DNA of 64,000 bases, from NCBI RefSeq assembly GCF_003574735.1, contig NZ_QORW01000007.1:124001-188000 (forward strand), given 5' to 3'. Shown in pieces: positions 1 through 64,000 of this stretch. The notes under the pieces were generated by a model. It ran no database searches, had not been told where the DNA came from, and saw only the letters and a list, made by a program, of their open reading frames with translations. The stretch comes from Dongia deserti. Lineage in GTDB: Bacteria > Pseudomonadota > Alphaproteobacteria > Dongiales > Dongiaceae. How positions within the stretch are numbered: position 1 is the stretch's first letter; each line of letters begins with the position of its first letter. The translations under genes were made by a program, and so were the position numbers.

Positions 1-345
1 GTCGCTGCCTTCGTGCCCGTAGGTCAGGATCAGGCGTGTCGAGGCGAGATTGAGCGACAGCCTGGTCATCGTGACGATGAGCAGAACGGTCGGGAAGGTG
101 CTGAAGTCGAGCGGCTTCTGGATGAACAGCACCACCATCAGGATGAGGACCGATGCGGTGATCGAGAAGGCGAGGCAGATGTCCAGCATCCAAGCCGGCA
201 TCGGCAGGATGAGGACCGCGAGAATGAAGATGAGTCCGCCGGCGAGCATGATCTCGCCGCGCCGCAGCGTCCTGGCGAGCTGGCCAAGCCAGGCCGGCGC
301 GCCCGTCCCGCCAGCGTTGGCCCCGCTATTGCCGGTATCCGCCAT
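1..345 (-). CDS. flhA: FlhA, flagellar type III export gate protein (N-terminal part, cut by window edge)
   Basis: Only the first 115 codons are inside the window; the gene continues beyond base 1. FlhA is the large inner-membrane subunit of the flagellar export gate. The visible part has a short Ala/Gly-rich leader, then membrane segments (for example the stretch around [19 protein letters not shown]) and the conserved FlhA region containing [10 protein letters not shown] and [14 protein letters not shown], which identify the family clearly. The ATG at 345 follows flbD by 32 bp, so it is probably the last visible gene of the leftward fliF-to-flhA transcription unit. Confidence 0.95.
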
Positions 346-377
346 CTGATCCGATCCTTACTGGGTACAACGTGCGA

Positions 378-1769
378 TCAGGCGGCCGAGAAGTGATCGC
401 TCTCGCTGTGCGCTGAGCCGGGGACCGGCACTCCTTCTTCGCTGTACTGTTTCAGCTTGTTGCGCAGGGTACGGATCGAGATGCCGAGGATGTTGGCGGC
501 ATGGGTCCGGTTACCCAGGCAGTGCTGCAGCGTGTCGATGATGAGGTCGCGCTCGACGGCGGCGACGGTGCGGCCGACCAGGGCGCTGGTAACGCCGCTC
601 GCCGTCTTTGCCGCTGTGGGCGCTGCCGTCAGTCCGGTTTGCTGCTGCAAGGCCGAAACCGGGATGCCGCGCCCGCCGGTCAGCAGGATGGCGTCCGGGG
701 CGATCACCGAATCCTGCGCCAGCAGGACGGCGCGATGCATGGTGTTCTCCAGCTCGCGTACGTTGCCGCGCCACTCGTGAGCACGCAGCATGTCCATCAC
801 GTCGGGTGCGATGCCGGTGATCCTGACGCCGTTGGCATCGGCGTACTTCTTCGCGAAGTGCTCGGCCAGCACCTGGATATCCAACGGACGGTGGCGCAGC
901 GCCGGGAGCTCGAGCGACATCACGTTGAGACGGAAGAACAGGTCGTCGCGGAAGTTGCCCTTCCGCACTTCCTCCTGCAGGTCGCGATTCGACGTGGCGA
1001 GCAGGCGGATGTCGACCTTCACCGGCTGCGTGCCGCCGACCCGGTCGACGACGCGCTCCTGGATCGCGCGCAGCAGCTTGGCTTGCAGCCGCGGATGCAT
1101 CTCGCTGATCTCGTCCAGCAGCAGGGTTCCGCCACTGGCTTCCTCGAACTTGCCGATGCGGCGCGCGATGGCGCCGGTGAAGGAGCCCTTCTCATGGCCG
1201 AACAATTCGGATTCCAGCAGATTCTCCGGAATGGCCGCGCAGTTCACCGAGATGAATGGCTTGCTGGCGCGCCTGGAGTGGGCGTGGATGTATCGCGCCA
1301 CCACTTCCTTGCCCGTGCCGGATTCGCCGGTGATGAGGATGCTAGCGTCGGACGGGGCGACCTGGTCCGCAAGCTTCAGCACCGCCTTCATCGCCGGATC
1401 CTTGAAGATCAGCGCGGAGCTTTCCTCCGCGACCGCGGCAAGCACGGCGGCGATCAGCTCCGCGTCCGGCGGCAGGGGCACATACTCCTTGGCGCCGGCC
1501 TTGATCGCCTTCACGGCCGTTTCGGCGCTGGTGCCGATGCCGCAGGCCACCACGGGGATGTTGATCCGCTCCGTGCGCAAGCTGTCGATCATGCGCTGAA
1601 TGTCGAGCACGACGTCGAACATGATGAGATCCGCGCCCTGGCCGTTGCGCAAGGCATGCATGGCCTGATCGACATCGTCGACGTGAGCCACCTTGGCTCC
1701 GCGGCTAAGGGCGATCTTGCCGGCCGCGGTGATGTGGCCATCAAGGGATCCAACGATGAGTAGACGCAT
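378..1769 (-). CDS. flbD: FlbD-type sigma-54 transcriptional activator of flagellar genes
   Basis: 463-residue bacterial enhancer-binding protein. Residues 1-115 form a receiver-like domain with Asp52 but without the usual acidic pair after the first strand (the sequence there is VGSLDG), the atypical receiver seen in FlbD. The AAA+ domain has Walker A GESGTGKE (148-155), a GSFTGA loop (195-200, Ser replacing the common Ala of GAFTGA) and Walker B GGTLLLDE. The C-terminus carries a Fis-type helix-turn-helix (NRTHAANILGISIRTLRNKL). It follows motA by 42 bp. Its likely targets are the sigma-54 promoters in front of flgE, flgF, flgI and both flagellins here. In Caulobacter FlbD is coupled to hook-basal-body assembly by FliX, also encoded in this window. 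Confidence 0.93.
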   Translation of the reverse strand: MRLLIVGSLDGHITAAGKIALSRGAKVAHVDDVDQAMHALRNGQGADLIMFDVVLDIQRMIDSLRTERINIPVVACGIGTSAETAVKAIKAGAKEYVPLPPDAELIAAVLAAVAEESSALIFKDPAMKAVLKLADQVAPSDASILITGESGTGKEVVARYIHAHSRRASKPFISVNCAAIPENLLESELFGHEKGSFTGAIARRIGKFEEASGGTLLLDEISEMHPRLQAKLLRAIQERVVDRVGGTQPVKVDIRLLATSNRDLQEEVRKGNFRDDLFFRLNVMSLELPALRHRPLDIQVLAEHFAKKYADANGVRITGIAPDVMDMLRAHEWRGNVRELENTMHRAVLLAQDSVIAPDAILLTGGRGIPVSALQQQTGLTAAPTAAKTASGVTSALVGRTVAAVERDLIIDTLQHCLGNRTHAANILGISIRTLRNKLKQYSEEGVPVPGSAHSESDHFSAA

Positions 1770-1811
1770 GGTTTGCTCCTGGTGCTCTTGCGGCAGCGGC
1801 CGCGCTCAATG

Positions 1812-2654
1812 TCAATCGAAGTAGCGAATCTGCTGCCCGGCGGGCAGAACGGTGTTGAGTAGCATCTCGAGGCGGCGCGGGTTCTCCTGCCGGCCCATCG
1901 AGGCGACGCCCATGGTGTAGACCTGGCTGACCAGCTGCTCGACCGTCGCGTTGCGCTCCAGCTTGCTCGCGAGCGGCAGGAACACGACATTGGCCATCAG
2001 CGCGCCATAGAGTGTCGTCAGCAGCGCAAGGCTCATGGCCGGGCCGATGCGTTCGGGCGAGTCCAGGCTTCCGAGCATCTGCACCAGGCCGACCAGGGTT
2101 CCGATCAGCCCCATGGCTGGCGAGACCTCCGCGGCGCGGCGCAGGATGGCGGCGGCGCGATGACGACCCTGGGCGATGGCATGCGCTTCCAGGGTCATGT
2201 TGCGCTCAATCTCGTCCACCTGCAGGCCATCGACCAGCATGCCGAGGGAGCGCTGCAGAAACGGCGCGTCGCGCAGGCCGTAGAGATCGGCCTGCAGCGA
2301 CAGCAGGCCGCGCTTGCGCGCTTTGTCGGCCAAGGTCAGGACCCGGCGCGCGCCGACCCGCGGGTCGATTTCGGTGCGCAGCAAAGCCTGGCGGAAGGAG
2401 GGCTGCGCCTCGCGCAATTCCTCACCCGTATAGGAGATCGTCGTCACCGCGAAGGTTCCCAGCACCACCATCAGGATGGCCGGTATGTCGATGAAGGCGA
2501 GCGGCGAGCCATTGAGCACGATGGCGAGGCCGATCAGGGTCAGCGCCGCGGCCAGACCAAGCAGGGTGGCGAGGTCCATCTTGCGCGCGGGCGCTTCGAA
2601 GCGCAGCGGCGCATCGGCCATCGGTCGCACATCGTTAGGCGTTGTATCGGCCAT
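1812..2654 (-). CDS. motA: MotA/PomA-type flagellar stator protein
   Basis: 280-residue inner-membrane ion-channel subunit of the flagellar stator, which pairs with MotB and drives FliG. Two hydrophobic segments lie near residues 29-48 and 54-74 and two more in the C-terminal half. The signature stretches SPAMGLIGTLVGLVQML and IGPAMSLALLTTLYGALMAN carry the two conserved channel prolines. The cytoplasmic loop between them has the expected length. A hydrophilic leader of about 25 residues precedes the first helix. It lies 46 bp after fliN and before flbD. No motB lies beside it, so the partner must be encoded elsewhere. Confidence 0.9.
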   Translation of the reverse strand: MADTTPNDVRPMADAPLRFEAPARKMDLATLLGLAAALTLIGLAIVLNGSPLAFIDIPAILMVVLGTFAVTTISYTGEELREAQPSFRQALLRTEIDPRVGARRVLTLADKARKRGLLSLQADLYGLRDAPFLQRSLGMLVDGLQVDEIERNMTLEAHAIAQGRHRAAAILRRAAEVSPAMGLIGTLVGLVQMLGSLDSPERIGPAMSLALLTTLYGALMANVVFLPLASKLERNATVEQLVSQVYTMGVASMGRQENPRRLEMLLNTVLPAGQQIRYFD

Positions 2655-2700
2655 CTTTATCCTGCCTTGCCATCGTTTCCACGCGCGTCCCCAAGCCGTC

Positions 2701-3036
2701 CTAGGCCCGGTCCGCCTTGATGATCTCCGTCATGGTGACGCCGAGACGATCCTCGACCACCACCACCTCGCCGCGCGCGACCAGTCGGTTGTTGACATAG
2801 ATGTCGACCGCCTCGCCAACCTTACGGTCGAGCTCGACCACCGCGCCGCGGCCGAGCTTCAGCAGCTGGCTCACCTGCATCGAGGTGCGACCCAGCACTG
2901 CGGATACCTGCACCGGGATGTCGTAGACGGCGTCCAGGTCCTTGGCAGTACCCGGCCGGGATGGCTCCTGGCCGGCATCGGGCGGCTGGCCCTCCGCGCC
3001 TTGGAACTCGGTGAGCTCCAGATTCTCGTCACCCAT
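2701..3036 (-). CDS. fliN: FliN, flagellar motor switch (C-ring) protein
   Basis: 111-residue protein. After an acidic, Pro/Gly-rich leader of about 35 residues comes the SpoA/FliN core: VYDIPVQVSAVLGRTSMQVS, LLKLGRGAVVELDRKVGE, VDIYVNNRLVARGEVVVVED and RLGVTMTEII. FliN forms the lower C-ring with FliM and FliG and docks the FliH-FliI export complex. ATG at 3036 is preferred over the adjacent in-frame GTG at 3039, because the AAGGAGAG ribosome-binding site is well spaced for the ATG but too close to the GTG. It lies in the fliF operon, 16 bp after fliH. Confidence 0.93.
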   Translation of the reverse strand: MGDENLELTEFQGAEGQPPDAGQEPSRPGTAKDLDAVYDIPVQVSAVLGRTSMQVSQLLKLGRGAVVELDRKVGEAVDIYVNNRLVARGEVVVVEDRLGVTMTEIIKADRA

Positions 3037-3052
3037 CACTCTCTCCTTTCAC

Positions 3053-3748
3053 TCACTTCGCCTCGCGGCCGTCGGCCGCGATGTATCGGTTCAGGGTTTC
3101 CTCGATTGCCCGCCAGATGCGGCCGGCCTCGCGTTCCACGCCGCCATCGGCCCATTCGACGCGGCAATCGCTTTCACCCATCGCATCGTCCGCGATCAGG
3201 ACAACGCGACCCTCAAACCCGGTGGAGGCCGACAATTGCGCCAGCCGCTCCTGCAGCGCATCGAGCCGGGCGCTGTGCACATAGGCGACCAAGCGCGGCT
3301 CCTGCTTCAGGGATTCCAGGCATTGACCGAGCACGGATTCGATCTCCGCCAAGCCCTGGCGCTCGACCAGCGTTGGATGCAGCTTGCGCACGATCGCCAG
3401 CGCCAGATCGACCGACTTGCCGGCGGCCTGCGCCTCGGCGGCTACGCTCTTGGCGATCGCCGCGGTCTGCTGCGCCAGGGAGCTCAGCGTTGCGGCCACC
3501 TGCTTGTCGAAGGCCGAGATCGCCTCGTTGCGCCCACGCACCACGCCGGCTTCCTCGCCCTTGCGGCGCGCGACGTCGCATGCGCCTTGCATCTCCGCCT
3601 CGGTGAATATCGGGGCAGGGGGAGCGGGGGGCGCAGCCGGCGTGCTCGATGCACCGGCGGGCGCACCTTTGGCGCGTGCGCCGCCAACTGCACCTTGCGG
3701 CGCTTCACCGAAATCGTTGTCGAAAAGGAACTTGCGAACCACTGCCAT
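3053..3748 (-). CDS. fliH: FliH-like flagellar export ATPase regulator
   Basis: 231 residues. The N-terminus VVRKFLFDNDFGE is typical of alphaproteobacterial FliH and is followed by a Pro/Ala-rich linker (about residues 20-50), an Ala/Gln-rich helical region and a C-terminal domain with GLAEIESVLGQCLESLKQEP and FEGRVVLIADDAMGESDCRVEWADGG, matching the FliH/YscL C-terminal domain. FliH holds the export ATPase FliI in check and links it to the C-ring through FliN, its downstream neighbour. No fliI or fliJ is in the window. Assignment rests on the C-terminal motif and position between fliG and fliN. Confidence 0.83.
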   Translation of the reverse strand: MAVVRKFLFDNDFGEAPQGAVGGARAKGAPAGASSTPAAPPAPPAPIFTEAEMQGACDVARRKGEEAGVVRGRNEAISAFDKQVAATLSSLAQQTAAIAKSVAAEAQAAGKSVDLALAIVRKLHPTLVERQGLAEIESVLGQCLESLKQEPRLVAYVHSARLDALQERLAQLSASTGFEGRVVLIADDAMGESDCRVEWADGGVEREAGRIWRAIEETLNRYIAADGREAK

Positions 3749-3764
3749 CTCTCGCGCCAGAACT

Positions 3765-4784
3765 CTAGTAAATCAGCTCGTCTTCGCCCTTCTTGTCGCT
3801 CAGCATGATCTCGCCCTTGGCGGCCAGTTCCTTGGCGACGGTGACCATCGCCAGCTGAGATTCCTCGACATCGCGCACGCGGACGGGCCCCATCGCCGCC
3901 ATGTCCTCCTTGAGCATCTTCGAGGCGCGCTCCGACATGTTCGACAGGAACAGGTCGCGCAGCGCTTCGGAAGCGCCTTTGAGGGCGATCGGCAGCTTGT
4001 CCTTCTCGATGTTGCGCAGCAGCGTCTGCACCCCACCCGGATCGAGCTTGCCGAGATCCTCGAACGTGAACATGAGCGAGCGGACCTTCTCGGCAGAATC
4101 GCGGTTGCGTTCCTCGAGCGCGGTCAGGAAGCGCTGCTCCGACGCGCGGTCCAGGTTGTTGAAGATTTCCGCGATCATCTCGTGCGCATCGCGGCGCGAG
4201 GTGCGGGCCAGATTGCTCATGAACTCGTTGCGCAGCACGCGCTCGACATCGTCTAGGATGTCCTTCTGCACCGATTCCATGCGCAGCATGCGCATGATGA
4301 CTTCCATCGCGAAGGCTTCCGGCAGCATCGAGAGAACGCGTGCACCGTGATCCGGCTTTACCTTGGAGAGCACGACCGCGACGGTCTGCGGATATTCGTT
4401 CTTCAGGAAGTTCGCCAGCACGGATTCGTGCACGTTGCCAAGCTTGTCCCACATGGTGCGACCCGCGGGACCGCGGATCTCCTCCATGATCTGGTCGACC
4501 TTGCTCTTGTCGAGCACCTTCGAAAGTAGTCGCTCCGTGGATTCGTAGGTGCCGGTCAGCGTGCCGGTCGAGGAGATCTGGTCGGCAAACTCGACGAACA
4601 GCCGCTCGATCACCGTCGCGTTGACGGTGCCGAGGTTGGCCATTGTCTGCGAAATCTCGCGGATCTCGTCGTCATGCATCAACTGGAAGATCTTCGCGGC
4701 AGTGTCCTCGCCGACCGACATGACCAGCAGCGCGGCCTTCTGCAGCCCGTTGAGGGAGCGATAATCGTCCTTGGCGCGAATCAT
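3765..4784 (-). CDS. fliG: FliG, flagellar motor switch protein
   Basis: 339 residues, the usual length for FliG. The N-terminal region has [20 protein letters not shown]; the middle carries [20 protein letters not shown] with the EYPQ signature (EHPQ in E. coli); the C-terminal domain includes [20 protein letters not shown] with the charged helix that meets MotA. FliG sits on the MS-ring (FliF), forms the upper C-ring and receives torque from the stator. It begins 18 bp after fliF in the same operon. Confidence 0.97.
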
Positions 4785-4802
4785 TGTCTTGCTCGTTCCC
4801 CG

Positions 4803-6485
4803 TCACTGTTCCTGGTAAACCCACTGACGGATCAGGTTCACCGCCTGCTCCGGATGCTGGTCGACCAGTTCCGATATCTTCTTGATGGATGAGGCGCGCA
4901 CGCGTCCTTCGACCTGGTTGATGTCGATCATCTGGTCGATCTCCGCCGCGATCGCCTCCGCTTCGCTCGCCGACGGTACGGCCGGCAATTGAGTCTGCGC
5001 TGGCCCAGGGATCGCCAGCGCGGCGGCCGCGCCGGGCGGCAAGGCGAGCCGATCCCCGGGACCCGCAAGCGCGATATTGGCCGGCGCGATGCTCGGCATC
5101 GCCAGGATGCGGCCCAGCAGCGGACGCACGACCAGCAGCAGCACCAGCATCGCGACGATTGCCAGCACGACCAGTTCCGCCAGACGCATCAGGTCGGTCT
5201 TGTCGAGGCCGAGCAGCGTCGTGCCGGAATCCTCGAGCGGCGCGGGCTCGGCGAACTTCATGTTGACGACATTCACGATGTCGCCGCGCTTCTCGTCAAA
5301 GCCGATGGCGGACTTCACCAGCGCGTCGATCTGCGCGAGCTCCTCGGTGCTGCGCGGCTGATAGGTCTTGGCGCCGTCCGCGGCGACCTGATGGATGCCG
5401 TCAACCAACACTGCGGCCGATATGCGCTTCACTTCGCCGCCCGCTTTCACCTCGGTGCGGACGGTCTTGGAGATTTCATAGTTGACGATTTCCTCCGTGC
5501 GGCCGGTCTGCGAGCTCGAGCCGCTCGTGCCATTGGCATCTTGGCCTGGCGGATTGGGCGTGTTGTTGGCCACGCTGACGCTGTTCGCGCCCTGGCGTTC
5601 CTGCGTGGTCCCCGTCTCCTCGATGGAGTTGGTGGAGCGGACGACCTGTCCGTCTGGGTTGAAGTCTTCCTTGTTGGTGGTCACGTGGTTGAAGTCGAGC
5701 TCGGCGGTCACCTCCGCGCGCACCTTTCCGGCGCCCAAGGTCTGCGCCAGCAGCTGTTCGATAGCCTGGCTGAGGCGCGCCTCGTAGGAGCGCCGCATGT
5801 CCTCGGAGTTCGCCGTGTCCAGCCCGCCCTCATCGGCGCCGCGCGCCAGCAACTCGCCGTTGTTGTCGATGACTGACACGTTCTTGGACTTCATGCCCGG
5901 AACCGCGGAAGCGATGAGATGCTGGATGGCGGAGACCTGGCCCTTATCCAGACCGCCTTGCAGAGCGAGCACGACCGATGCCGTCGGCTCCGCGCGATCG
6001 CGGGAGAACAGCTCGCGCTTCGGCATCACCAGATGCACGCGCGCCGAGCGGACCTGATGGATGGAGCGGATGGTGCGCGCCAACTCGCCTTCCAGCGCGC
6101 GGATCTGGTTGATCTGCTGGACGAAGTTGGTGGTGCCGAGCGCATCGGCGCGATCGAAGATCTCGTAGCCGATGGAGCCGCCCGCCGGGATGCCTTCGGA
6201 TGCCAGTGAAAGGCGCAGCCGCGCCACCTGATCCTGCGGCACGTAGATCTGCGAGCCGTCGCCGCGCAGTTCGTAGGGGATGCCCTGCGTGTCCATGCGT
6301 TGGACGATCTGGCCGCTGTCCGCGGGATCGAGGCCGCTATAGAGCAGCGTCATGCCAGGGCTGGCGAGACGCGTGACAATGAAGGTGAAGAAAGCGATCA
6401 GCGCAAACCCGACCGCAGCCAATGCTACGAGGCGAGTTGCCCCCAGATTGCGCAGCGTTTGCATCAGTCCATTCACGAGCGTCAC
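4803..6485 (-). CDS. fliF: FliF, flagellar MS-ring protein
   Basis: 560 residues with two membrane helices: one near the N-terminus (LVALAAVGFALIAFFTFIVT) and one at about residues 432-456 (LAELVVLAIVAMLVLLLVV). Between them lie the ring-building domains (GMTLLYSGLDPADSGQIVQR, EGELARTIRSIHQVRSARVH) and a disordered Gly/Ser-rich linker. The cytoplasmic tail ends in the FliG-binding region. FliF forms the inner-membrane ring that nucleates the flagellum. First gene of fliF-fliG-fliH-fliN-motA-flbD-flhA; a perfect CtrA box lies about 125 bp upstream of its ATG, as at the Caulobacter fliF promoter. Confidence 0.97.
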   Translation of the reverse strand: MTLVNGLMQTLRNLGATRLVALAAVGFALIAFFTFIVTRLASPGMTLLYSGLDPADSGQIVQRMDTQGIPYELRGDGSQIYVPQDQVARLRLSLASEGIPAGGSIGYEIFDRADALGTTNFVQQINQIRALEGELARTIRSIHQVRSARVHLVMPKRELFSRDRAEPTASVVLALQGGLDKGQVSAIQHLIASAVPGMKSKNVSVIDNNGELLARGADEGGLDTANSEDMRRSYEARLSQAIEQLLAQTLGAGKVRAEVTAELDFNHVTTNKEDFNPDGQVVRSTNSIEETGTTQERQGANSVSVANNTPNPPGQDANGTSGSSSQTGRTEEIVNYEISKTVRTEVKAGGEVKRISAAVLVDGIHQVAADGAKTYQPRSTEELAQIDALVKSAIGFDEKRGDIVNVVNMKFAEPAPLEDSGTTLLGLDKTDLMRLAELVVLAIVAMLVLLLVVRPLLGRILAMPSIAPANIALAGPGDRLALPPGAAAALAIPGPAQTQLPAVPSASEAEAIAAEIDQMIDINQVEGRVRASSIKKISELVDQHPEQAVNLIRQWVYQEQ

Positions 6486-6610
6486 CGGTATACGAATATG
6501 TGGCCCACTCGTCGGTCGGCGATCCCGTGCGTTCGCTTAAAATTTGCCGCAAATCATGGGGATCTGCGCGCGATGCCGCCCGACGTGGGTTTGACGATAG
6601 GCGGCAGGGC

Positions 6611-6625
6611 TTAACAAGCCCTTAA
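6611..6625. promoter_or_regulatory. CtrA-type box upstream of fliF
   Basis: TTAACAAGCCCTTAA, a perfect TTAA-N7-TTAA match to the alphaproteobacterial CtrA consensus, in the gap between sciP and fliF and 126-140 bp upstream of the fliF start. CtrA control of fliF is established in Caulobacter; here it is inferred from the motif and position. Confidence 0.72.
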
Positions 6626-6629
6626 GTGA

Positions 6630-6643
6630 CGGCAAAAATTGCC
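6630..6643. promoter_or_regulatory. Candidate FlbD (ftr-like) dyad near fliF promoter
   Basis: CGGCAAAAATTGCC is an imperfect dyad four bases from the CtrA box. Related half-sites occur nearby (TTTGCCGC at 6543-6550 and CTTGCCGG at 6659-6666). In Caulobacter FlbD represses fliF from a site at this promoter. The link here is inference from sequence similarity to the dyads around the sigma-54 promoters of this window. Confidence 0.4.
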
Positions 6644-6714
6644 TAGAGGTGGGAAAAACTTGCCGGCGTGTGGCGGAATTTCGCAGACAGGGCGAAGAGA
6701 CTCGAGAACCGAGT

Positions 6715-7029
6715 CTACTCGGCGGTGCGCATGTGGCCGCTCCGCCGCGCGGCGGCGCGGTAATCCTGGATACGCGTGGTCCTGAGGCCGCGCATGCCAT
6801 GACGATCGATCGATCGCTGCCAGGACAGGAACTCCTCGACCGAAAGCGTATAGCGCGCGCAGGCTTCTTCAAGAGTGATCAGGCCGGCGCGCACGCCAGC
6901 GACCACCTCCGCCTTGCGGCGGATGACCCAGCGCCTTGTGCCGGGAGGAGGCAAGTCTTCGAGGCGCAAGCGGCGCCCGTCTATACCGAGAACCACCACG
7001 CCTCTGTTGCCATCGAGCTCGGCGTCCAT
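6715..7029 (-). CDS. sciP: SciP, small CtrA-inhibiting DNA-binding protein (DUF1153)
   Basis: 104 residues that match the SciP/DUF1153 family: the core includes LEDLPPPGTRRWVIRRKAEV, GLITLEEACARYTLSVEEFL, SWQRSIDRHGMRGLRTTRIQ. In Caulobacter SciP binds CtrA-dependent promoters and keeps CtrA from activating flagellar and other genes at the wrong cell-cycle time. The gene lies between flgD and fliF in the same direction, with its own upstream CtrA-like box, and the fliF CtrA box lies directly downstream. The C-terminal tail of about 12 residues is basic. The family call is very secure; the regulatory role is taken from the known homologues. Confidence 0.95.
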   Translation of the reverse strand: MDAELDGNRGVVVLGIDGRRLRLEDLPPPGTRRWVIRRKAEVVAGVRAGLITLEEACARYTLSVEEFLSWQRSIDRHGMRGLRTTRIQDYRAAARRSGHMRTAE

Positions 7030-7080
7030 CGACTCCTTCCTCGGTGCAATCCGATGTCCTCCGAGCCTATGACCGACGAC

Positions 7081-7095
7081 TTAAGGAATCGCTAA
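7081..7095. promoter_or_regulatory. CtrA-like box upstream of sciP (one mismatch)
   Basis: TTAAGGAATCGCTAA fits TTAA-N7-TTAA with a single mismatch (CTAA) and lies 52-66 bp upstream of the sciP start, a usual distance for a CtrA-activated promoter. sciP is itself a CtrA target in Caulobacter. Confidence 0.5.
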
Positions 7096-7178
7096 ATCAG
7101 GCTTACGGGCGAATTCGAGATTGTCGCAGTTTTTCGATAAAATTTTAGCTAGTTAGGGCCCCGAGCGCGGAAGCGGTC

Positions 7179-7892
7179 TTAAGTCGCGTTGCTGGCGCTG
7201 GCGGCTGGCTTGGTGACCTTGAGAACCTTGTCGATCGGGAAACCGACCGACCCGACGAACAGCTTCACCTCGCCATCCTTGATCTCCGTCGAGTCCACCA
7301 CGCCGAAGCTGGTGATCGGAGCGGCATAGACCTGACCCTGTGCATCGCTGTAGGAGACCGCCACGCGATACGAGCCATCCGGCAGCTGATTGCCGAAGGC
7401 GTCCTTGCCATTCCATTCGACTTTATAGGTGCCAATGCCCTTGTTGGCCTCCTGCACCAGGACCACTTGGCCGCGCTCATTGATGACGGTCAGTGCTGCA
7501 CTGCTGGCTGTCCGGTCGATCTGGTACTCGAACTTCGCCTTGCCATTCTTGAGGCTGATGTGACTGCTGTCCACCGCCACCTCGTTGCCGATGAAGCTGA
7601 CAGCGCCGAAGGCGTTGGTCGAGGACTGAAGGGCGATCAGTTTTTCCAAACTCTTGTTCGAGGCGATCTGCTGCTCGACCTGACTGAATCCGACCAGCTG
7701 CTGCGTGAACTGTGCGGTATCCATAGGATCGAGCGGGTCCTGGTTCTGCAGCTGCTTGGTCAGCAGCAGCAGGAAATTGTTGTAGGTGTCGTTCAGCCCC
7801 GCGATCGCCTCGTCGGTCTTGGAGGTCGAGCTGGAGCTGGACTGGCTGGCGCTGGATTGCCCCAGGATGTTCTGGATATTGGGTATTTCCAT
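7179..7892 (-). CDS. flgD: FlgD, hook cap / hook assembly protein
   Basis: 237 residues. The conserved N-terminal export/cap region is clear (NNFLLLLTKQLQNQDPLDPM, DTAQFTQQLVGFSQVEQQIA); the C-terminal part has the FlgD beta-sandwich with a FLIP-like repeat (YKVEWNGKDAFGNQLPDGSY). FlgD caps the growing hook and is required for FlgE polymerisation. Last gene of the leftward flgE-flgK-flgL-fliK-flgD operon, 22 bp after fliK. The N-terminus has a Ser-rich stretch of about 12 residues. Confidence 0.94.
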   Translation of the reverse strand: MEIPNIQNILGQSSASQSSSSSTSKTDEAIAGLNDTYNNFLLLLTKQLQNQDPLDPMDTAQFTQQLVGFSQVEQQIASNKSLEKLIALQSSTNAFGAVSFIGNEVAVDSSHISLKNGKAKFEYQIDRTASSAALTVINERGQVVLVQEANKGIGTYKVEWNGKDAFGNQLPDGSYRVAVSYSDAQGQVYAAPITSFGVVDSTEIKDGEVKLFVGSVGFPIDKVLKVTKPAASASNAT

Positions 7893-7914
7893 CGTCTTAG
7901 CTCCCGACCTTACC

Positions 7915-9483
7915 TCAGACTTGCACGTCCACGACTCCTGCGGCGGTATTCACCACCGGGCCGGCCGCGCTATCCCGCTGCTCGCCATCGGCCTCGGCAT
8001 CCGGGGCCGACCTGCCGGCAGCGGATGTCGCCGACCGATTCAGATCCTGAGCGAATTCCTGATCGGTACCACGGCCCAGGCTGAAAGACAGATCACCGCC
8101 CTCAAGTGACAGACCAGCATTATGCAAGGCCCGTTCCAATCCTTTGATGTCGCGCTGGAGCAGTTCGAGGGTGCTGGACCGCTCGACGGTCACTGCCGCG
8201 GTGACCCGCTTATCCTCGTCGATTTCAAGCTTTACCTGGATCCGGCCGAGCTCGGCCGGAGACAGCTGGACGGAGAACCTGCGGGTTCCGTCACGCAGCG
8301 CGCGCTGGACGTGGACCGCAACCTGCTCGTGAGCCGGCAAATTCTGCAGGTGCTGGCGCAGCTGTGCAACAAAGTCGGGTCGCTTGCTTGCCGCGCCTTG
8401 CGCCAGATGGAGCGTCCAGCCGGGTCCGGAGCCCTCCGGCGAGAATGGCTGGCCGAGCGGATCGCCAAGGCCAGCAAACTCTGTGGTCGTGCTCGGCTGG
8501 AATGGTGTCGCCGGATGCGGTTGCGCTGATTGCGGTGCGGCCGGCGTGTTGGGCTTGGGATCGGAAGCGCTGGCATGCGGTCGCGGGACGCTGGGCCGGA
8601 TCTTAGTGTCCATGGCCCGCCGATCCGCCTGTGGCTGGGCAACAGTCGGCGCCAGCTGAGCGATCGGCTGAGATGCGTCCGGCATCCGCAACAGCGGCTT
8701 GTCCGCCGCGGCCCCCCCGGCAGCCGGCGCAGGCGCAGCGTTCGGCTGCGTCGCGACGACGGGCGCGTCCGTATTGGTGACCGGCATTGTGCCTTCCGAG
8801 GTCAGGGCGACCGCGACATCTGATAAGGCGGCGTCGGCCATCGCTTCAGTAGCCTGCTGTTTCATCGCGGCATCGGTCTTCTGGTGCGATCCATCGGTCG
8901 CGGCGCTGGCTGCATTCTCGGCGTCCGCGAGCACTAGGCTCTCGCCCTCGGCGGGCGTGGGCAACTCCAGCGTCAGCGCCAACTCCTGCTCGCCATCGAC
9001 CTCAGTCTGTTCGGTTGGTTGCGTGGCTACGACGACCGTAACGGCGGAGTCCGGCGACTGGACCTGCTGATCGGCGACTTGCGCCAACTCTTCGGTGGCG
9101 ATGGTTGCCTCGGTCTCAGCCGGCGTCTCCGCCATTTCGGGCTGGGGCGTGGCTTCCGTACTTTCCTCAGCGACGGGTGTTTCCTCGGCGGCCGTGACGC
9201 AGCGCTGATCCGTTAGGTCCCGGCAGGCATCCTTCATCTCTTTCGCTTCGCCGCGCATGGTGTGGGCGTGGGAGATAACGATGCGCGGTGGATGGCCGGA
9301 CACCGGATCGGATGGGTGCTGGTGGCGCTTCACCACAGGTTCGCGGCGGTCGGCCTGGACGTTCTGCTTCATCCGGTCGGCCAGCAGATCGGCAAACATG
9401 TCCGAAGCCTGCCCAGATCCCGGGCGGTGCCAGTTGATCGGCAGGTCGGTGGTGATCTTGGGGTCGAATTGGATGGTCTGCAT
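7915..9483 (-). CDS. fliK: FliK, flagellar hook-length control protein
   Basis: 522 residues. Most of the protein is low-complexity and rich in Ala, Pro, Gln, Glu and Thr, as expected for the secreted ruler part. The C-terminal domain at about residues 390-480 matches the hook-length control domain (HVQRALRDGTRRFSVQLSPA, ELGRIQVKLEIDED, LELLQRDIKGLERALHNAGL). FliK is exported during hook growth and then switches FlhB substrate specificity. Position between flgL and flgD, with 10 and 22 bp gaps, supports the call. The ruler region could include extra coding-start uncertainty, but ATG at 9483 gives a normal N-terminus. Confidence 0.88.
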   Translation of the reverse strand: MQTIQFDPKITTDLPINWHRPGSGQASDMFADLLADRMKQNVQADRREPVVKRHQHPSDPVSGHPPRIVISHAHTMRGEAKEMKDACRDLTDQRCVTAAEETPVAEESTEATPQPEMAETPAETEATIATEELAQVADQQVQSPDSAVTVVVATQPTEQTEVDGEQELALTLELPTPAEGESLVLADAENAASAATDGSHQKTDAAMKQQATEAMADAALSDVAVALTSEGTMPVTNTDAPVVATQPNAAPAPAAGGAAADKPLLRMPDASQPIAQLAPTVAQPQADRRAMDTKIRPSVPRPHASASDPKPNTPAAPQSAQPHPATPFQPSTTTEFAGLGDPLGQPFSPEGSGPGWTLHLAQGAASKRPDFVAQLRQHLQNLPAHEQVAVHVQRALRDGTRRFSVQLSPAELGRIQVKLEIDEDKRVTAAVTVERSSTLELLQRDIKGLERALHNAGLSLEGGDLSFSLGRGTDQEFAQDLNRSATSAAGRSAPDAEADGEQRDSAAGPVVNTAAGVVDVQV

Positions 9484-9493
9484 GCTCGTCCTG

Positions 9494-12028
9494 TCAGGCG
9501 ATGAAATTGACCAGCGACAATCGCGAGATCTGGGCGTAGGCGCCGAAGCTGGCCTGCAACTGCAGCTCCACCGCCGCCAGCTTCGCGGCGACCTCGTTGG
9601 GGTCGACCGCCTCGATCTTGTCGGTATCCGAGACGTTGGCGTTGATGGTGGTCTGGTGCGACAAGGTGGTCGCGGAGAACAGGGCGTCGTTCACCGTGTT
9701 GTCGCTTTGCAGTGCCCGCACACCCGCGAGCGATTCCGTGGCCAACTGCTTGGCGATGGTCATCTTCTCCGCGTAGGTGTCGGGATCCTGCACCGCCGAC
9801 TGGGCGTATCGCAGGGCAAGGGTCAGCTTCTGGAACGCGACCTCGTTGGCGCTGAAGGTGTATTTCACCGACATCTTGTCCGCGATCACGATCGAGGCGC
9901 GTTGCCACGCCAAGGCGGAGTCCGTCCGTTCCTGATGCACGTTGTACTGAGTGGGTGTCGGGTCCGGAACCGCGGCCGGCTGGTTGACCGTGGCTTGCGT
10001 CTTGAGTTCGATGCCGATGGTGGCGCCGGTCAGGATCAACTGGCCGCTGCCGGTCGGGCCCGGCACCGCCGAAGCAGGGAAGGGCGGCACCTGGGCATTG
10101 ATCATCGCCGTCAGGCTGATGGCGATGGCATCCATGTCGGCTTCGGTGCCGTTGGTCGTATAGCGGACGGTGCGGCCGTTGACCGTGACTTCGTAGACGT
10201 CACCCTTGCGGCCGACCGCCCCGCTCAGCTGCACGGTATCGATCTGGGGCAATGGCCCGGCCGGGATGTTGGCGACCACGGTGGCCGTGGTGGGCGCGGC
10301 CGTGGTGTTCGGCGGAGCATCGGTCGACACGGTCGCCGCGTAGGTCATGGCGGAGCCCGGCGTGCCCGACGTGATCGCCAACCGGCCGTTGCGTACGGAG
10401 GCCGTGACGCCGATCCCGGCGGCGTTGATGGCAGACACGAACTTGGCCGCGATCGACGCCTGATCATCGGTGGAAGACGTGGTGACTGTGAAGGGCCCGC
10501 CGGCCGGCGCCGTGAAAGTGATCGTATACTGATCACCGGCGTCGAACGGGCCGGGGAAGCCGATCTCGTCCTGCTGCGCGACCGGCACGACCGTGCGCTG
10601 GGTCGTCTCGACGATCGGATTGTTCTGCACCGTCGCATGCGCGGTGAAGGCGGTGGCGGCTCGCAGCTCCAGCTTGCCGTCACCGAGGTTGGTCGCCGCC
10701 ACCGCGAAGGGCGGCTGATGGTTGGCGATCTTGGCCACCAGTTTGTCGACGATGGTGTTGAGATCGGGTTCGTCGCCTGTGGTGCGATAGCTGATCGTCA
10801 CCGGCGAGGCATGGGCCGGCGGATCGGTGATGGTAACGCTGAAGATCTCGCCGATCGTGCCGACCGGTCCCCTCAGGCTGATGACATCGACCTGATCGGC
10901 GCTGATCGGCACGTTGGCCTGGACCGTCGTGATGGTGGATGGCGTCGGGTCGTTACCGGAGATATCGACGGTGAAGCCAGTTCCGGGAGTGTCCGCCGTG
11001 ATGGTGAAGCCGGTCGCGTCGACGTCCTGGACCGACACGTTGGCGAGCGGACCGACCGCTGCCGCCATGGCCGCCGCGAGCTCCTGCTGCGTCATGGGGC
11101 CATTGAAAATGAGCGGCGTGCCGTTGACCGTTACGGTCTCTGTCTGGCCCGTGCCGAGGTGATCGGTGGTGATGCGCACGACCTGCCGGATCGTGCCGCC
11201 GGCGAGCTGAAACGTCGTCTCGCTCGCGGCCGCGTTCTTGGAGCCACTCGGATCGGGCAGCCGCGACAGGTCGACGACAGGCGCCCGTTCGTTGGCGTTG
11301 ATGCCGCCGAACAGATAGCGGTCGTTCACCTGCTCGTTGAGCAGCGCGTTGAGCTCGGTCAGCGCGGTATTGACCTGCGCGACGATCGGGGAAATCTTGC
11401 CGGCGCGCGTGAGGGACGATTCGATCGTGTTCTGGGCGCCGGCGGGAACGTCCGTGTTCGTGACATTGACGTTGAACAGCGGTCCGGGCTGCGTACCGGT
11501 GATGATCAGGCGGTCGCCGATGACCTCGGCCGTCGCGCGCGCGCCGGAGGTGGAATTGTTGATCTGATTGGCTAGGTTTCCGGCGACCTCGCCGAAGCTG
11601 CCTTCGGTGCCGTTCGTGACGTAGGTGAAGAGGACGCCGTCGACGACGACCTTGTAGATGTCGCCGGAATCGCCGAGATCGCCCGAGAAGGTGACGGTGT
11701 GCTGCTGCTTGACCGGCGGGTCGCTGTTGGGTGAGGTGAAGGCCTGCAGCATCGTGGCATTGATGTCCTCGATGCTGGTGAGGACGCGATCGTAGGCCTT
11801 GACGTCGGTGTGGGCGCTCTTGATGGCTTCGATGTAGCCCTGGCGGCGTGCGATCTCCGCGCGCAGATCGACCAGACGTTGCGTCTGCACGCCATAGGTC
11901 GTGAGGTCGCTCGACTTCTTGCCCGTGTTGAGCTGCTGCGTGAGTTGGGCCAGCGACGTCTGCAGGCGATGGAAGCTATTGACGTTGGAGAGATACGAGG
12001 CGTAGGTCGAATATCCGCTGACTGGCAT
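9494..12028 (-). CDS. flgL: FlgL-type hook-filament junction protein, enlarged by five inserted repeat modules
   Basis: 844 residues, far longer than usual FlgL (about 300-400). The N-terminus (LTQQLNTGKKSSDLTTYGVQ) and C-terminus (ALRYAQSAVQDPDTYAEKMT) are flagellin-like coiled-coil D0/D1 regions that belong to FlgL. About 570 internal residues are occupied by five diverged modules, at about 108-195, 281-360, 373-465, 480-565 and 590-680. Each has the pattern D-x-(V/I)-x-L/F-x-G, a strand pair with T-V-x-(V/I)-x-G-x-x-x-x-Y, a helix ending in INA/INN-like residues, then L-x-(I/L)-T. FlgL joins FlgK to the filament. Third gene of the flgE operon. The same module occurs in FlgK and FlgE. Confidence 0.85.
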   Translation of the reverse strand: MPVSGYSTYASYLSNVNSFHRLQTSLAQLTQQLNTGKKSSDLTTYGVQTQRLVDLRAEIARRQGYIEAIKSAHTDVKAYDRVLTSIEDINATMLQAFTSPNSDPPVKQQHTVTFSGDLGDSGDIYKVVVDGVLFTYVTNGTEGSFGEVAGNLANQINNSTSGARATAEVIGDRLIITGTQPGPLFNVNVTNTDVPAGAQNTIESSLTRAGKISPIVAQVNTALTELNALLNEQVNDRYLFGGINANERAPVVDLSRLPDPSGSKNAAASETTFQLAGGTIRQVVRITTDHLGTGQTETVTVNGTPLIFNGPMTQQELAAAMAAAVGPLANVSVQDVDATGFTITADTPGTGFTVDISGNDPTPSTITTVQANVPISADQVDVISLRGPVGTIGEIFSVTITDPPAHASPVTISYRTTGDEPDLNTIVDKLVAKIANHQPPFAVAATNLGDGKLELRAATAFTAHATVQNNPIVETTQRTVVPVAQQDEIGFPGPFDAGDQYTITFTAPAGGPFTVTTSSTDDQASIAAKFVSAINAAGIGVTASVRNGRLAITSGTPGSAMTYAATVSTDAPPNTTAAPTTATVVANIPAGPLPQIDTVQLSGAVGRKGDVYEVTVNGRTVRYTTNGTEADMDAIAISLTAMINAQVPPFPASAVPGPTGSGQLILTGATIGIELKTQATVNQPAAVPDPTPTQYNVHQERTDSALAWQRASIVIADKMSVKYTFSANEVAFQKLTLALRYAQSAVQDPDTYAEKMTIAKQLATESLAGVRALQSDNTVNDALFSATTLSHQTTINANVSDTDKIEAVDPNEVAAKLAAVELQLQASFGAYAQISRLSLVNFIA

Positions 12029-12043
12029 GATGCTTCCTCGTCC

Positions 12044-13759
12044 TTACCGCGACACGGCCGCTTGTAAGGTGTCGAACAAAGTCTGGATCACCGTCATCAA
12101 ACGGGCGGAGGCCGCATAGGCGTTCTGCAGCAGCTGCAGGTTGGCCAGTTCCTCGTCCAGATTGACGCCGGTTTCCTCCTGATAGCGCTGCTCGGTCATT
12201 CGCAGCGTCTCGGCATTCAGCTTGGCATTGTCGCTCACGATCTTGGCGTTGCTGCTGGAGGCGCCGATGATGCCCGACATCAGCCCCTTGTAGGAGACGT
12301 TGGTCAGGCTGAGGCCAACCGCGATAAAGTTGCGGTCATTGCTGTTGAGCGCGGTCACGACATCAGCAGCGGAGTTCTTCTTGAGCTGCTGCCGACCGGC
12401 AAGCAGCTCGGTATTCACCGTGAAGGTATAGCGATCGGCGTTGACGAAGAAACCCTGGGTCAGCTCCGGCAGTTGGCCGTTGACGGACGTGACCACCGTG
12501 AACGGCGTGTTGTTGCTGGTGCCGATGAGCTGTAACGAGGCGACGCCGTTGATCGCGCTCACGCCCAGGGTCGAGTCTGAATTGATGATGGCGGCCAGCT
12601 TCTGCGCGATCTGGTCGAAACTCGTGTCGTTCTGGGTCGCGGTGTAGCTGAAAGTCTTCCCCTTGATGGTGATCTCGAATACGTCGCCTTCCACCAGGCT
12701 TCCGCTGAAGGTGACGGTGCCCATCTGCGGGGTCGTGGCGCCAGGCTGCACGGTCGTCAGGTGCGATGCGCTGACCCGCAGAGAGCCGACCCCGTTGTTG
12801 TAGGCCGCCGCGAAGGTAACCGGCGAGCCGGTGGTGGTCGTGAAGGCGCTGACCACCATGTCGAGCTGCGAGCGCAGCTTGCGGATCACCTCGGAAGCCG
12901 GATCGGCGCTGGCCGGCTGGCCGGCCGCGGTGCCGTCATAGCGCAGGTTCAGCAGCGCCTTGATCTTGCCTTCGCGCAGCAGGCCATTGACCGGCGCGCC
13001 GCTATCGACGGAGATGATGTTCGTGCCGTCAAAGTCGAAGCGCGCGGGCGCGCCGTCGAGCAATGACAAACCGGCGGGCGTGAATAGCGCGATCGCGCCG
13101 TTCTCCCGCTCGACCGAGCGCACGTCCACCAGGTTGGCGATCTCGCGCACGATCGCATCGCGCTGGTCGATGAGATCCAGCCGCTCCACGCCGTTGGGGT
13201 CCGATGCCTTGATGCGCAGATTGAGCTCAAATACCTTGGCGAGCTTGTCATTGAGCTCATCCGTTGCGGCATCGAGGTCCCTGCGGATGTCGGCGTCGAT
13301 CTGGTCGATGCCGGCACTGAGGCGACGCACCTCAGCCGCCAGCTGTTCGCCGAGGGCGATGACCTGCTGCTGGGCCGCCGCACTTTCCGGCTGCGACTGC
13401 AGGCTCTGCCAGGCGGCGGTGAACTGATTGAACAGTTGCGGCAGAGCGGCGGTGTCAGAGCTGGCGCCAAGCAGGTTCTGAATGCGGCCCAGATATTCCT
13501 GCTGGGTGCTGGTCAGGCCGCTGGCCGAGGTGAGGGTCTCGAACTGCCGGCGCAGCGATGCGTTGATCGCTGCCTGATAGCCTGCGATCGATACACCGCC
13601 CGCCTGATTGTTTCCCAGGAAAACGGTCTCGCGCGACAGGGTCTTCTTGGTATAGGACGGGTCGTTCGCATGCGCGACGTTGGAGGAGACCAACTGCACA
13701 TGCGCCTGATTGATGCGAAGCCCGGAGATCGCCGCATTGAGGGCTGCGTCCAAGGACAT
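12044..13759 (-). CDS. flgK: FlgK, hook-associated protein 1
   Basis: 571 residues. The N-terminus (AALNAAISGLRINQAHVQLV, SSNVAHANDPSYTKKTLSRE) is the FlgK rod/hook-type helix, and the C-terminal segment LDEELANLQLLQNAYAASAR is the matching D0 helix. At about 341-425 a single copy of the repeat module found in FlgL and FlgE is inserted (MGTVTFSGSLVEGDVFEITI...). FlgK forms the first junction zone on the finished hook. Start 26 bp after flgE; the flgL start follows its stop by 15 bp, so these are co-transcribed. Confidence 0.93.
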   Translation of the reverse strand: MSLDAALNAAISGLRINQAHVQLVSSNVAHANDPSYTKKTLSRETVFLGNNQAGGVSIAGYQAAINASLRRQFETLTSASGLTSTQQEYLGRIQNLLGASSDTAALPQLFNQFTAAWQSLQSQPESAAAQQQVIALGEQLAAEVRRLSAGIDQIDADIRRDLDAATDELNDKLAKVFELNLRIKASDPNGVERLDLIDQRDAIVREIANLVDVRSVERENGAIALFTPAGLSLLDGAPARFDFDGTNIISVDSGAPVNGLLREGKIKALLNLRYDGTAAGQPASADPASEVIRKLRSQLDMVVSAFTTTTGSPVTFAAAYNNGVGSLRVSASHLTTVQPGATTPQMGTVTFSGSLVEGDVFEITIKGKTFSYTATQNDTSFDQIAQKLAAIINSDSTLGVSAINGVASLQLIGTSNNTPFTVVTSVNGQLPELTQGFFVNADRYTFTVNTELLAGRQQLKKNSAADVVTALNSNDRNFIAVGLSLTNVSYKGLMSGIIGASSSNAKIVSDNAKLNAETLRMTEQRYQEETGVNLDEELANLQLLQNAYAASARLMTVIQTLFDTLQAAVSR

Positions 13760-13785
13760 GACGTCACCTGTTCCGGTTCATCCGG

Positions 13786-16053
13786 TTATCGTTTGATGTT
13801 GATGATGTCGGCCAGCATTTCATCCGCTGTCGTGATCACACGGGTATTGGCCGAGAAGGCGCGCTGCGTGACAATCATCTTGGAGAACTCCTCCGCGATA
13901 TCGACGTTGGAGCCTTCCAGCGCGCTGCCGCGCATGGTGCCGGCGCCGTTGTCGCCGGCATTGCCGATACGCACCGCGCCGCTGTCGAACGTCTCCGTGA
14001 AGCCTTGCGCCACTTCGCGCTGCAGGGCGCTGGGATCATTGAACTGGGCGATCGGCACGCGGAAATAGATGCGGCTGCGACCATTGTCGTACTGCAATTC
14101 GACGTCGCCATTGTCGCGGATGCGCACGTCGCTCAACAGGCCTTGCGGCACGCCATCCTGGATCAAGCGCGACACATCGATATCGCTGCCTGCGAACTGG
14201 GTCAGGCCAGCCGTGGTCTGGAACTGGCCGAGATTGAGCTCGATCGTCTGCAAGCCCAGTCCGTAGTCCACCTGGAAGGAGATGATGGCATCCTGGCCGC
14301 CGGTCTGCAGGACGGGCACGGACGCATTGCCGGACGGATTGAACTGGTTTGAAAGGCCGACAATAGTGCCTGCTGTCGCCGGCGTCTGGCCGAACTGGAC
14401 ATCAATGAAGCCCGGGACTGTCCCGTTCGTGGCGGTGGCGGCGGAGGTGAAGGGAACGCCCGCATTGGTCGCTGTCAGGGAGATGATGCCGCCGGCAGCG
14501 GCCGCCGTGATACCGAGCCCCGGATTGGCGTTGATCTGTGCGGCGAAGCGATTCGCGAGGTCGCTGAGGCTGAGCTCAGTGCCGTCAGCGACGTAAGAGA
14601 TAGACTGCGTGCCGATGGTGAGCGTGTAGGTGTCGCCAATTTCGCCCGGGCCCACCGTGCCGCCGAGGGTGAGGGTGTCGGTCTGGGCGACGGGCGCAAC
14701 GTTCGCCGTGGTGGTGGCCGGGTTGGTCGGCGCGTCGCTGCTGGCGGATGTCGGCGCCGACGTGCCGCCGAAGGAAATGGTGAAGGTGCCAAGCGCGGCG
14801 TCCGATTGAATGAGTAGCTGATCGGCGCTGTCGGGGTCTGCGACCGCCGTCACCAGCGGAGCGAGCGTACCGTTGGCATTGATCGCCGTCACCAACGCAT
14901 CGCGGACCGCCGTCGCGCTCGCGAGCGGGCCGGTGACCGTGACGGTCGTGCCGTTGATCGTGATTGACGCCGTATCGGCGACCGTGGGAAGGGCGACGAC
15001 CTGGACGCCTTCGAGCTGTCCGGAGCCATTGCCGCCGATGTTCGTCGTGAAGGGCGTACCCGCGACGTCCGCCACAATCTGGAAGGTGTTGCCGACCACA
15101 TTGGTGCCGGTGACGACGGCGCTCATGCCGGCATTGCCGTTGATGGCAGCGACCAGGGCTGAAGCGGCCTGCGTGGCGGTATATCCGGTGGAAGGCGCGG
15201 TAACGGAGACGGTGTTGGAGCCGATCGTCATGGTGATGGTGCGACCCGGCGCCATACCGGCGGCGGGCAGTGTGACGGTGTCGACCTGGGCGACCGGCGC
15301 GACGTTTGGCTGCAGCGTGGTAGTCGTCGCGGTCTGATCATTCACGCCGCTTATGGTGCCGGCAACAGGATCGAGCGTGCTGTCGTTCGCCTGGATGTCC
15401 AACATCCACAGATTGTCGGCGCGCTTGGTCCAGACCAGCGAGACATTGTGCGGGTTGCCGAGCGCGTCGAACACCTGAACGCTGGTCGGACTGAGCGGCG
15501 TCGAGGGATTGACGGGAGAGTTCGCCGGCAGGTTCCCGACGAACTCGATCTCGCTGGTCGGCGTCGGCTGGTCGATCACTTGCGAGATCTGGATCGGCGC
15601 GACGACGGACGTGTTGACCACGCCGGTCTCCGGATCCACGTTCCAGCCATTCAGGTAATAGCCACCATTGTTGACCAGATAGCCGTCGCGGTTGACCTGG
15701 AAGTCGCCGGCGCGGGTGTAATAGCGCAGCGCCTCGAAGGTCGTCTGGGTCGCCGACTGGTTGGTGGCGCGGCTGACCACGAAGAAGCCGCTGCCGGTGA
15801 TAGCGAGGTTGGTGTTGTTCTGGGTCTGGGTGATGTTGCCCTGGACGGCATTGGCATAGTAGGGCGAGGCGATAACGCCACCGGGCGAATGCAGGTTCTG
15901 GTTCGACACGGTGATCAGCGTTTCGAACCGCGTCTCGACCTTCTTGTAGCCGGTGGTCTGCGAGTTCGCGATGTTGTCGGAGATGTGTCCGAGCGATCGC
16001 GACTGGGCGTTGACGCCGCTGACCGCCGTAAACATCGCGCCAAGAATGCTCAT
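13786..16053 (-). CDS. flgE: FlgE, flagellar hook protein, enlarged by three repeat modules
   Basis: 755 residues, larger than typical hook proteins (about 400). The N-terminus (MFTAVSGVNAQSRSLGHISD, NIANSQTTGYKKVETRFETL) and C-terminus (ALEGSNVDIAEEFSKMIVTQ, RAFSANTRVITTADEMLADI) are hook-protein hallmarks. The outer region carries three tandem modules at about residues 250-335, 353-430 and 453-540, joined by the repeated linker N-V-A-P-V-A-Q-x-D-T. FlgE polymerises into the universal joint of the flagellum. First gene of flgE-flgK-flgL-fliK-flgD, behind a sigma-54 promoter at 16098-16114. Confidence 0.95.
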   Translation of the reverse strand: MSILGAMFTAVSGVNAQSRSLGHISDNIANSQTTGYKKVETRFETLITVSNQNLHSPGGVIASPYYANAVQGNITQTQNNTNLAITGSGFFVVSRATNQSATQTTFEALRYYTRAGDFQVNRDGYLVNNGGYYLNGWNVDPETGVVNTSVVAPIQISQVIDQPTPTSEIEFVGNLPANSPVNPSTPLSPTSVQVFDALGNPHNVSLVWTKRADNLWMLDIQANDSTLDPVAGTISGVNDQTATTTTLQPNVAPVAQVDTVTLPAAGMAPGRTITMTIGSNTVSVTAPSTGYTATQAASALVAAINGNAGMSAVVTGTNVVGNTFQIVADVAGTPFTTNIGGNGSGQLEGVQVVALPTVADTASITINGTTVTVTGPLASATAVRDALVTAINANGTLAPLVTAVADPDSADQLLIQSDAALGTFTISFGGTSAPTSASSDAPTNPATTTANVAPVAQTDTLTLGGTVGPGEIGDTYTLTIGTQSISYVADGTELSLSDLANRFAAQINANPGLGITAAAAGGIISLTATNAGVPFTSAATATNGTVPGFIDVQFGQTPATAGTIVGLSNQFNPSGNASVPVLQTGGQDAIISFQVDYGLGLQTIELNLGQFQTTAGLTQFAGSDIDVSRLIQDGVPQGLLSDVRIRDNGDVELQYDNGRSRIYFRVPIAQFNDPSALQREVAQGFTETFDSGAVRIGNAGDNGAGTMRGSALEGSNVDIAEEFSKMIVTQRAFSANTRVITTADEMLADIINIKR

Positions 16054-16097
16054 TTCAGGCCTCTTCTCATAGGGATGGTCCCGGGTAGCGGCCTTGA

Positions 16098-16114
16098 TGC
16101 AAGCTGTGGGCCAA
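16098..16114 (-). promoter_or_regulatory. Sigma-54 promoter of flgE operon
   Basis: Read on the minus strand: TTGGCCCACAGCTTGCA. It matches the -24/-12 consensus with GG-N10-GC spacing and predicts a start about 34 bp before the flgE ATG. A CGGCAAAATTT half-dyad (16231-16246) sits about 130 bp upstream and could be the FlbD enhancer. Confidence 0.75.
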
Positions 16115-16274
16115 GTTCACGCAATCGGAATAAGCGTTACATTCCAGCTTGTTCGGGCCGGCGCCTAGCGAGGAATTGCCGCCGCTCGATATTGCGCACG
16201 GTCGTGTCCGGCCAGTCCTGCTCCTCGCTCGTCAAATTTTGCCGGGAGCGATTGCCCTCTGAGGCGAGGCCACT

Positions 16275-16289
16275 TTTACGCTTGATTAA
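16275..16289. promoter_or_regulatory. CtrA-like box (one mismatch) between flgE and methyltransferase-kinase
   Basis: TTTACGCTTGATTAA, TTAA-N7-TTAA with one mismatch in the first half. It lies between divergent genes, 222 bp from flgE and about 220 bp from the methyltransferase-kinase gene, so its target is uncertain. Confidence 0.35.
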
Positions 16290-16510
16290 CTATAACGCCG
16301 TAAAGCTTGCGCCATGGGTATGAACGTTCTTCCGCTTTCCGTTCTTCGGCCAACCCCGCGCCGCCTGGCGACGGAAGCCGGCATCTGTCGCCTTCCGCGA
16401 GATGCCGACGGCGCGTCCGAATTACGCTAGGCAGGACGCTACACCGACGAGTCCCGTCAAAGGTGCATTCCCACATGATTGATGCTGCGCGAGAGAGGCG
16501 AGGGTGATTC

Positions 16511-17788
16511 ATGGTCACAGTTGAAACCATCAAGGACAAGATCCAGCGGATGGGTGGCGACTACAAACCCGGGAACGTCAGCCGCCCTGGCCATCTCTAC
16601 AATCCCCTGCCGTTTCCGGAATTTGCCGACGTTCCGTACCAGCGCGCAGCCTGCGAGGAGCGCTTCGACTTGATATCGAAGCTCCTGCCTCGGCCGTTCA
16701 AAGGCGGAACGCTGCTCGATATCGGTTGTCACACTGGCTATAACTGCTTCCGCTTTCGCGAGAAGAACTTCCAATGCACTGGCATCGAGGCCGACCCGCT
16801 GACCGCGGAGATCGCAGCCGATGTCGACCAGCTCAAGAAGACGCAGGTCAGGTTCATCAATAGCCGCGCTGACGCCAATATGATCCGCTCCCTGGGTCAT
16901 TTTGATGTCGTACTCTTCCTATCCACCTTCCAGTGGGTCGTCCATTTCGACGGTTTCGACGCCGCGGTCGCGCTGCTAGCCGAGGTGCAGCGCAATTGCG
17001 ACTGCTTGTTCTTTGAAACCTCCATGGGGCAGGAGGGCAAGATGAAGTTGCCCCAGCTTCCTGATGCGCGGGCGATTCACGATCTTCTCCGCAGCAGCGG
17101 CGCCCACGGAAACGTCGACTGCCTCGGAGCGATGCAAGCGCCCGGTGGGCCCAGCCATCAACAGCGTCTGATCTTCCGCTCGCACAATCGGCGCGAAGGC
17201 ACGGCTCGCGATCTTACCGCGCTCTCACCGCGTGACATTGCGCAGGTCGGAGCGCTCACCACGAGCGAGAACCCGCTGTATCACAAGCGGAACGATCACT
17301 TCGAGTCTGCCGTCTTCCGCGCCAAGACGTCCGACGGAAGATCACTGGCAATCAAGCTCGTTCGCCCAATGTCGGATCTGGCGAAGGGCCTGTTGCCCCG
17401 AGAGCATGAGTTCCTGAACAAGCTGTCTGGCGAAATCGCCCCGCAACTGATCGGGTTCGGTTTTCACAAGGATCGGTACTTCCTGATCTCCGAATGGATT
17501 GAAGGCGAGATGCTATCGGCCCCGCGCCAGGCAGAGGATCTCGACTCCGACACCATCCGGCAGGAGCTCTTTCGACTTGAGGAGGCCCTGCGCAGCCACA
17601 ATATCCGACATCGGGATATCAGGCCGCAGAACCTCATCCACCGAGATGGGCGGCTCTATCTTCTTGATTTTGGTTGGAGTTGCTGGGCGGATGAAGTCGG
17701 CTGCCCGCTTCCTGATCAGATTGCAGATGTTGAAGATGGTATCGCCTTGCGGCGGCTGGCAATCGGGCCAGCGGCGAGTAGTTCCTAG
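16511..17788 (+). CDS. SAM methyltransferase-protein-kinase-like fusion protein
   Basis: 425 residues with two recognisable halves. Residues about 40-230 form a class I SAM-dependent methyltransferase: motif I LLDIGCHTGYNCF at about 68-80, acidic Glu at the end of the second strand (GIEADP), and FDVVLFLSTFQW. Residues about 255-425 form a small kinase-like domain: a Lys in SLAIKLVRP, the catalytic loop HRDIRPQNLI (His367, Asp369, Asn374) and the metal-binding DFG (Asp386). The chain ends about 40 residues after DFG, so the C-lobe is very short. This pairing recalls the O-antigen chain terminator WbdD. The acceptor is unknown; neighbouring glycosyltransferases and flagellins suggest a surface or flagellar glycan. 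Ends overlap 4 bp with the convergent glycosyltransferase. A GAGGCGAGGG ribosome-binding site precedes the ATG. Confidence 0.8.
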   Translation: MVTVETIKDKIQRMGGDYKPGNVSRPGHLYNPLPFPEFADVPYQRAACEERFDLISKLLPRPFKGGTLLDIGCHTGYNCFRFREKNFQCTGIEADPLTAEIAADVDQLKKTQVRFINSRADANMIRSLGHFDVVLFLSTFQWVVHFDGFDAAVALLAEVQRNCDCLFFETSMGQEGKMKLPQLPDARAIHDLLRSSGAHGNVDCLGAMQAPGGPSHQQRLIFRSHNRREGTARDLTALSPRDIAQVGALTTSENPLYHKRNDHFESAVFRAKTSDGRSLAIKLVRPMSDLAKGLLPREHEFLNKLSGEIAPQLIGFGFHKDRYFLISEWIEGEMLSAPRQAEDLDSDTIRQELFRLEEALRSHNIRHRDIRPQNLIHRDGRLYLLDFGWSCWADEVGCPLPDQIADVEDGIALRRLAIGPAASSS

Positions 17789-18897
17789 CGGCTGCCGAGA
17801 ACTTCGCGCCTGAGTGATGGCCGCGCGCTGCCGGAGACGGCAGCGTCGATTGCCCGGCGCCATTGGGCAGCGATTGCCCGAGTGGAGTAGTCACGCCGAA
17901 TGCTTGCTTGTCCGGCGGCTACGCGCTGCAATGCCGCATGCGGATCTCCCAATGCCTCTTCAAGGGCCGACCACACATCTTGCCCGAGGTAGGCGTAGTC
18001 ACTGAACATCTCGTACGAGGGCAACGGATGGCCAGCGACGACGCGCCCGGCATTGATGGATTCCAGAAGGCGATTAGGGCTCTTGACCCGCTTGTCGCCG
18101 CGCTCGAGGCTTGGAATGACAACGGCATCAGCTCGTTTCAGGGCCGCCCAGGTCGCCTCGGTCGACCATTGCGTTGCCACAAAGGTGAGGCCGCCGGCAA
18201 AGGCCTGCTGGACCTTCTTCAGATTGTGCAACAGGGGATCGGAGAGCGCCGTCACCAATTCCAGCGTGACTCGACGACCGCCCAGAGGCTGCTGCCCGCT
18301 CATCTGCCGCTTCGCCAAACCTGAAAGCACGGGGTCGAGCGTATCAAGGTTGGAGTTGTGCCCGAACCAGCACAAGCGAAGTTCGTCGATGGGGGGCGAG
18401 AACTTAGGGGTGCCGGCCGGACCTTCGATCGGATCGCCGATCACAAGAGAGTCCCTACCGGTGGCCTCTCTGACCGCATCTGCCATGGCGGCGGTCGCTG
18501 CTGTGATCTCGTCTGCCATACCGGCCAGAGAAAGGAAGTGCTGGCCGATGCCCGGCCTTGCGAAGTGATTGTCGCAAAAGTCGACGATGACCCTATGTCC
18601 AGCAGCTTTGACTTGGGCAGCCGCCTCCAGGGTCCGATGGTCGAAGGACTTGCTTACAACGTAGACGCTCTCGCTGGTGCCGCCGTCAGGCAAGAACCTC
18701 ACGGACTGGCGTGCGTCAACGAAGCGAACCTCGATATCGTCCCGCGCCAGCTCTCGTGCTGGCAGAAGGACTCGATAGCGCAGGCTCGCCAACGGGCTCT
18801 GGTAGCCAGAGTCGGTCGGCGTGACGGGTGCTTCAACCAGATACGTGACGCGCATGAACGGTCGTCCCATGAGCTGACGGGCGTGGCGTTTCGGCAC
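17785..18897 (-). CDS. GT-B-type glycosyltransferase (GT4-like)
   Basis: 370 residues, no signal peptide. The C-terminal half shows a GT-B nucleotide-sugar-binding lobe: LRLCWFGHNSNLDTLDPVL begins the second Rossmann fold and ADAVVIPSLERGDKRVKSPN, RLLESINAGRVVAG matches the conserved E-x7-E-like donor-binding segment of family 4 enzymes. The N-terminal half has SPLASLRYRVLLPARELARD. The true start may be the internal Met at 18870 or 18855 (MRVTYLVEAPVTP). Transcribed leftward, 24 bp after the next glycosyltransferase, so the two probably form an operon. Acceptor and sugar cannot be told from sequence. Confidence 0.72.
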   Translation of the reverse strand: MPKRHARQLMGRPFMRVTYLVEAPVTPTDSGYQSPLASLRYRVLLPARELARDDIEVRFVDARQSVRFLPDGGTSESVYVVSKSFDHRTLEAAAQVKAAGHRVIVDFCDNHFARPGIGQHFLSLAGMADEITAATAAMADAVREATGRDSLVIGDPIEGPAGTPKFSPPIDELRLCWFGHNSNLDTLDPVLSGLAKRQMSGQQPLGGRRVTLELVTALSDPLLHNLKKVQQAFAGGLTFVATQWSTEATWAALKRADAVVIPSLERGDKRVKSPNRLLESINAGRVVAGHPLPSYEMFSDYAYLGQDVWSALEEALGDPHAALQRVAAGQASIRRDYSTRAIAAQWRRAIDAAVSGSARPSLRREVLGSR

Positions 18898-18921
18898 TCT
18901 CTTGGGCGATCACCGCTTGGT

Positions 18922-19647
18922 TCATTGCGGGGTGACGGCTTGGGGATGAAGCTTCGCCACCACCCGACCGTCGGTGGTGCGACCGGCATGAACGGAGTGC
19001 GCCATCAGCTGCTGCCAGGGGGAAGTGGAGTTGCTTGCCTTGTGCTCCGCCACCCATTCCTCGCGATACTCGCTGCCGGTGGTTTCCTCATAGATCGGCA
19101 TGCCCTGGGTGTAGTGGACCAGCTTGGCACCGCTGCGCGGCGCGTCATAGCCGACCAGATGGTTCCAATGGCCGGGCACATCGCCGACCAGCTCGGGCGC
19201 GAGCCAGTCCATGGTGTGCGGATTGACACAGCGCTTGGGATCATCGACGTAGTCTGGTGTCAAAACCCGATTAGCCGGATGGCCGCAATTGAACAGGATC
19301 ATGCTGGCCCATTCGAACTTCTTCGGATTCTTGCTCACCATCGCGGCATAGCGTTCGTCAGCGAGTGCGAACAGCTCTGCGACGTCACCGAGCGCTAGGA
19401 AATCGATGTCGAGAAAGAGGGCCCAGCCCCGGAAATCGCAAAGCCACGGCACCAGGAACCGGCTGTAGGTGAAAGGGGTCAGGCCCTGGCGCTTGATCGG
19501 CAGCGTCGGGAGCACCAGCGGAGAAATGCTGAGCGGCTTGGAGGATCGTCGGAACAGGCTGAACTGCAGGACGTTCAGAGCCACCGCTTGGCGATGGTCG
19601 TAGCCAATAAAGATGCGAAGGAGTTGGTTAGTTTGCGTGTCGGACAT
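18922..19647 (-). CDS. GT8-like glycosyltransferase family protein
   Basis: 241 residues from the Met at 19647 (MSDTQTNQ); an in-frame start at 19731 would add 28 residues. The protein has LRIFIGYDHRQAVALNVLQF, a typical opening of small bacterial glycosyltransferases of the GT8-like/GT-A group, and the D-x-D-type metal site LFLDIDFLALGDV. Downstream motifs MILFNCGHP and HWNHLVGYD resemble the substrate region of that group. Probably co-transcribed with the next gene leftward. A weak CtrA-like match (TTAAAAAACTTATAA, 19695-19709) lies upstream. It likely acts in cytoplasmic glycan building; linkage to flagellin or O-antigen is inference. Confidence 0.68.
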   Translation of the reverse strand: MSDTQTNQLLRIFIGYDHRQAVALNVLQFSLFRRSSKPLSISPLVLPTLPIKRQGLTPFTYSRFLVPWLCDFRGWALFLDIDFLALGDVAELFALADERYAAMVSKNPKKFEWASMILFNCGHPANRVLTPDYVDDPKRCVNPHTMDWLAPELVGDVPGHWNHLVGYDAPRSGAKLVHYTQGMPIYEETTGSEYREEWVAEHKASNSTSPWQQLMAHSVHAGRTTDGRVVAKLHPQAVTPQ

Positions 19648-19694
19648 CAGGTCGGCTCCGGGCGCGTGATTGGCGATGGTTGCGCCAAACGTGG

Positions 19695-19709
19695 TTAAAA
19701 AACTTATAA
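19695..19709. promoter_or_regulatory. Weak CtrA-like box upstream of glycosyltransferase pair
   Basis: TTAAAAAACTTATAA fits TTAA-N7-TTAA with one mismatch (ATAA). The surrounding sequence is A/T-rich, so a chance match is possible. It would sit 48-62 bp upstream of the preferred start at 19647. Confidence 0.28.
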
Positions 19710-19788
19710 GGCGCTCCCACTTAAGGAGCACTCATGCCCGAACAGACGTGCATTTTGGGTGCCACGCGAAGGCCCGCGACGAGCCCCT

Positions 19789-20532
19789 TTAGAAGACCGA
19801 GTTGATGATCAGGCCCATCAACTTGCTGGTTGCCGGCGTGCCGATTTTGGGCAGGCTCTGGATGAAGCTGACGCTGCTGGCGATGGAGGAGGTCAGGGTG
19901 TTGGCTGCCTCGCTGATGTTACCAACCCCATAGGGATTGTCGGTGGCGCGTGCGGCGCGCTCGATCGTGTCATAGTCCGCCGAATAGAGGCCTTGGCTCA
20001 GCTGGATCGCGTAGTTGTATTCCTTGCTGCGATTGGCGCCGGTGTCGTCGGAACGCGAAACGCGCAAGATATAGTCGCCTTTCTCGATCTCGAAGATGCC
20101 GTCCCGCATGGCCTCGTAGACGGTATGAGCCGCACCCGCCTTCGGATCGGAGTCGGCGAGCAACCGCCCGGTCGATTTGTAGTAGATCTGGAACCGCAAC
20201 TTGCCTTCGTCCTCTTTGCTGGCATTGAGGATGGAGAAGGTGGTGGCGGTCTTGGTCGTCACACGGAACTGGAAGCCGTCGACCGCATCGCCCGAACTCA
20301 GCGAGCTGAAGACGTTGAGGCGCGTCTGATCCTTCTTGAGCACGCCGATATTGCGGGCGGTGGCGCTGCTCTCGAACTTGACGTCGCGCGTGTCCTTCTG
20401 GAATTCTTGAACTTTCCGACCGCTGTTCTTCTGCGCCAGCTGCTGCTGGATACGCCTCACCTCGCGCTCGATGCGTTGAAGCTCCGAGCCGGCGTTTGCG
20501 GCAGAAGACGTGTTGCTGGAAGCGGTCGGCAT
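19789..20532 (-). CDS. Uncharacterised protein of the flbT-flaF operon, coiled coil plus PPC-like beta domain
   Basis: 247 residues that I do not recognise as a named flagellar protein. Residues about 12-50 form a charged Gln/Glu/Arg coiled coil (ELQRIEREVRRIQQQLAQKN). Residues about 65-190 look like a beta-sandwich resembling pre-peptidase C-terminal domains: TRLNVFSSL, FRVTTKTATTFSIL, LRFQIYYKSTGRLLADSD, GDYILRVSRSDD. The C-terminal part (SIASSVSFIQSLPKI) is helical. No signal peptide, which fits type III export. It starts 19 bp after flaF and is the last gene of flagellin-flbT-flaF. Filament-associated role is an inference from position. Confidence 0.6.
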   Translation of the reverse strand: MPTASSNTSSAANAGSELQRIEREVRRIQQQLAQKNSGRKVQEFQKDTRDVKFESSATARNIGVLKKDQTRLNVFSSLSSGDAVDGFQFRVTTKTATTFSILNASKEDEGKLRFQIYYKSTGRLLADSDPKAGAAHTVYEAMRDGIFEIEKGDYILRVSRSDDTGANRSKEYNYAIQLSQGLYSADYDTIERAARATDNPYGVGNISEAANTLTSSIASSVSFIQSLPKIGTPATSKLMGLIINSVF

Positions 20533-20551
20533 TGTGCCCTTGCCCTCGAAT

Positions 20552-20998
20552 CTATGCTGAAACCCGCATGACGGGTGTCGCCGTAGCTGCCCCCGGTGCT
20601 GGAGCAGCCGGGCGTGCTGCCGGCGCGTTTGCTGCTGGTTGGGCAGGTTTTGCCGACAGGCCTTCCGCGATCGCCCGGTTGATGTCCAGGATCGGACCGA
20701 TCTTCGAACCGTCCAGGTCTGCCAGCCGCGCCATCGAGTGGCGGTCGATCATGACAGACAGCGCGAGCACGTTGTCGCGCACATCCTTGGGCAGGGGGCA
20801 CTCAGGCTCGCTGAGGGCGGCCTGGAAAATCGACCACAAGCGCTGATTGAGGCGCAGCGCTTCCCGCAGGGCGTCGCCGTTGTCATTCATCTTGGCAGCC
20901 AAGGCCAGTCGGCGCGACGCCTCGCCCAAGGCCCAGGCCTCGGTACTGCGTGGATCGTCTCCACTCGGTCGGCTGACGTAGGCGTTCGGTGCTTTCAT
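20552..20998 (-). CDS. flaF: FlaF, flagellin assembly/regulator protein
   Basis: 148 residues. The first about 110 residues match FlaF: helical, with STEAWALGEASRRLALAA, LREALRLNQRLWSIFQAAL and LPKDVRDNVLALSVMIDRHS. The C-terminal 35 residues form a Pro/Ala-rich tail. In Caulobacter FlaF is needed for flagellin secretion or stability and acts opposite to FlbT. It follows flbT by 46 bp. Confidence 0.88.
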   Translation of the reverse strand: MKAPNAYVSRPSGDDPRSTEAWALGEASRRLALAAKMNDNGDALREALRLNQRLWSIFQAALSEPECPLPKDVRDNVLALSVMIDRHSMARLADLDGSKIGPILDINRAIAEGLSAKPAQPAANAPAARPAAPAPGAATATPVMRVSA

Positions 20999-21044
20999 TC
21001 CATCCTCGCTTGCGTCCCTGGTCCCGGCCGGCGCCGTCCACGCG

Positions 21045-21401
21045 TCAGAACAGCTTCGCGGTCAGTTTCAGGGCGCGATAGTAATCCCGTTGACGCACAA
21101 ACCGTGCCACTTCCTCCAGATCCTGGGCCCGATCGGATCGATCGGCCAGGCAATGGGCCAGCACGGTCTCGAATTTCGTGGAGGTTTCGGGTGTATCCTC
21201 CGGAAACAGATAGAGCAACTGGATCGCCAGATAGAGCTTCTTCTCGTTGGTGTCCGCCTGCTCTTCCTTCATGACCTCGCGGCCGCGCAGGAAGTTCGCC
21301 TTGTTGTAGAGATAGAAGGTTCCCGGTTCCTCGCCGCGGCCGATGACCGCGCCGTTGACGATGACCTTCTCCCCCGGGCGAAGCGAGAACTTGAGCGGCA
21401 C
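21045..21401 (-). CDS. flbT: FlbT, post-transcriptional flagellin regulator
   Basis: 118 residues, starting at a GTG with a strong upstream GGGGAGGA ribosome-binding site. It contains LKFSLRPGEKVIVNGAVIGR, LRGREVMKEEQADTNEKKLY and IQLLYLFPEDTPE, the hallmarks of FlbT. FlbT binds the flagellin mRNA leader in Caulobacter and promotes its decay until the hook is finished. It lies downstream of flagellin 1 after a strong hairpin (21485-21513), so readthrough or an unseen promoter must supply it. Confidence 0.93.
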   Translation of the reverse strand: MPLKFSLRPGEKVIVNGAVIGRGEEPGTFYLYNKANFLRGREVMKEEQADTNEKKLYLAIQLLYLFPEDTPETSTKFETVLAHCLADRSDRAQDLEEVARFVRQRDYYRALKLTAKLF

Positions 21402-21484
21402 TTGGACTTCCTCCCCCTAACGCCGATCTCGGACAGTACGGCCGATCTTCCACTTCGAACCTTCCGAGATCGTTTGGGAAGAAG

Positions 21485-21513
21485 CGGGCGGCGGCGGGTC
21501 GCGCCGCCGCCCG
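21485..21513 (-). terminator. Strong GC hairpin between flagellin 1 and flbT
   Basis: CGGGCGGCGGCG, a 5-nt loop, then CGCCGCCGCCCG: a perfect 12-bp stem. On the minus strand it lies 22 bp after the flagellin stop and is followed by only a weak pyrimidine run (CTTCTTCCC). It is probably an attenuating terminator or a stabilising 3' hairpin of the abundant flagellin mRNA. Confidence 0.6.
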
Positions 21514-21534
21514 ACTCTATCCGACCCTGACGGC

Positions 21535-23748
21535 TTAGAACAACCGCAGGATGGCCTGCTGCGCCTGGTTGGCCAGAGACAGCGAGATGGTGCCCAACTG
21601 CTGACGCGTTTGCAGCGTCAGGATGTTCGCACCCTCTTCGTTCTGGTCGGCCAGCGTCAGCTTGCCAGCGCCTTCCTTCAGCACGTCCGAGAATGCCGCC
21701 GTGAAATCGAGGCGGGTGAGGAGCGTGTTGGAGTTGGTGCTGAGCGACGAAGACGCGGACCGTAGTTTCAGCTTCGCCGCATCCAGCTGACGGATCGCAT
21801 TGTCGATATCCGAGCGATCGTTCCAGTTGTTCTGGGCGAAGTCGAGCTGCAGGCCCTGGCCGTCCGTCTGGACGTTCTGGCTCACCACCGTGACCGTGCT
21901 GGTGTTGGTCTCGTTCAACTGCACAGTCAGGTTGTTGGCGTCGGAGCCGTCAACCAGCTGCTCAGTCTTCAAAGTGGCGCTCTCGCCAGCGTTGGTGCCA
22001 CGCACGTCGAACGAAGCGCTCCGCTCGCCCGTGAACTCGCCACGGACCTTGTAGCTGAGCGTGCCGTCCAGCGCGCCAGACGCCGCCGAGGCGGCCGTGG
22101 TGAGCTGGAACGTCGCGCCGTCGTTCACGCCACCTGAGATGGTGAAGGTGACCGTGGTCGCCGAGGCGTCGCCGATATTAACGTTGGTCGCCGTGGCGGT
22201 ACCGCCGACACCATCGGACAGCGAGATCGTCGCGGCGCCGGCCGAGCCCGAGAACGTGAAGCTGAGGTTCGACACGGTGTTTTTGGCAAAGCCAGCTGCC
22301 GCGCTGACACCGAAGTTGGCTGCGGTCAGACCGGTAGCCACTTCCGTGTTTCCGATCTCGGTCCCGCCCGCCGCCGCCGCCGTTGCCAGCAGCTTCAGCT
22401 CGGTGGTGTTCACGCCAATCGTATAAGTCGCGGCGCTGTTCGTTCCGGCACCCGTAAGGGCAAAGCTGCCAGCGCCCGCCGAGACCGCAACCGAGGCACC
22501 GCCGGCGGTCACACCGAAGTTTGCGAAGTTGTTGGTCGTGTAGTTGAACGAAGTGCCGGTGACCGAGAAGCTGAGCGTCTCGTCGACCGTGCCGCCGCTT
22601 GACAGAGTCACGGAGGTGAAGGCGGGGGCACCTGTGCCATAGGCAGAGCTGACCGCACTCGAATACTTCGAGGCGCCCAGGATCTGCCGCTCATCGAGCG
22701 TGATACGAGCCGTGCCGGAGTCGAACGCAAACGCGTTCTCGCCGTTCGAGACCTTGCCGGAGCCGAGCGCAGCCAGGCCGTCGCGCGTGACGGTCTCGCC
22801 GTTCTCGTTCTCGGCAATCACCTGCAGGTTGACGTTCTTCTCGATCACCGAGGTGCCGACGCCGGCGGTATCGGCGACGTCCTCGATGGCATCGAAGTCT
22901 ACGTCAAAGCTGATGCGCGTTCCGCTGTTGAAGCTGGCGGAGAAGCGCAGCACGTTACCTGCCGCCTTTGCCGCGTTGAACTCGGCATTGGTGAAGGTCT
23001 GAGTGAAGGTCTGCGTGCCTTCGGTGACCGTGAAGGTCTTGTCCTTACCCTTACCGCCCGACAGCTTGATCGAGATGCTGTTGAGGTTGAAGTTGGACGT
23101 CGAAGCAAAGCCGGTAACCTCCACGTTGCTGATACCGCGGTCGCGCTCGGCGTTCGCGATATCGTTGGAGTTGCCGGTGATCGCGCCGTCACCCGTGACC
23201 GAGATGTCGTAGGTGTCGGCATCGACGACGTTGGTCGCACGTGCACCGCTGATGCCGGTGAGGGCATTGACAGCGCTCTTGCTGCTCGCGGTCGCGTCGA
23301 TGCGGAGGCCCGATCCGACCAGGAGGTTCTTACCCTGGTAGCCAGCGTCCTGCGCCAGCTTGTCGATCTGCCGCAGCACGTTGTTGTACTGGCCAGCCAG
23401 ACTGTTGCGCAGCTTGACCGAATTGGCATCGTTGCCCAACGAACCCAGAGCCTGGGTCGTCAGACCGCGCGCCTGTTCGACGAGGCTTTCGATTGCGGTG
23501 ATGCCAGAGTCGCCCGCCTTGATGGTCGAAATCGCCTGACCGATCCCGTCCTTCAGGCCGTCAAGGTCGCCAGCGCGCTGGGTCAGACCCTTGGCAGCGA
23601 AGAAGGCCGCCGGGCCATCGAGGGCGGTGTTGATCTTGTTGCCGGTCGCGAGGCGAAGCTGAGTTTTTTCCAAGAGCGACGACGTCTGCTGCAACAGAAG
23701 CAAGTTGCTGCGGATGCCGCTGGTCAAGGGGATGGAGTTGTTAGCCAT
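21535..23748 (-). CDS. fliC: Flagellin 1 (737-residue, enlarged)
   Basis: The N-terminal D0/D1 region (IRSNLLLLQQTSSLLEKTQL, RLATGNKINTALDGPAAFFA) and the C-terminal region (LTLADQNEEGANILTLQTRQ, QLGTISLSLANQAQQAILRL) are typical flagellin. The middle, about residues 160-580, is a long beta-rich, Ala/Gly/Ser/Thr-rich outer domain, about 450 residues more than a minimal flagellin. Last residues LANQAQQAILRLF are identical to those of flagellin 2. It heads the flagellin-flbT-flaF-unknown unit behind a sigma-54 promoter (23831-23847). No signal peptide: exported by the flagellar apparatus. The many Ser/Thr offer sites for O-glycosylation (inference). Confidence 0.96.
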   Translation of the reverse strand: MANNSIPLTSGIRSNLLLLQQTSSLLEKTQLRLATGNKINTALDGPAAFFAAKGLTQRAGDLDGLKDGIGQAISTIKAGDSGITAIESLVEQARGLTTQALGSLGNDANSVKLRNSLAGQYNNVLRQIDKLAQDAGYQGKNLLVGSGLRIDATASSKSAVNALTGISGARATNVVDADTYDISVTGDGAITGNSNDIANAERDRGISNVEVTGFASTSNFNLNSISIKLSGGKGKDKTFTVTEGTQTFTQTFTNAEFNAAKAAGNVLRFSASFNSGTRISFDVDFDAIEDVADTAGVGTSVIEKNVNLQVIAENENGETVTRDGLAALGSGKVSNGENAFAFDSGTARITLDERQILGASKYSSAVSSAYGTGAPAFTSVTLSSGGTVDETLSFSVTGTSFNYTTNNFANFGVTAGGASVAVSAGAGSFALTGAGTNSAATYTIGVNTTELKLLATAAAAGGTEIGNTEVATGLTAANFGVSAAAGFAKNTVSNLSFTFSGSAGAATISLSDGVGGTATATNVNIGDASATTVTFTISGGVNDGATFQLTTAASAASGALDGTLSYKVRGEFTGERSASFDVRGTNAGESATLKTEQLVDGSDANNLTVQLNETNTSTVTVVSQNVQTDGQGLQLDFAQNNWNDRSDIDNAIRQLDAAKLKLRSASSSLSTNSNTLLTRLDFTAAFSDVLKEGAGKLTLADQNEEGANILTLQTRQQLGTISLSLANQAQQAILRLF

Positions 23749-23830
23749 TACTGGTGCTCCTTTGGAGGCTAGCTAGCCGTGACGGCTTTGCGTGCACGGG
23801 CCGACGCAGATGCACCGGCAGAAGGTAGGT

Positions 23831-23847
23831 AGCAAGTTCCTTGCCAG
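23831..23847 (-). promoter_or_regulatory. Sigma-54 promoter of flagellin 1
   Basis: On the minus strand CTGGCAAGGAACTTGCT, GG-N10-GC spacing, about 83 bp upstream of the start codon. Three dyads of the form CGGCA-N-TGCC lie upstream: 23848-23862, 23911-23924 and 23932-23946, the last two at enhancer distance. Confidence 0.8.
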
Positions 23848-23910
23848 CCGGCAGAAGCTGCCTATCTGTCGGAAATTCTTGCTTTTTTGCAGGCCTAGGA
23901 CGATAGACTC

Positions 23911-23946
23911 CGGCAAGACTTGCCCTTCGACCGGCAAATTTTGCCG
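23911..23946. promoter_or_regulatory. Paired FlbD-type dyads upstream of flagellin 1
   Basis: CGGCAAGACTTGCC (23911-23924) and the perfect palindrome CGGCAAATTTTGCCG (23932-23946), 15 bp apart, lie 65-115 bp upstream of the sigma-54 promoter. This position is the usual one for an enhancer-binding protein site; FlbD is the likely ligand (inference). Confidence 0.5.
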
Positions 23947-24096
23947 CACTAAGGCCTAGCGGTCGGAAAAAATTTCCCTGGTATTTCAATGGATTAGCAT
24001 TCACCATTCATTAACCATCCCGGCCCTACGATCAGCTCGATCGAGCGGGACGGCTGACCGTTATTCGCAATTTGAGCAGCACTTTAGTGAGATGAC

Positions 24097-27000
24097 ATGG
24101 CGACCGGCGCACTCTCGACCCCACTGCGTCGCACGCCGGCACAGGGTGCCACGAACCCCGTGGATCAACCGCGCGTGATATCAGCGGAGGATGCAGCCAG
24201 GATCAGCGCGCTCCTGCAAACCGCAAGTCGCGCCCATCATGCACGTAACGTCGACCGCCTGAAGGCGATACTCGAGGAAATACTCGAGATCGACCCCAAC
24301 CACGCGCAAGCAACCTACAATTTGGGAATTCTGCACCGGGACCGGGACGAGATCTTTCAGGCCGAGGTCTACCTTCGCCGCGCGATCAGACTGGACCCAA
24401 AGTTGATCGATGCCTATCAGGCCCTGGCGGATCTCCTGTTCAGCGTCAAGCATTCGCTCCCGGCCGCCCAGCTCTATGAGGAGGCGCTCGAACGGGCGCC
24501 CAACCGGCTGCCGCTTCTGCAGAACCTCGCAAAGACGCGCATGATCCTCAAGGACGCGCCGGAAGCCGAGCGTTGGGCACGGCGCATTCTGTCGATCGAC
24601 GACAAATCCGAAGAAGCCTGGGAGATACTCGCCTGGGCGCTGCTGTTCCGGGGAAGCGACCCGCTCGACGCGCTTCATGCGGCAGAGCAGGCCGTTCGCT
24701 TCGCGTCGGGCTTGCCACGTGCCGCTGCCGCGAAGGAGCAGGCATTGCGCAGATGCGGCCGCGTAGCGGAGGCAGATCAAGCCTGGTCTGCGATGTTGGC
24801 CGATGCCGCGGGGAGCTGGGATACAGCACGCGCTCTAATGGAAGGATATTATTGGCTCGATCAGCTCGATCGTTCTCGCGCGGTCTCGACGGCGTTCGTC
24901 GAGGCGAATCCTGACGGTGCCGAGGGGCTGAAGGATCTGGCGTCATTGATGATGGCGGATGGAGATTTCGAGCCGGCGCAGGAGCTGCTGGTCCGCGCAT
25001 CGAAGCTGGCGCCGGACGACCGTGGTATCCGCATGGTGCGGGGCCTGAACGCGTTTCGGCTTGAGGACTACGAGGAGGGGCTCGAGCTCTATGATGCGCG
25101 CTGGTATCGCAGCGTTCACGACAGGCCATGGGATATTCCTGTCCCCGAATGGGATGGGCGCCCGATGGAAGGGCGCCTGATCGTCTATTGCGAGCAGGGC
25201 ATCGGCGACTACGCGATGTTCGCCCTGATGTTCTCGGAGCTGCGGAAACACGCAAGCTCGGTCACGATCGAGGTCAATGCCCGCATGGCCAGCCTGTTCC
25301 GGCGCAGCTTCCCCGACATGCCGGTGATCGATCGCAGCGCGCTGCCGGCGAACTGGGACCCGGCCCAGTACCAAGCCAAGGTCGCGATGGGCGATTTGTT
25401 CCGGCAGCTGGGCGCCGATATGGAAAACCTGCCCAATCGACGCGGTTTTCTCATTCCAGAACCGGCGCTGGCGCAGAAATTGCGGCATAGCTACCAAGCG
25501 ATGTTTCCCGGCAAGCGGCTGATCGGGATTTCGTGGCGCAGCGGCAATCGTGACAGCGCGACCGTACGCTCAATCGACCTCAATCTGTGGCGGCCGATCC
25601 TGGAAACGCCAGATTGCGCCTTCATCTCGCTGCAGTACGGCAACGTCGGCCGGGACCTCGAAGCTCTCAGGGCAGAGACCGGCCACGAGGTCTATTGGGA
25701 TCGGGAAGTCGACCCGATGCAGTTCCTGGATCCATTCACCGCGCAGATCGCGGCGATGGACCTGGTGATATCGGTCGACAACAGCACCGTCCATTTCGCT
25801 GGCGCCATTGGCAAGCCGTGCTGGGTGTTGCTGCCGCTCAACTCCGACTGGCGTTGGCTGGTCGGTCGTACCAAATCTCTCTGGTACGAAAGCCTGGATC
25901 TCATCCGGCAACAGCGTTCTGAAGGTTGGGAGCAGGTGATTGCCACTGTTGCTGAGCGCCTGCGTGCCATCGGCACCGACCCGCTGGTCGACGCCCAGGC
26001 CGAACTGTGCCTGCGATGTGGCGAGGAATTGTTGCGTCGCGAAGCGATGGAGCCGGCAGAAGAGTACTTCCGCTGGCTGCTGGAAACCGGCCGTCACAAG
26101 GCGGCAGCCTTTCATGGCATAGGCAAGGCTGCGCAAAGCGCACGACATTACCAGGATGCCGCGGCGATCCTTGGTCGCGCGGCAGAGCTGGCGCCGGAGC
26201 ACATCGACTACAAGGCAGACTGGGCACTTGCCTTGTTTCAGGCGGGGTATCGCGATTCCGGTGAGCGCTTGGCGCGCGAGTTGACGCGCCAGAGCAATGA
26301 TCCGACGGCGCTGACCGCGATGGGAGAGATTCTTGCTGCCAAGGGCCTGCCGGATCAGGCAACTGACTACTTCGCACGCATCCTGCGCTCGGATCCTACC
26401 CACACGGTGGCGCGGGCGATTCTCGCTGGACTACAGCGGGCGCAGGGTGAGGATGATCTGGCGCACGCTAATTTCGCACGCCTGGTGCAACAAGCCCCCG
26501 ACCTGCCGGGCCCGCGCACCGCACTTTCGGAACTCGACCTGCGGTGCGGCCGCGATGAGGCGGCTTGGTCGAACTTCGCTTGGCGCTTCGGCGCCGCGCC
26601 CGAAGAGCTGCCGCGCCATTTGGCTATGATCGCTCCGCACGACCGGCCAAAATCGTTACTTGCCGGCAAGATCCGGCGCCGACGCCTGTTTCTGCGCGCC
26701 GAGCGTAATGCGATGGAGCAATTGCTGTTTGCACCCTGGCTCTCGGACGCGCTCGAGGATTCGCGCAGTGTGCGAGCGGAGTGCGACACTGCCGTCCTGC
26801 CGCTATTGGGTGCGGCCTTCCCAGACATCCGCTTCGCGGGCGCAGGGACTCTGACTCCTGCCACCCTGATCGAGGATCGGACCCAGGTCTCCGCCAGCCT
26901 CGCGGATCTTGTCGCTTCCTATCCCAAGAGTTTGGCCGGTGGCTGGTTGGCGCTCGATGGGGGCAAAGGGCGCTCCACTTTGCTGGCAGGCGGGACCGAG

Positions 27001-27447
27001 AACCGGACTGTCGCCCTGGCATGGCAACCGACGGACTCCCTCGTGAGCGACCTTGAAGCTTTTGCACCGCTCTTTGATGTCCCCGGTGTATCGTGGTTGG
27101 CACTGCCGGTGGGCGCCATCAGGCCGCCGCTCGCTCAGTTCTTGTCGACGCCTGGTTGCCCTCTGAGTTTTGAATCGACCTGGGTTCAGAACGGGCTAGA
27201 ATCGATTGCAGAATTGATTGCCGCTGTTGATCTCGTTGTTTCAAACGAAGACGTGGCGGCAACTTTGGCAGGCGCCCTTGGCAAGCCGGTATGGAAGATC
27301 GCCGGCCCCGATGCCCATTGGTCCTGGAGTGCCGAGAGCACGACCAGCAAGTGGCATCCGACCGCGCGCGTCCTACGCGCAACACAAGGGGCCGAGCAGG
27401 TGATCGCTAGCCTGCGCACCGACCTTGAGCAATTCACCGGCGAATGA
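24097..27447 (+). CDS. Large TPR-glycosyltransferase protein, FlmG-like, with duplicated transferase domain
   Basis: 1116 residues. About 25-300: tandem TPR helices (HAQATYNLGILHRDRDEIFQ, AEVYLRRAIRLDPKLIDAYQ). About 355-650: a GT-B domain related to family 9/41 (GRLIVYCEQGIGDYAMFALM; LIGISWRSGN; DLVISVDNSTVHFAGAIGKP). About 650-850: more TPRs. About 858-1110: a second, diverged copy of the transferase domain (RRLFLRAERNAMEQ; DLVVSNEDVAATLAGALGKP) in which the donor-site residues S-T-H are lost. Caulobacter FlmG uses an N-terminal TPR region to hold flagellin and a C-terminal transferase to glycosylate it. Here the gene lies between two flagellin genes, so flagellin glycosylation is a reasonable inference. 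Preceded by GTGAGATG; the next TPR gene starts 19 bp after its stop. Confidence 0.82.
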   Translation: MATGALSTPLRRTPAQGATNPVDQPRVISAEDAARISALLQTASRAHHARNVDRLKAILEEILEIDPNHAQATYNLGILHRDRDEIFQAEVYLRRAIRLDPKLIDAYQALADLLFSVKHSLPAAQLYEEALERAPNRLPLLQNLAKTRMILKDAPEAERWARRILSIDDKSEEAWEILAWALLFRGSDPLDALHAAEQAVRFASGLPRAAAAKEQALRRCGRVAEADQAWSAMLADAAGSWDTARALMEGYYWLDQLDRSRAVSTAFVEANPDGAEGLKDLASLMMADGDFEPAQELLVRASKLAPDDRGIRMVRGLNAFRLEDYEEGLELYDARWYRSVHDRPWDIPVPEWDGRPMEGRLIVYCEQGIGDYAMFALMFSELRKHASSVTIEVNARMASLFRRSFPDMPVIDRSALPANWDPAQYQAKVAMGDLFRQLGADMENLPNRRGFLIPEPALAQKLRHSYQAMFPGKRLIGISWRSGNRDSATVRSIDLNLWRPILETPDCAFISLQYGNVGRDLEALRAETGHEVYWDREVDPMQFLDPFTAQIAAMDLVISVDNSTVHFAGAIGKPCWVLLPLNSDWRWLVGRTKSLWYESLDLIRQQRSEGWEQVIATVAERLRAIGTDPLVDAQAELCLRCGEELLRREAMEPAEEYFRWLLETGRHKAAAFHGIGKAAQSARHYQDAAAILGRAAELAPEHIDYKADWALALFQAGYRDSGERLARELTRQSNDPTALTAMGEILAAKGLPDQATDYFARILRSDPTHTVARAILAGLQRAQGEDDLAHANFARLVQQAPDLPGPRTALSELDLRCGRDEAAWSNFAWRFGAAPEELPRHLAMIAPHDRPKSLLAGKIRRRRLFLRAERNAMEQLLFAPWLSDALEDSRSVRAECDTAVLPLLGAAFPDIRFAGAGTLTPATLIEDRTQVSASLADLVASYPKSLAGGWLALDGGKGRSTLLAGGTENRTVALAWQPTDSLVSDLEAFAPLFDVPGVSWLALPVGAIRPPLAQFLSTPGCPLSFESTWVQNGLESIAELIAAVDLVVSNEDVAATLAGALGKPVWKIAGPDAHWSWSAESTTSKWHPTARVLRATQGAEQVIASLRTDLEQFTGE

Positions 27448-27466
27448 CCGGGGCAGGAGACTTCGA

Positions 27467-28513
27467 ATGAACCGTAAGCAGCGCCGCGCAGCCGAGAAGA
27501 TGGCCAAGACAAAGCCCAAGAGCGGCACCCCCTTTTCAGCTGCAGACAACGTCGTCAGCAAGGCGATCGCCGCTGCGCAGGCCGGCGCATTGGCCGAGGC
27601 TGAGGTAGCCGTCAATGAAGTATTGACGCGCTTTCCCGATCACACCGAGGCGCTGCACCAGAAAGGCATGCTGCTGGCGCGTACGAACCGCATTGAAGAG
27701 GGCATCCTGCTGCTGCAGCGTGCGACTGCCCAGAAGCCGCGCGAAGCGCTCTATTGGAACAACCTGGCAGCGGCGTACCTGATGATCGAACGATCACAAG
27801 AGGCGCTCGAGGCCGCGCGCAAGGCCGTCGAACTCGATCCCAAGTATGCGATGGGCTGGCAAAATCTCGCGATGGCCGCGACCGACCTCAGTCAGCACCC
27901 GCTAGCGGCCGAGGCGCTGGAGAGGGCATCGGTGCTGATGCCAAACAACGCTGACATCTGTACCCAGCTGGGCATTGCACACCTGGAACTGGGTGACGGC
28001 GCCCGCGCCGAAACGGCATTCACCAAAGCGATCACGCTCACTCCCGGGAACGCCGAGTGTCTCAGCAATCTGGGTGGCCTGCTGGTCAAGCAGGGAAGGA
28101 CCAGCGAGGCGCTGCCGCACCTGACCAAGGCTGTCGAGATCGATCCCGATCGCTTCACCGCCGCGTTGCATTACGGTGTGGCTCTGTCACTCGCCGGAGA
28201 TCTGGCGAAAGGACTGCGCTGGCTGCGCCGTGCCACCTCGATCCAGCCGCGCTCGGATTCGGCGTGGGGTGCCTTGGCGGATGCCGCGATCATGGCTGGC
28301 GAAAAGGTCGAGGCACTCGACGCTGCGCGGCGCGCCGCGGAGTTCGCTCCGGCTGAGCCCGGCCACCAGGCGCGTTTGAAGAAGCTGGAGCAGTCCGAGA
28401 CTGGCGCTGGATTGGTCGAACTGGATTTCGGCGGCCTACTGCATGCACCTGAAGCCAAGCCGGCCGAGCATGCGGACGTGTCGCACTCCCTGGACAAGAT
28501 CTTCATCGGCTGA
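27467..28513 (+). CDS. TPR-repeat protein (possible flagellin modification partner)
   Basis: 348 residues from the ATG at 27467, preceded by GGCAGGAGA; an upstream in-frame TTG (27425) is rejected because it overlaps the previous gene without a ribosome-binding site. After a basic N-terminus (NRKQRRAAEKMAK) it is almost wholly TPR helices (about 40-310): HTEALHQKGMLLARTNRIEE, AMGWQNLAMAATDLSQHPLA, NAECLSNLGGLLVKQGRTSE. No catalytic domain or signal peptide. It follows the FlmG-like gene and precedes flagellin 2 (convergent). A scaffold binding flagellin or the transferase is plausible but unproven. Confidence 0.78.
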   Translation: MNRKQRRAAEKMAKTKPKSGTPFSAADNVVSKAIAAAQAGALAEAEVAVNEVLTRFPDHTEALHQKGMLLARTNRIEEGILLLQRATAQKPREALYWNNLAAAYLMIERSQEALEAARKAVELDPKYAMGWQNLAMAATDLSQHPLAAEALERASVLMPNNADICTQLGIAHLELGDGARAETAFTKAITLTPGNAECLSNLGGLLVKQGRTSEALPHLTKAVEIDPDRFTAALHYGVALSLAGDLAKGLRWLRRATSIQPRSDSAWGALADAAIMAGEKVEALDAARRAAEFAPAEPGHQARLKKLEQSETGAGLVELDFGGLLHAPEAKPAEHADVSHSLDKIFIG

Positions 28514-28531
28514 CGCCACCACGAATCAAAA

Positions 28532-28565
28532 CCGCCCGAAGCTTCGCGGCTCCGGGCGGTTTTTC
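28532..28565. terminator. Bidirectional terminator between TPR gene and flagellin 2
   Basis: CCGCCCG and CGGGCGG arms, extended inward by AGC/GCT with one mismatch, flanked by an A-run on the left and TTTTT on the right. It lies 18 bp after the rightward stop and 17 bp from the leftward flagellin stop, and can serve both. Confidence 0.8.
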
Positions 28566-28582
28566 GTTCGCGGCGAGGGTGC

Positions 28583-30826
28583 CTAGAACAACCGCAGGAT
28601 CGCCTGCTGCGCTTGGTTGGCTAGGCTAAGGCTGATCGTGCCCAATTGCTGGCGCGTCTGCAGTTGCAGCAGGTTGGCGCCTTCCTCGTTCTGGTCGGCC
28701 TGCACCAGCTTATTGGCGCCTTCCGCCAGGACGTTGATGAACTCGTTCGTATAGTTCAATCGTGTCGTAATGATATCGAGATTGTTGCTCAGCGACGAGG
28801 CCGCCGCGCGCAGGCGGAGCTTGGCCGCCTCGACCGACTTCGCCGCGAAGTCGATATCGGCTCGGTCACGCCACTGGTTCTGCGCGAAGTCGACTGCCAG
28901 GCCCTGACCGTCGGTCTGCACGTTCTGGCTCACGACCGTCACCTGGCTAGTGTTGGTCTCGTTCAGCTGAACGGTCAGGTTGTTGCTGTCGTTGCCGTCG
29001 GTGACCTGGACCGTGTTGAGGGTTGAGGTCTGGCCGGTATTGGCGGCGCGGACGTCGAACAAGGCCTGATCGGGCGCCGTAAAGTCGCCGATCGCGTTGT
29101 ATTTGAGCGTGCTCTCGGCGTTGGCGACCAAGTTGCCGCTGGTCAGGGTCAGCTGCAGCGTGGCGCCGTTGTTGACGCCGCCCTTGACCGTGAAGTTCAG
29201 CACCTGGCTGCCGAGTGTGCCGGTCACCGTCGCAGTGCCGCCATAGCCGTCACTCAACGTGAAGGTCGATGCCGATCCGGTGGTGGAGACATTGAAGGTC
29301 AGCGTGTGAGCGAGGTTGTGGGCGAGACCCGAAAGACCTGTCAATGCCACACCGCTGCCTGGTAGAGCTGCTCCGAGCGCCTGCTCCGTCGCATTGGCTT
29401 CGGAGACAGTCGAGGCCGCCGCCCGGACAATGCCCTGGAAGCCCGCCGTCTGCAGATTGAGGGTCACGTTCTGACCGGCGTCCGCGGCCGCCGAGAAGGT
29501 GTAGCTGCCGCTCGCGCTCACTGTCGTGGTAACGCCGCCGTTCGGGCCGGCCAACGTCGCCGTGTAGCTCGCGAAGGTGCCGGTGACGAAGTTGAAATCA
29601 GCCGCAGTCGCGGACGCGGTCAGCGAGTAGGTGAAGTCGTTGGCGATGCCGGTCGAGGTCAGGCCGGTGGGAATGGTCGGTGTGCCGACGATCGCGCTGG
29701 CGGCCCGTCCATACGAGGTGCCGACGGTTGCGGTGTAGGCGGAGGCCTGCAGGATGGTGCGCTCGTCGATCGTCATGCGCGGCGTGCCGGAATCAAACGC
29801 CCAGGCGTTCTCGCCGTTCGCCAGCTTCTGCTGGCCCGACTGGTTCAGCGCACTGCGCTCGATCCGCTGGCCGACGCCGTTCAGGTTAGTCGTGGCGACC
29901 GAGATGTTGACGTTCTTCTCGATCACGGACGTGCCGACGCCGGCAGTATCCGGAACGTCGTCGATCGTGTCGAAGTCGATGTTGAAGTTGATGTGCGTTC
30001 CGCTGGCGAACTGGTGATCGAAGTTGAGCAGGCGACCGGTGGCCTTTGCATCCGCCCATTGCTTGAGCGTGAAGGTCTTGGTGACGGACACGCCGCCTTC
30101 GGTGACGGTGAAGACCTTGTCCTTGCCCTTGCCGCCCGAATACTTGATGACGACCGGGTCGAAATTGCCCAGGGTCTTGCTGGCAAAGCCGCCGATGGTC
30201 AGGTTCTGGATGCCGCGATCGCGCTCGGCATTGGCGATGTCGCTGGCATCGGCGCTGATGGCGCCGTCGCCGGTGATGTCGACGACGTAGTTGTCCGCAG
30301 ACACCACATTGGTGACGCGCGTGTTGCTGACGCCGGTGATGGCGTTGGTCGCGCTCTTTGAAGACGAGGTCGCGTCGAGCCTGAGGCCGCTGCCGAGTAG
30401 GAGGTTCTTGCCCTGATAGGCCGCGTCGCCCGCCAGCTTATCGATCTGCCGCAGCAGGTTGTTGAACTGCTCCGACAGCGACTTGCGCAGACTGACCGAG
30501 GCCTGATCCTTGCCGAGGCTGCCGTAGGCCGAGGTGATAAGGCCCTGTGCCTGGTCGAGCATCTGTTCGATCGCCGTCACGCCCGTGTCCGCGGCTTTGA
30601 TCGTGCTGATGCTCTGGCCGATCGAGTCCTTGAGCTGCGAAAGATCGTCCGCGCGGCGGTTGAGGCCCTTGGCGGCAAAGAAGGCAACGGCGCCATCGAT
30701 GGCGGAGTTGATCTTGTTGCCGGTCGCGAGCCGCTGCTGCGTGCGGTCGATCTTCTCGGATGTGACCTGCAGCAACAGCAGGTTGTTGCGGATGCCCGCA
30801 GTCAATTGAATGTCGTTTGTCGGCAT
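28583..30826 (-). CDS. fliC: Flagellin 2 (747-residue, enlarged)
   Basis: Paralogue of flagellin 1. The conserved ends are nearly the same (LRLATGNKINS..-type region RLATGNKINSAIDGAVAFFA; C-terminal QLGTISLSLANQAQQAILRL), while the middle 160-590 differs more. Shared outer stretches such as VQLNETNTS, VVSQNVQTDGQGL and GVGTSVIEKNVN remain recognisable. A sigma-54 promoter of near-consensus sequence lies about 85 bp upstream (30911-30927). It points towards the FlmG-like and TPR genes, which lie between the two flagellins. Separate promoters would allow different amounts of the two subunits along the filament. Confidence 0.96.
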   Translation of the reverse strand: MPTNDIQLTAGIRNNLLLLQVTSEKIDRTQQRLATGNKINSAIDGAVAFFAAKGLNRRADDLSQLKDSIGQSISTIKAADTGVTAIEQMLDQAQGLITSAYGSLGKDQASVSLRKSLSEQFNNLLRQIDKLAGDAAYQGKNLLLGSGLRLDATSSSKSATNAITGVSNTRVTNVVSADNYVVDITGDGAISADASDIANAERDRGIQNLTIGGFASKTLGNFDPVVIKYSGGKGKDKVFTVTEGGVSVTKTFTLKQWADAKATGRLLNFDHQFASGTHINFNIDFDTIDDVPDTAGVGTSVIEKNVNISVATTNLNGVGQRIERSALNQSGQQKLANGENAWAFDSGTPRMTIDERTILQASAYTATVGTSYGRAASAIVGTPTIPTGLTSTGIANDFTYSLTASATAADFNFVTGTFASYTATLAGPNGGVTTTVSASGSYTFSAAADAGQNVTLNLQTAGFQGIVRAAASTVSEANATEQALGAALPGSGVALTGLSGLAHNLAHTLTFNVSTTGSASTFTLSDGYGGTATVTGTLGSQVLNFTVKGGVNNGATLQLTLTSGNLVANAESTLKYNAIGDFTAPDQALFDVRAANTGQTSTLNTVQVTDGNDSNNLTVQLNETNTSQVTVVSQNVQTDGQGLAVDFAQNQWRDRADIDFAAKSVEAAKLRLRAAASSLSNNLDIITTRLNYTNEFINVLAEGANKLVQADQNEEGANLLQLQTRQQLGTISLSLANQAQQAILRLF

Positions 30827-30910
30827 CAGGGTTCTCCTTCATCTCGTGCCAACTTCGGTCGCACTTTGGCGCCCGAATCCGGTCCGCACAGGCGGTGTCG
30901 AAGCCCATGA

Positions 30911-30927
30911 AGCAACCCGCGTGCCAA
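30911..30927 (-). promoter_or_regulatory. Sigma-54 promoter of flagellin 2
   Basis: On the minus strand TTGGCACGCGGGTTGCT, an essentially perfect match to TTGGCACG-N4-TTGCW with GG-N10-GC spacing, about 85 bp upstream of the start. Confidence 0.85.
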
Positions 30928-31067
30928 GCTCTAAGTGGCGGAAAATACAGAGGAAAAGTTGGTTAATGGCGGTTTGAGGCAAGTATCGACCGGCAAGGAA
31001 AGGCCGGAAAGGCAGGAAAATTCGTTCCATTGCCCGGCGCGGAGTAACGGACCTGGCTCCGGGGGTA

Positions 31068-31082
31068 TTAAGGCTTTGTTAA
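31068..31082. promoter_or_regulatory. CtrA-type box upstream of FlaG-like gene
   Basis: TTAAGGCTTTGTTAA, a perfect TTAA-N7-TTAA match about 90 bp before the start at 31173. The next gene to the left is divergent flagellin 2, which has its own sigma-54 promoter. Confidence 0.68.
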
Positions 31083-31172
31083 TGGATCAGGGGAAGAATC
31101 GTCTATACTGCTGTTTCGTGTAGGCGGCCCGAACTCTCGGTCCGGCAGCAAGAGAAAGGAGCAGCGGGCCAA

Positions 31173-31628
31173 ATGTTACGCCCGGTCACGACATCCAGTG
31201 CATCGGCCAGCGCTGCACCGGTCGCGGTGCATGCGAGCGCTGCTGCGAACCTTTCGACGAACCGGTCCGGCGCGACCACCGTCGGCGTGACTCAATCCGC
31301 ACAAAGTCAGACCGGCAACGCGGAGCAGATGTTCCGCTATAATAGCTTCGAATTTGTTTACAGGCAGGATATTGGCCGCATCGTTCTGATCGGCCAGAGC
31401 CCGGAGACGGGCGAACGCGTCATCCAGGTTCCGTCGGAGCAGGCGCTGCGCGCCTATGAACGCACCGCCCGCGTCGAGCGCCAGGCGCGGATCCAGGAAG
31501 GCCAAGCGCCCGCCAAGCCGACCACTCCAACCCCGATTCCGACGCCCGCGCCCGACCTTGCGACCGCGTTGGTGGCAGCGGTCGGCGGTGCGAACAATGG
31601 CAGCGGCGTGATCAGCGTTTCGGCCTAG
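31173..31628 (+). CDS. FlaG-like flagellar protein
   Basis: 151 residues. A disordered Ala/Ser/Thr-rich leader (1-50) is followed by a core at about 53-105, FEFVYRQDIGRIVLIGQSPE then TGERVIQVPSEQAL, which has the FlaG pattern (a D-x-x-T/I-G-R strand, E-T-G-E-x-I-x-Q-(I/V)-P-S-E). The rest is Pro/Thr-rich. FlaG proteins affect filament length or capping. A GAAAGGAG ribosome-binding site precedes the start, with a perfect CtrA box and a downstream intrinsic terminator, so it is a single-gene unit. FlaG assignment is by motif only. Confidence 0.65.
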   Translation: MLRPVTTSSASASAAPVAVHASAAANLSTNRSGATTVGVTQSAQSQTGNAEQMFRYNSFEFVYRQDIGRIVLIGQSPETGERVIQVPSEQALRAYERTARVERQARIQEGQAPAKPTTPTPIPTPAPDLATALVAAVGGANNGSGVISVSA

Positions 31629-31653
31629 CAGCAATGTCCGCGCAATGATGTCG

Positions 31654-31672
31654 GGCCCACACGGGCCTTTTT
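31654..31672 (+). terminator. Intrinsic terminator of FlaG-like gene
   Basis: GGCCC-ACAC-GGGCC followed by TTTTT on the plus strand, 25 bp after the stop. Short stem but strong T-run. Confidence 0.7.
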
Positions 31673-32109
31673 CATGCGCGCTGCTGAACCGCTGCCGGAC
31701 CGATTGCCGGCTGGCGGCGCCCTCGCCGCAGCGCGCCGCGCTGATTATAGCCAGTCACCTGCAGGCGGGGTTCCTCCAATGCTTGCACGACCGCGCGCAT
31801 GACGCGCTCGTTGACGTCACGCATGGCGCGCAGCGCGCGCAGATTGTCCTGCAGCGTGGCGTGGAAACGCTCGGTCGCCTCCATGAGTTCGTTCTTCAAG
31901 ACATCCGTCACGGCGTCGGCCGCGACGTCCGGCTCCTTCAGGGCCAGTACGAAAGCACGATAGGCGTCCGACAGGGTGGACTTGTCTTGCTGAAGCTGCC
32001 GCAGCTCCTGTGGCTTCATGGCGCGCAAGAGCTCAACCTCGCGCTCCATGCAGGCGATCAGCCGCGAGGTGATCGCCAGCAGATCGGCCATGCGGGAGGA
32101 TTTGTTCAT
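31672..32109 (-). CDS. FlgN-like flagellar export chaperone
   Basis: 145 residues, almost all helical: LAITSRLIACMEREVELLRA, MKPQELRQLQQDKSTLSDAY, FHATLQDNLRALRAMRDVNE, with a basic C-terminal tail. The arrangement fits the FlgN family, which escorts FlgK and FlgL to the export gate. It overlaps the flgJ stop by 4 bp and ends the flgI-flgJ operon. Sequence conservation in this family is low, so the call leans on helix pattern and position. Confidence 0.68.
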   Translation of the reverse strand: MNKSSRMADLLAITSRLIACMEREVELLRAMKPQELRQLQQDKSTLSDAYRAFVLALKEPDVAADAVTDVLKNELMEATERFHATLQDNLRALRAMRDVNERVMRAVVQALEEPRLQVTGYNQRGALRRGRRQPAIGPAAVQQRA

Positions 32110-32438
32110 CTTGGAACTTCCTGAAGTTGCAGCAGCTGCTTTTGCACCATGTCGGAAACGCCGATTCCACCGGCCTTTGCGACCTGCTTGCCATACTCCT
32201 GCAGCAGGAAGGACCGGAAGATGCCCTCGGCCTCTCCACCACCGAACAGGGGATCACTGGAGAGGTCAGCAAACATGTCCTCGAAGGCATGCGTGACGAA
32301 GAAGGCCTCGAAATCCTGCGCCGTCTCCATGATCTTGGCCTGATCCCTGGCATCGATGGGCGGCGCTGCATTCTGGCGCAGCATACCGGAGCGGTCGAAC
32401 GCGGTGGCGGGGACGGAGGTGGCGGCCGTAACAGTCAT
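32106..32438 (-). CDS. flgJ: FlgJ-type rod-binding protein, without muramidase domain
   Basis: 110 residues. The conserved rod-binding domain is AQDFEAFFVTHAFEDMFADL, SSDPLFGGGEAEGIFRSFLL, QEYGKQVAKAGGIGVSDMVQ. The peptidoglycan hydrolase domain of enterobacterial FlgJ is absent, as usual in alphaproteobacteria, so another enzyme must open the cell wall for the rod. The ATG at 32438 overlaps the flgI stop (TGATG); an adjacent GTG at 32441 is the alternative. Confidence 0.92.
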   Translation of the reverse strand: MTVTAATSVPATAFDRSGMLRQNAAPPIDARDQAKIMETAQDFEAFFVTHAFEDMFADLSSDPLFGGGEAEGIFRSFLLQEYGKQVAKAGGIGVSDMVQKQLLQLQEVPR

Positions 32439-33577
32439 CACTGCACCATGAGGTCGGCTTGCAGAGCGCCTGCGGTCTTGATGGTCTGCAGGATGGAGAT
32501 CATGTCCCGTGGGCTAACGCCGAGCGAATTGAGGCCGGTGACCAGCTCCTCCAGAGTCACGCCGGGATCCAGCACCGCCAGCTTGCGGTCGGCGTCTTCC
32601 TGCACCTCCACGTTGGTGCGCGGGACGACCACCGTGACGCCGGTGTTGGAGAACGGATTGGGCTGTGATACCTGCGGCGTCTCCGTGACGCGGATCGTGA
32701 GATTGCCCTGAGCCACCGCGATCTTGCTGATTCGCACGTTCTCGCCCATCACGATGACGCCGGTGGTCTCGTCGATCACCACGCGCGCCGGCAGGTCGGG
32801 ATTGATCGGCAGCGATTCGATCTTGGTCAGCAGGGCCGCCGGGTCCCCGCCGCCGGCCGACACGTTCAGCATCACGGTGCCGGAATCCCTCGGGTAGGCG
32901 ACATCGCGGCCGATCTGGGCGTTGACAGCATCGGCGATGCGCTGGGCGGTGGTGAAGTCGGGGTTGCGAAGCGCGATATTGACCGTTTGGAGGGATGCCA
33001 GATCGAACGGCACTTCGCGTTCGACGATCGCACCGCGGGCGATGCGGCCGCTGGTCGGCACGCCGCGCAGCACCGATTCGGCCGCGCCCGCTGCCGAGAA
33101 GCCGCCGATCGTCACCTGGCCCTGGGCGACGGCATAGACCTCGCCATCGGCGCCCACCATCGGCGTCACAAGCAGGGTGCCGCCCTGGAGGCTGCTGGCA
33201 TCGCCCAGTGCGGAGATGGTCACGTCGATCTCTGAACCTTGGCGCGCGAAGGGGGGGAGGCTGGCCGTCACCATCACCGCCGCGACGTTGTCCGTCTCCA
33301 GGTCGTCGTCGCGCGCGTTGACGCCTAACCGCTCCAACATGCCGATCAGGCTTTCACGGGTGAAGATCGCGGATTCCAGGTCGTCGCCGGTTCCGTTGAG
33401 GCCGACCACGATGCCGTAGCCGACCAGCTGGTTCTCCCGAACGCCCTCGAAATCGGCGATGTCCTTGATGCGCGACGTGGCCGCAGCCGGTGCGATCATC
33501 CCGGTCCAGGCCACCGCGGCGACCAACGCCAGGCGCCCACACATCCGCAAGAGTCGCGTGATCGAATGCTGTAACAT
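32438..33577 (-). CDS. flgI: FlgI, flagellar P-ring protein
   Basis: 379 residues, typical FlgI length. A Sec signal peptide (LLRMCGRLALVAAVAWTGMIAPAAA) precedes SRIKDIADFEGVRENQLVGY, GIVVGLNGTGDD and LARQ-like core motifs; the C-terminal part has LDPGVTLEELVTGLNSLGVS, PRDMISILQTIKTAGALQAD. FlgI assembles in the periplasm around the rod as the P-ring. Heads flgI-flgJ-flgN-like; sigma-54 promoter at 33623-33639. Confidence 0.97.
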   Translation of the reverse strand: MLQHSITRLLRMCGRLALVAAVAWTGMIAPAAATSRIKDIADFEGVRENQLVGYGIVVGLNGTGDDLESAIFTRESLIGMLERLGVNARDDDLETDNVAAVMVTASLPPFARQGSEIDVTISALGDASSLQGGTLLVTPMVGADGEVYAVAQGQVTIGGFSAAGAAESVLRGVPTSGRIARGAIVEREVPFDLASLQTVNIALRNPDFTTAQRIADAVNAQIGRDVAYPRDSGTVMLNVSAGGGDPAALLTKIESLPINPDLPARVVIDETTGVIVMGENVRISKIAVAQGNLTIRVTETPQVSQPNPFSNTGVTVVVPRTNVEVQEDADRKLAVLDPGVTLEELVTGLNSLGVSPRDMISILQTIKTAGALQADLMVQ

Positions 33578-33622
33578 GATCTTCCTTCGGCACGTCTTAT
33601 GGCAATTCTTTGCGTGACCTGA

Positions 33623-33639
33623 CGCAACTCTCGTGCCAG
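33623..33639 (-). promoter_or_regulatory. Sigma-54 promoter of flgI operon
   Basis: On the minus strand CTGGCACGAGAGTTGCG, GG-N10-GC spacing, about 46 bp upstream of the flgI start. Confidence 0.8.
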
Positions 33640-33744
33640 AGAAAACCGCCCTTGCAAGGCATTGATTCTAAATCATATGCACGAACGAACGACGATCGCC
33701 GTCCGGCAGGAATTTCCCAGGGCGGCAATCCCCGAACGGCCACG

Positions 33745-33759
33745 TTAATTCCTTATTAG
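33745..33759. promoter_or_regulatory. CtrA-like box in the fliX/flgI divergent region
   Basis: TTAATTCCTTATTAG, one mismatch from TTAA-N7-TTAA, 69 bp upstream of fliX. In Caulobacter the fliX-flgI divergent region is CtrA-controlled; here flgI seems to use sigma-54 and fliX the CtrA-like box. Confidence 0.5.
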
Positions 33760-33827
33760 CGATACCGCGCCATTGTTGGCCCAGTGAGTACGGGCGCTCT
33801 GAATCCCGGAAGATTCGCCGCGCATAA

Positions 33828-34253
33828 ATGAAGATCGACCCAACACAAATTCGACCAACAGCGACCCGCCGAGTCGGCACCGCACAACCCACCAGCAGCA
33901 GCGGCTTTGCAGCCGCGTTGCATGAGGAGAGCGCTGCCGCAGGCGGCAATGGCGCTGTCGGCGGCTCCGTCGGCCTGTCCGGCGTCTCTGCTGTCCTGGC
34001 CCTTCAGGGCGCTCCCGATTCGACCGAGCGCCGGGCGCGCCAGCGGGCCATTCAGCGCGGCGACGCCATGCTTGATGACCTGGAACAAATCCGCCTTGGC
34101 CTGCTTTTGGGGTCTATCCCGCGAGCACGGCTGGAGCAGCTGGCGCAGCTTGTCCGCGCACGACGAGAGCAGGTAGACGATCCTAGGTTGATCGCGATTC
34201 TCGATGAAATCGAGCTGAGGGCGGCCGTGGAACTTGCCAAGCTGACCGGGTAG
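33828..34253 (+). CDS. fliX: FliX, flagellar assembly checkpoint regulator
   Basis: 141 residues. After a Ser/Ala-rich, disordered first half comes GVSAVLALQGAPDSTERRAR, QRAIQRGDAMLDDLEQIRLG, and the C-terminal DDPRLIAILDEIELRAAVEL, the FliX signature. FliX senses completion of the MS-ring/switch/rod stage and controls FlbD activity. It is divergent from flgI, the arrangement known from Caulobacter. Confidence 0.92.
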   Translation: MKIDPTQIRPTATRRVGTAQPTSSSGFAAALHEESAAAGGNGAVGGSVGLSGVSAVLALQGAPDSTERRARQRAIQRGDAMLDDLEQIRLGLLLGSIPRARLEQLAQLVRARREQVDDPRLIAILDEIELRAAVELAKLTG

Positions 34254-34314
34254 GGCGGCCTATGCCTTTCGATTTGTCTAATGATTACAACCGCATGAAG
34301 GCTGAATTCCGCAC

Positions 34315-34342
34315 TTGCGGCGGGAAGGCAAATTCCTATACT
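34315..34342 (+). promoter_or_regulatory. Possible sigma-70-type promoter of dksA
   Basis: TTGCGG, 16 bp spacer, TATACT, ending 42 bp before the dksA start. Only a consensus-level match; no other support. Confidence 0.35.
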
Positions 34343-34384
34343 CCCCGGCAATCTCGCGACGGGCTGTGACCGAAGGGAGACGGC

Positions 34385-34840
34385 ATGACGCGAGTATTGG
34401 AAAAGAACAGCTCTGAGACACGTATGAAACCGTTGCTGTCGCCTGACTACCGCCCGCATGACAAAGAAGATTTCATGAACCCAATGCAGCAAGAGTATTT
34501 CCGCCAGAAACTGCTGGCGTGGAAACAGGAGCTGTTGAGGGAATCGGGAGAAACGCTTAACCACCTGCAGGAAGAAAGCCTCTCCGAGCCCGACGTGACC
34601 GATCGGGCCACCCTTGAAACCGATCGCGCGCTGGAACTGCGCACGCGTGATCGCGAGCGCAAGCTGATCAGCAAGATCGACGAAGCCTTGCGCCGGATCG
34701 AGGAGGGGACGTACGGCTTCTGCGAGGAGACCGGCGAGCCGATCAGCCTGAAGCGGTTGGAGGCCAGGCCGATCGCCACGCTGTCGCTGGAAGCGCAGGA
34801 GCGGCACGAACGCATGGAGCGCACCCACCGCGACGATTGA
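34385..34840 (+). CDS. dksA: DksA-type RNA polymerase-binding transcription factor, cysteine-poor zinc-finger region
   Basis: 151 residues. The coiled-coil region and conserved DVTDRATLETDRALELRTRD motif (Asp residues at the tip that act in the polymerase secondary channel) are present. The zinc-finger region reads YGFCEETGEPISLKRLEARP then IATLSLEAQ, so of the four Zn-binding Cys of E. coli DksA only the first remains (Thr, Ser and Ala replace the others). This Cys-light form occurs in other alphaproteobacteria. DksA with ppGpp adjusts rRNA and amino-acid gene transcription. AGGGAGACGG ribosome-binding site precedes the ATG. Confidence 0.93.
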   Translation: MTRVLEKNSSETRMKPLLSPDYRPHDKEDFMNPMQQEYFRQKLLAWKQELLRESGETLNHLQEESLSEPDVTDRATLETDRALELRTRDRERKLISKIDEALRRIEEGTYGFCEETGEPISLKRLEARPIATLSLEAQERHERMERTHRDD

Positions 34841-34855
34841 TCCTCGTCAATCGTC
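34832..34855. terminator. Hairpin between convergent dksA and nucleotidyltransferase-like gene
   Basis: GACGATTGA-TCCTCG-TCAATCGTC, a perfect 9-bp stem overlapping both stop codons. No T-run, so it may act with Rho or only protect the 3' ends. Confidence 0.45.
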
Positions 34856-35404
34856 TTCGATTCTAAGAAACGGCCAGCGCGCCCGATAGCTCTCCGCTTT
34901 CTCGCGAAAGCGGAGAAGGCTGGGCGCTTTGACGTTCGGCCGTACGATTCCTTGCTCCAACTCGTCCAGCCCATACGGCGCATAGAGCTTCAGGCTGCCG
35001 TCGCCCCGCGGCGAAAGGCCGACGCAGGTGCAGCGCGCCAGGAACCGGCCGATGCCGTCCTCGGCACTGGTGAGCGCGGGATAGGGGGCGCCGAAGCGCT
35101 GCGGATACCACAGGTGTACCCGCGCCTGGTTCCGGATCTCGACCAGTGCATCGAGGTCCGCGAACAGGGTACGCCCACGCTGGATCACCGCGTCCTCCGC
35201 CTCCCACGACAGGCCCGCATCGTCGAAATAGAAGATGTCGTAGTCCTTGATGTCGCTCTGCGGTGACCGACCGGCGCGCTCGTTCCACACCGCCTGATAG
35301 ACGCACCCCGCCACCAGCCACGCTTGCGGGACGCCGAGTAGCGGTAAACGCTGCAGGATCGCGCGGTTGATCGGATTGCGCAGGGCAGTGCCGACGAGGT
35401 CCAT
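34847..35404 (-). CDS. Nucleotidyltransferase-like family protein (NTP_transf_6/DUF925 type)
   Basis: 185 residues from the ATG at 35404 (an upstream ATG at 35431 would add 9). It contains AWLVAGCVYQAVWNERAGRS and DIKDYDIFYFDD, the G-x-x-x-x-x-W and D-x-D/DYD pattern of the family, plus EIRNQARVHLWYPQRFGAPY. This family is annotated as nucleotidyltransferase-like from its fold; substrate is unknown. Convergent with dksA and not obviously flagellar. Confidence 0.78.
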   Translation of the reverse strand: MDLVGTALRNPINRAILQRLPLLGVPQAWLVAGCVYQAVWNERAGRSPQSDIKDYDIFYFDDAGLSWEAEDAVIQRGRTLFADLDALVEIRNQARVHLWYPQRFGAPYPALTSAEDGIGRFLARCTCVGLSPRGDGSLKLYAPYGLDELEQGIVRPNVKAPSLLRFREKAESYRARWPFLRIEDD

Positions 35405-35499
35405 GCGGTGCAGATTACGATGGCCGTGCACTTCTTTCTATCGTCATGGTCCGACCATGACGGAGAAAGCAGTGAGACGCATCGCGGCATGCAAAAAAT

Positions 35500-35523
35500 A
35501 CCCCGCTGCTTGCGCAGCGGGGT
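35500..35523 (-). terminator. Intrinsic terminator of flgF-flgG-flgA-flgH operon
   Basis: ACCCCGCTGC-TTGC-GCAGCGGGGT, a perfect 10-bp stem. Read leftward it is followed by ATTTTTTGC and lies 58 bp after the flgH stop. Confidence 0.85.
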
Positions 35524-35580
35524 TTCAGTTGCCGTCAGGAACTGGTGACGCGGCTTGGCGTCTGTGTTGGGCGCGCTTTT

Positions 35581-36333
35581 TTAGAAGGGGAACAGGATAT
35601 CGAAGACCTGCTGGCCGTAGCGCGGCTGCTGCACGTCGCTGATCGTGCCAGCGCCGCCGTAGCTGATGCGCGCTTCGGCGATCTTGTCGTACGGCACCTC
35701 GTTCAGGGACGTGATGTCCTCAGGCCGGATGATGCCCTTCACCTGCAGGTCGCGCAGCTCGTAGTTCACGCGCACCTGCTGGCTGCCCTGGATGACGAAG
35801 TTACCGTTCGGCAGCACCTGCGTGATGATCGCAGCCATGCGCAAATCGATCTCTTCCTCACGCTGGGTCGATCCGGTGCCGGTGCTGGAGCTGTCGCTGT
35901 CGGCATTCACGAGATTGGTCGGGAGGGCATCGCCGTCGAAGATATTGTTGATGCGGCTCTCATATCCCAGCAAGTTGTCGAGGCCGGCGCTCTCGCCGGC
36001 GGTGCGGGCGCGTGAGGTGGAGTTGTCGAGCTCCGCCTCGTCATCGATCTCAATCACGACCGTCAAGATGTCGCCGACGCGACCGGCGCGCTGATCCTTG
36101 AAGAAGGCGCGGGAGCCTTGGCGCCACAGGGAGGCCGGCTGGCGCACGTCGCTCACGGGGTCGGGCATCGGCAGGCTGACCGGCTGGTAAAGCTCCGACG
36201 CATTTGGGTTCTCGATCGGCGACAGGGGCGGCCGGTCGCCCACGCGCGAGATGCGCTCCAGCGTGTTGCCGCAGCCGATGACCGTGAGCGACAGGCCGAT
36301 GGTGACGACAAGCTGCAGATGTTTCCTGATCAT
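35581..36333 (-). CDS. flgH: FlgH, flagellar L-ring lipoprotein
   Basis: 250 residues. The N-terminal signal sequence ends in the lipobox LTVIGC, so Cys is lipidated and the protein inserts in the outer membrane. Core motifs include SLWRQGSRAFFKDQRAGRVG, DILTVVIEIDDEAELDNSTS, NFVIQGSQQVRVNYELRDLQ and VKGIIRPEDITSLNEV. FlgH forms the L-ring bushing. Last gene of the flgF-flgG-flgA-flgH operon, 11 bp after flgA. Confidence 0.97.
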   Translation of the reverse strand: MIRKHLQLVVTIGLSLTVIGCGNTLERISRVGDRPPLSPIENPNASELYQPVSLPMPDPVSDVRQPASLWRQGSRAFFKDQRAGRVGDILTVVIEIDDEAELDNSTSRARTAGESAGLDNLLGYESRINNIFDGDALPTNLVNADSDSSSTGTGSTQREEEIDLRMAAIITQVLPNGNFVIQGSQQVRVNYELRDLQVKGIIRPEDITSLNEVPYDKIAEARISYGGAGTISDVQQPRYGQQVFDILFPF

Positions 36334-36344
36334 GGGGGAACTCC

Positions 36345-37331
36345 CTAATTGATCGCCGCGACATTGAAGCCGATGGCGACGGTGCCGGCATCGATCACCG
36401 TGCCGGACAATTGGCGATTGCTGTTGACGTTGATGACGCGGATGCTCTGCCCGAGCGCCGCGTCCTGCATCGCCTTGCCCTGCACGCTCAAGGTCATCTG
36501 GCCGGTCTTCACGACTAGGCGGATCAGATCGTTCTTGCGAATGACCGGCGAAACCGCGACGTCGCTCTGGCGCAGGATCTGGCCCGCTTTCAGCGGCCGC
36601 TTGGCCATGCGGCCGATCAGCTGCTCAGCATCGGTCAGGCTGTTGCCGCTGAGGCGTGTCAGATGCACTGCCTGCCATTCCAGATCCTCAGCCACGATCG
36701 TCTCGCCGGCACTGATCAAGCGCTTCGGCACCGGGATCTGCGCCATCTCATAAACCGTTCCGAACACGTTGCGCTGGATGATCGGCGGGCCATCCGCCGG
36801 TGCCACCAGGATCGCCGCGAAGCGGTTGGAATTGGGATCGAAATTGATCGCGCTGACGGCGACGGAGTTCTCGACGTCGGTCGGCAGGTCGAGCTCAAGA
36901 TCGCCGCCGTCCAGCACGATATCGAGGTCGCTGGAAGAGCCGATCCGCTCCTGGACCGCGACCGCGACGGCGTCGCGCACCATCGGCGCGGTGACACGCT
37001 GGCTCACGCGGCCGATCGTGATCTTCTGGTATTTCGAGCTCGGTTTCCAATTGAGGCGGTAGGCACGCGCAACCTGCTGCAGGAAGCGTGCATCGAGGCT
37101 CAGCGTCTGGCCGACTTTCGGCGCCTGTGCCACCGCGACGTCGCCGTCGCTGAGCGATTCCTGGAACAGATCGCCGAGCCGCACCACGTCGCCATCGACC
37201 ATGATGCGCTCGCGCAGGGTGAGCGCGTTGGAATATTCCGCCGAGACCTCCTCGGCCCACGCGGCTTGAAGCGGTTGCCAGAGGCAGAGGCCGGCGAACA
37301 AAGCGATCGCGAGCGGGCGGGTACAAAGCAT
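36345..37331 (-). CDS. flgA: FlgA, P-ring assembly chaperone
   Basis: 328 residues with a Sec signal peptide (AIALFAGLCLWQPLQAAWA). The C-terminal SAF-type region contains PVPKRLISAGETIVAEDLEW, RPLKAGQILRQSDVAVSPVI, and KNDLIRLVVKTGQMTLSVQG. FlgA assists FlgI polymerisation in the periplasm. It lies 12 bp after flgG. About 100 residues longer than E. coli FlgA because of an N-terminal domain. Confidence 0.93.
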   Translation of the reverse strand: MLCTRPLAIALFAGLCLWQPLQAAWAEEVSAEYSNALTLRERIMVDGDVVRLGDLFQESLSDGDVAVAQAPKVGQTLSLDARFLQQVARAYRLNWKPSSKYQKITIGRVSQRVTAPMVRDAVAVAVQERIGSSSDLDIVLDGGDLELDLPTDVENSVAVSAINFDPNSNRFAAILVAPADGPPIIQRNVFGTVYEMAQIPVPKRLISAGETIVAEDLEWQAVHLTRLSGNSLTDAEQLIGRMAKRPLKAGQILRQSDVAVSPVIRKNDLIRLVVKTGQMTLSVQGKAMQDAALGQSIRVINVNSNRQLSGTVIDAGTVAIGFNVAAIN

Positions 37332-37343
37332 GGCGAGCCCTCC

Positions 37344-38129
37344 TTACCGGATCTGCGACATCGTCCCCATCATGTCGTCCGACGCCTGGATCACTTTGGA
37401 GTTGATCTCATAGGTGCGCTGGGCGGTGATGAGGTCGGTGATCTCCGACACGATGTTGACGTTGGAGGTCTCGAGGAAGTTCTGCTGCAACGAGCCGAAG
37501 CCGGTGGAGCCGGGATTGCCGGTGATGGGCGAACCGGAGGCCTCCGTCTCCGTCAACAGATTGTCGCCGATCGCGTCAAGGCCCGCTTCATTGACGAAGT
37601 TCGCGAGCTGGAATTGGCCGAGCAGTTGCGGCGCCGTCTGCCCGGCGATGGTCGCCTCGACCTGGCCGCTGGCATTGATAGTAAGGGAGACGGTGTTGTT
37701 GGGCACCGTGATGCCGGGGTCCACCGTGTAGCCGTCCGCCGTTACGATCGTGCCGTCGTCGGACAGTTTGAACGAGCCGTCGCGGGTATAGGCAGTAGTG
37801 CCATCCGGCAGCTCGACCTGGAAGAAGCCGCGGCCCTTGATCGCCACGTCCAGCGGATTATCGGTCAGCTGCAGGTTGCCCTGCTCGTGCACGCGATAGA
37901 TCGCGACCGGCTTGACGCCGACGCCGATCTGCACGCCCGCGGGCACGATGGTGCCGCTGTCGGAGGACTGCGTGCCGACGCGGCGCATATCCTGATAGAG
38001 CAGGTCGGCGAATTCGGCGCGGCGGCGCTTGTAGCCAGTGGTGGTGGCGTTCGCGATGTTGTTCGAGATTACCTCGACATTCATCTGCTGGGCGAGCATG
38101 CCGGTGGCGGCGGTGGTGAGGGAGCGCAT
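37344..38129 (-). CDS. flgG: FlgG, distal rod protein
   Basis: 261 residues, standard length. N-terminus LTTAATGMLAQQMNVEVISN, NIANATTTGYKRRRAEFADL and C-terminus QQNFLETSNVNIVSEITDLI, TAQRTYEINSKVIQASDDMM are typical. FlgG builds the distal rod through the P- and L-rings. It follows flgF by 17 bp. Confidence 0.97.
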   Translation of the reverse strand: MRSLTTAATGMLAQQMNVEVISNNIANATTTGYKRRRAEFADLLYQDMRRVGTQSSDSGTIVPAGVQIGVGVKPVAIYRVHEQGNLQLTDNPLDVAIKGRGFFQVELPDGTTAYTRDGSFKLSDDGTIVTADGYTVDPGITVPNNTVSLTINASGQVEATIAGQTAPQLLGQFQLANFVNEAGLDAIGDNLLTETEASGSPITGNPGSTGFGSLQQNFLETSNVNIVSEITDLITAQRTYEINSKVIQASDDMMGTMSQIR

Positions 38130-38146
38130 GGTCGTGTCTCCTTCCC

Positions 38147-38884
38147 TTAGGTGTTGGATGTGATGCTGCTGATGGCGCGGCGTTGACGCTCGTGCTCGGC
38201 GTCCATGAAGCGCTGCACGGCCTGATAGTTCCGCGTCACTTCGATCATGTTTGTCATTTCGACGATCGCATTGACGTTGGAATCCTCCAGCATTCGCTGC
38301 GCTACCTTGCCGGTCGCCGCGGTCGGCGCCTGGGTGCCCGCATCGAACAAGGTGTCCTCGGTCGGCGTCAGGGCGTTGCGGTCGGCGAAGTCGACGACAT
38401 CGAGCTTGCCGACGACCTGCAGCAGCTGGCCGTTGCGAGCGAGATCGGTGGAGATGCTGCCATCCTCGGCAACATTGATCGGGCCGTCATCGGGATCGAG
38501 GCTGATGGAGCTGCCGCCGGCGAGCACGGGATAGCCGTGGCTGGTCACCAGGATTCCGTCGCTGTTGAGCTGGAACCGGCCAAGCCGTGTATAGCGCACG
38601 CCCTCGGGCGTCTGAACGGCGAAGAAACCGTTGCCCTGAATGGCAAGGTCCAGATCGTTGCCGGTCGGCCGGAGGGTTCCGGGAGAAAAGTCGCGCGCCG
38701 TGGCGAAGTCCTGCACGTAAGACAGCTCCGTCGTCGGGTCGGATGGCAGCTCCACCTCCGACATCAGGAGCATCTCGGCCTTGAACCCCGCGGTGTTGGC
38801 GTTGGCGATGTTGTTCGCCACCACGTCCATCTGATGGCGCAGGGTCATTTGTCGCGATAACGCGATGTAGATCGGTGTTTCCAT
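38147..38884 (-). CDS. flgF: FlgF, proximal rod protein
   Basis: 245 residues from METPIYIALSRQMTLRHQMD, the usual FlgF beginning; an in-frame ATG at 38908 would add eight residues. The body has VVANNIANANTAGFKAEMLL, LDLAIQGNGFFAVQTPEG and the C-terminal SNVNAIVEMTNMIEVTRNYQ. First gene of flgF-flgG-flgA-flgH; sigma-54 promoter at 38939-38955. Confidence 0.95.
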   Translation of the reverse strand: METPIYIALSRQMTLRHQMDVVANNIANANTAGFKAEMLLMSEVELPSDPTTELSYVQDFATARDFSPGTLRPTGNDLDLAIQGNGFFAVQTPEGVRYTRLGRFQLNSDGILVTSHGYPVLAGGSSISLDPDDGPINVAEDGSISTDLARNGQLLQVVGKLDVVDFADRNALTPTEDTLFDAGTQAPTAATGKVAQRMLEDSNVNAIVEMTNMIEVTRNYQAVQRFMDAEHERQRRAISSITSNT

Positions 38885-38938
38885 GACAGCGTCCCATAAC
38901 GGGTTCATTTGCCGGTCTTCTGCCGGCGAACCCGTTCC

Positions 38939-38955
38939 AGCAACTTGCGTGCCAG
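38939..38955 (-). promoter_or_regulatory. Sigma-54 promoter of flgF operon
   Basis: On the minus strand CTGGCACGCAAGTTGCT, near-perfect consensus with GG-N10-GC spacing, about 55 bp upstream of the preferred flgF start. FlbD-type dyads at 39030-39066 lie 75-110 bp further upstream. Confidence 0.85.
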
Positions 38956-39029
38956 GGACCTAAGTCCGCGGATTGGCTAGGGATTCCGCAGCCGGCTGTG
39001 CCTGCCTGGTGGGGCGGAGCGGCAGCCTT

Positions 39030-39066
39030 CCCGGCAGATGCTGCCGGGTCGATGGCAGTTCCTGCC
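39030..39066. promoter_or_regulatory. FlbD-type dyads between flgF and fliL
   Basis: CCCGGCAGATGCTGCCGGG (8-bp arms, 39030-39048) and GGCAGTTCCTGCC (5-bp arms, 39054-39066). Same CGGCA/TGCCG core as the flagellin dyads; candidate FlbD enhancer for flgF and possible repressor site for fliL. Confidence 0.5.
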
Positions 39067-39109
39067 AAGGCTGTCGGCGGCTGCACTATCCATTGGCCTA
39101 TGTTCTTAT

Positions 39110-39124
39110 TTTACCTGCTCTTAA
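39110..39124. promoter_or_regulatory. CtrA-like box upstream of fliL
   Basis: TTTACCTGCTCTTAA, one mismatch from TTAA-N7-TTAA, continuing as TTAACCATCCCGG. About 80-90 bp before the preferred fliL start. fliL-fliM is CtrA-controlled in Caulobacter. Confidence 0.5.
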
Positions 39125-39202
39125 CCATCCCGGACCTACCTTGCGGCCATGGGACGAGGGCGGCTCCAGCCCTCGGCGCATGCGTATGGATCGAGGGCAT
39201 TA

Positions 39203-39697
39203 ATGGCGGAAGAAGCGGTAGCTGAGGCAGCGCCACCACCAGTTCGAAGGAAGCGGATGAGCGGCAAGAAGCTAGTGCTGTTCATCATCCTGCCGCTGCT
39301 CCTGTTCGGTGGCGGAAGCGCTGCGGCGTGGCTGCTGCTTTTCCAGGGCCACCCGGCTGGCGAAGAGGTCGCGGAGGAGGAGCCGGCCCACCCGCCTGTC
39401 TACTACGACCTGGAGGAGATGACGGTGAATCTCTCCACGGTGAGCAAGCGCAACTCCTATCTCAAGCTGAAGCTGGCGCTGGAGTTGGGCTCGCCGGAAG
39501 ACACCGAGACGCTGCCGAACGTGCTGCCGCGCGTGGTCGATCAGTTCCAGATCTATCTGCGGGGCGTGCGTGTAGAGGATCTGCAAGGTTCCGACGGACT
39601 TCAGCGCCTACGCGAAGAACTGCTGCTGCGGGCGCAGAAGTCTGCTGCTCCGGCAAAGGTGAGGGACGTTCTGTTCAAGGTCGTGCAGATTCAGTGA
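39203..39697 (+). CDS. fliL: FliL, flagellar stator-associated membrane protein
   Basis: 164 residues from MAEEAVAEAAPPPVRRKRMS; an upstream in-frame ATG at 39149 lies too near the CtrA box to be likely. One membrane helix (KLVLFIILPLLLFGGGSAAA) is followed by a periplasmic domain with YYDLEEMTVNLSTVSKRNSY and LPRVVDQFQIYLRGVRVEDL. FliL surrounds or supports the stator. First gene of fliL-fliM-(PflI-like)-(MotE-like). Confidence 0.9.
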   Translation: MAEEAVAEAAPPPVRRKRMSGKKLVLFIILPLLLFGGGSAAAWLLLFQGHPAGEEVAEEEPAHPPVYYDLEEMTVNLSTVSKRNSYLKLKLALELGSPEDTETLPNVLPRVVDQFQIYLRGVRVEDLQGSDGLQRLREELLLRAQKSAAPAKVRDVLFKVVQIQ

Positions 39698-39721
39698 CCG
39701 GACGAGGGAAAGCGTAAGCCA

Positions 39722-40810
39722 ATGATCCCCGACGACAAAGACAATGAGGAGATGAGCGAGGAGGAGCGCGCCGCCGCTGCCGAATGGGAAGCGATGGCAG
39801 GCGCCAGCGAAGAGGCCGATAGCGATTCGCAGCTTTCCAGCGGTCCGAAATCCAACCGCGTCCTCGACCAGGACGAAATCGATAGCCTGCTCGGCCTCGG
39901 CGCCGGTGGCGGCGGCGATGACGAGAAGCCGTCGGGTATCCAGGCGATCATCAACAGCGCGCTGGTCTCCTACGAACGTCTCCCGATGCTGGAGATCGTG
40001 TTCGACCGACTGGTGCGCATGCTCTCCACCTCGCTGCGCAACTTCACGTCGGACAACGTCGAAGTCTCGCTGGACAGCATCACCGCTATTCGTTTCGGCG
40101 ACTACCTGAACTCGATCCCGCTGCCGGCCATGCTCGGCGTATTCAAGGCGGAAGAGTGGGACAATTTCGGCCTTCTGATGGTCGACAGCTCGCTCACCTA
40201 CTCGATTGTCGACGTGCTGCTCGGTGGGCGCCGCGGCACCGCTGCGATGCGTATCGAAGGCCGGCCCTACACCACGATCGAGCGCAACCTGGTGGAGCGC
40301 CTGATCGGCGTCGTGCTGAACGACCTCACCTCGACCTTCGATCCCCTGTCGCCGGTCACCTTCCGGTTCGAGCGCCTGGAGACCAACCCGCGCTTCGCCG
40401 CCATCGCGCGACCCGCCAACGCCGCCGTGCTGGCGCGCCTTCGCGTCGACATGGAAGACCGTGGCGGCCGGCTCGAGTTGCTGCTGCCCTACGCTACGCT
40501 GGAGCCAGTGCGCGAACTGCTGCTGCAGATGTTCATGGGCGAGAAGTTCGGCCGCGATTCGATCTGGGAAACGCATTTGTCCGGCGAGCTTTGGCAGACC
40601 GAAGTATCGATCGATGCCGTGCTGGACGAGTTCAGCCTGTCGCTCGGCGATGTGCTGAGCTGGCAGCCTGGGACGCGGCTGGAGCTGGAATGCACACCGA
40701 ACTCCCCGGTCGAGCTGCGCTGCGGTGGCGTGCAGCTGTTCCGCGGCAATATGGGTCGCCGCGGCGGACATATCGCGGTCCAGATCCAGGACCGATTGAT
40801 GAAGCTCTAG
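39722..40810 (+). CDS. fliM: FliM, flagellar motor switch protein
   Basis: 362 residues. The N-terminal CheY-binding peptide LDQDEIDSLL is present at about residue 43 after an acidic leader. The middle domain has LPMLEIVFDRLVRMLSTSLR and LGVFKAEEWDNFGLLMVDSS; the C-terminal SpoA domain contains LSLGDVLSWQPGTRLELECT. FliM links CheY-P binding to rotational switching and forms the C-ring with FliG and FliN. It starts 24 bp after fliL. Confidence 0.96.
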   Translation: MIPDDKDNEEMSEEERAAAAEWEAMAGASEEADSDSQLSSGPKSNRVLDQDEIDSLLGLGAGGGGDDEKPSGIQAIINSALVSYERLPMLEIVFDRLVRMLSTSLRNFTSDNVEVSLDSITAIRFGDYLNSIPLPAMLGVFKAEEWDNFGLLMVDSSLTYSIVDVLLGGRRGTAAMRIEGRPYTTIERNLVERLIGVVLNDLTSTFDPLSPVTFRFERLETNPRFAAIARPANAAVLARLRVDMEDRGGRLELLLPYATLEPVRELLLQMFMGEKFGRDSIWETHLSGELWQTEVSIDAVLDEFSLSLGDVLSWQPGTRLELECTPNSPVELRCGGVQLFRGNMGRRGGHIAVQIQDRLMKL

Positions 40811-40832
40811 GCAAGTTGGGGAAGGTCACCAG

Positions 40833-41297
40833 ATGTCTTGGTCCTTGATTGCCGATGGCGTCGTGGCGGTTCTGCTGATCGCGACCGTGATCTATATCCG
40901 GCGCTTCAGTCGCCGGATCGCGGCGATCCGCGAGAGCCGCGGCGAATTCGAGAAACTGATCGCCGACCTCACCAAGTCGACCGACCAGGCGGCGAGCCAT
41001 CTGCACCAGTTCAAGTCGGCGGCGGAGCAGGTCGGCAAGGACCTGCAGGCGCGGGTCGATCGCGTGCAGGGCATGGCGAGCGAGTTCGGTCGCATCGGCG
41101 ATGACCTCAATCTCTTGGCCGAACGCGCGGAAAACGCGGCCAACCGCCTGGAAACGGCGATCGGGAAATCGCGGCAGAATCCGATGAGCGTCGCACCGAC
41201 GCCTGTCGTCGCAGTTCATGCTGCTGCCATCGAGTTCACGGAAGACGAGGACGATGGCAGGGTGTCGAACCTCAGTGCTCTGTCGGGATTGCGGTGA
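40833..41297 (+). CDS. Single-span coiled-coil protein (DUF6468 type), position of flagellar positioning protein PflI
   Basis: 154 residues. One N-terminal membrane helix (LIADGVVAVLLIATVIYI), a basic stretch, then a long coiled coil (about 30-115: EFEKLIADLTKSTDQAASHL...AERAENAANRLETAIG) and an acidic tail. It lies between fliM and a MotE-like gene, in the position where Caulobacter carries a flagellar-positioning gene downstream of fliLM, as I recall; identity is not certain. Probably an inner-membrane flagellar accessory protein. Confidence 0.65.
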   Translation: MSWSLIADGVVAVLLIATVIYIRRFSRRIAAIRESRGEFEKLIADLTKSTDQAASHLHQFKSAAEQVGKDLQARVDRVQGMASEFGRIGDDLNLLAERAENAANRLETAIGKSRQNPMSVAPTPVVAVHAAAIEFTEDEDDGRVSNLSALSGLR

Positions 41298-42016
41298 GGC
41301 GGGTCATGCGCATTCGTCTGCTACCCATCGTGATGTTCGCCTTGGTCGGCAGTGTCACCATCAAGATCGGCGCTGTCTGGGACGCCGTCGAGGTGTCCGT
41401 CGGCCGACAGTCGCTGGCGCAAGCTGAACCGGAAGCGCAGGCTCAGCCGACACCGGCAGAGCAGCCTGCAGCCGCAGCGAATGCCACTCCCTCAGAGGCC
41501 TCGTCGCAACAGGCGGCGACGACTCCAGCTGCTCCAACAGAATCGAGCGTGGGGAAGCCGGTCAAGATAGATGACGAGAAGCCGGTTCACGACCCGTTTG
41601 AGTATACCGATGAGGAAGTGGACGTCCTGCAGCAGCTCGCCAAACGGCGCGAAGAACTGGATCTGAGGGCGCGCCACCTCGACGAGCGCGAAGCGTTGAT
41701 TCAGGCCGCCGAGCAGCGCATGGAGCAGAAGATGGCCGAGCTCAAGGCGCTCCAGGCCATGGTCGAAGATTTGCTGAAGGCTCGCAGCGAGCAGGAGGAA
41801 GCCGAGCTCAAGAGCCTGGTCAAGATGTATGAAAACATGAAGCCGAAGGCCGCCGCGCGGGTGTTCGAGGAAATGGACATGGACGTCCTGCTCGACGTGG
41901 TCGATCGCATGAACGAACGCAAGGTTGCACCGATCCTGGCCCTGGTCACGCCGACCCGGGCCAAGGAGATTACCTTTGAACTGGCCCAGCGCCGGCAGCT
42001 GCCGGTGCCGGAATAA
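41294..42016 (+). CDS. MotE-like / MgtE-N-like flagellar accessory protein
   Basis: 240 residues from a GTG that overlaps the previous stop (GTGA); a Met at 41306 is the alternative. A signal or anchor sequence (RLLPIVMFALVGSVTIKIGA) precedes a Pro/Ala/Gln-rich disordered linker (about 45-100), a coiled coil (about 105-180) and a C-terminal MgtE-N-like segment YENMKPKAAARVFEEMDMDV, LLDVVDRMNERKVAPILALV. This build matches MotE of rhizobia (a MotC chaperone) and MotE-like proteins next to fliM. Periplasmic, flagellar role likely. Confidence 0.75.
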   Translation: MRRVMRIRLLPIVMFALVGSVTIKIGAVWDAVEVSVGRQSLAQAEPEAQAQPTPAEQPAAAANATPSEASSQQAATTPAAPTESSVGKPVKIDDEKPVHDPFEYTDEEVDVLQQLAKRREELDLRARHLDEREALIQAAEQRMEQKMAELKALQAMVEDLLKARSEQEEAELKSLVKMYENMKPKAAARVFEEMDMDVLLDVVDRMNERKVAPILALVTPTRAKEITFELAQRRQLPVPE

Positions 42017-42056
42017 GGGTACTTCGCATACTGCCGGAGGATAGGAATATCCTTGT

Positions 42057-42071
42057 TTAACTGCCGCTTAA
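42057..42071. promoter_or_regulatory. CtrA-type box upstream of cheY-cheZ
   Basis: TTAACTGCCGCTTAA, perfect TTAA-N7-TTAA, 89-103 bp upstream of the cheY start and downstream of the fliL operon stop. It suggests that cheY-cheZ is a CtrA-controlled unit of its own. Confidence 0.7.
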
Positions 42072-42159
42072 CCGTTGGTCCGCTAATCATCAAAACGCAA
42101 TATCAGATGCTTCGGCGCGCTGGATCACGGGTCGGGGGCACAGCAAAGGAAATGGTACC

Positions 42160-42546
42160 ATGTCCGTGGACATGAACATGAACATCCTGATCGTGGATGA
42201 TTACAAGACGATGCTGCGGATCATCCGCAATCTGTTGAAGCAGCTTGGCTTCAACAATGTCGACGAGGCGACCGACGGCTCGATGGCGCTGCAGAAGCTG
42301 CGCGACAAGGACTACGGGCTCGTGATCTCCGATTGGAACATGGAGCCGATGACCGGCATCCAGCTGTTGCGCGAAGTGCGCGCCGACTCCAAGCTGAAGA
42401 ACCTTCCCTTCATCATGATCACCGCCGAAAGCAAGACCGAGAACGTGGTCGCGGCCAAGGAGGCGGGCGTCAACAACTACATCGTGAAGCCGTTCAACGC
42501 GGCGACCCTGAAGACCAAGCTGTCCTCCGTTCTGGGCAACTTCTAA
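42160..42546 (+). CDS. cheY: CheY-type chemotaxis response regulator
   Basis: 128 residues, a stand-alone receiver. Acidic pair Asp13-Asp14, phosphoacceptor Asp58 (LVISDWNMEPMTG), Thr88 and Lys110 are all in place. The hexapeptide DWNMEPMTG is typical of CheY. Phosphorylated CheY binds FliM to change rotation. It is followed directly (no gap) by cheZ, and the nearest upstream operon ends with MotE-like after fliM. Confidence 0.92.
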   Translation: MSVDMNMNILIVDDYKTMLRIIRNLLKQLGFNNVDEATDGSMALQKLRDKDYGLVISDWNMEPMTGIQLLREVRADSKLKNLPFIMITAESKTENVVAAKEAGVNNYIVKPFNAATLKTKLSSVLGNF

Positions 42547-43227
42547 ATGTCGGTGGCAGCGATGGCGGGCACCGCGAAATCCAAAGATCCCGGCATGCCG
42601 CCGGAATTGAATGCGCGCCTCAGCGAGCTGCAGGCACAGAGCCGCTCTCCCAGCCGGCAGGACGTGGCAGAAGTGGTGGGCGAGATGCTGCAGTCGCTGG
42701 AAGGCGATCTCTCCGAGGTCAATCTGAAGGTCTATGCGGAGCTCGAGGGTCTGGCCAAATACATCCTGGCGGCCAAGCGCGAGATCGCGGCCCTGCGTCC
42801 AGACGACATCACGTCCGAGCATCTGCCGAAGGCCGCAGATGAACTCGATGCGATCGTGGGATCCACCGAGGAGGCTACCAACGGCATCCTGCAAGCCATG
42901 GAGTTGCTGGAGAGCCTGACAGACAAGATGCCGGAGGAAGTCGCCGAGCAGGTGACGAACGCGGTGACCCAGGTCTACGAGAGCTGCAATTTCCAGGACA
43001 TCACCGGCCAACGCATCACCAAGGTAGTGAAAACGCTGAAGCATATTGAGGAGCGGGTCGAGGCGCTGGTCGCGGCATTCGGCGACGAGATCCAGAAGTA
43101 TCGCGAGGCTCATCCGAAGCAAGAGCAGCAGAAGTCGGGCGATGAGATGCTGCTGAACGGTCCGCAATTGCCGGACGAAGCCGGAAAGCAGGCCGAGATC
43201 GACGCGCTGCTGGCGAGCTTCGACTGA
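42547..43227 (+). CDS. cheZ: CheZ-type CheY-P phosphatase
   Basis: 226 residues, mainly helical. The catalytic segment CNFQDITGQRITKVV carries the Asp and Gln of the CheZ active site (FQDLTGQ in E. coli). The last residues AEIDALLASFD match the CheZ C-terminal peptide that binds CheY-P. It starts immediately after cheY. CheZ removes phosphate from CheY-P and resets the motor. Confidence 0.9.
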   Translation: MSVAAMAGTAKSKDPGMPPELNARLSELQAQSRSPSRQDVAEVVGEMLQSLEGDLSEVNLKVYAELEGLAKYILAAKREIAALRPDDITSEHLPKAADELDAIVGSTEEATNGILQAMELLESLTDKMPEEVAEQVTNAVTQVYESCNFQDITGQRITKVVKTLKHIEERVEALVAAFGDEIQKYREAHPKQEQQKSGDEMLLNGPQLPDEAGKQAEIDALLASFD

Positions 43228-43383
43228 CGTGCACCCTGGCGGCCGTGGGCCGCCGGTCTCAACTCCTGGCCGATTGTTAAGCGTTCCGGACAGGGCTGGG
43301 ACAGCGGCTGGACCTTATTGTAATCTACGCTCAAGGGCGCTCGATTCTCCATGGGATCGGCGCCGCCACAATGTCGGGTGCGT

Positions 43384-46300
43384 ATGAGCCGAACTCCTCG
43401 GCATCGTCTTCTGGCGGGCGTCGGCGCGGCCATAGCATTGGCGGGCCTGCCGCTGTTCGCCTTTGCCGAGGCCGAGATCTCCGCGCGCGGCTGGACCCAT
43501 GACCGATTCGGCCGGCTCGTGTTCGATCGCGCCGCGCGATTGGCGACCAGCGCCGAGATCAAAGACCAGAAGCTGATCATCACTTTTTCCGAACCGGTCT
43601 CAGTCGACCTGTCCGGCGCGCTGCGCTTCCTGAACACCTACGTTGAAGGACCTAAGACCGCGCAGGGACGCAGGATTGAGCTGGACCTCGCGCAACCCGT
43701 GACGCTCTATCAGTGGATCGAAGAGGGTAAGTTTGTGCTCGATCTGCGGCCCACGGACGCGTCATCCGCAGAAGGGTTCCAGACTGGCGCTGGCACGGCG
43801 GCCAGCGAGGCGCCGACGGCCGAAGCCCCCAAGGCAGAAGCCCCCAAGACTGAAGCACCGCCGGCGCAAGAGCCAGGAATCATAAAGCCTGGTGTCGGCA
43901 AGACAGGGCCGGCGGCGACCAGTACGGGTTTGCCCCCGAAAATCATAGCTCGGCACGGCGATCACGGCACCTTCGTGCGTCTGGCAATCGACTGGCCGAG
44001 CCGGATCGGCTACCGCGTCATTCGCGAGGGCGATCGTATCGAGGTGGCGTTCACGGCTCCGGCAGACATCGACCTCGCGCGCGCGCGCAAGACTCTGCCG
44101 ACGGAACTGGCCCAGATTGCCGCGGTCAACGATAACGTCGCGCGCATCTATTTGACTCTCGCGTCCGGGGCCAGCCTGCGCGATTTCCGGCTGGGCCGCA
44201 CGGTCGTGCTCGACATTATGCGGCCGGTGAAGCAGGCGGGCGCCGCGCCGGCCTTACGCCTGCCGGAGACGGGATCCGAAGGGGAACAAGCCGCAGCTGT
44301 GCCGAGCCTCCCTGCGGCGCCGGAACCTGCACCCGAGACGCCGAAGAGCCCCGGCGCGATCGCGGTGCCGCCGGTTGCCGAGGCGCCTGCTGCCCAGCCG
44401 CCAAGGCAACAGCCCTTGGCAGAGAGTCCAGCGCCACCATCCTTGGCCGAGCCGCCGCAAGCGGAACCGTCGCCTCAGTTCGCATTGCGGACCTTGCCGG
44501 CGATGCCGGAGGCGGCGCCTCAGCCCGAGCCTGCGCCCGCAGCCCAGACCGGTCAAACGAGCCAGGCGGCAGAAGCCACGCAGCCGGCGCCGCCACCGAT
44601 GCCTGCGATCGAACAGGCGACGCTGCCGCCGCGCGCACCGGTCGATGTCCAGATCAGGGTCGCGCCGACTGAGAACGGCACCAAGATCATGTTCGCTTGG
44701 CCCCAGGCCGTGGCCGCGGCCGCTTTCCGCCGCAACGGCGCACTCTGGCTTGCGTTCGATATGCCGTCGAACGACGTCAAGAACCTATTCGAGGATGCGC
44801 GTGTGGCGAGGCTTGGCAAGACAAGCAAGCTCGACATACCTGACGTCACCATCATCCGGATCGCGGAAACCTCGCCGCTCGGCGTCAGCATGACCGCGTC
44901 CGGCAAGTCCTGGATCGTCGACCTCACGCCCGGCGGGAAGCACGCACCGACTCAGACGATCGAGCAGCGGCGGGAAAGCCTCGCTGACGGCGCATCCAGC
45001 TTCTTGCTGCAGACCAACGGCCCCGGTCGCGTAGCGAGTGTGACCGATCCCGCCGGCGGCAATATCCATATCGTGCCGGTTCGCCCGTCAGGCCTCGGGA
45101 TTGGCGAGCAAGTGAGCTGGCCGGAATTCCAACTCTTACCGAGCTACCAAGGTGTGGTGATCGCGAGCATAGGCGATTCCATCACCGTCGATTCACTGCC
45201 GCAGGGCGTCGTCATCACGACCAAGCCGCAAGTCGCGCTCGAGCCGATCGCGCAGACGCCGGCCAAAGGCGAGGAAGCGCAGGTGGCTTCCCGTGAGCAG
45301 GAGGCGGAGCCTCAAGCTGCGGCAAAGCCGCAGGCGCCCAAGGAAGGGGAGTCAATTCTCGCCAGTGTGCCGGGGCTGTTCGACCTGCCGACTTGGCGCC
45401 GCGGCGGCGAAGCGACGTTCAGGGCCGACCAACGCGGACTCCAGGAGGCCGTCACCGACGCGAGCGAAGCGGACGAGGCTGTCGCGCGCATGGCGCTCGG
45501 CGAGTTCTATTTCGCCCACGGATTGGTGGAGGAAGCCGACAGCGCCTTGGCGCAGATCGGCCGCGAAGGTCGCAGCCGGCTCGACCAGCGCCGCCTGGCA
45601 TTGCTGGTGGGTGCCATCCAAACGCTCGATGGACAGCTGGAAAAGGCGCGGGCCACGCTGGCAGACAAGTCGCTCACTGGCGTCGCGGAAGCCAATTTGT
45701 TCCAGGGCCTGCTGGCGGCGCGCGAAGAGAAATGGGAAGAGGCGGCCAGGCATCTCGCCGATCCCTTGCCCAACGTCGCCGACTACCCCAAGCCGATCCG
45801 CGAGACGATTTATCTGTCGGCCGGGGAGGCGCTGAATAATGCCGGCAATCCGATTGCCGCGCGGCGCTTCGCGGACGCGCTCCGCCAGGATCAGCCGGAT
45901 CGGAAAGCCCGTGATCGGCTGGCCTATCTTGATGGCCAGATCAAGCTCAAGGCCGGAGATCGCGACGAGGCTTTGCAGTTGTGGGCGCGCCTGGCTGACT
46001 CGTCGGTCGAGGACATCAAGGCGCGCTCGCAATTCGATCTGGTGGAAGAGCGGCTGAAAGGTGGCGAGCTGACGCCGGCGGAAGCGATTCGGCCGCTCGA
46101 AGCACTGCGCTTCGTCAATCGGGGCGGCCAATTCGAGTTCAAGCTGCTGCGCAAGCTGGGGACGCTCTATCTGGGCGAGAACCAGCCGCGCAAGGGCCTG
46201 GTGGCGTTGCGCCAGGCTGCGGCGAATTTCCCGAAACAGCAGGAAGCTAAGGAGGTCGGCGAGCAGATGTCGGCGGCGTTCCGCGAACTCTATCTGGAGG

Positions 46301-47196
46301 ATGGCGCGGACCGGCTCTCGCCGTTGACCGCCGTGGCGCTCTATGACGAGTTCCGCGAGCTCACGCCGGCCGGCGCAGACGGCGACCGCATGATGTCGCT
46401 CCTGGCGGATCGTCTGGTGAATGTGGACCTGCTGGGCCGCGCGGCGGAGCTGCTCGATACCTTGGTGCAGAAGCGCCTGACCGGCCTCGACAAGGTGCAT
46501 GCCGGCACACGCCTCGCGGCCATCCGCATGCTGGACCACAAGCCGGAGCTGGCGCTGAAAGCCTTGAAGGACAGCAAGGTCGATGACGTGCTGCCGCCGG
46601 ATATGGCAGCGGAGCGCAAGCGCTTGGAAGCGCGCGCCACCTTCGACACCGGCGACACGCTCGGCGGCCTTCAGATGCTGTTGGGCGATGACAGCCTGGA
46701 GGCCAAATGGCTGCGCGCCGATATGCAATGGCGCACGCGCGAATGGTCCGCCGCCGCGGACGCGCTGGGCGAACTGATCGCGGGCGAAGAGCAGGTGATG
46801 GCGGATGAGCGTGCCGCACTGAAAGACGCCATGGACCCGTCGAAGAATCCGGCCGCCTCCGTGCGCAGCGCCGAAGCCGAAGCGGAACTGAAAGCCAAGC
46901 AGGAGCAGCACTTCAACGAGCGGGTTGCGCCTCTGCTGCTGAACCGCGTAGTCGCCTTGTCGCTGGCTTCGGATCGCCGCGGCCTGAAGGCGCTGGCCAA
47001 CCAGTATGGCAAGCGCATGGAAGGGACGGGGCAAGGCAAGGCCTTCGCCATGCTGACGGCGGCAGACAATGGATTGCTGGAATCGGTGTCCGCCGAGATG
47101 GCGGGGGTCAACCGCATCGACGCTTTCGTGACCGACTATCGCAAGCGCCTGAAGAAGGCGAGCCTCAGCGCAGAGGCGAACCACAGCGGCAGCTGA
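43384..47196 (+). CDS. Giant exported protein: three AMIN-like beta domains, Pro/Ala-rich linker and TPR-like C-terminal half
   Basis: 1270 residues from MSRTPRHRLLAGVGAAIALA, a Sec signal peptide. Three diverged beta segments recall AMIN-like domains: about 45-125 (ITFSEPVSVDLSGALRFLNT), about 195-290 (TFVRLAIDWPSRIGYRVIRE) and about 425-520 (TKIMFAWPQAVAAAAFRRNG). Between them are Pro/Ala/Glu-rich linkers. From about 690 to the end lie TPR-like helices (EADSALAQIGREGRSRLDQR; YLSAGEALNNAGNPIAARRF). I know no named family. It follows cheZ, 156 bp away, and precedes a convergent oxidoreductase. Periplasmic or cell-wall-associated; a flagellar or polar scaffold role, like FimV or MotC, is speculation. 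Confidence 0.7.
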   Translation: MSRTPRHRLLAGVGAAIALAGLPLFAFAEAEISARGWTHDRFGRLVFDRAARLATSAEIKDQKLIITFSEPVSVDLSGALRFLNTYVEGPKTAQGRRIELDLAQPVTLYQWIEEGKFVLDLRPTDASSAEGFQTGAGTAASEAPTAEAPKAEAPKTEAPPAQEPGIIKPGVGKTGPAATSTGLPPKIIARHGDHGTFVRLAIDWPSRIGYRVIREGDRIEVAFTAPADIDLARARKTLPTELAQIAAVNDNVARIYLTLASGASLRDFRLGRTVVLDIMRPVKQAGAAPALRLPETGSEGEQAAAVPSLPAAPEPAPETPKSPGAIAVPPVAEAPAAQPPRQQPLAESPAPPSLAEPPQAEPSPQFALRTLPAMPEAAPQPEPAPAAQTGQTSQAAEATQPAPPPMPAIEQATLPPRAPVDVQIRVAPTENGTKIMFAWPQAVAAAAFRRNGALWLAFDMPSNDVKNLFEDARVARLGKTSKLDIPDVTIIRIAETSPLGVSMTASGKSWIVDLTPGGKHAPTQTIEQRRESLADGASSFLLQTNGPGRVASVTDPAGGNIHIVPVRPSGLGIGEQVSWPEFQLLPSYQGVVIASIGDSITVDSLPQGVVITTKPQVALEPIAQTPAKGEEAQVASREQEAEPQAAAKPQAPKEGESILASVPGLFDLPTWRRGGEATFRADQRGLQEAVTDASEADEAVARMALGEFYFAHGLVEEADSALAQIGREGRSRLDQRRLALLVGAIQTLDGQLEKARATLADKSLTGVAEANLFQGLLAAREEKWEEAARHLADPLPNVADYPKPIRETIYLSAGEALNNAGNPIAARRFADALRQDQPDRKARDRLAYLDGQIKLKAGDRDEALQLWARLADSSVEDIKARSQFDLVEERLKGGELTPAEAIRPLEALRFVNRGGQFEFKLLRKLGTLYLGENQPRKGLVALRQAAANFPKQQEAKEVGEQMSAAFRELYLEDGADRLSPLTAVALYDEFRELTPAGADGDRMMSLLADRLVNVDLLGRAAELLDTLVQKRLTGLDKVHAGTRLAAIRMLDHKPELALKALKDSKVDDVLPPDMAAERKRLEARATFDTGDTLGGLQMLLGDDSLEAKWLRADMQWRTREWSAAADALGELIAGEEQVMADERAALKDAMDPSKNPAASVRSAEAEAELKAKQEQHFNERVAPLLLNRVVALSLASDRRGLKALANQYGKRMEGTGQGKAFAMLTAADNGLLESVSAEMAGVNRIDAFVTDYRKRLKKASLSAEANHSGS

Positions 47197-47219
47197 TCAG
47201 CTCCACCCGGCTCCTCGCC

Positions 47220-48152
47220 TTACCAGTGAAAGTCATCCGTTGTGAGCCGCCGTCCTAGGAGCATGGCATCTGCCACGATGCGGAGCGGAGCGGGGTTCAC
47301 GTCGCTTCGACGCGTCTGAAGCAACTCGGCGAAGCGGCGATAGATGCGCTGATATTCTTCCATCGGCGCTTCGACGATGGTCTTGCCATCGACGCTGAGC
47401 GCAGTGCCGCCCTTGAACAGGCGTGCGGAACGTCCGTCAGCCAGCTCGATCGTCATGTGCCACTTCTCATCGCCCTTTTCGCGCCAGTCGAAGTCGGCTG
47501 TGAGGGCGGTGCCCTTCGCATCCGACATCACGAGCTTCACCCCAATGGGTGTCTGGCGGTTGGAAGGATAGGTAAGTTCCGCACTCTTCACGAACGGCAC
47601 GTTGGGCAGGATGTGCGTCAGGATTGAGAGCGCGTTGATGCCCGGATCAAAGACGCCGAAGCCGCCCGGCTCCCACACCCAGTCCTGGCCAGGGTGCCAT
47701 TTCTTCACATCCTCGCGCCACTCGATGCGCAGGGAACGAAGGCCGGCCTTGGCGATCAGTGCCCGTGCTTCGTCGACGGCCGGATTGAAGACGGAGTGCC
47801 AAGTCGCGAACAGCACGCGGCTCTTCGCCTTGGCGAAGTCCTCGAGATCGACCAGCTCCGACAAAGTCGTCGCCGGCGGCTTCTCCAGGAGCACATCCTT
47901 GCCCGCCGCGAGCGCCTCATGGGCAAGGGCATGACGCACGCCCGGCGGCGTGTTGACTGCCACCACACCGATCTCCGGCTTCGCGCGATAGAGGGCCGCT
48001 GGCGTCTTGAAGACCGGCACGTCGCCATGGCCAAGGCCTCGCGTACTCACGATTGCCGCCAACTCGAAGTGATCGCTTGCGCCGATCACCGGCACATGCT
48101 GGTCCTGCGAGATCTTGCCGAGGCCGATGATTGCGATTTTGCGTTTGGTCAT
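47220..48152 (-). CDS. Gfo/Idh/MocA-family sugar 1-dehydrogenase (galactose/arabinose dehydrogenase-like)
   Basis: 310 residues. Rossmann nucleotide-binding start KIAIIGLGKISQDQHVPVIG, the E-K-P motif LLEKPPATTL typical of the family (catalytic Lys), and GGFGVFDPGINALSILTHIL. The G-K-I-x-x-D-Q-H-x-P start resembles D-galactose/L-arabinose 1-dehydrogenases (NAD(P)+, sugar to lactone). Divergent from the TRAP transporter operon with a 247-bp gap, so uptake and oxidation of the same substrate is a fair inference. No lactonase or dehydratase is beside it. Confidence 0.83.
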   Translation of the reverse strand: MTKRKIAIIGLGKISQDQHVPVIGASDHFELAAIVSTRGLGHGDVPVFKTPAALYRAKPEIGVVAVNTPPGVRHALAHEALAAGKDVLLEKPPATTLSELVDLEDFAKAKSRVLFATWHSVFNPAVDEARALIAKAGLRSLRIEWREDVKKWHPGQDWVWEPGGFGVFDPGINALSILTHILPNVPFVKSAELTYPSNRQTPIGVKLVMSDAKGTALTADFDWREKGDEKWHMTIELADGRSARLFKGGTALSVDGKTIVEAPMEEYQRIYRRFAELLQTRRSDVNPAPLRIVADAMLLGRRLTTDDFHW

Positions 48153-48234
48153 GCCGGATACCTGTCTTCACGAAACGGGGCTGCCCGCCGGGCGCGCACC
48201 ATACACTGATGACAGTGCGGGAGGTCAACCGGAG

Positions 48235-48246
48235 CATCATATGATG
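48235..48246. promoter_or_regulatory. 12-bp palindrome between dehydrogenase and TRAP operon
   Basis: CATCATATGATG, a perfect palindrome in the divergent intergenic region (48153-48399), plus TTGTATGATAACAT at 48342-48355. Either could be an operator of a sugar-responsive regulator; no regulator gene is adjacent. Confidence 0.3.
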
Positions 48247-48399
48247 ACTAGGCGTGCGGGGAGTTCTGCTTTTCACTGATATTGCGGGAAAAACTCTTGG
48301 CGCTTCCACGCGAGCGCAAATTAGGGGTCGACCTTGATAAGTTGTATGATAACATGACGACCAATAAGTAGGGCAGAAGCCCCATCCCGGGAGGAATAA

Positions 48400-49386
48400 A
48401 TGACGATCGCGATCCGTGCTTACCTCGGCGTCCTAACAGCTTTTGTCGCAGCCATGATGGCGGGACCCGCCAGCGCGCAGACTGTCCTCAAATGGGCTCA
48501 CGTCTACGAGGTCGGCGAGCCGTACCACACCGAAGCGCTGTGGGCGGCGGAGGAGATCAAGACGCGCACGAGCGGGCGCTACGAGATTCAGGTCTTCCCG
48601 GCATCCCAGCTGGGGAACGAGAACCAGATCAATGAAGGCCTGGGTCTCGGCACGGTGGACATCATCTATACCGGCGTCGCTTTTGCCGGTGCGACCCACA
48701 AGCCGATCTCCATCACCAACGCGCCCTATATCCTCCGCGACTTCAATCACTGGAAGGCCTACCGGGACAGCGCGCTGTTCGAGACGGTACAGAAGGGTTA
48801 CGAGGAGAAGACAGGCCACGAGGTCCTCGCGCTGACCTACTACGGGCAGCGCCACGTGACGGCCAACAAAGCCATCATGAAGCCCGAAGACATGAAGGGG
48901 ATGAAGCTGCGCGTGCCGCCCGCGCCGCTGTTCCTGATGTTCACGAAGTCCGTGGGCGCCAACGCAACGCCGATCGCCTTTGCGGAGGTCTATCTGGCCT
49001 TGCAGCAGGGCACGGTCGATGGCCAGGAAAATCCTCTCCCGACCATCATGGCGAAAAAGTTCTACGAGGTGCAGACTCATATCAATCTGACCGGCCACAT
49101 CACCGAGTCATTGCTGACGATTGTCGGCGGTCACGTCTGGTCGAACCTCTCCGACGAGGACAAGCAGGTCTTCGCGGACGTTTTGAAGGAGGCGGCCTCC
49201 AAGGCTACCGAGTCCATCCGCGCCCAGGAGCAAAGGCTTGCGGACGAGTTCAAGCAGCTGGGCAAGACGGTGGTGGAACCGGATCGCGAAGCCTTCCGAC
49301 AGGCGGCCATTCCGCACCACAATGATCCGGAATCCGGTGCAGGCTGGACCAAGGCAGAGTATGAAGAGCTGCAGGCGCTGAAGTAG
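48400..49386 (+). CDS. dctP: TRAP transporter periplasmic solute-binding protein (DctP/SiaP family)
   Basis: 328 residues with a Sec signal peptide ending near PASAQ. Core: VLKWAHVYEVGEPYHTEALW, the family motif GRYEIQVFPASQLGNENQIN, the conserved arginine region MKGMKLRVPPAPLFLMFTKS and the G-T-V-D-G-Q-E-N-P motif. A GGGAGGAATAA ribosome-binding site precedes the ATG. It captures an organic acid or sugar acid for the DctQ-DctM permease encoded next. The adjacent sugar dehydrogenase suggests a sugar or sugar acid; the substrate is unproven. Confidence 0.93.
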   Translation: MTIAIRAYLGVLTAFVAAMMAGPASAQTVLKWAHVYEVGEPYHTEALWAAEEIKTRTSGRYEIQVFPASQLGNENQINEGLGLGTVDIIYTGVAFAGATHKPISITNAPYILRDFNHWKAYRDSALFETVQKGYEEKTGHEVLALTYYGQRHVTANKAIMKPEDMKGMKLRVPPAPLFLMFTKSVGANATPIAFAEVYLALQQGTVDGQENPLPTIMAKKFYEVQTHINLTGHITESLLTIVGGHVWSNLSDEDKQVFADVLKEAASKATESIRAQEQRLADEFKQLGKTVVEPDREAFRQAAIPHHNDPESGAGWTKAEYEELQALK

Positions 49387-49401
49387 TGACGGGATGGCGT
49401 G

Positions 49402-49959
49402 ATGTCTGCAGGGACCGAGAACAACCGCGATGAGCACCTGATCCAAGTCGAGGAAGAAGAGATCAGGATCGAGCATCATCTGGAGGACTGGATCGCTTTC
49501 GGTCTGTTCTGGGCGCTCGCCTTCATTGTCTTCCTGCAGTTCTTCTCGCGCTACATCCTGAACGATAGCTTTGCCTGGACGGAGGAGATCGCGCGCTACG
49601 GGCTGATGTGGCTCGCTTTCATCGGCGGAGCGGTGGTAACGCGCCGCAAGTCGCACATCGCGGTGGAGCTCTTGTCGCACGTGCTACCGCACGGGCCGGT
49701 GCGGACCGGGCTCCAGATCTTCATCGAACTCGTCAAACTCGCCTTTCTCGGCCTGCTTGCCTATTTCTCGGTCACGATCATCGAACGCATGCACAATCAG
49801 CGCATGACGGTCTTCGATCTGCCGATGAGCGTCGTCTATGCTGGCATCGGGTTCGGCTGCTTCCTCATGTTCGGCCGACAGCTGCTGGGTGTCTGGCGCG
49901 GCGCGCGATCGGGGTGGCGCGCGCCGGAGAGCACCGCCGACCACACGCAGATCGACTAG
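49402..49959 (+). CDS. dctQ: TRAP transporter small permease subunit (DctQ)
   Basis: 185 residues; ATG 49402 chosen over the adjoining GTG. Four hydrophobic segments: FGLFWALAFIVFLQFFSRYI, YGLMWLAFIGGAVVTRRKSH, LVKLAFLGLLAYFSVTIIER and SVVYAGIGFGCFLMFGRQLL. The motif A-R-Y-x-L-M-W-x-A-F-I-G-G is typical of DctQ. A 35-residue acidic N-terminal extension precedes the first segment. Part of dctP-dctQ-dctM. Confidence 0.92.
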   Translation: MSAGTENNRDEHLIQVEEEEIRIEHHLEDWIAFGLFWALAFIVFLQFFSRYILNDSFAWTEEIARYGLMWLAFIGGAVVTRRKSHIAVELLSHVLPHGPVRTGLQIFIELVKLAFLGLLAYFSVTIIERMHNQRMTVFDLPMSVVYAGIGFGCFLMFGRQLLGVWRGARSGWRAPESTADHTQID

Positions 49960-49969
49960 CGGCCCCCCG

Positions 49970-51250
49970 ATGCCTATCCTTATCTTCGTCTTCGTGGTGG
50001 TCCTGCTTGCCGGCGTGCCGGTATTCATAGCGCTGGCCGGCGCGTCGCTGCTCTATACCCACTTCATTGCCAAGCTGCCGGATTTCGTGATCCTGCACCG
50101 CATGGCGGGTGGGCTCGACAGCTTCCCTTTGCTGGCGATCCCGTTCTTTATCCTGGCCGGCAACCTGATGAATTCGGCTGGCATCACCAACCGCATCTAC
50201 GACTTCGCTGCGGCCGCCGCGGGCTGGATGCGCGGCGGTCTGGCGCATGTCAATGTGCTCGGCTCCGTTATCTTCGCCGGCATGTCGGGCACGGCGATCG
50301 CCGATGCCGCCGGGATCGGCACCATCGAGATCAAGGCGATGAAGGATCACGGCTATTCCAAGGAATTCGCCGTCGGCGTAACAGCGGCCTCCGCGACACT
50401 CGGCCCGATCTTCCCGCCGTCCTTGCCGTTCGTCATCTACGGCATGGTTGCCAACGTCTCGATCGGCGCGCTGTTCCTGGGTGGTGTCGTGCCGGGCGTG
50501 GTGATGATGGCCTTCATCATGCTCTACGTGACCTATTGTGCCCGGCGGTACGGAATGGGGCGCGACCAGCTCTTCCGCTGGCGTGTTCTCGGGATGACCT
50601 TGGTCGCGGCCTTGCCGGCACTGCTCACGCCCGCCCTCATCATCGGGGGCATGACCTTCGGCTGGTTCACGCCCACCGAAGCGGCGATTGCCGCCTGCGC
50701 GTGGGCGCTCCTGCTCGGAATCGTGTTCTATCGCTCGCTGACCTGGAAGCAGTTCTACAAGGTGACGCTGGACACTATCGAATCGACCGCCGCGGTCCTG
50801 CTGATCGTGGCGGCGGCATCACTGTTCGGATGGGTGCTGACAACCACCCATGTCGCCGAGCAGGCGGCAGCGGCGCTGCTCACGATCACCGAGAATCCAT
50901 ACGTTATTCTGCTGCTTATCAACGTTCTGCTGCTGGTCGTCGGCTGTTTCCTGGAGCCGATCGCCGTCATCAGCATCCTGGTGCCGATTCTGATGCCGAT
51001 CATTCTGCAGGTCGGAATTGATCCCGTTCACTTCGGCGTCATGATGACGCTCAATCTGATGATCGGCCTGCTGCATCCGCCGCTGGGCATGGTGCTGTTC
51101 GTGCTGTCGCGTGTCGCCAAATTGTCCGTCGAGCGCACGACCATGGCGATCCTGCCTTTCCTCATCCCGCTGCTTGCCGCTCTGCTCGCGGTGACGCTCA
51201 TCCCCGAGCTGACCTTGTGGCTCCCGAAACTGGCAGGACTGGTGAAGTGA
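49970..51250 (+). CDS. dctM: TRAP transporter large permease subunit (DctM)
   Basis: 426 residues, usual DctM length, from MPILIFVFVVVLLAGVPVFI; an earlier in-frame start at 49838 overlaps dctQ and is rejected. About 12 membrane segments. Conserved: AIPFFILAGNLMNSAGITNR, FAGMSGTAIADAAGIGTIEI, SATLGPIFPPSLPFVIYGMV and LLHPPLGMVLFVLSRV. It is the sodium-coupled transport subunit. Starts 10 bp after dctQ. Confidence 0.95.
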   Translation: MPILIFVFVVVLLAGVPVFIALAGASLLYTHFIAKLPDFVILHRMAGGLDSFPLLAIPFFILAGNLMNSAGITNRIYDFAAAAAGWMRGGLAHVNVLGSVIFAGMSGTAIADAAGIGTIEIKAMKDHGYSKEFAVGVTAASATLGPIFPPSLPFVIYGMVANVSIGALFLGGVVPGVVMMAFIMLYVTYCARRYGMGRDQLFRWRVLGMTLVAALPALLTPALIIGGMTFGWFTPTEAAIAACAWALLLGIVFYRSLTWKQFYKVTLDTIESTAAVLLIVAAASLFGWVLTTTHVAEQAAAALLTITENPYVILLLINVLLLVVGCFLEPIAVISILVPILMPIILQVGIDPVHFGVMMTLNLMIGLLHPPLGMVLFVLSRVAKLSVERTTMAILPFLIPLLAALLAVTLIPELTLWLPKLAGLVK

Positions 51251-51254
51251 CGCG

Positions 51255-51926
51255 TTAGTCGCTCCGGCGCTGCGCCTTCGCTTCCGCTAGCAGCGCCACG
51301 ACCTCCTCGTCGGTGGTCTGCGAGAAATCGACATAGTGGCTGCCGACGGCGTTGAACCATTCCGGCGCGAACAGGCAGACGATCTCGTCGCATTTCTTCG
51401 CGAGGTCCTGGAGGGTGTCCGGTGGCGCGACGGGCACGGCGAGGATGAGCCGCTGCGGCTCATTCTGCCGTACGCCCCGCAGCGCCGCCTTCATGCTCGC
51501 GCCGGTCGCAATGCCATCATCGATGACGATCACCGTCCGTCCCTTGAGATCGGGCGGCGGCTCGTCGCCGCGATAGAGCTGTCGCCGTCGCTCGATCTCG
51601 GTGAGCTGCCGCTTCTGTTCGGCCTCGATATAGCCGGGCGGCGGCGCTGCATGCGCGATGATCTCGTGATTGAGGACCAGCTGCGGATTCTTCCCGTCAA
51701 CCACCGCGCCGATCGCCAGCTCCTGGTGGCCCGGCGCGCCGATCTTGCGCACGAGCAGCAGGTCCAACTCGGCATCGAGGGCACGGGCCACCTCGAAGGC
51801 GACCGGCACGCCTCCGCGCGGCAGGGCCAGAATGACGGGCTTGTCGTCTTTGAACCGTTCGAGCGCGGCTGCCAGCCGCGATCCGGCATCCCGCCGATCA
51901 TGGAAGGTGTCCGTCCTCAGGAACAT
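51255..51926 (-). CDS. Phosphoribosyltransferase-family protein
   Basis: 223 residues from ATG 51926 with a well-placed AAGGAGG; a GTG at 51929 is too close. The PRPP loop TVIVIDDGIATGASMKAALR and the N-terminal LALPRGGVPVAFEVARALDA are clear. It belongs to the stand-alone PRTase group found beside hydrolases and erythromycin-esterase-like proteins, not to a specific nucleotide-salvage enzyme. The ATG overlaps the hydrolase stop by 1 bp, so the three genes 53928-51255 form a cassette. Confidence 0.87.
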   Translation of the reverse strand: MFLRTDTFHDRRDAGSRLAAALERFKDDKPVILALPRGGVPVAFEVARALDAELDLLLVRKIGAPGHQELAIGAVVDGKNPQLVLNHEIIAHAAPPPGYIEAEQKRQLTEIERRRQLYRGDEPPPDLKGRTVIVIDDGIATGASMKAALRGVRQNEPQRLILAVPVAPPDTLQDLAKKCDEIVCLFAPEWFNAVGSHYVDFSQTTDEEVVALLAEAKAQRRSD

Positions 51927-52582
51927 CACCCCTCCTTCGCCGTCCCGCCCAGGTGGTTGCGGAACCAGCGCGTCGCATGCTGCACGACGATATCCAATGT
52001 GCCGGGCTCCTCGAACAAGTGGCTGGCGCCGGGCACGATGGCCAGTTCCGTCTTGCAGGTCAGCCGAGCCTGCGCTCGGCGATTGAGCCCGATCACCGGT
52101 TCATCAAGGCTGCCGACAATCAGGAGCGTGGGCGCGCGCACCCGCGGCAGCGCGTCACCCGCCAGGTCCGGGCGACCGCCGCGGGAGACCACCGCACGAA
52201 CCTGGTCCGGCGTTTTGGCGGCCCCAACCAAGGCCGCACCTGCGCCCGTGCTGGCGCCGAAATAGCCGACCCGCAGCGCCTTAGCATCGGGATGCTGCGA
52301 GGCCCATTCGGTGGCGAGATTAAGGCGCGAGGCGAGCAGGGGGATATCGAACACGTCGGCGCGATCGAGCTCCTCCGACGGGGTCAGCAGATCGAGCAGC
52401 AGGGTGGCAAGGCCGGCTTTGCGCAAAGCGGCGGCGACATGGTTGTTGCGCGGGCTCAAGCGACCGCTGCCGCTGCCGTGGGCGAAGATGACCAGCCCGC
52501 TCGCATCGTTCGGCACACCCAACAGCGCCTGCAGCCCGAGGGTTCCGATCTCGACAGGTCGAACGTCCGTAGCAGTAACCAT
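51926..52582 (-). CDS. Alpha/beta hydrolase (dienelactone-hydrolase-like)
   Basis: 218 residues. GVPNDASGLVIFAHGSGSGR contains the oxyanion-hole H-G-S-G, the nucleophile elbow is GYFGASTGAGAAL (Ser in G-A-S-T-G), and LLIVGSLDEPVIG supplies the Asp, with His in GASHLFEEPG. All catalytic residues are in place. It stands between the phosphoribosyltransferase (overlap) and the erythromycin-esterase-like gene (2 bp gap). Substrate unknown. Confidence 0.85.
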   Translation of the reverse strand: MVTATDVRPVEIGTLGLQALLGVPNDASGLVIFAHGSGSGRLSPRNNHVAAALRKAGLATLLLDLLTPSEELDRADVFDIPLLASRLNLATEWASQHPDAKALRVGYFGASTGAGAALVGAAKTPDQVRAVVSRGGRPDLAGDALPRVRAPTLLIVGSLDEPVIGLNRRAQARLTCKTELAIVPGASHLFEEPGTLDIVVQHATRWFRNHLGGTAKEG

Positions 52583-52584
52583 GG

Positions 52585-53928
52585 TTACAATCCGAACGGA
52601 TAGGTTTCGGGCACGCCTTGCGGCCGCTCAGCCGGCAGCGGGGCTACCGCTTTCGTTTCCTCGAACCAGACATAGGCATCGAACTGCTCGGCGAGCACGG
52701 CCTCGAAATAATGGCTCATCAGTTCGCTCTCCGGACGATAAATCACGCCGATCGCCCGCTCCAGCATGGAGTCAAGCAGCGTGTCGCTCAGCGCCCGTCC
52801 GCCAGCCCCGTGCCAGGATGTCAGGCACCGCGCGATCCCGGTTTTCCGGAAGGCGTATTCGTAGCTGTCGTTCCGTGCCGGCCGCACGGTCATCACCTCC
52901 ATCGGTTCGTCCCACGCGTGGGCGGCGGCGACTGTGCCGCGATCGGTCCCGAATCCGATCAGGATGGCGTCGTCGCCGTAAGCCACGTGGCACAATTCAC
53001 CGATGTTGAACTCACCCTGCCAGCCCATCGCGGTCGCGGCGGCATTGCCGATATGGGAGTTGTGCGCCCAGACGATCGCCTTGGAATCAGGCCCGCGGCT
53101 TTCGAGCAGCGCCTGCAGCGTGTCGAACATATGCCGGTCGCGCAGGTTCCAAGACTCGCGGGAGCCGTGGTACATGACGCGGTAGTATTGCTCGGCCGAG
53201 CGGATGATCCGCGCGTTCTGGGCCGCGTCGAAGAACGTCTCGCCGTCCTCGCGCATATAGGTGAGGCGATTGGCCAGCAGATCGTTCAACTGTGCAACGA
53301 TCTCATTTTCACAGGGGTCCTTGGTGCCTCGAAGCACCGCGCGGCCATAGCCCGCCGGCTCCTGCTGCCACGGGGTCAGGCAGCCGTAGCGTTGTTGCGC
53401 GACCTTAGCGGCCCTGGGATCGACGCGCTGCAGATACTCGAGCACGGCCTCGATCGACGCGCCGAGGCTATAGACATCAAGCCCATGGAATGAAGCGCGC
53501 CGCGCGGGTGGAAGCGACTCATTGTAGGCGCGCAGCCAGTCGGCGAATTCCATCACTTCGATATTGCGCCACATCCAGCTCGGGAAGCGCGCAAAGGACC
53601 TACCGCGCGCCGGACGAGGAGCGTGATGTCGCACGTAGCGGTCGATGCGAGTAGCATCCGGCCAGTCCGCTTCCACCGCGACGATATTGAAGCCGTGATG
53701 CTGGATCAGCCGCCGCGTGATCGCGGCCCGCGCCCGGTAGAATTCGGAGGTGCCGTGGGTGGCCTCACCCAATAACACCACGCGCGCCTCGCCGAAGCGG
53801 GCGAACAGCGCGCCAAAATCCTCGGCGCGCTCTGGCGCAGGCATAGGCTCTGCCGCGAGCTCCACGGCCCGGGTGATGGCAATCTGGGTGTCCTGGCGGG
53901 TAGTCTCTCGGACCCTGGTGTCAGCCAT
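52585..53928 (-). CDS. Erythromycin-esterase-family protein
   Basis: 447 residues from MADTRVRETTRQ; an ATG at 53943 would add five residues. The family motif RVVLLGEATHGTSEFYRARA (Glu and His of the active site) and VAVEADWPDATRIDRYVRHH are present, as is AHNSHIGNAAATAMG. In many genomes this family accompanies phosphoribosyltransferase and hydrolase genes, as here; M. tuberculosis Rv2030c carries phosphoribosyltransferase and esterase domains in one chain. Macrolide resistance is not implied. Confidence 0.9.
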   Translation of the reverse strand: MADTRVRETTRQDTQIAITRAVELAAEPMPAPERAEDFGALFARFGEARVVLLGEATHGTSEFYRARAAITRRLIQHHGFNIVAVEADWPDATRIDRYVRHHAPRPARGRSFARFPSWMWRNIEVMEFADWLRAYNESLPPARRASFHGLDVYSLGASIEAVLEYLQRVDPRAAKVAQQRYGCLTPWQQEPAGYGRAVLRGTKDPCENEIVAQLNDLLANRLTYMREDGETFFDAAQNARIIRSAEQYYRVMYHGSRESWNLRDRHMFDTLQALLESRGPDSKAIVWAHNSHIGNAAATAMGWQGEFNIGELCHVAYGDDAILIGFGTDRGTVAAAHAWDEPMEVMTVRPARNDSYEYAFRKTGIARCLTSWHGAGGRALSDTLLDSMLERAIGVIYRPESELMSHYFEAVLAEQFDAYVWFEETKAVAPLPAERPQGVPETYPFGL

Positions 53929-54027
53929 CGCGCAACTCCGCATCTGCTGACGTCAGCGCGGCGCTTGGCAACCCGCTTCTGCGCCGGCTCTCTCGCTCAA
54001 GAACCGCGCGGGTCGTGATCCGTTCCG

Positions 54028-54780
54028 TTAACCTCCGCCGAATGACCGCACCAGGCTCCCCGCCACCAGGTACCACCCGTCGACCAGCACGAAGAACACC
54101 AGCTTGAAGGGTAGGGCGATCATGACCGGGGGCAGCATCATCATGCCCATGGACATGAGGACCGAGGCCACCACCATGTCGATGATGAGGAACGGCACGA
54201 ACAGCAGGAATCCGATCTCGAAGGCGCGGCGCAATTCGCTGATCATGAAGGCGGGGATCAGCACTTGCAGCGAGGTTTCCTCCGGGCCTTCGGCCGGCTC
54301 TGCGTTCGAGAGGTCCATGAAGAGCCCGAGGTCCTTCTCGCGCACCTGAGTGAGCATGAACAGCTTGAACGGCGTCGTCGAGCGGGTGAAGGCCTCCTGC
54401 TCGGTGATCTGTTCCGCCATTAGCGGCGCGATGCCCTCCTCATAGGCCTGCTGGAAGGTCGGCGCCATCACGAAGGCGGTCAGGAACATGGCGAGGCTGA
54501 CGATGACCATGTTGGGCGGCGTCTGCTGGCCGCCCAGCGCCGCGCGCAACAGGGAGAGCACCACCACCACGCGGGTGAAGGAGGTCACCATGATCAGGAT
54601 GCCGGGCGCCAGCGATAGTACCGTCAGCAGCGCGATGATCTGCAGGATGCGGCCGGTGCTGCTGCCGCCACCGACGTCGTCGCCTCCGAGGTTGATCGAG
54701 AAGCTTTGCGCCGAGGCGGCAAATGGGAGCAGGCAGAAGAGTGCGAGGCATAGAACCGGAAAGAGGCGGCGGAGCGTCAT
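54028..54780 (-). CDS. fliP: FliP, flagellar export gate protein
   Basis: 250 residues with a cleavable signal sequence (LFPVLCLALFCLLPFAASAQ) and four membrane helices. Signature runs: LAPGILIMVTSFTRVVVVLS, NMVIVSLAMFLTAFVMAPTF and SELRRAFEIGFLLFVPFLII, plus GMMMLPPVMIALPFKLVFFV. FliP with FliQ and FliR builds the export gate core. The start overlaps the fliO stop by 4 bp. Confidence 0.96.
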   Translation of the reverse strand: MTLRRLFPVLCLALFCLLPFAASAQSFSINLGGDDVGGGSSTGRILQIIALLTVLSLAPGILIMVTSFTRVVVVLSLLRAALGGQQTPPNMVIVSLAMFLTAFVMAPTFQQAYEEGIAPLMAEQITEQEAFTRSTTPFKLFMLTQVREKDLGLFMDLSNAEPAEGPEETSLQVLIPAFMISELRRAFEIGFLLFVPFLIIDMVVASVLMSMGMMMLPPVMIALPFKLVFFVLVDGWYLVAGSLVRSFGGG

Positions 54781-55079
54781 CGCTTCGTCTCCTCGGTGGC
54801 GAGGGTGCTGGCGAAGCTCGCTCCGGATCTAATTCCGCTTTCGATCACGGCCTCGCTGTTTGGGCCGACGACCACCAGATGCTCGACCTCGTCCCGGCGG
54901 ATCAGCATCAGGCGATGCCGGGGGCCGAGCATCTGCACCTCGACGATGCCGAGGCGCCGGTTGCCCTTGGTCATTTTCACGCCCATCCCGAAGCGGCGCA
55001 GCAGCCAGGCGAGCAGGGCGATGAGCCCCAGAACCAGGATGAGTGCCAGGGCAAACCTGAGATAAAGATCGAAATCCAT
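54777..55079 (-). CDS. fliO: FliO, flagellar export gate assembly protein
   Basis: 100 residues. One membrane helix (LRFALALILVLGLIALLAWL), then RRFGMGVKMTKGNRRLGIVE, VQMLGPRHRLMLIRRDEVEH, the FliO core. FliO helps FliP ring assembly. Start 18 bp after the upstream hypothetical gene. Confidence 0.88.
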   Translation of the reverse strand: MDFDLYLRFALALILVLGLIALLAWLLRRFGMGVKMTKGNRRLGIVEVQMLGPRHRLMLIRRDEVEHLVVVGPNSEAVIESGIRSGASFASTLATEETKR

Positions 55080-55097
55080 TGAAGTTGTTCTGTCGGC

Positions 55098-55421
55098 CTA
55101 TCCGTCGGGCAGGATGTGTTTGCGCAGATGCTCGATGTTGAGCTGAATATGGACATTCTGCTTGCGCAGAATGGTCTCGAGCACCGCGAGCGCCTTGCTG
55201 AGATCGCGCAGCTCGCCGACCCAGGTGCCTGCCGCATCCTTGCCTGCGCCGCTCAAAGCGTCGCACAGCACGGTGATGCGCAGGGCGACCACGTCGAGGT
55301 CGATCAGTTGTCCGTCATTGGCGGCATCAACCGCGGTCACGATCTCACGATGCAGATCGATGATGCTGCGCCCCAGCGCGGATGCGCTATGCGTCTTGTC
55401 GCTTGCATTCGCTGTCGTCAT
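55098..55421 (-). CDS. Small helical protein of the fliO-fliP operon, unknown function
   Basis: 107 residues, no signal peptide, almost wholly helical (LGRSIIDLHREIVTAVDAAN; ALAVLETILRKQNVHIQLNI). I recognise no family. It overlaps the FlhB-like gene by 4 bp and precedes fliO by 18 bp. Its size and helix content would suit a flagellar export chaperone, but there is no motif evidence. Confidence 0.68.
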   Translation of the reverse strand: MTTANASDKTHSASALGRSIIDLHREIVTAVDAANDGQLIDLDVVALRITVLCDALSGAGKDAAGTWVGELRDLSKALAVLETILRKQNVHIQLNIEHLRKHILPDG

Positions 55422-55807
55422 GATTCAGCTCCGAACTCCTCGGTCGGCTCAGCACTCTGCTCTCCGCTCCACGTCCGATTGGCGCGATAGACGTAGGAAA
55501 GGATCTCCGCCACCGCGGCTAGCGCATCGATCGGAATCTCGGCATCGAGCTCCACCGCCGCCAAGATCTGCGCCAAGTCCGAATCCTCGCGCACCGGCAC
55601 GCCCTTCTGAAAGGCGATGGCGAGGATCTGCTCGGCGACCGGCCCGCGGCCCGTCGCGACCACGCGCGGCGTCTTGGGGCGCGGCGAACCGTCCCGGCCT
55701 TTGGCGTCCAGCGCGACGGCAATCGGCTTCTTCTGGCCCGCGGTGGTTGAATCCGGACGGGACCATCTCGTGTGCTTGGCGCCGATTTCGTCCTTGCGCT
55801 CGGCCAT
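55418..55807 (-). CDS. FlhB C-terminal-like protein (FhlB/YlqH type)
   Basis: 129 residues. The core PIAVALDAKG, PRVVATGRGPVAEQILAIAF, QKGVPVREDSDLAQILAAVE, LDAEIPIDALAAVAEILSYV matches the cytoplasmic domain of FlhB after the cleavage site, without membrane part. Such proteins can stand in for the FlhB C-terminal domain. Here the full-length FlhB is also present (58272-59342). First gene of the leftward fliO-fliP operon, with a CtrA box at 55860-55874. Confidence 0.85.
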   Translation of the reverse strand: MAERKDEIGAKHTRWSRPDSTTAGQKKPIAVALDAKGRDGSPRPKTPRVVATGRGPVAEQILAIAFQKGVPVREDSDLAQILAAVELDAEIPIDALAAVAEILSYVYRANRTWSGEQSAEPTEEFGAES

Positions 55808-55859
55808 ACCGGAATGCTCCGCTTCGCAGAAAATCCAGGGAAACTCTGGACGATCATGC

Positions 55860-55874
55860 TTAATGAAGGATTAA
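55860..55874. promoter_or_regulatory. CtrA-type box for the FlhB-like/fliO/fliP operon
   Basis: TTAATGAAGGATTAA, a perfect TTAA-N7-TTAA, 53 bp upstream of the FlhB-like start and 50 bp from the second box at 55925-55939. The two are placed for divergent transcription. Confidence 0.7.
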
Positions 55875-55924
55875 GCGGGGATGCCTGCGACATTCGGCGC
55901 GAATTTGCGTGGCATTTTAGCAAA

Positions 55925-55939
55925 TTAAGCCGGTGTTAA
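55925..55939. promoter_or_regulatory. CtrA-type box for flgB operon
   Basis: TTAAGCCGGTGTTAA, a perfect TTAA-N7-TTAA, 90-104 bp upstream of the preferred flgB ATG (56029). Confidence 0.7.
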
Positions 55940-56028
55940 TGAGTTGCGCTCAGGATGCCTCCCAAAGCGTCGGGACCACCGACTTATGGCGGCATCGACC
56001 GCAGCGTCAGGATGAAAGCGTCGGGCAG

Positions 56029-56433
56029 ATGGATGTATTCCAGCTGAAGCTGTTTCAGCGCATGAGCGAGCGTATGGGCTGGCTCGGCGCGCGCCAGGGC
56101 GTCTTGGCGCAGAACATCGCCAACGCCGACACGCCGGACTACGTCCCGCACGATATGAAGGCGTTGAAATTCGTCGATCATCTGAACGAAGTCACGCCTG
56201 TCGTGCAGGCGCGCACGGACTCCATGCACATGAGCGGCACGACCACTCGTGCCGCCTCGATCGACGATCAGAAGACCAAGAAACAATATGAGACGGCACC
56301 GGTCGGCAATTCCGTGGTTCTGGAAGAGCAGATGACGAAGCTGGCGGATGCCCAGCATTCCTACCAGCTCATGACCAATCTTTATCGCAAGCATGTCGAA
56401 ATGCTGAAGATGGCGCTGGGCCGCGGCGTGTAA
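56029..56433 (+). CDS. flgB: FlgB, proximal rod protein
   Basis: 134 residues from MDVFQLKLFQRM; an upstream GTG at 55933 overlaps the CtrA box and is rejected. WLGARQGVLAQNIANADTPD and DYVPHDMKALKF are FlgB signatures; the C-terminal LADAQHSYQLMTNLYRKHVE is the matching helix. FlgB is the first rod component. First gene of flgB-flgC-fliE-fliQ-fliR-flhB. Confidence 0.95.
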   Translation: MDVFQLKLFQRMSERMGWLGARQGVLAQNIANADTPDYVPHDMKALKFVDHLNEVTPVVQARTDSMHMSGTTTRAASIDDQKTKKQYETAPVGNSVVLEEQMTKLADAQHSYQLMTNLYRKHVEMLKMALGRGV

Positions 56434-56473
56434 GCGCAGCAGGCATTTTGAGCGCGTCGCCAGGAGGTGACAG

Positions 56474-56881
56474 ATGGATTTGATGGAAAGCTTGATGATC
56501 TCCGCCGCCGGCATGCGGGTGCAAGGCCAGCGCCTGCGCGTGGTGGCGGAAAACATCGCCAACGCGAACTCGGTCTCGGAAGTTCCCGGCGGTGATCCTT
56601 ATCGCCGCAAGACCATCAGCTTCAAGAACGCGCTCGACCGGGAGCTCGGGATGGCAACCGTACAGGTCAGCAAGGTTGGCGTCGATACCAGCGACTTCCG
56701 CATGAAATACGATCCCGGCAATCCCGCAGCCGACGCGAAGGGCTATGTCAAGTTGCCCAACGTCAACAGCCTCATCGAGATGAGCGACATGCGCGAGGCG
56801 CAGCGCTCCTACGAGGCCAATCTGCGCGCAATCGAAGTCGCGCGCACGATGCTTCAGCGAACCATCGATCTGATCCGCTAG
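56474..56881 (+). CDS. flgC: FlgC, proximal rod protein
   Basis: 135 residues. MESLMISAAGMRVQGQRLRV, VAENIANANSVSEVPGGDPY and LPNVNSLIEMSDMREAQRSY are typical. It lies 40 bp after flgB with a CAGGAGGTGA ribosome-binding site. Confidence 0.96.
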   Translation: MDLMESLMISAAGMRVQGQRLRVVAENIANANSVSEVPGGDPYRRKTISFKNALDRELGMATVQVSKVGVDTSDFRMKYDPGNPAADAKGYVKLPNVNSLIEMSDMREAQRSYEANLRAIEVARTMLQRTIDLIR

Positions 56882-56895
56882 GAGAGGCTTAGGAT

Positions 56896-57216
56896 ATGGC
56901 CAACGGAGTCGTCGCAGGTGCCGGCAGTGCGGTTGCCGCCTACAACGCCGCTCTCAAGCGGATGGGGGTACCGGGCATCGAATCGCGCGAGCAGGCGGGG
57001 CCTGGATTTTCCGAGGTGCTGCAGCAGCTCGCCCAGAACGCGATCGACACCACCCGCGGCGCCGAGAAGGCGTCACTGCAGGCGGTCGAAGGCAAGAGCG
57101 ACCTTCAGCAGGTGGTGAATGCGGTAACGGCGGCGGAGCTGACGGTGCAGACCGTCACCGCGGTTCGCGATCGCGTGATCGCCGCCTATCAAGAAATCCT
57201 CCGTATGCCGATCTGA
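56896..57216 (+). CDS. fliE: FliE, hook-basal body adaptor
   Basis: 106 residues. GFSEVLQQLAQNAIDTTRGA, AEKASLQAVEGKSDLQQVVN and AVTAAELTVQTVTAVRDRVI, AAYQEILRMPI match FliE. FliE joins the MS-ring to the rod. It starts 14 bp after flgC. Confidence 0.95.
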   Translation: MANGVVAGAGSAVAAYNAALKRMGVPGIESREQAGPGFSEVLQQLAQNAIDTTRGAEKASLQAVEGKSDLQQVVNAVTAAELTVQTVTAVRDRVIAAYQEILRMPI

Positions 57217-57231
57217 GGCGCTTAGAGTTAC

Positions 57232-57492
57232 ATGGATGAGGCAGTTCTCCTCGAGGTCGGCCGCGACGCGGTGATCGTCGCGCTCAAGCTCGGCGCGCCG
57301 CTGATGCTGATCGCATTGCTGATCGGCCTCACCATCTCGCTGTTCCAGGCGCTCACGCAGATCCAGGAGGTCACGCTGACCTTCGTGCCGAAGATCATCG
57401 TAGTGTTCATCTCGATGCTCCTGCTAGCGCCCTTCATGCTCCACACGCTCATCGACTTCACCGAGCGGATCATGCAGCAGGCGGCTGGATGA
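57232..57492 (+). CDS. fliQ: FliQ, flagellar export gate protein
   Basis: 86 residues, two membrane helices. LGAPLMLIALLIGLTISLFQ, ALTQIQEVTLTFVPKIIVVF and ISMLLLAPFMLHTLIDF are the family signature. The stop overlaps the fliR start by 4 bp. Confidence 0.97.
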   Translation: MDEAVLLEVGRDAVIVALKLGAPLMLIALLIGLTISLFQALTQIQEVTLTFVPKIIVVFISMLLLAPFMLHTLIDFTERIMQQAAG

Positions 57493-58256
57493 ACCTGGAG
57501 CAGCTGGTCACCAGCAATCTTTTCCAGTTCTTCCTGGTGTTCGCGCGGCTCGGCAGTGCGATCATGCTGTTGCCCGGCTTCGGTGAGGCCTATGTGTCTC
57601 CCCGCATCCGCCTGGTGTTCGCGCTGACGGTCAGCCTTGCCTTGATGCCGATGATTTCCGATCGTTTGCCGCTCTTGCCGGCCGGCATGGGCGAGTTCGC
57701 CGGGTTGCTCGTGATGGAGATCGGGATCGGCCTCTTCTTCGGGATGATCGCGCGCCTCATCCTCCTGGGCGTGCAGACCGCGGGCAGCATCATCTCCTTG
57801 CAGATCGGCATCGCCAGCGCCCTGGTCGCCGATCCGACGACTCAGCAGCAGGCTGCGGTCACAGGCAACTTCCTGCTGGCCTTGACCATCGTGCTGATTT
57901 TCGCGACCGGCCTCGACCACATGACACTGAAGGGCCTGGTCGGGACCTACGCCATCTTTCCGCCCGGCCAGATTCCGCCGATGAGCGACGTCGCGGATCA
58001 TGCTGCGCGCATCGTCGCCGACAGCTTCGCCGTTGCCATGGCGATGACGGCGCCGTTCCTGGTCTACGGAATCGTGTTCGCGACAGCGCTGGGACTGCTG
58101 GCGCGGCTCATGCCGACGCTGCAAGTCTTTTTCATCGCCATGCCGGCGCAGCTCCTTGCCGGCTTCGCGCTGATGGCGATCGCCCTGACGAGCATGATGC
58201 TCTACTTCCTATCGGCCTATGAGGAACGGATGTCGCTGTTCCTCGGCGGCGGCTGA
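57489..58256 (+). CDS. fliR: FliR, flagellar export gate protein
   Basis: 255 residues with about six membrane helices. FARLGSAIMLLPGFGEAYVS, PRIRLVFALTVSLALMPMIS, EIGIGLFFGMIARLILLGVQ and MPTLQVFFIAMPAQLLAGFA are typical of FliR. It overlaps fliQ by 4 bp. Confidence 0.96.
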   Translation: MNLEQLVTSNLFQFFLVFARLGSAIMLLPGFGEAYVSPRIRLVFALTVSLALMPMISDRLPLLPAGMGEFAGLLVMEIGIGLFFGMIARLILLGVQTAGSIISLQIGIASALVADPTTQQQAAVTGNFLLALTIVLIFATGLDHMTLKGLVGTYAIFPPGQIPPMSDVADHAARIVADSFAVAMAMTAPFLVYGIVFATALGLLARLMPTLQVFFIAMPAQLLAGFALMAIALTSMMLYFLSAYEERMSLFLGGG

Positions 58257-58271
58257 GGCTGAGGACAAGCC

Positions 58272-59342
58272 ATGGCCGAAGAGCAGGACGATTCCCAGAA
58301 AACCGAAGACCCGACTAGTCGGCGGCTTGATGAAGCGCGCAAGCGCGGTCAGGTCGCCAACTCCCGCGAGATCAACAACCTGCTGATGCTGACCGTGTTC
58401 TCGCTGTCGGTTCTGCTGTTCGGCGGAACAGCGGCGGGCGCGATCTACAAGTCGACCATGCCGTTCATCGAATCGCCGGACCTGATTCCGACGGATTTCG
58501 GACACCTGGTCGAGATCGGCTGGCAGCTGCTCGGCGCGCTGCTGATTGCCGGCATCATTCCACTGGTGCTCGCGCTCGCCGCGGCGGTCGGCGCCGGCTA
58601 TCTGCAGTTCGGCCTTATCTTCTCGGCCGAGAGCATCACGCCGAAGTTCAGCAAGATCTCGCCGCTCGGCGGCCTCAAGCGGATGTTCTCCATGCGGTCG
58701 TTGGCGGAGTTCGTGCGCGGCCTGCTGAAGATCGCGGTGGTGGCGTCGGTCGCCTTGTTCCTGATCGTGCCGGAGGTGGTGCACTTCCACAAGCTGATCG
58801 GGATGGAGATGATCCAGCTCCTGTCCGAAGTCAGAGGGCTGCTCGCCAGGTTGATGATTGGGGTGGTGGCGATCGTTGCCGCCATCGCTACTCTCGACGT
58901 GATCTATCAGCGCATGCAGCATCTACGCGAGATGCGCATGTCGCGCCAGGAGATCAAGGACGAGTTCAAGGAGACCGAAGGCGATCCGCTGGTCAAGGGC
59001 CGTCTGCGACAATTGCGCATGGAACGCACGCGCCGGCGCATGATGGCCCAGGTGCCGCAATCGGACGTGGTTGTCACAAATCCAACGCATTATGCCGTGG
59101 CGCTGAAATACGACCCCGGCACGATGTCGGCCCCCAAGATGATGGCCAAGGGCGTCGACAAGATCGCAGAGAAGATCCGCGAAATCGCCAAGGAGCACGG
59201 CATCCCGGTGATCGAGAACCCGCCCTTGGCCCGCGGCCTATACGCGGCGGTAGAGGTCGACCAGGAGGTGACGCCGGAGTTCTATAAGGCAGTGGCCGAG
59301 CTCATCAGCTATATCTTCAGGCTGAAGGGCCGACGGCTGTAG
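58272..59342 (+). CDS. flhB: FlhB, flagellar export switch protein
   Basis: 356 residues. The N-terminal EDDSQKTEDPTSRRLDEARK and GQVANSREINNLLMLTVF, four membrane helices, and the autocleavage motif NPTH at residues 270-273 (VVTNPTHYAVALKYDPG) define FlhB. It switches export from rod/hook to filament proteins together with FliK. It starts 15 bp after fliR and ends the flgB operon. Confidence 0.97.
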   Translation: MAEEQDDSQKTEDPTSRRLDEARKRGQVANSREINNLLMLTVFSLSVLLFGGTAAGAIYKSTMPFIESPDLIPTDFGHLVEIGWQLLGALLIAGIIPLVLALAAAVGAGYLQFGLIFSAESITPKFSKISPLGGLKRMFSMRSLAEFVRGLLKIAVVASVALFLIVPEVVHFHKLIGMEMIQLLSEVRGLLARLMIGVVAIVAAIATLDVIYQRMQHLREMRMSRQEIKDEFKETEGDPLVKGRLRQLRMERTRRRMMAQVPQSDVVVTNPTHYAVALKYDPGTMSAPKMMAKGVDKIAEKIREIAKEHGIPVIENPPLARGLYAAVEVDQEVTPEFYKAVAELISYIFRLKGRRL

Positions 59343-59346
59343 GCTC

Positions 59347-59377
59347 TTGCACCGACGCGGCAAATTTCGGCTATGAT
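59347..59377 (+). promoter_or_regulatory. Weak candidate sigma-70 promoter before cckA
   Basis: TTGCAC, a 19-bp spacer and TATGAT, ending 92 bp before the cckA ATG. The spacer is long, so this is only a candidate. Confidence 0.25.
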
Positions 59378-59469
59378 GCGGGAAGTGGGGTTTGGGGGCC
59401 ATTCTTGATGCACCGCTGTAGCGGAGCAGGCGTAGCGCAGGACGCGCCGCGGGTAAGGGATACCAGGGC

Positions 59470-61845
59470 ATGACCTGGTCTTGGGAATTCGGCCTGCTGG
59501 CCGCGATTTCGGTGCTGGCCTTGGTGCTGGCCCTCATCGCGTGGCGTCGCCGCTACATTGCCGACCTGCTGGAAGCCAGCCTCAATGCGACCCATCAGGG
59601 CCGCCAGGTGGTGGACCGCACCGGCACGGTCAAGTTCGACAATAGCGCCTTCCGCCGCCTGTTCGGTGACGAGCGTACGCCGTTGAGCGTTATCCTGGAA
59701 CGGCGGGCTTTCGACGCGGCGGCGCGCGCTTCGATCGAGCGGATCGAGCATGCGCTGGCGGAGCGGGGCGAGGCGCATGGCGATGTCGCGATCCTCAATG
59801 CCGACGGCAAGCGCGAGATCCTGGCGGTATTCGCCAATCGCTTGACGCGCTTTGGTGATCACGTCTCCTGGGGCGTCGAGGTCATCACAACTCAGCGCGA
59901 GATCGAGGAGTATATCCGCTCCGATCACGAGAAGTTCGCCGACCTGATCGAGAATGCGCCGGTCGGTTTCTATTCGGTCGATGAATCCGGCCGCTTCCTG
60001 TTCGTCAACTCGACACTGGCCCACTGGCTGGGGCTCGATGTCGAGGTCGAGGCCCAGCATCAGCTCCGGCTGCACGATCTGGTTTATCCGCGGCCGCCGG
60101 AATTGATCCCGGCCTTTTCGCCGTTCTCCGACCCGTCCTCGCGCAGCGGCGAAGTGATGTTGATGGGGCCGAACGGCCGCAAGCTGCTGGTTTACGTGCG
60201 GCAGGACGTGGTCAATGTGCAGGGCGTCGACCCGACCGGCAAGGCCGGCATCCGCACCCGCTCTATTGTCCATGACCTGACGCGTGAGCGCGAGTTCGAG
60301 CGAGCGCTGCAGACATCCGAACAATATTTCCAGCGCTTCTTCGAAGAGGCGCCGACCGGCATCCTGTTGCTTGATGCCGATCGCAAGGTCGAGCAGCTGA
60401 ACTCGGCCTTCACCAACCTGTTCGGCGAGATGGTGCCGGTAGGCGCTGGCTTGGGTTCGCTGGTGGCGAATGAGGATCTGCCTCAGGCAGAGGAACATCT
60501 GCGCCGCGTCGCGGAGCTGGGCCGCGCCGTCCTGCCGATCACCGTGCGCCTCAAGGGCAAACGGCAGGCGAGCGTTATCATCTATGCCTCGCGGCGCGAG
60601 GATAAGGGCCAGACGGTCGGTTTCATCCTGCACTTGATCGACACGACCGAGCAGAAGCGCCTGGAGGCACAGTTCGCTCAGTCGCAGAAAATGCAGGCGG
60701 TCGGTCTGCTGGCCGGCGGCATCGCGCACGATTTCAACAACCTGCTGACGGCGATGATCGGTTTCTGCGACCTGCTGCTGCTGCGCCATCGCGCCGGCGA
60801 TCAGTCCTTCGCCGACATCATGCAGATCAAGCAGAACGCCAACCGCGCCGCCAACCTGGTGCGCCAGTTGCTCGCCTTCTCGCGCCAGCAGACGCTGCAG
60901 CCGCGCGTGCTGCAGGTGACCGACGTGCTGGCCGAAGTCTCGCACCTGTTGCGGCGCCTGATCGGCGAGAACATCGAACTCGCCATGGTGCATGGCCGCG
61001 ACCTCTCTCCGGTGCGCGTCGACCAGGGTCAGCTTGAGCAGGTCATCATCAACCTCGCGGTCAATGCACGCGACGCCATGCCCAATGGTGGCCGGCTGCG
61101 CATCCGCACCGAGAACGTGATCACCAAGGAGCCGATCCAGCGCGGTGCGGAGGTCATGCCGCCCGGCCGCTATGTGATGATCGAGATCACCGACGCCGGC
61201 ACCGGCATCCCGCCGGAGATCATGGACCGCATCTTCGAGCCGTTCTTCTCCACCAAGTCGGTCGGTTCCGGCACCGGCCTCGGCCTCTCCACCGTCTACG
61301 GCATCGTACGCCAGACCGGCGGCTACGTTTTCGTCGACAGCACGGTGGGCGAGGGCGCGACCTTCCGCATCTATCTGCCGGAGCACCAGGCGGAAGCGGG
61401 GACCGTCCAGCGTCTCGATGGCAAGGAAGAAGCGGCCCGCGATCTGACCGGCATCGGCACGATCCTCCTGGTGGAGGACGAGGATGCGGTACGCCTGTTC
61501 AGCGCGCGCGCTCTGCGCAACAAAGGCTACCAGGTGCTGGAAGCACGCTCCGGCGAGGCGGCGCTCGAAATTGTCGGCGAGCACTTGAACGAGATCGACC
61601 TCATCATCAGCGATGTGGTGATGCCGCGTATCGACGGCCCGACCATGGTCAAGGAAGTGCGGTCGCGCCGCGCCGATCTGCCAGTGATCTTCATCTCCGG
61701 CTATGCCGAGGATGCGTTCCGGCGCCGAATCGATGCCGGCGAGGAGGTGAACTTCCTGCTGAAGCCTTTCACCCTGAAGCAACTCGCCGCCAAGGTGAAG
61801 GAAGTGCTCGAGCCGCATACCGAACGTCGGCGGGCGGCAAACTAA
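59470..61845 (+). CDS. cckA: CckA-type hybrid histidine kinase of the CtrA pathway
   Basis: 791 residues. One N-terminal membrane segment ([19 protein letters not shown]), PAS-like sensor domains (about 40-140, 160-285 and 300-400), HisKA with phospho-His420 ([16 protein letters not shown]), HATPase_c with [14 protein letters not shown] and [13 protein letters not shown], and a C-terminal receiver with Asp715 ([13 protein letters not shown]). This order is that of CckA, which sends phosphate through ChpT to CtrA and CpdR. Caulobacter CckA has two membrane helices; here only one is clear. Its neighbours flhB and recA are not fused to it. It likely controls the CtrA boxes seen across this window. 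Confidence 0.93.
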
Positions 61846-62008
61846 CAAACTGGATACAAATGATAATTTTTGATTTGTTCTCGTTCTGATCTATTTCCTT
61901 TACAAGGAGAACAAAACGTGTATTTTGGCCCCCACGCACCAACGCCATGACGGCCCGGCTGCGGAAGATTTGGCAGTCCTCTCGATATGATCTAAGTGGG
62001 GGTAGGCA
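61846..62008. promoter_or_regulatory. recA promoter region with inverted repeat and partial SOS-like motif
   Basis: 163 bp, locally A/T-rich. It holds a perfect 9-bp inverted repeat TTTGTTCTC (61874-61882) / GAGAACAAA (61907-61915), and GTTC-N7-TTTC (61883-61897), one mismatch from the alphaproteobacterial LexA motif GTTC-N7-GTTC. Either could mediate SOS control. Confidence 0.42.
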
Positions 62009-63082
<1,074 letters not shown>

Positions 63083-63101
63083 GCCTCCCAGGAGAACCCC
63101 A

Positions 63102-63124
63102 GAGAGCTCACCCCCCGAGCTCTC
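63102..63124 (+). terminator. Hairpin after recA
   Basis: GAGAGCTC-ACCCCCC-GAGCTCTC, a perfect 8-bp stem 20 bp after the recA stop. No T-run follows, so termination strength is uncertain. Confidence 0.5.
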
Positions 63125-63254
63125 CCTTCGGGCGCGCTGATCCCCCGTCAGTGCGCCCGCACCTTTTCTGGGCTGTGCGAGCCGCATCAGGCGCATAGGT
63201 GCCCTGGCAAAAGCCCATATCCGGCAGGGCTTCCGCCCTTGCCGCCGCCCCTGA

Positions 63255-64000
<746 letters not shown>

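Follow-up and report, generated by a model that had tools for sequence, protein, structure and literature searches.

A repeated beta-alpha module shared by FlgE, FlgK and FlgL of Dongia deserti is a candidate outer cladding of the flagellar hook and hook-filament junction

The outer layer of the bacterial flagellar hook is formed by domain D2 of the hook protein FlgE, and a working hook can tolerate a 386-residue D3-D4 insert within D2 (PMC5069557). At the hook-filament junction, which in Salmonella comprises 11 FlgK and 11 FlgL subunits, the D2 domains of both proteins are exposed on the exterior (PMC12221982); the two domains are alike, and it has been proposed that they strengthen the junction through quasi-homotypic contacts (PMC6155364). 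Flagellin outer domains can assemble into a sheath with an influence on motility (PMC8931119), and the core-plus-outer layout of phage sheath proteins has been noted, without more, to 'somewhat resemble' flagellin (PMC9230969). Flagellar outer domains are generally viewed as rapidly evolving extras of each protein with no relation to one another, whereas the locus described here points to one stable family cladding both hook and junction. In the literature searched, which excludes most subscription journals, we found no report of a module shared by FlgE, FlgK and FlgL or of a link between flagellin and sheath domains; one conserved module family in three axial proteins is newly described here and extends the known outer-domain decoration of flagellar tubes.

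The window analysed is a 64,000-nucleotide stretch (G000:C49:124001-188000) of the 6.1-Mb genome of Dongia deserti, whose FlgE has its nearest relatives in Rhodospirillaceae MAGs and Dongia mobilis; Dongia-type bacteria live in soil and water. Its flgL, flgK and flgE genes (Table 1) have Pfam and NCBIfam matches to the core parts of the proteins, the helical N and C ends of FlgL matching FlgL/flagellin families, and the module regions of all three are without any Pfam family above its cut-off. The two giant flagellins of the window belong to the same thick flagellum as these modular proteins. Between the two flagellin genes, on the opposite strand, lie two TPR proteins (24097-27447 and 27425-28513), which may take part in flagellin modification, and a protein with a methyltransferase and a kinase-like domain (16511-17788, + strand) adjoins flgE.

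Table 1. Host genes, module copies and giant flagellin genes in the window (position 1 is the first letter of the window)
Feature	Position	Strand	Basis or remark
flgL, HAP3 hook-filament junction protein, 844 aa, 5 modules	9494..12028	-	Pfam and NCBIfam
module L5, FlgL residues 593-692	9953..10252	-	best-scoring copy of the genome, E 2e-30
module L4, FlgL residues 483-592	10253..10582	-	HMM and FlgL model
module L3, FlgL residues 375-482	10583..10906	-	HMM and FlgL model
module L2, FlgL residues 268-374	10907..11227	-	highest divergence among the copies; clusters with E1/E2 of FlgE
module L1, FlgL residues 106-197	11438..11713	-	own site between two N-terminal D1 helices
flgK, HAP1 hook-filament junction protein, 571 aa, 1 module	12044..13759	-	Pfam and NCBIfam
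module K1, FlgK residues 343-432	12464..12733	-	D2 position; site empty in Ferrovibrio FlgK
flgE, hook protein, 755 aa, 3 modules at D2/D3 position	13786..16053	-	Pfam and NCBIfam
module E3, FlgE residues 453-549	14407..14697	-	AlphaFold pLDDT 92; strongest phage sheath domain II match
module E2, FlgE residues 357-454	14692..14985	-	HMM; weakest among the FlgE copies
module E1, FlgE residues 252-356	14986..15300	-	HMM
giant flagellin, 737 aa, without FlgE/FlgK/FlgL-type module	21535..23748	-	whole-genome profile search
giant flagellin, 747 aa, without FlgE/FlgK/FlgL-type module	28583..30826	-	whole-genome profile search

The initial annotation had proposed a module of roughly 85 residues with five copies in FlgL, one in FlgK and three in FlgE. 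All nine copies are real and lie in the genes it named, although the unit, with linkers, measures about 90-110 residues (the profile has 101 positions). Nine HMMs, each trained on eight of the copies from nine genomes, all recovered the copy left out together with its full set of orthologs (9/9 per copy, 81/81 held-out sequences). For the copies of the window the leave-one-out E-values range from 2.6e-21 (E3) to 6.1e-7 (L2) and 1.4e-6 (E2, the weakest), whereas the lowest E-value among 18,000 shuffled decoys was 7.9e-4. Searching the whole genome with the alignment profile gave exactly nine matches at E ≤0.01, all of them in flgL, flgK and flgE. Plain BLASTP also ties FlgL to FlgK and FlgE across relatives, with E about 1e-5 to 1e-10, and the copy-versus-copy profile-profile probabilities are mostly 90-99%, the weak links always including L2, E1 or E2. 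As a control, 11 ordered slices of the FlgE, FlgK and FlgL cores gave profile probabilities of ≤1.1%; these slices, and the distance of the shuffled decoys from the real copies, rule out low-complexity or chance similarity. HMMs, BLASTP and profile comparison agree that the module is common to the three axial proteins, and the nine copies are a single module family with common ancestry.

An alignment of 57 rows places a conserved I-N at the centre of the module (consensus LxAxINA), and the composition is Thr/Ser-rich and negatively charged. The linker N-V-A-P-V-A-Q-x-D-T, first read as recurring, is found in full just twice, both times in FlgE, whereas FlgL carries VVPVAQQDE and PAGPLPQIDT. 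The first strand of E2 is probably shared with the end of E1. Pairwise identity between copies is 16-37% and the nucleotide comparison left no long DNA repeats between them, so the duplications are old and recent duplication is ruled out.

The structure prediction likewise returned one fold for the modelled copies, L1-L5 and E3, as the first reading of the locus had anticipated. In AlphaFold models from nine FlgL orthologs all five FlgL modules run strand-strand-strand-helix-strand-strand-strand, with pLDDT mostly 70-89 across the block, and module E3 modelled alone from 57 aligned copies (pLDDT 92) has the same strand-helix order. We therefore take beta3-alpha-beta3 to be the predicted fold of all nine copies, K1, E1 and E2 being assigned to it through sequence profiles only. 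The D0/D1 part of the FlgL model is poor (pLDDT mostly <50), and the outward projection of the modules would for this reason rest on the homology of the insertion sites.

Ferrovibrio has empty sites at all insertion points, with FlgE of 449-462 aa, FlgK of 475-493 aa and FlgL of 346 aa. The modules thus lie between conserved core halves and are absent in some relatives, as is characteristic of variable outer (D2/D3) domains. The empty sites and the D2/D3-type positions support the surface-type insertion that had been proposed. The mid-protein location holds for L2-L5, which stand in tandem over residues 268-692 of FlgL, but L1 (106-197) stands apart between the N-terminal helices.

The module is present in 10 of the 17 genomes of the order, with exactly nine matches in nine of those; in the tenth, G012, there are eleven, among them a fragmented FlgE copy and a weak match to a frame of 506 residues. 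Each of the nine fully read genomes has all nine orthologous copies. In the tree across these genomes eight of the nine positions form one clade each (the exception is E2), and the nine position labels require eight changes, the minimum. As the positions keep to their own clades, copy number and order are older than the split of these genera; gene conversion between copies was looked for and none was seen, the positions being unmixed across the nine genomes. The dN/dS values are 0.04-0.41 for the modules and 0.09-0.31 for the cores, with E3, K1 and L5 conserved about as strongly as core, and by this measure the modules are under purifying selection. One relative (L008:9001-11307) has an extra partial module copy after E2 in FlgE, a sign of continuing duplication.

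The modular proteins go together with giant flagellins. In the module-bearing genomes of this family the flagellin frames measure 741-803 aa and those of the modular FlgE 757-814 aa. In three of these genomes (G004, G006 and G008) a modular FlgE (757-814 aa) and 750-798-aa flagellin frames occur beside a second system, in which a module-less FlgE of 429-454 aa accompanies a flagellin of 276-290 aa. FliD (PF07195) is absent from every genome with only the modular system, counting the Dongia genome itself and the order, and where present in two-system genomes it adjoins the module-less system; the modules therefore seem, from gene content, to be part of a flagellum that has giant flagellins and apparently no recognisable FliD cap. 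The paired contrast agrees with an outer layer whose size follows that of a thick filament. However, because every modular system in the family has giant flagellins, the size association may reflect a single evolutionary origin rather than many independent ones. With a decorated and an undecorated flagellum in the same genome, these three organisms make the role of hook outer domains directly testable.

These observations lead us to a model in which the module is an exported outer domain, inserted where FlgE, FlgK and FlgL normally carry variable outer domains and, additionally, in a D1 loop of FlgL. The D0/D1 cores would build the ordinary tube from which the modules project outward, and there they would meet the equivalent modules of neighbouring subunits in quasi-homotypic contacts. 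With Salmonella-like stoichiometry the FlgL ring would present 55 modules and the FlgK ring 11. The resulting layer would reinforce hook and junction and step the diameter up to that of the thick filament of 740-800-residue flagellins. By analogy with the described outer domains, we hold with moderate confidence that the modules are an outer cladding whose inter-subunit contacts reinforce hook and junction and match them to the thick filament; among the jobs first suggested for the module, a sheath, stiffening or adhesion, the co-occurrence of modular FlgE with giant flagellins favours such a structural layer. Two findings speak against it: FlgK has one copy only, so that the layer would be thinnest there, and the giant flagellins of Dongia are without the module of the FlgE/FlgK/FlgL type.

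Alternatively, the modules might just fill the radius needed to match a thick filament, with no specific contacts between them. That modular hooks in the family always come with 740-800-residue flagellins, and module-less hooks of the same cells with 276-290-residue ones, would be expected of such spacers, as would copies so unlike each other. Pure filler, however, is expected to vary in copy number, and the position-wise conservation across genomes, with dN/dS well below 1 and near core level in E3, K1 and L5, makes this unlikely in our judgement.

The module is not Dongia-specific, and its matches indicate that axial proteins other than FlgE, FlgK and FlgL use it as well. At E 1e-4 module matches occur in 23 of 385 alphaproteobacterial genomes. 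Among the hosts are FlgE proteins containing between one and about six copies (L058/L113, L059/L109, L061/L105, L063/L107 and L065), FlgL proteins (L076 and L077), and flagellins (L066, L067, L069 and L071, together with 620-670-aa flagellins of family f51). A 1021-aa flagellin-like protein in G137 has five copies, and a FliD (L072) gives a weak match. The module also occurs in phage tail sheath proteins, three of them assigned by Pfam (L068, L070 and L075) and two alike in length and match position (L073 and L074). By family, FlgE, FlgL and flagellins are hosts in f51, FlgE in f16 and f165, and flagellins in f23 and f122; a phylum-wide sample added further f23 genomes with 1-2 copies in proteins of ~490-560 residues that start like flagellins. 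Two related proteins of 378-395 residues without an NCBIfam match (L062:790-1974 and L064:847-1980) contain one module each.

We also noticed by eye, in the N-terminal loop of f51 FlgL proteins (L109:9301-11349 and L105:2777-4867; residues about 105-215), a segment DGxGG...GGxxDGAxxxL, which is likewise seen by eye in the Dongia giant flagellins (21535-23748). On its sequence pattern it is a candidate second shared outer segment.

Two modules also occur in an Ala-rich, repeat-containing, non-flagellar-looking protein of 1776 residues (L106:2571-7901, G356), which would suit a different function, namely that the modules are binding surfaces for glycans, surfaces or phages, as has been suggested for the extra domains of phage sheaths. 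An adhesion role has been proposed for those domains (PMC9230969), and the Thr/Ser-rich, negatively charged composition would also be compatible with binding. Hook and junction, however, are short and poorer adhesion sites than the filament, the Dongia flagellins are without the module, and no known binding motif was found in the modules; we regard a binding function as very unlikely. The recurrence of the module in flagellins of other bacteria and, distantly, in phage sheaths suggests a component that can be reused to clad helical tubes. For its origin we envisage an outer module circulating among alphaproteobacterial axial proteins, which would have been inserted and duplicated in an ancestor of Dongia.

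How the module came to be in three proteins of one flagellum is addressed by the relationships between copies. In the tree FlgL L2 groups with FlgE E1 and E2 (support 98/97), and in profile comparison L2 scores 98% with E1/E2 and just 1-22% with L3 and L5 of its own protein. This affinity favours an exchange between flgE and flgL, and spread of the module by recombination between the two, as had been suggested at the outset, is the reading that these sequence relationships favour. The support is partial, however, since the AU test rejects neither a single FlgL clade (p = 0.10) nor a single FlgE clade (p = 0.14). The first module might instead have entered FlgE, FlgK and FlgL in separate events and multiplied within each gene with no exchange, a history compatible with any function; the AU result allows it and the clustering of L3 with L5 (94/78) suits it. 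Because it leaves both the tree position of L2 and the L2 profile matches unaccounted for, we consider separate acquisition somewhat unlikely.

The initial annotation had described the module as resembling the flagellin IN motif yet larger, and this is borne out. Against a Flagellin_IN profile made from sequences found by the Pfam model PF07196, the module reaches a profile-profile probability of 90.5% (column-shuffle null ≤0.6%) with a length of ~90 against ~55 residues. The module was also compared with domain II of phage tail sheaths, using a profile of 32 sheath sequences from 33 sheath loci found independently of the module profile. Here hhalign gave 95.5% with a score of 51.7, the maximum of 200 column shuffles being 2.7% with a score of 19.0, and Flagellin_IN compared directly with sheath domain II gave 1.5%. 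Of the individual module copies, 16/57 match PHROG 165 (tail sheath; best E 1.1e-7) and 2/57 isolated modules match PF07196 (best E 3.4e-6). PF07196 has no match in full-length FlgL, FlgK and FlgE at E up to 1 and none genome-wide at E 0.001; the PF17481 model has none in the modules at E up to 0.01.

The module could of course be a plain Flagellin_IN motif and nothing more. Its central conserved I-N, the profile probability and PF07196 matches just given, and fold matches to FliD D2-D3 would agree with that, but the three proteins lack a PF07196 match, the module is longer and has extra N-terminal strands, and sheath domain II is closer to it than IN is, IN and sheath hardly matching each other. 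Such an identity is thus quite unlikely.

Fold searches point to phage tails and to flagellar outer domains, as the profiles do. When one module is searched against the PDB, the top matches comprise a protein of a cyanophage portal-tail complex, tail proteins of Milano, Mu, A-1(L) and phiTE, the Stenotrophomonas flagellum, P. aeruginosa FliC D2/D3 and Serratia FliD D2-D3, with E of just 0.01-0.3 and TM-scores on the query of 0.39-0.68. The whole FlgL model matches H. pylori FliD at 1.2e-5. BFVD yielded five phage proteins at E <0.001, other matches including tail sheath and tail tubular B proteins, and the PDB chain 9zdk_S ('gp76') matches the module profile at E 1.1e-6. Viral contigs searched with a single FlgE module gave no confirmed relative, so the phage link is supported by profile and fold similarity and not by close homologs. 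Taken together, a remote homology between the module and phage sheath domain II is likely, as judged from profile similarity and predicted folds, and the circulating outer module would then be part of a wider superfamily that includes this domain. That a single homologous 'tube-cladding' superfamily moved between flagella (hook, junction, filament and cap) and phage tails (contractile sheath domain II and short-tail nozzle proteins), giving them outer surfaces partly of common origin, is a tentative proposal to which we give somewhat less than even chances. The link in sequence and fold suggests a common stock of surface domains for the helical tubes of phages and flagella.

Finally, for comparison with known systems, the module shares with Flagellin_IN (PF07196) a strand-helix-strand core, the central I-N with V-T-A and L-x-L-T strands after it, and its occurrence in axial flagellar proteins, and differs from it in the extra N-terminal strands of its ~90 residues (~55 in Flagellin_IN) and in being missed by the Pfam model in FlgL, FlgK and FlgE. 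Phage tail sheath domain II (PF17481/PHROG 165), a beta-sandwich, is likewise an extra domain outside a helical tube, but the contractile sheath protein to which it belongs has a conserved core of its own, and this core (Phage_sheath_1) is absent from the FlgE, FlgK and FlgL hosts in Pfam and NCBIfam searches. The outer domains of the Stenotrophomonas flagellum (9atl), P. aeruginosa FliC D2/D3 (8erm) and Serratia FliD D2-D3 (5xlk) have a similar fold (TM-score 0.39-0.59) and a similar position outside the D0/D1 core; they decorate filament or cap, whereas the Dongia modules, as many as five to a protein, are found in the hook and in the two junction proteins. From its published description, Campylobacter FlgE D3/D4 likewise forms a large insertion midway through D2 of a hook protein (PMC5069557), and Dongia differs in having a repeated module common to FlgK and FlgL. 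A further parallel is the D2 domain of Xanthomonas FlgL and Burkholderia FlgK, a precedent for an outer domain that the two junction proteins share and for which quasi-homotypic contacts have been proposed (PMC6155364); in contrast to the Dongia module it is described as an eight-stranded beta-sandwich, is present in a single copy and is not found in FlgE.
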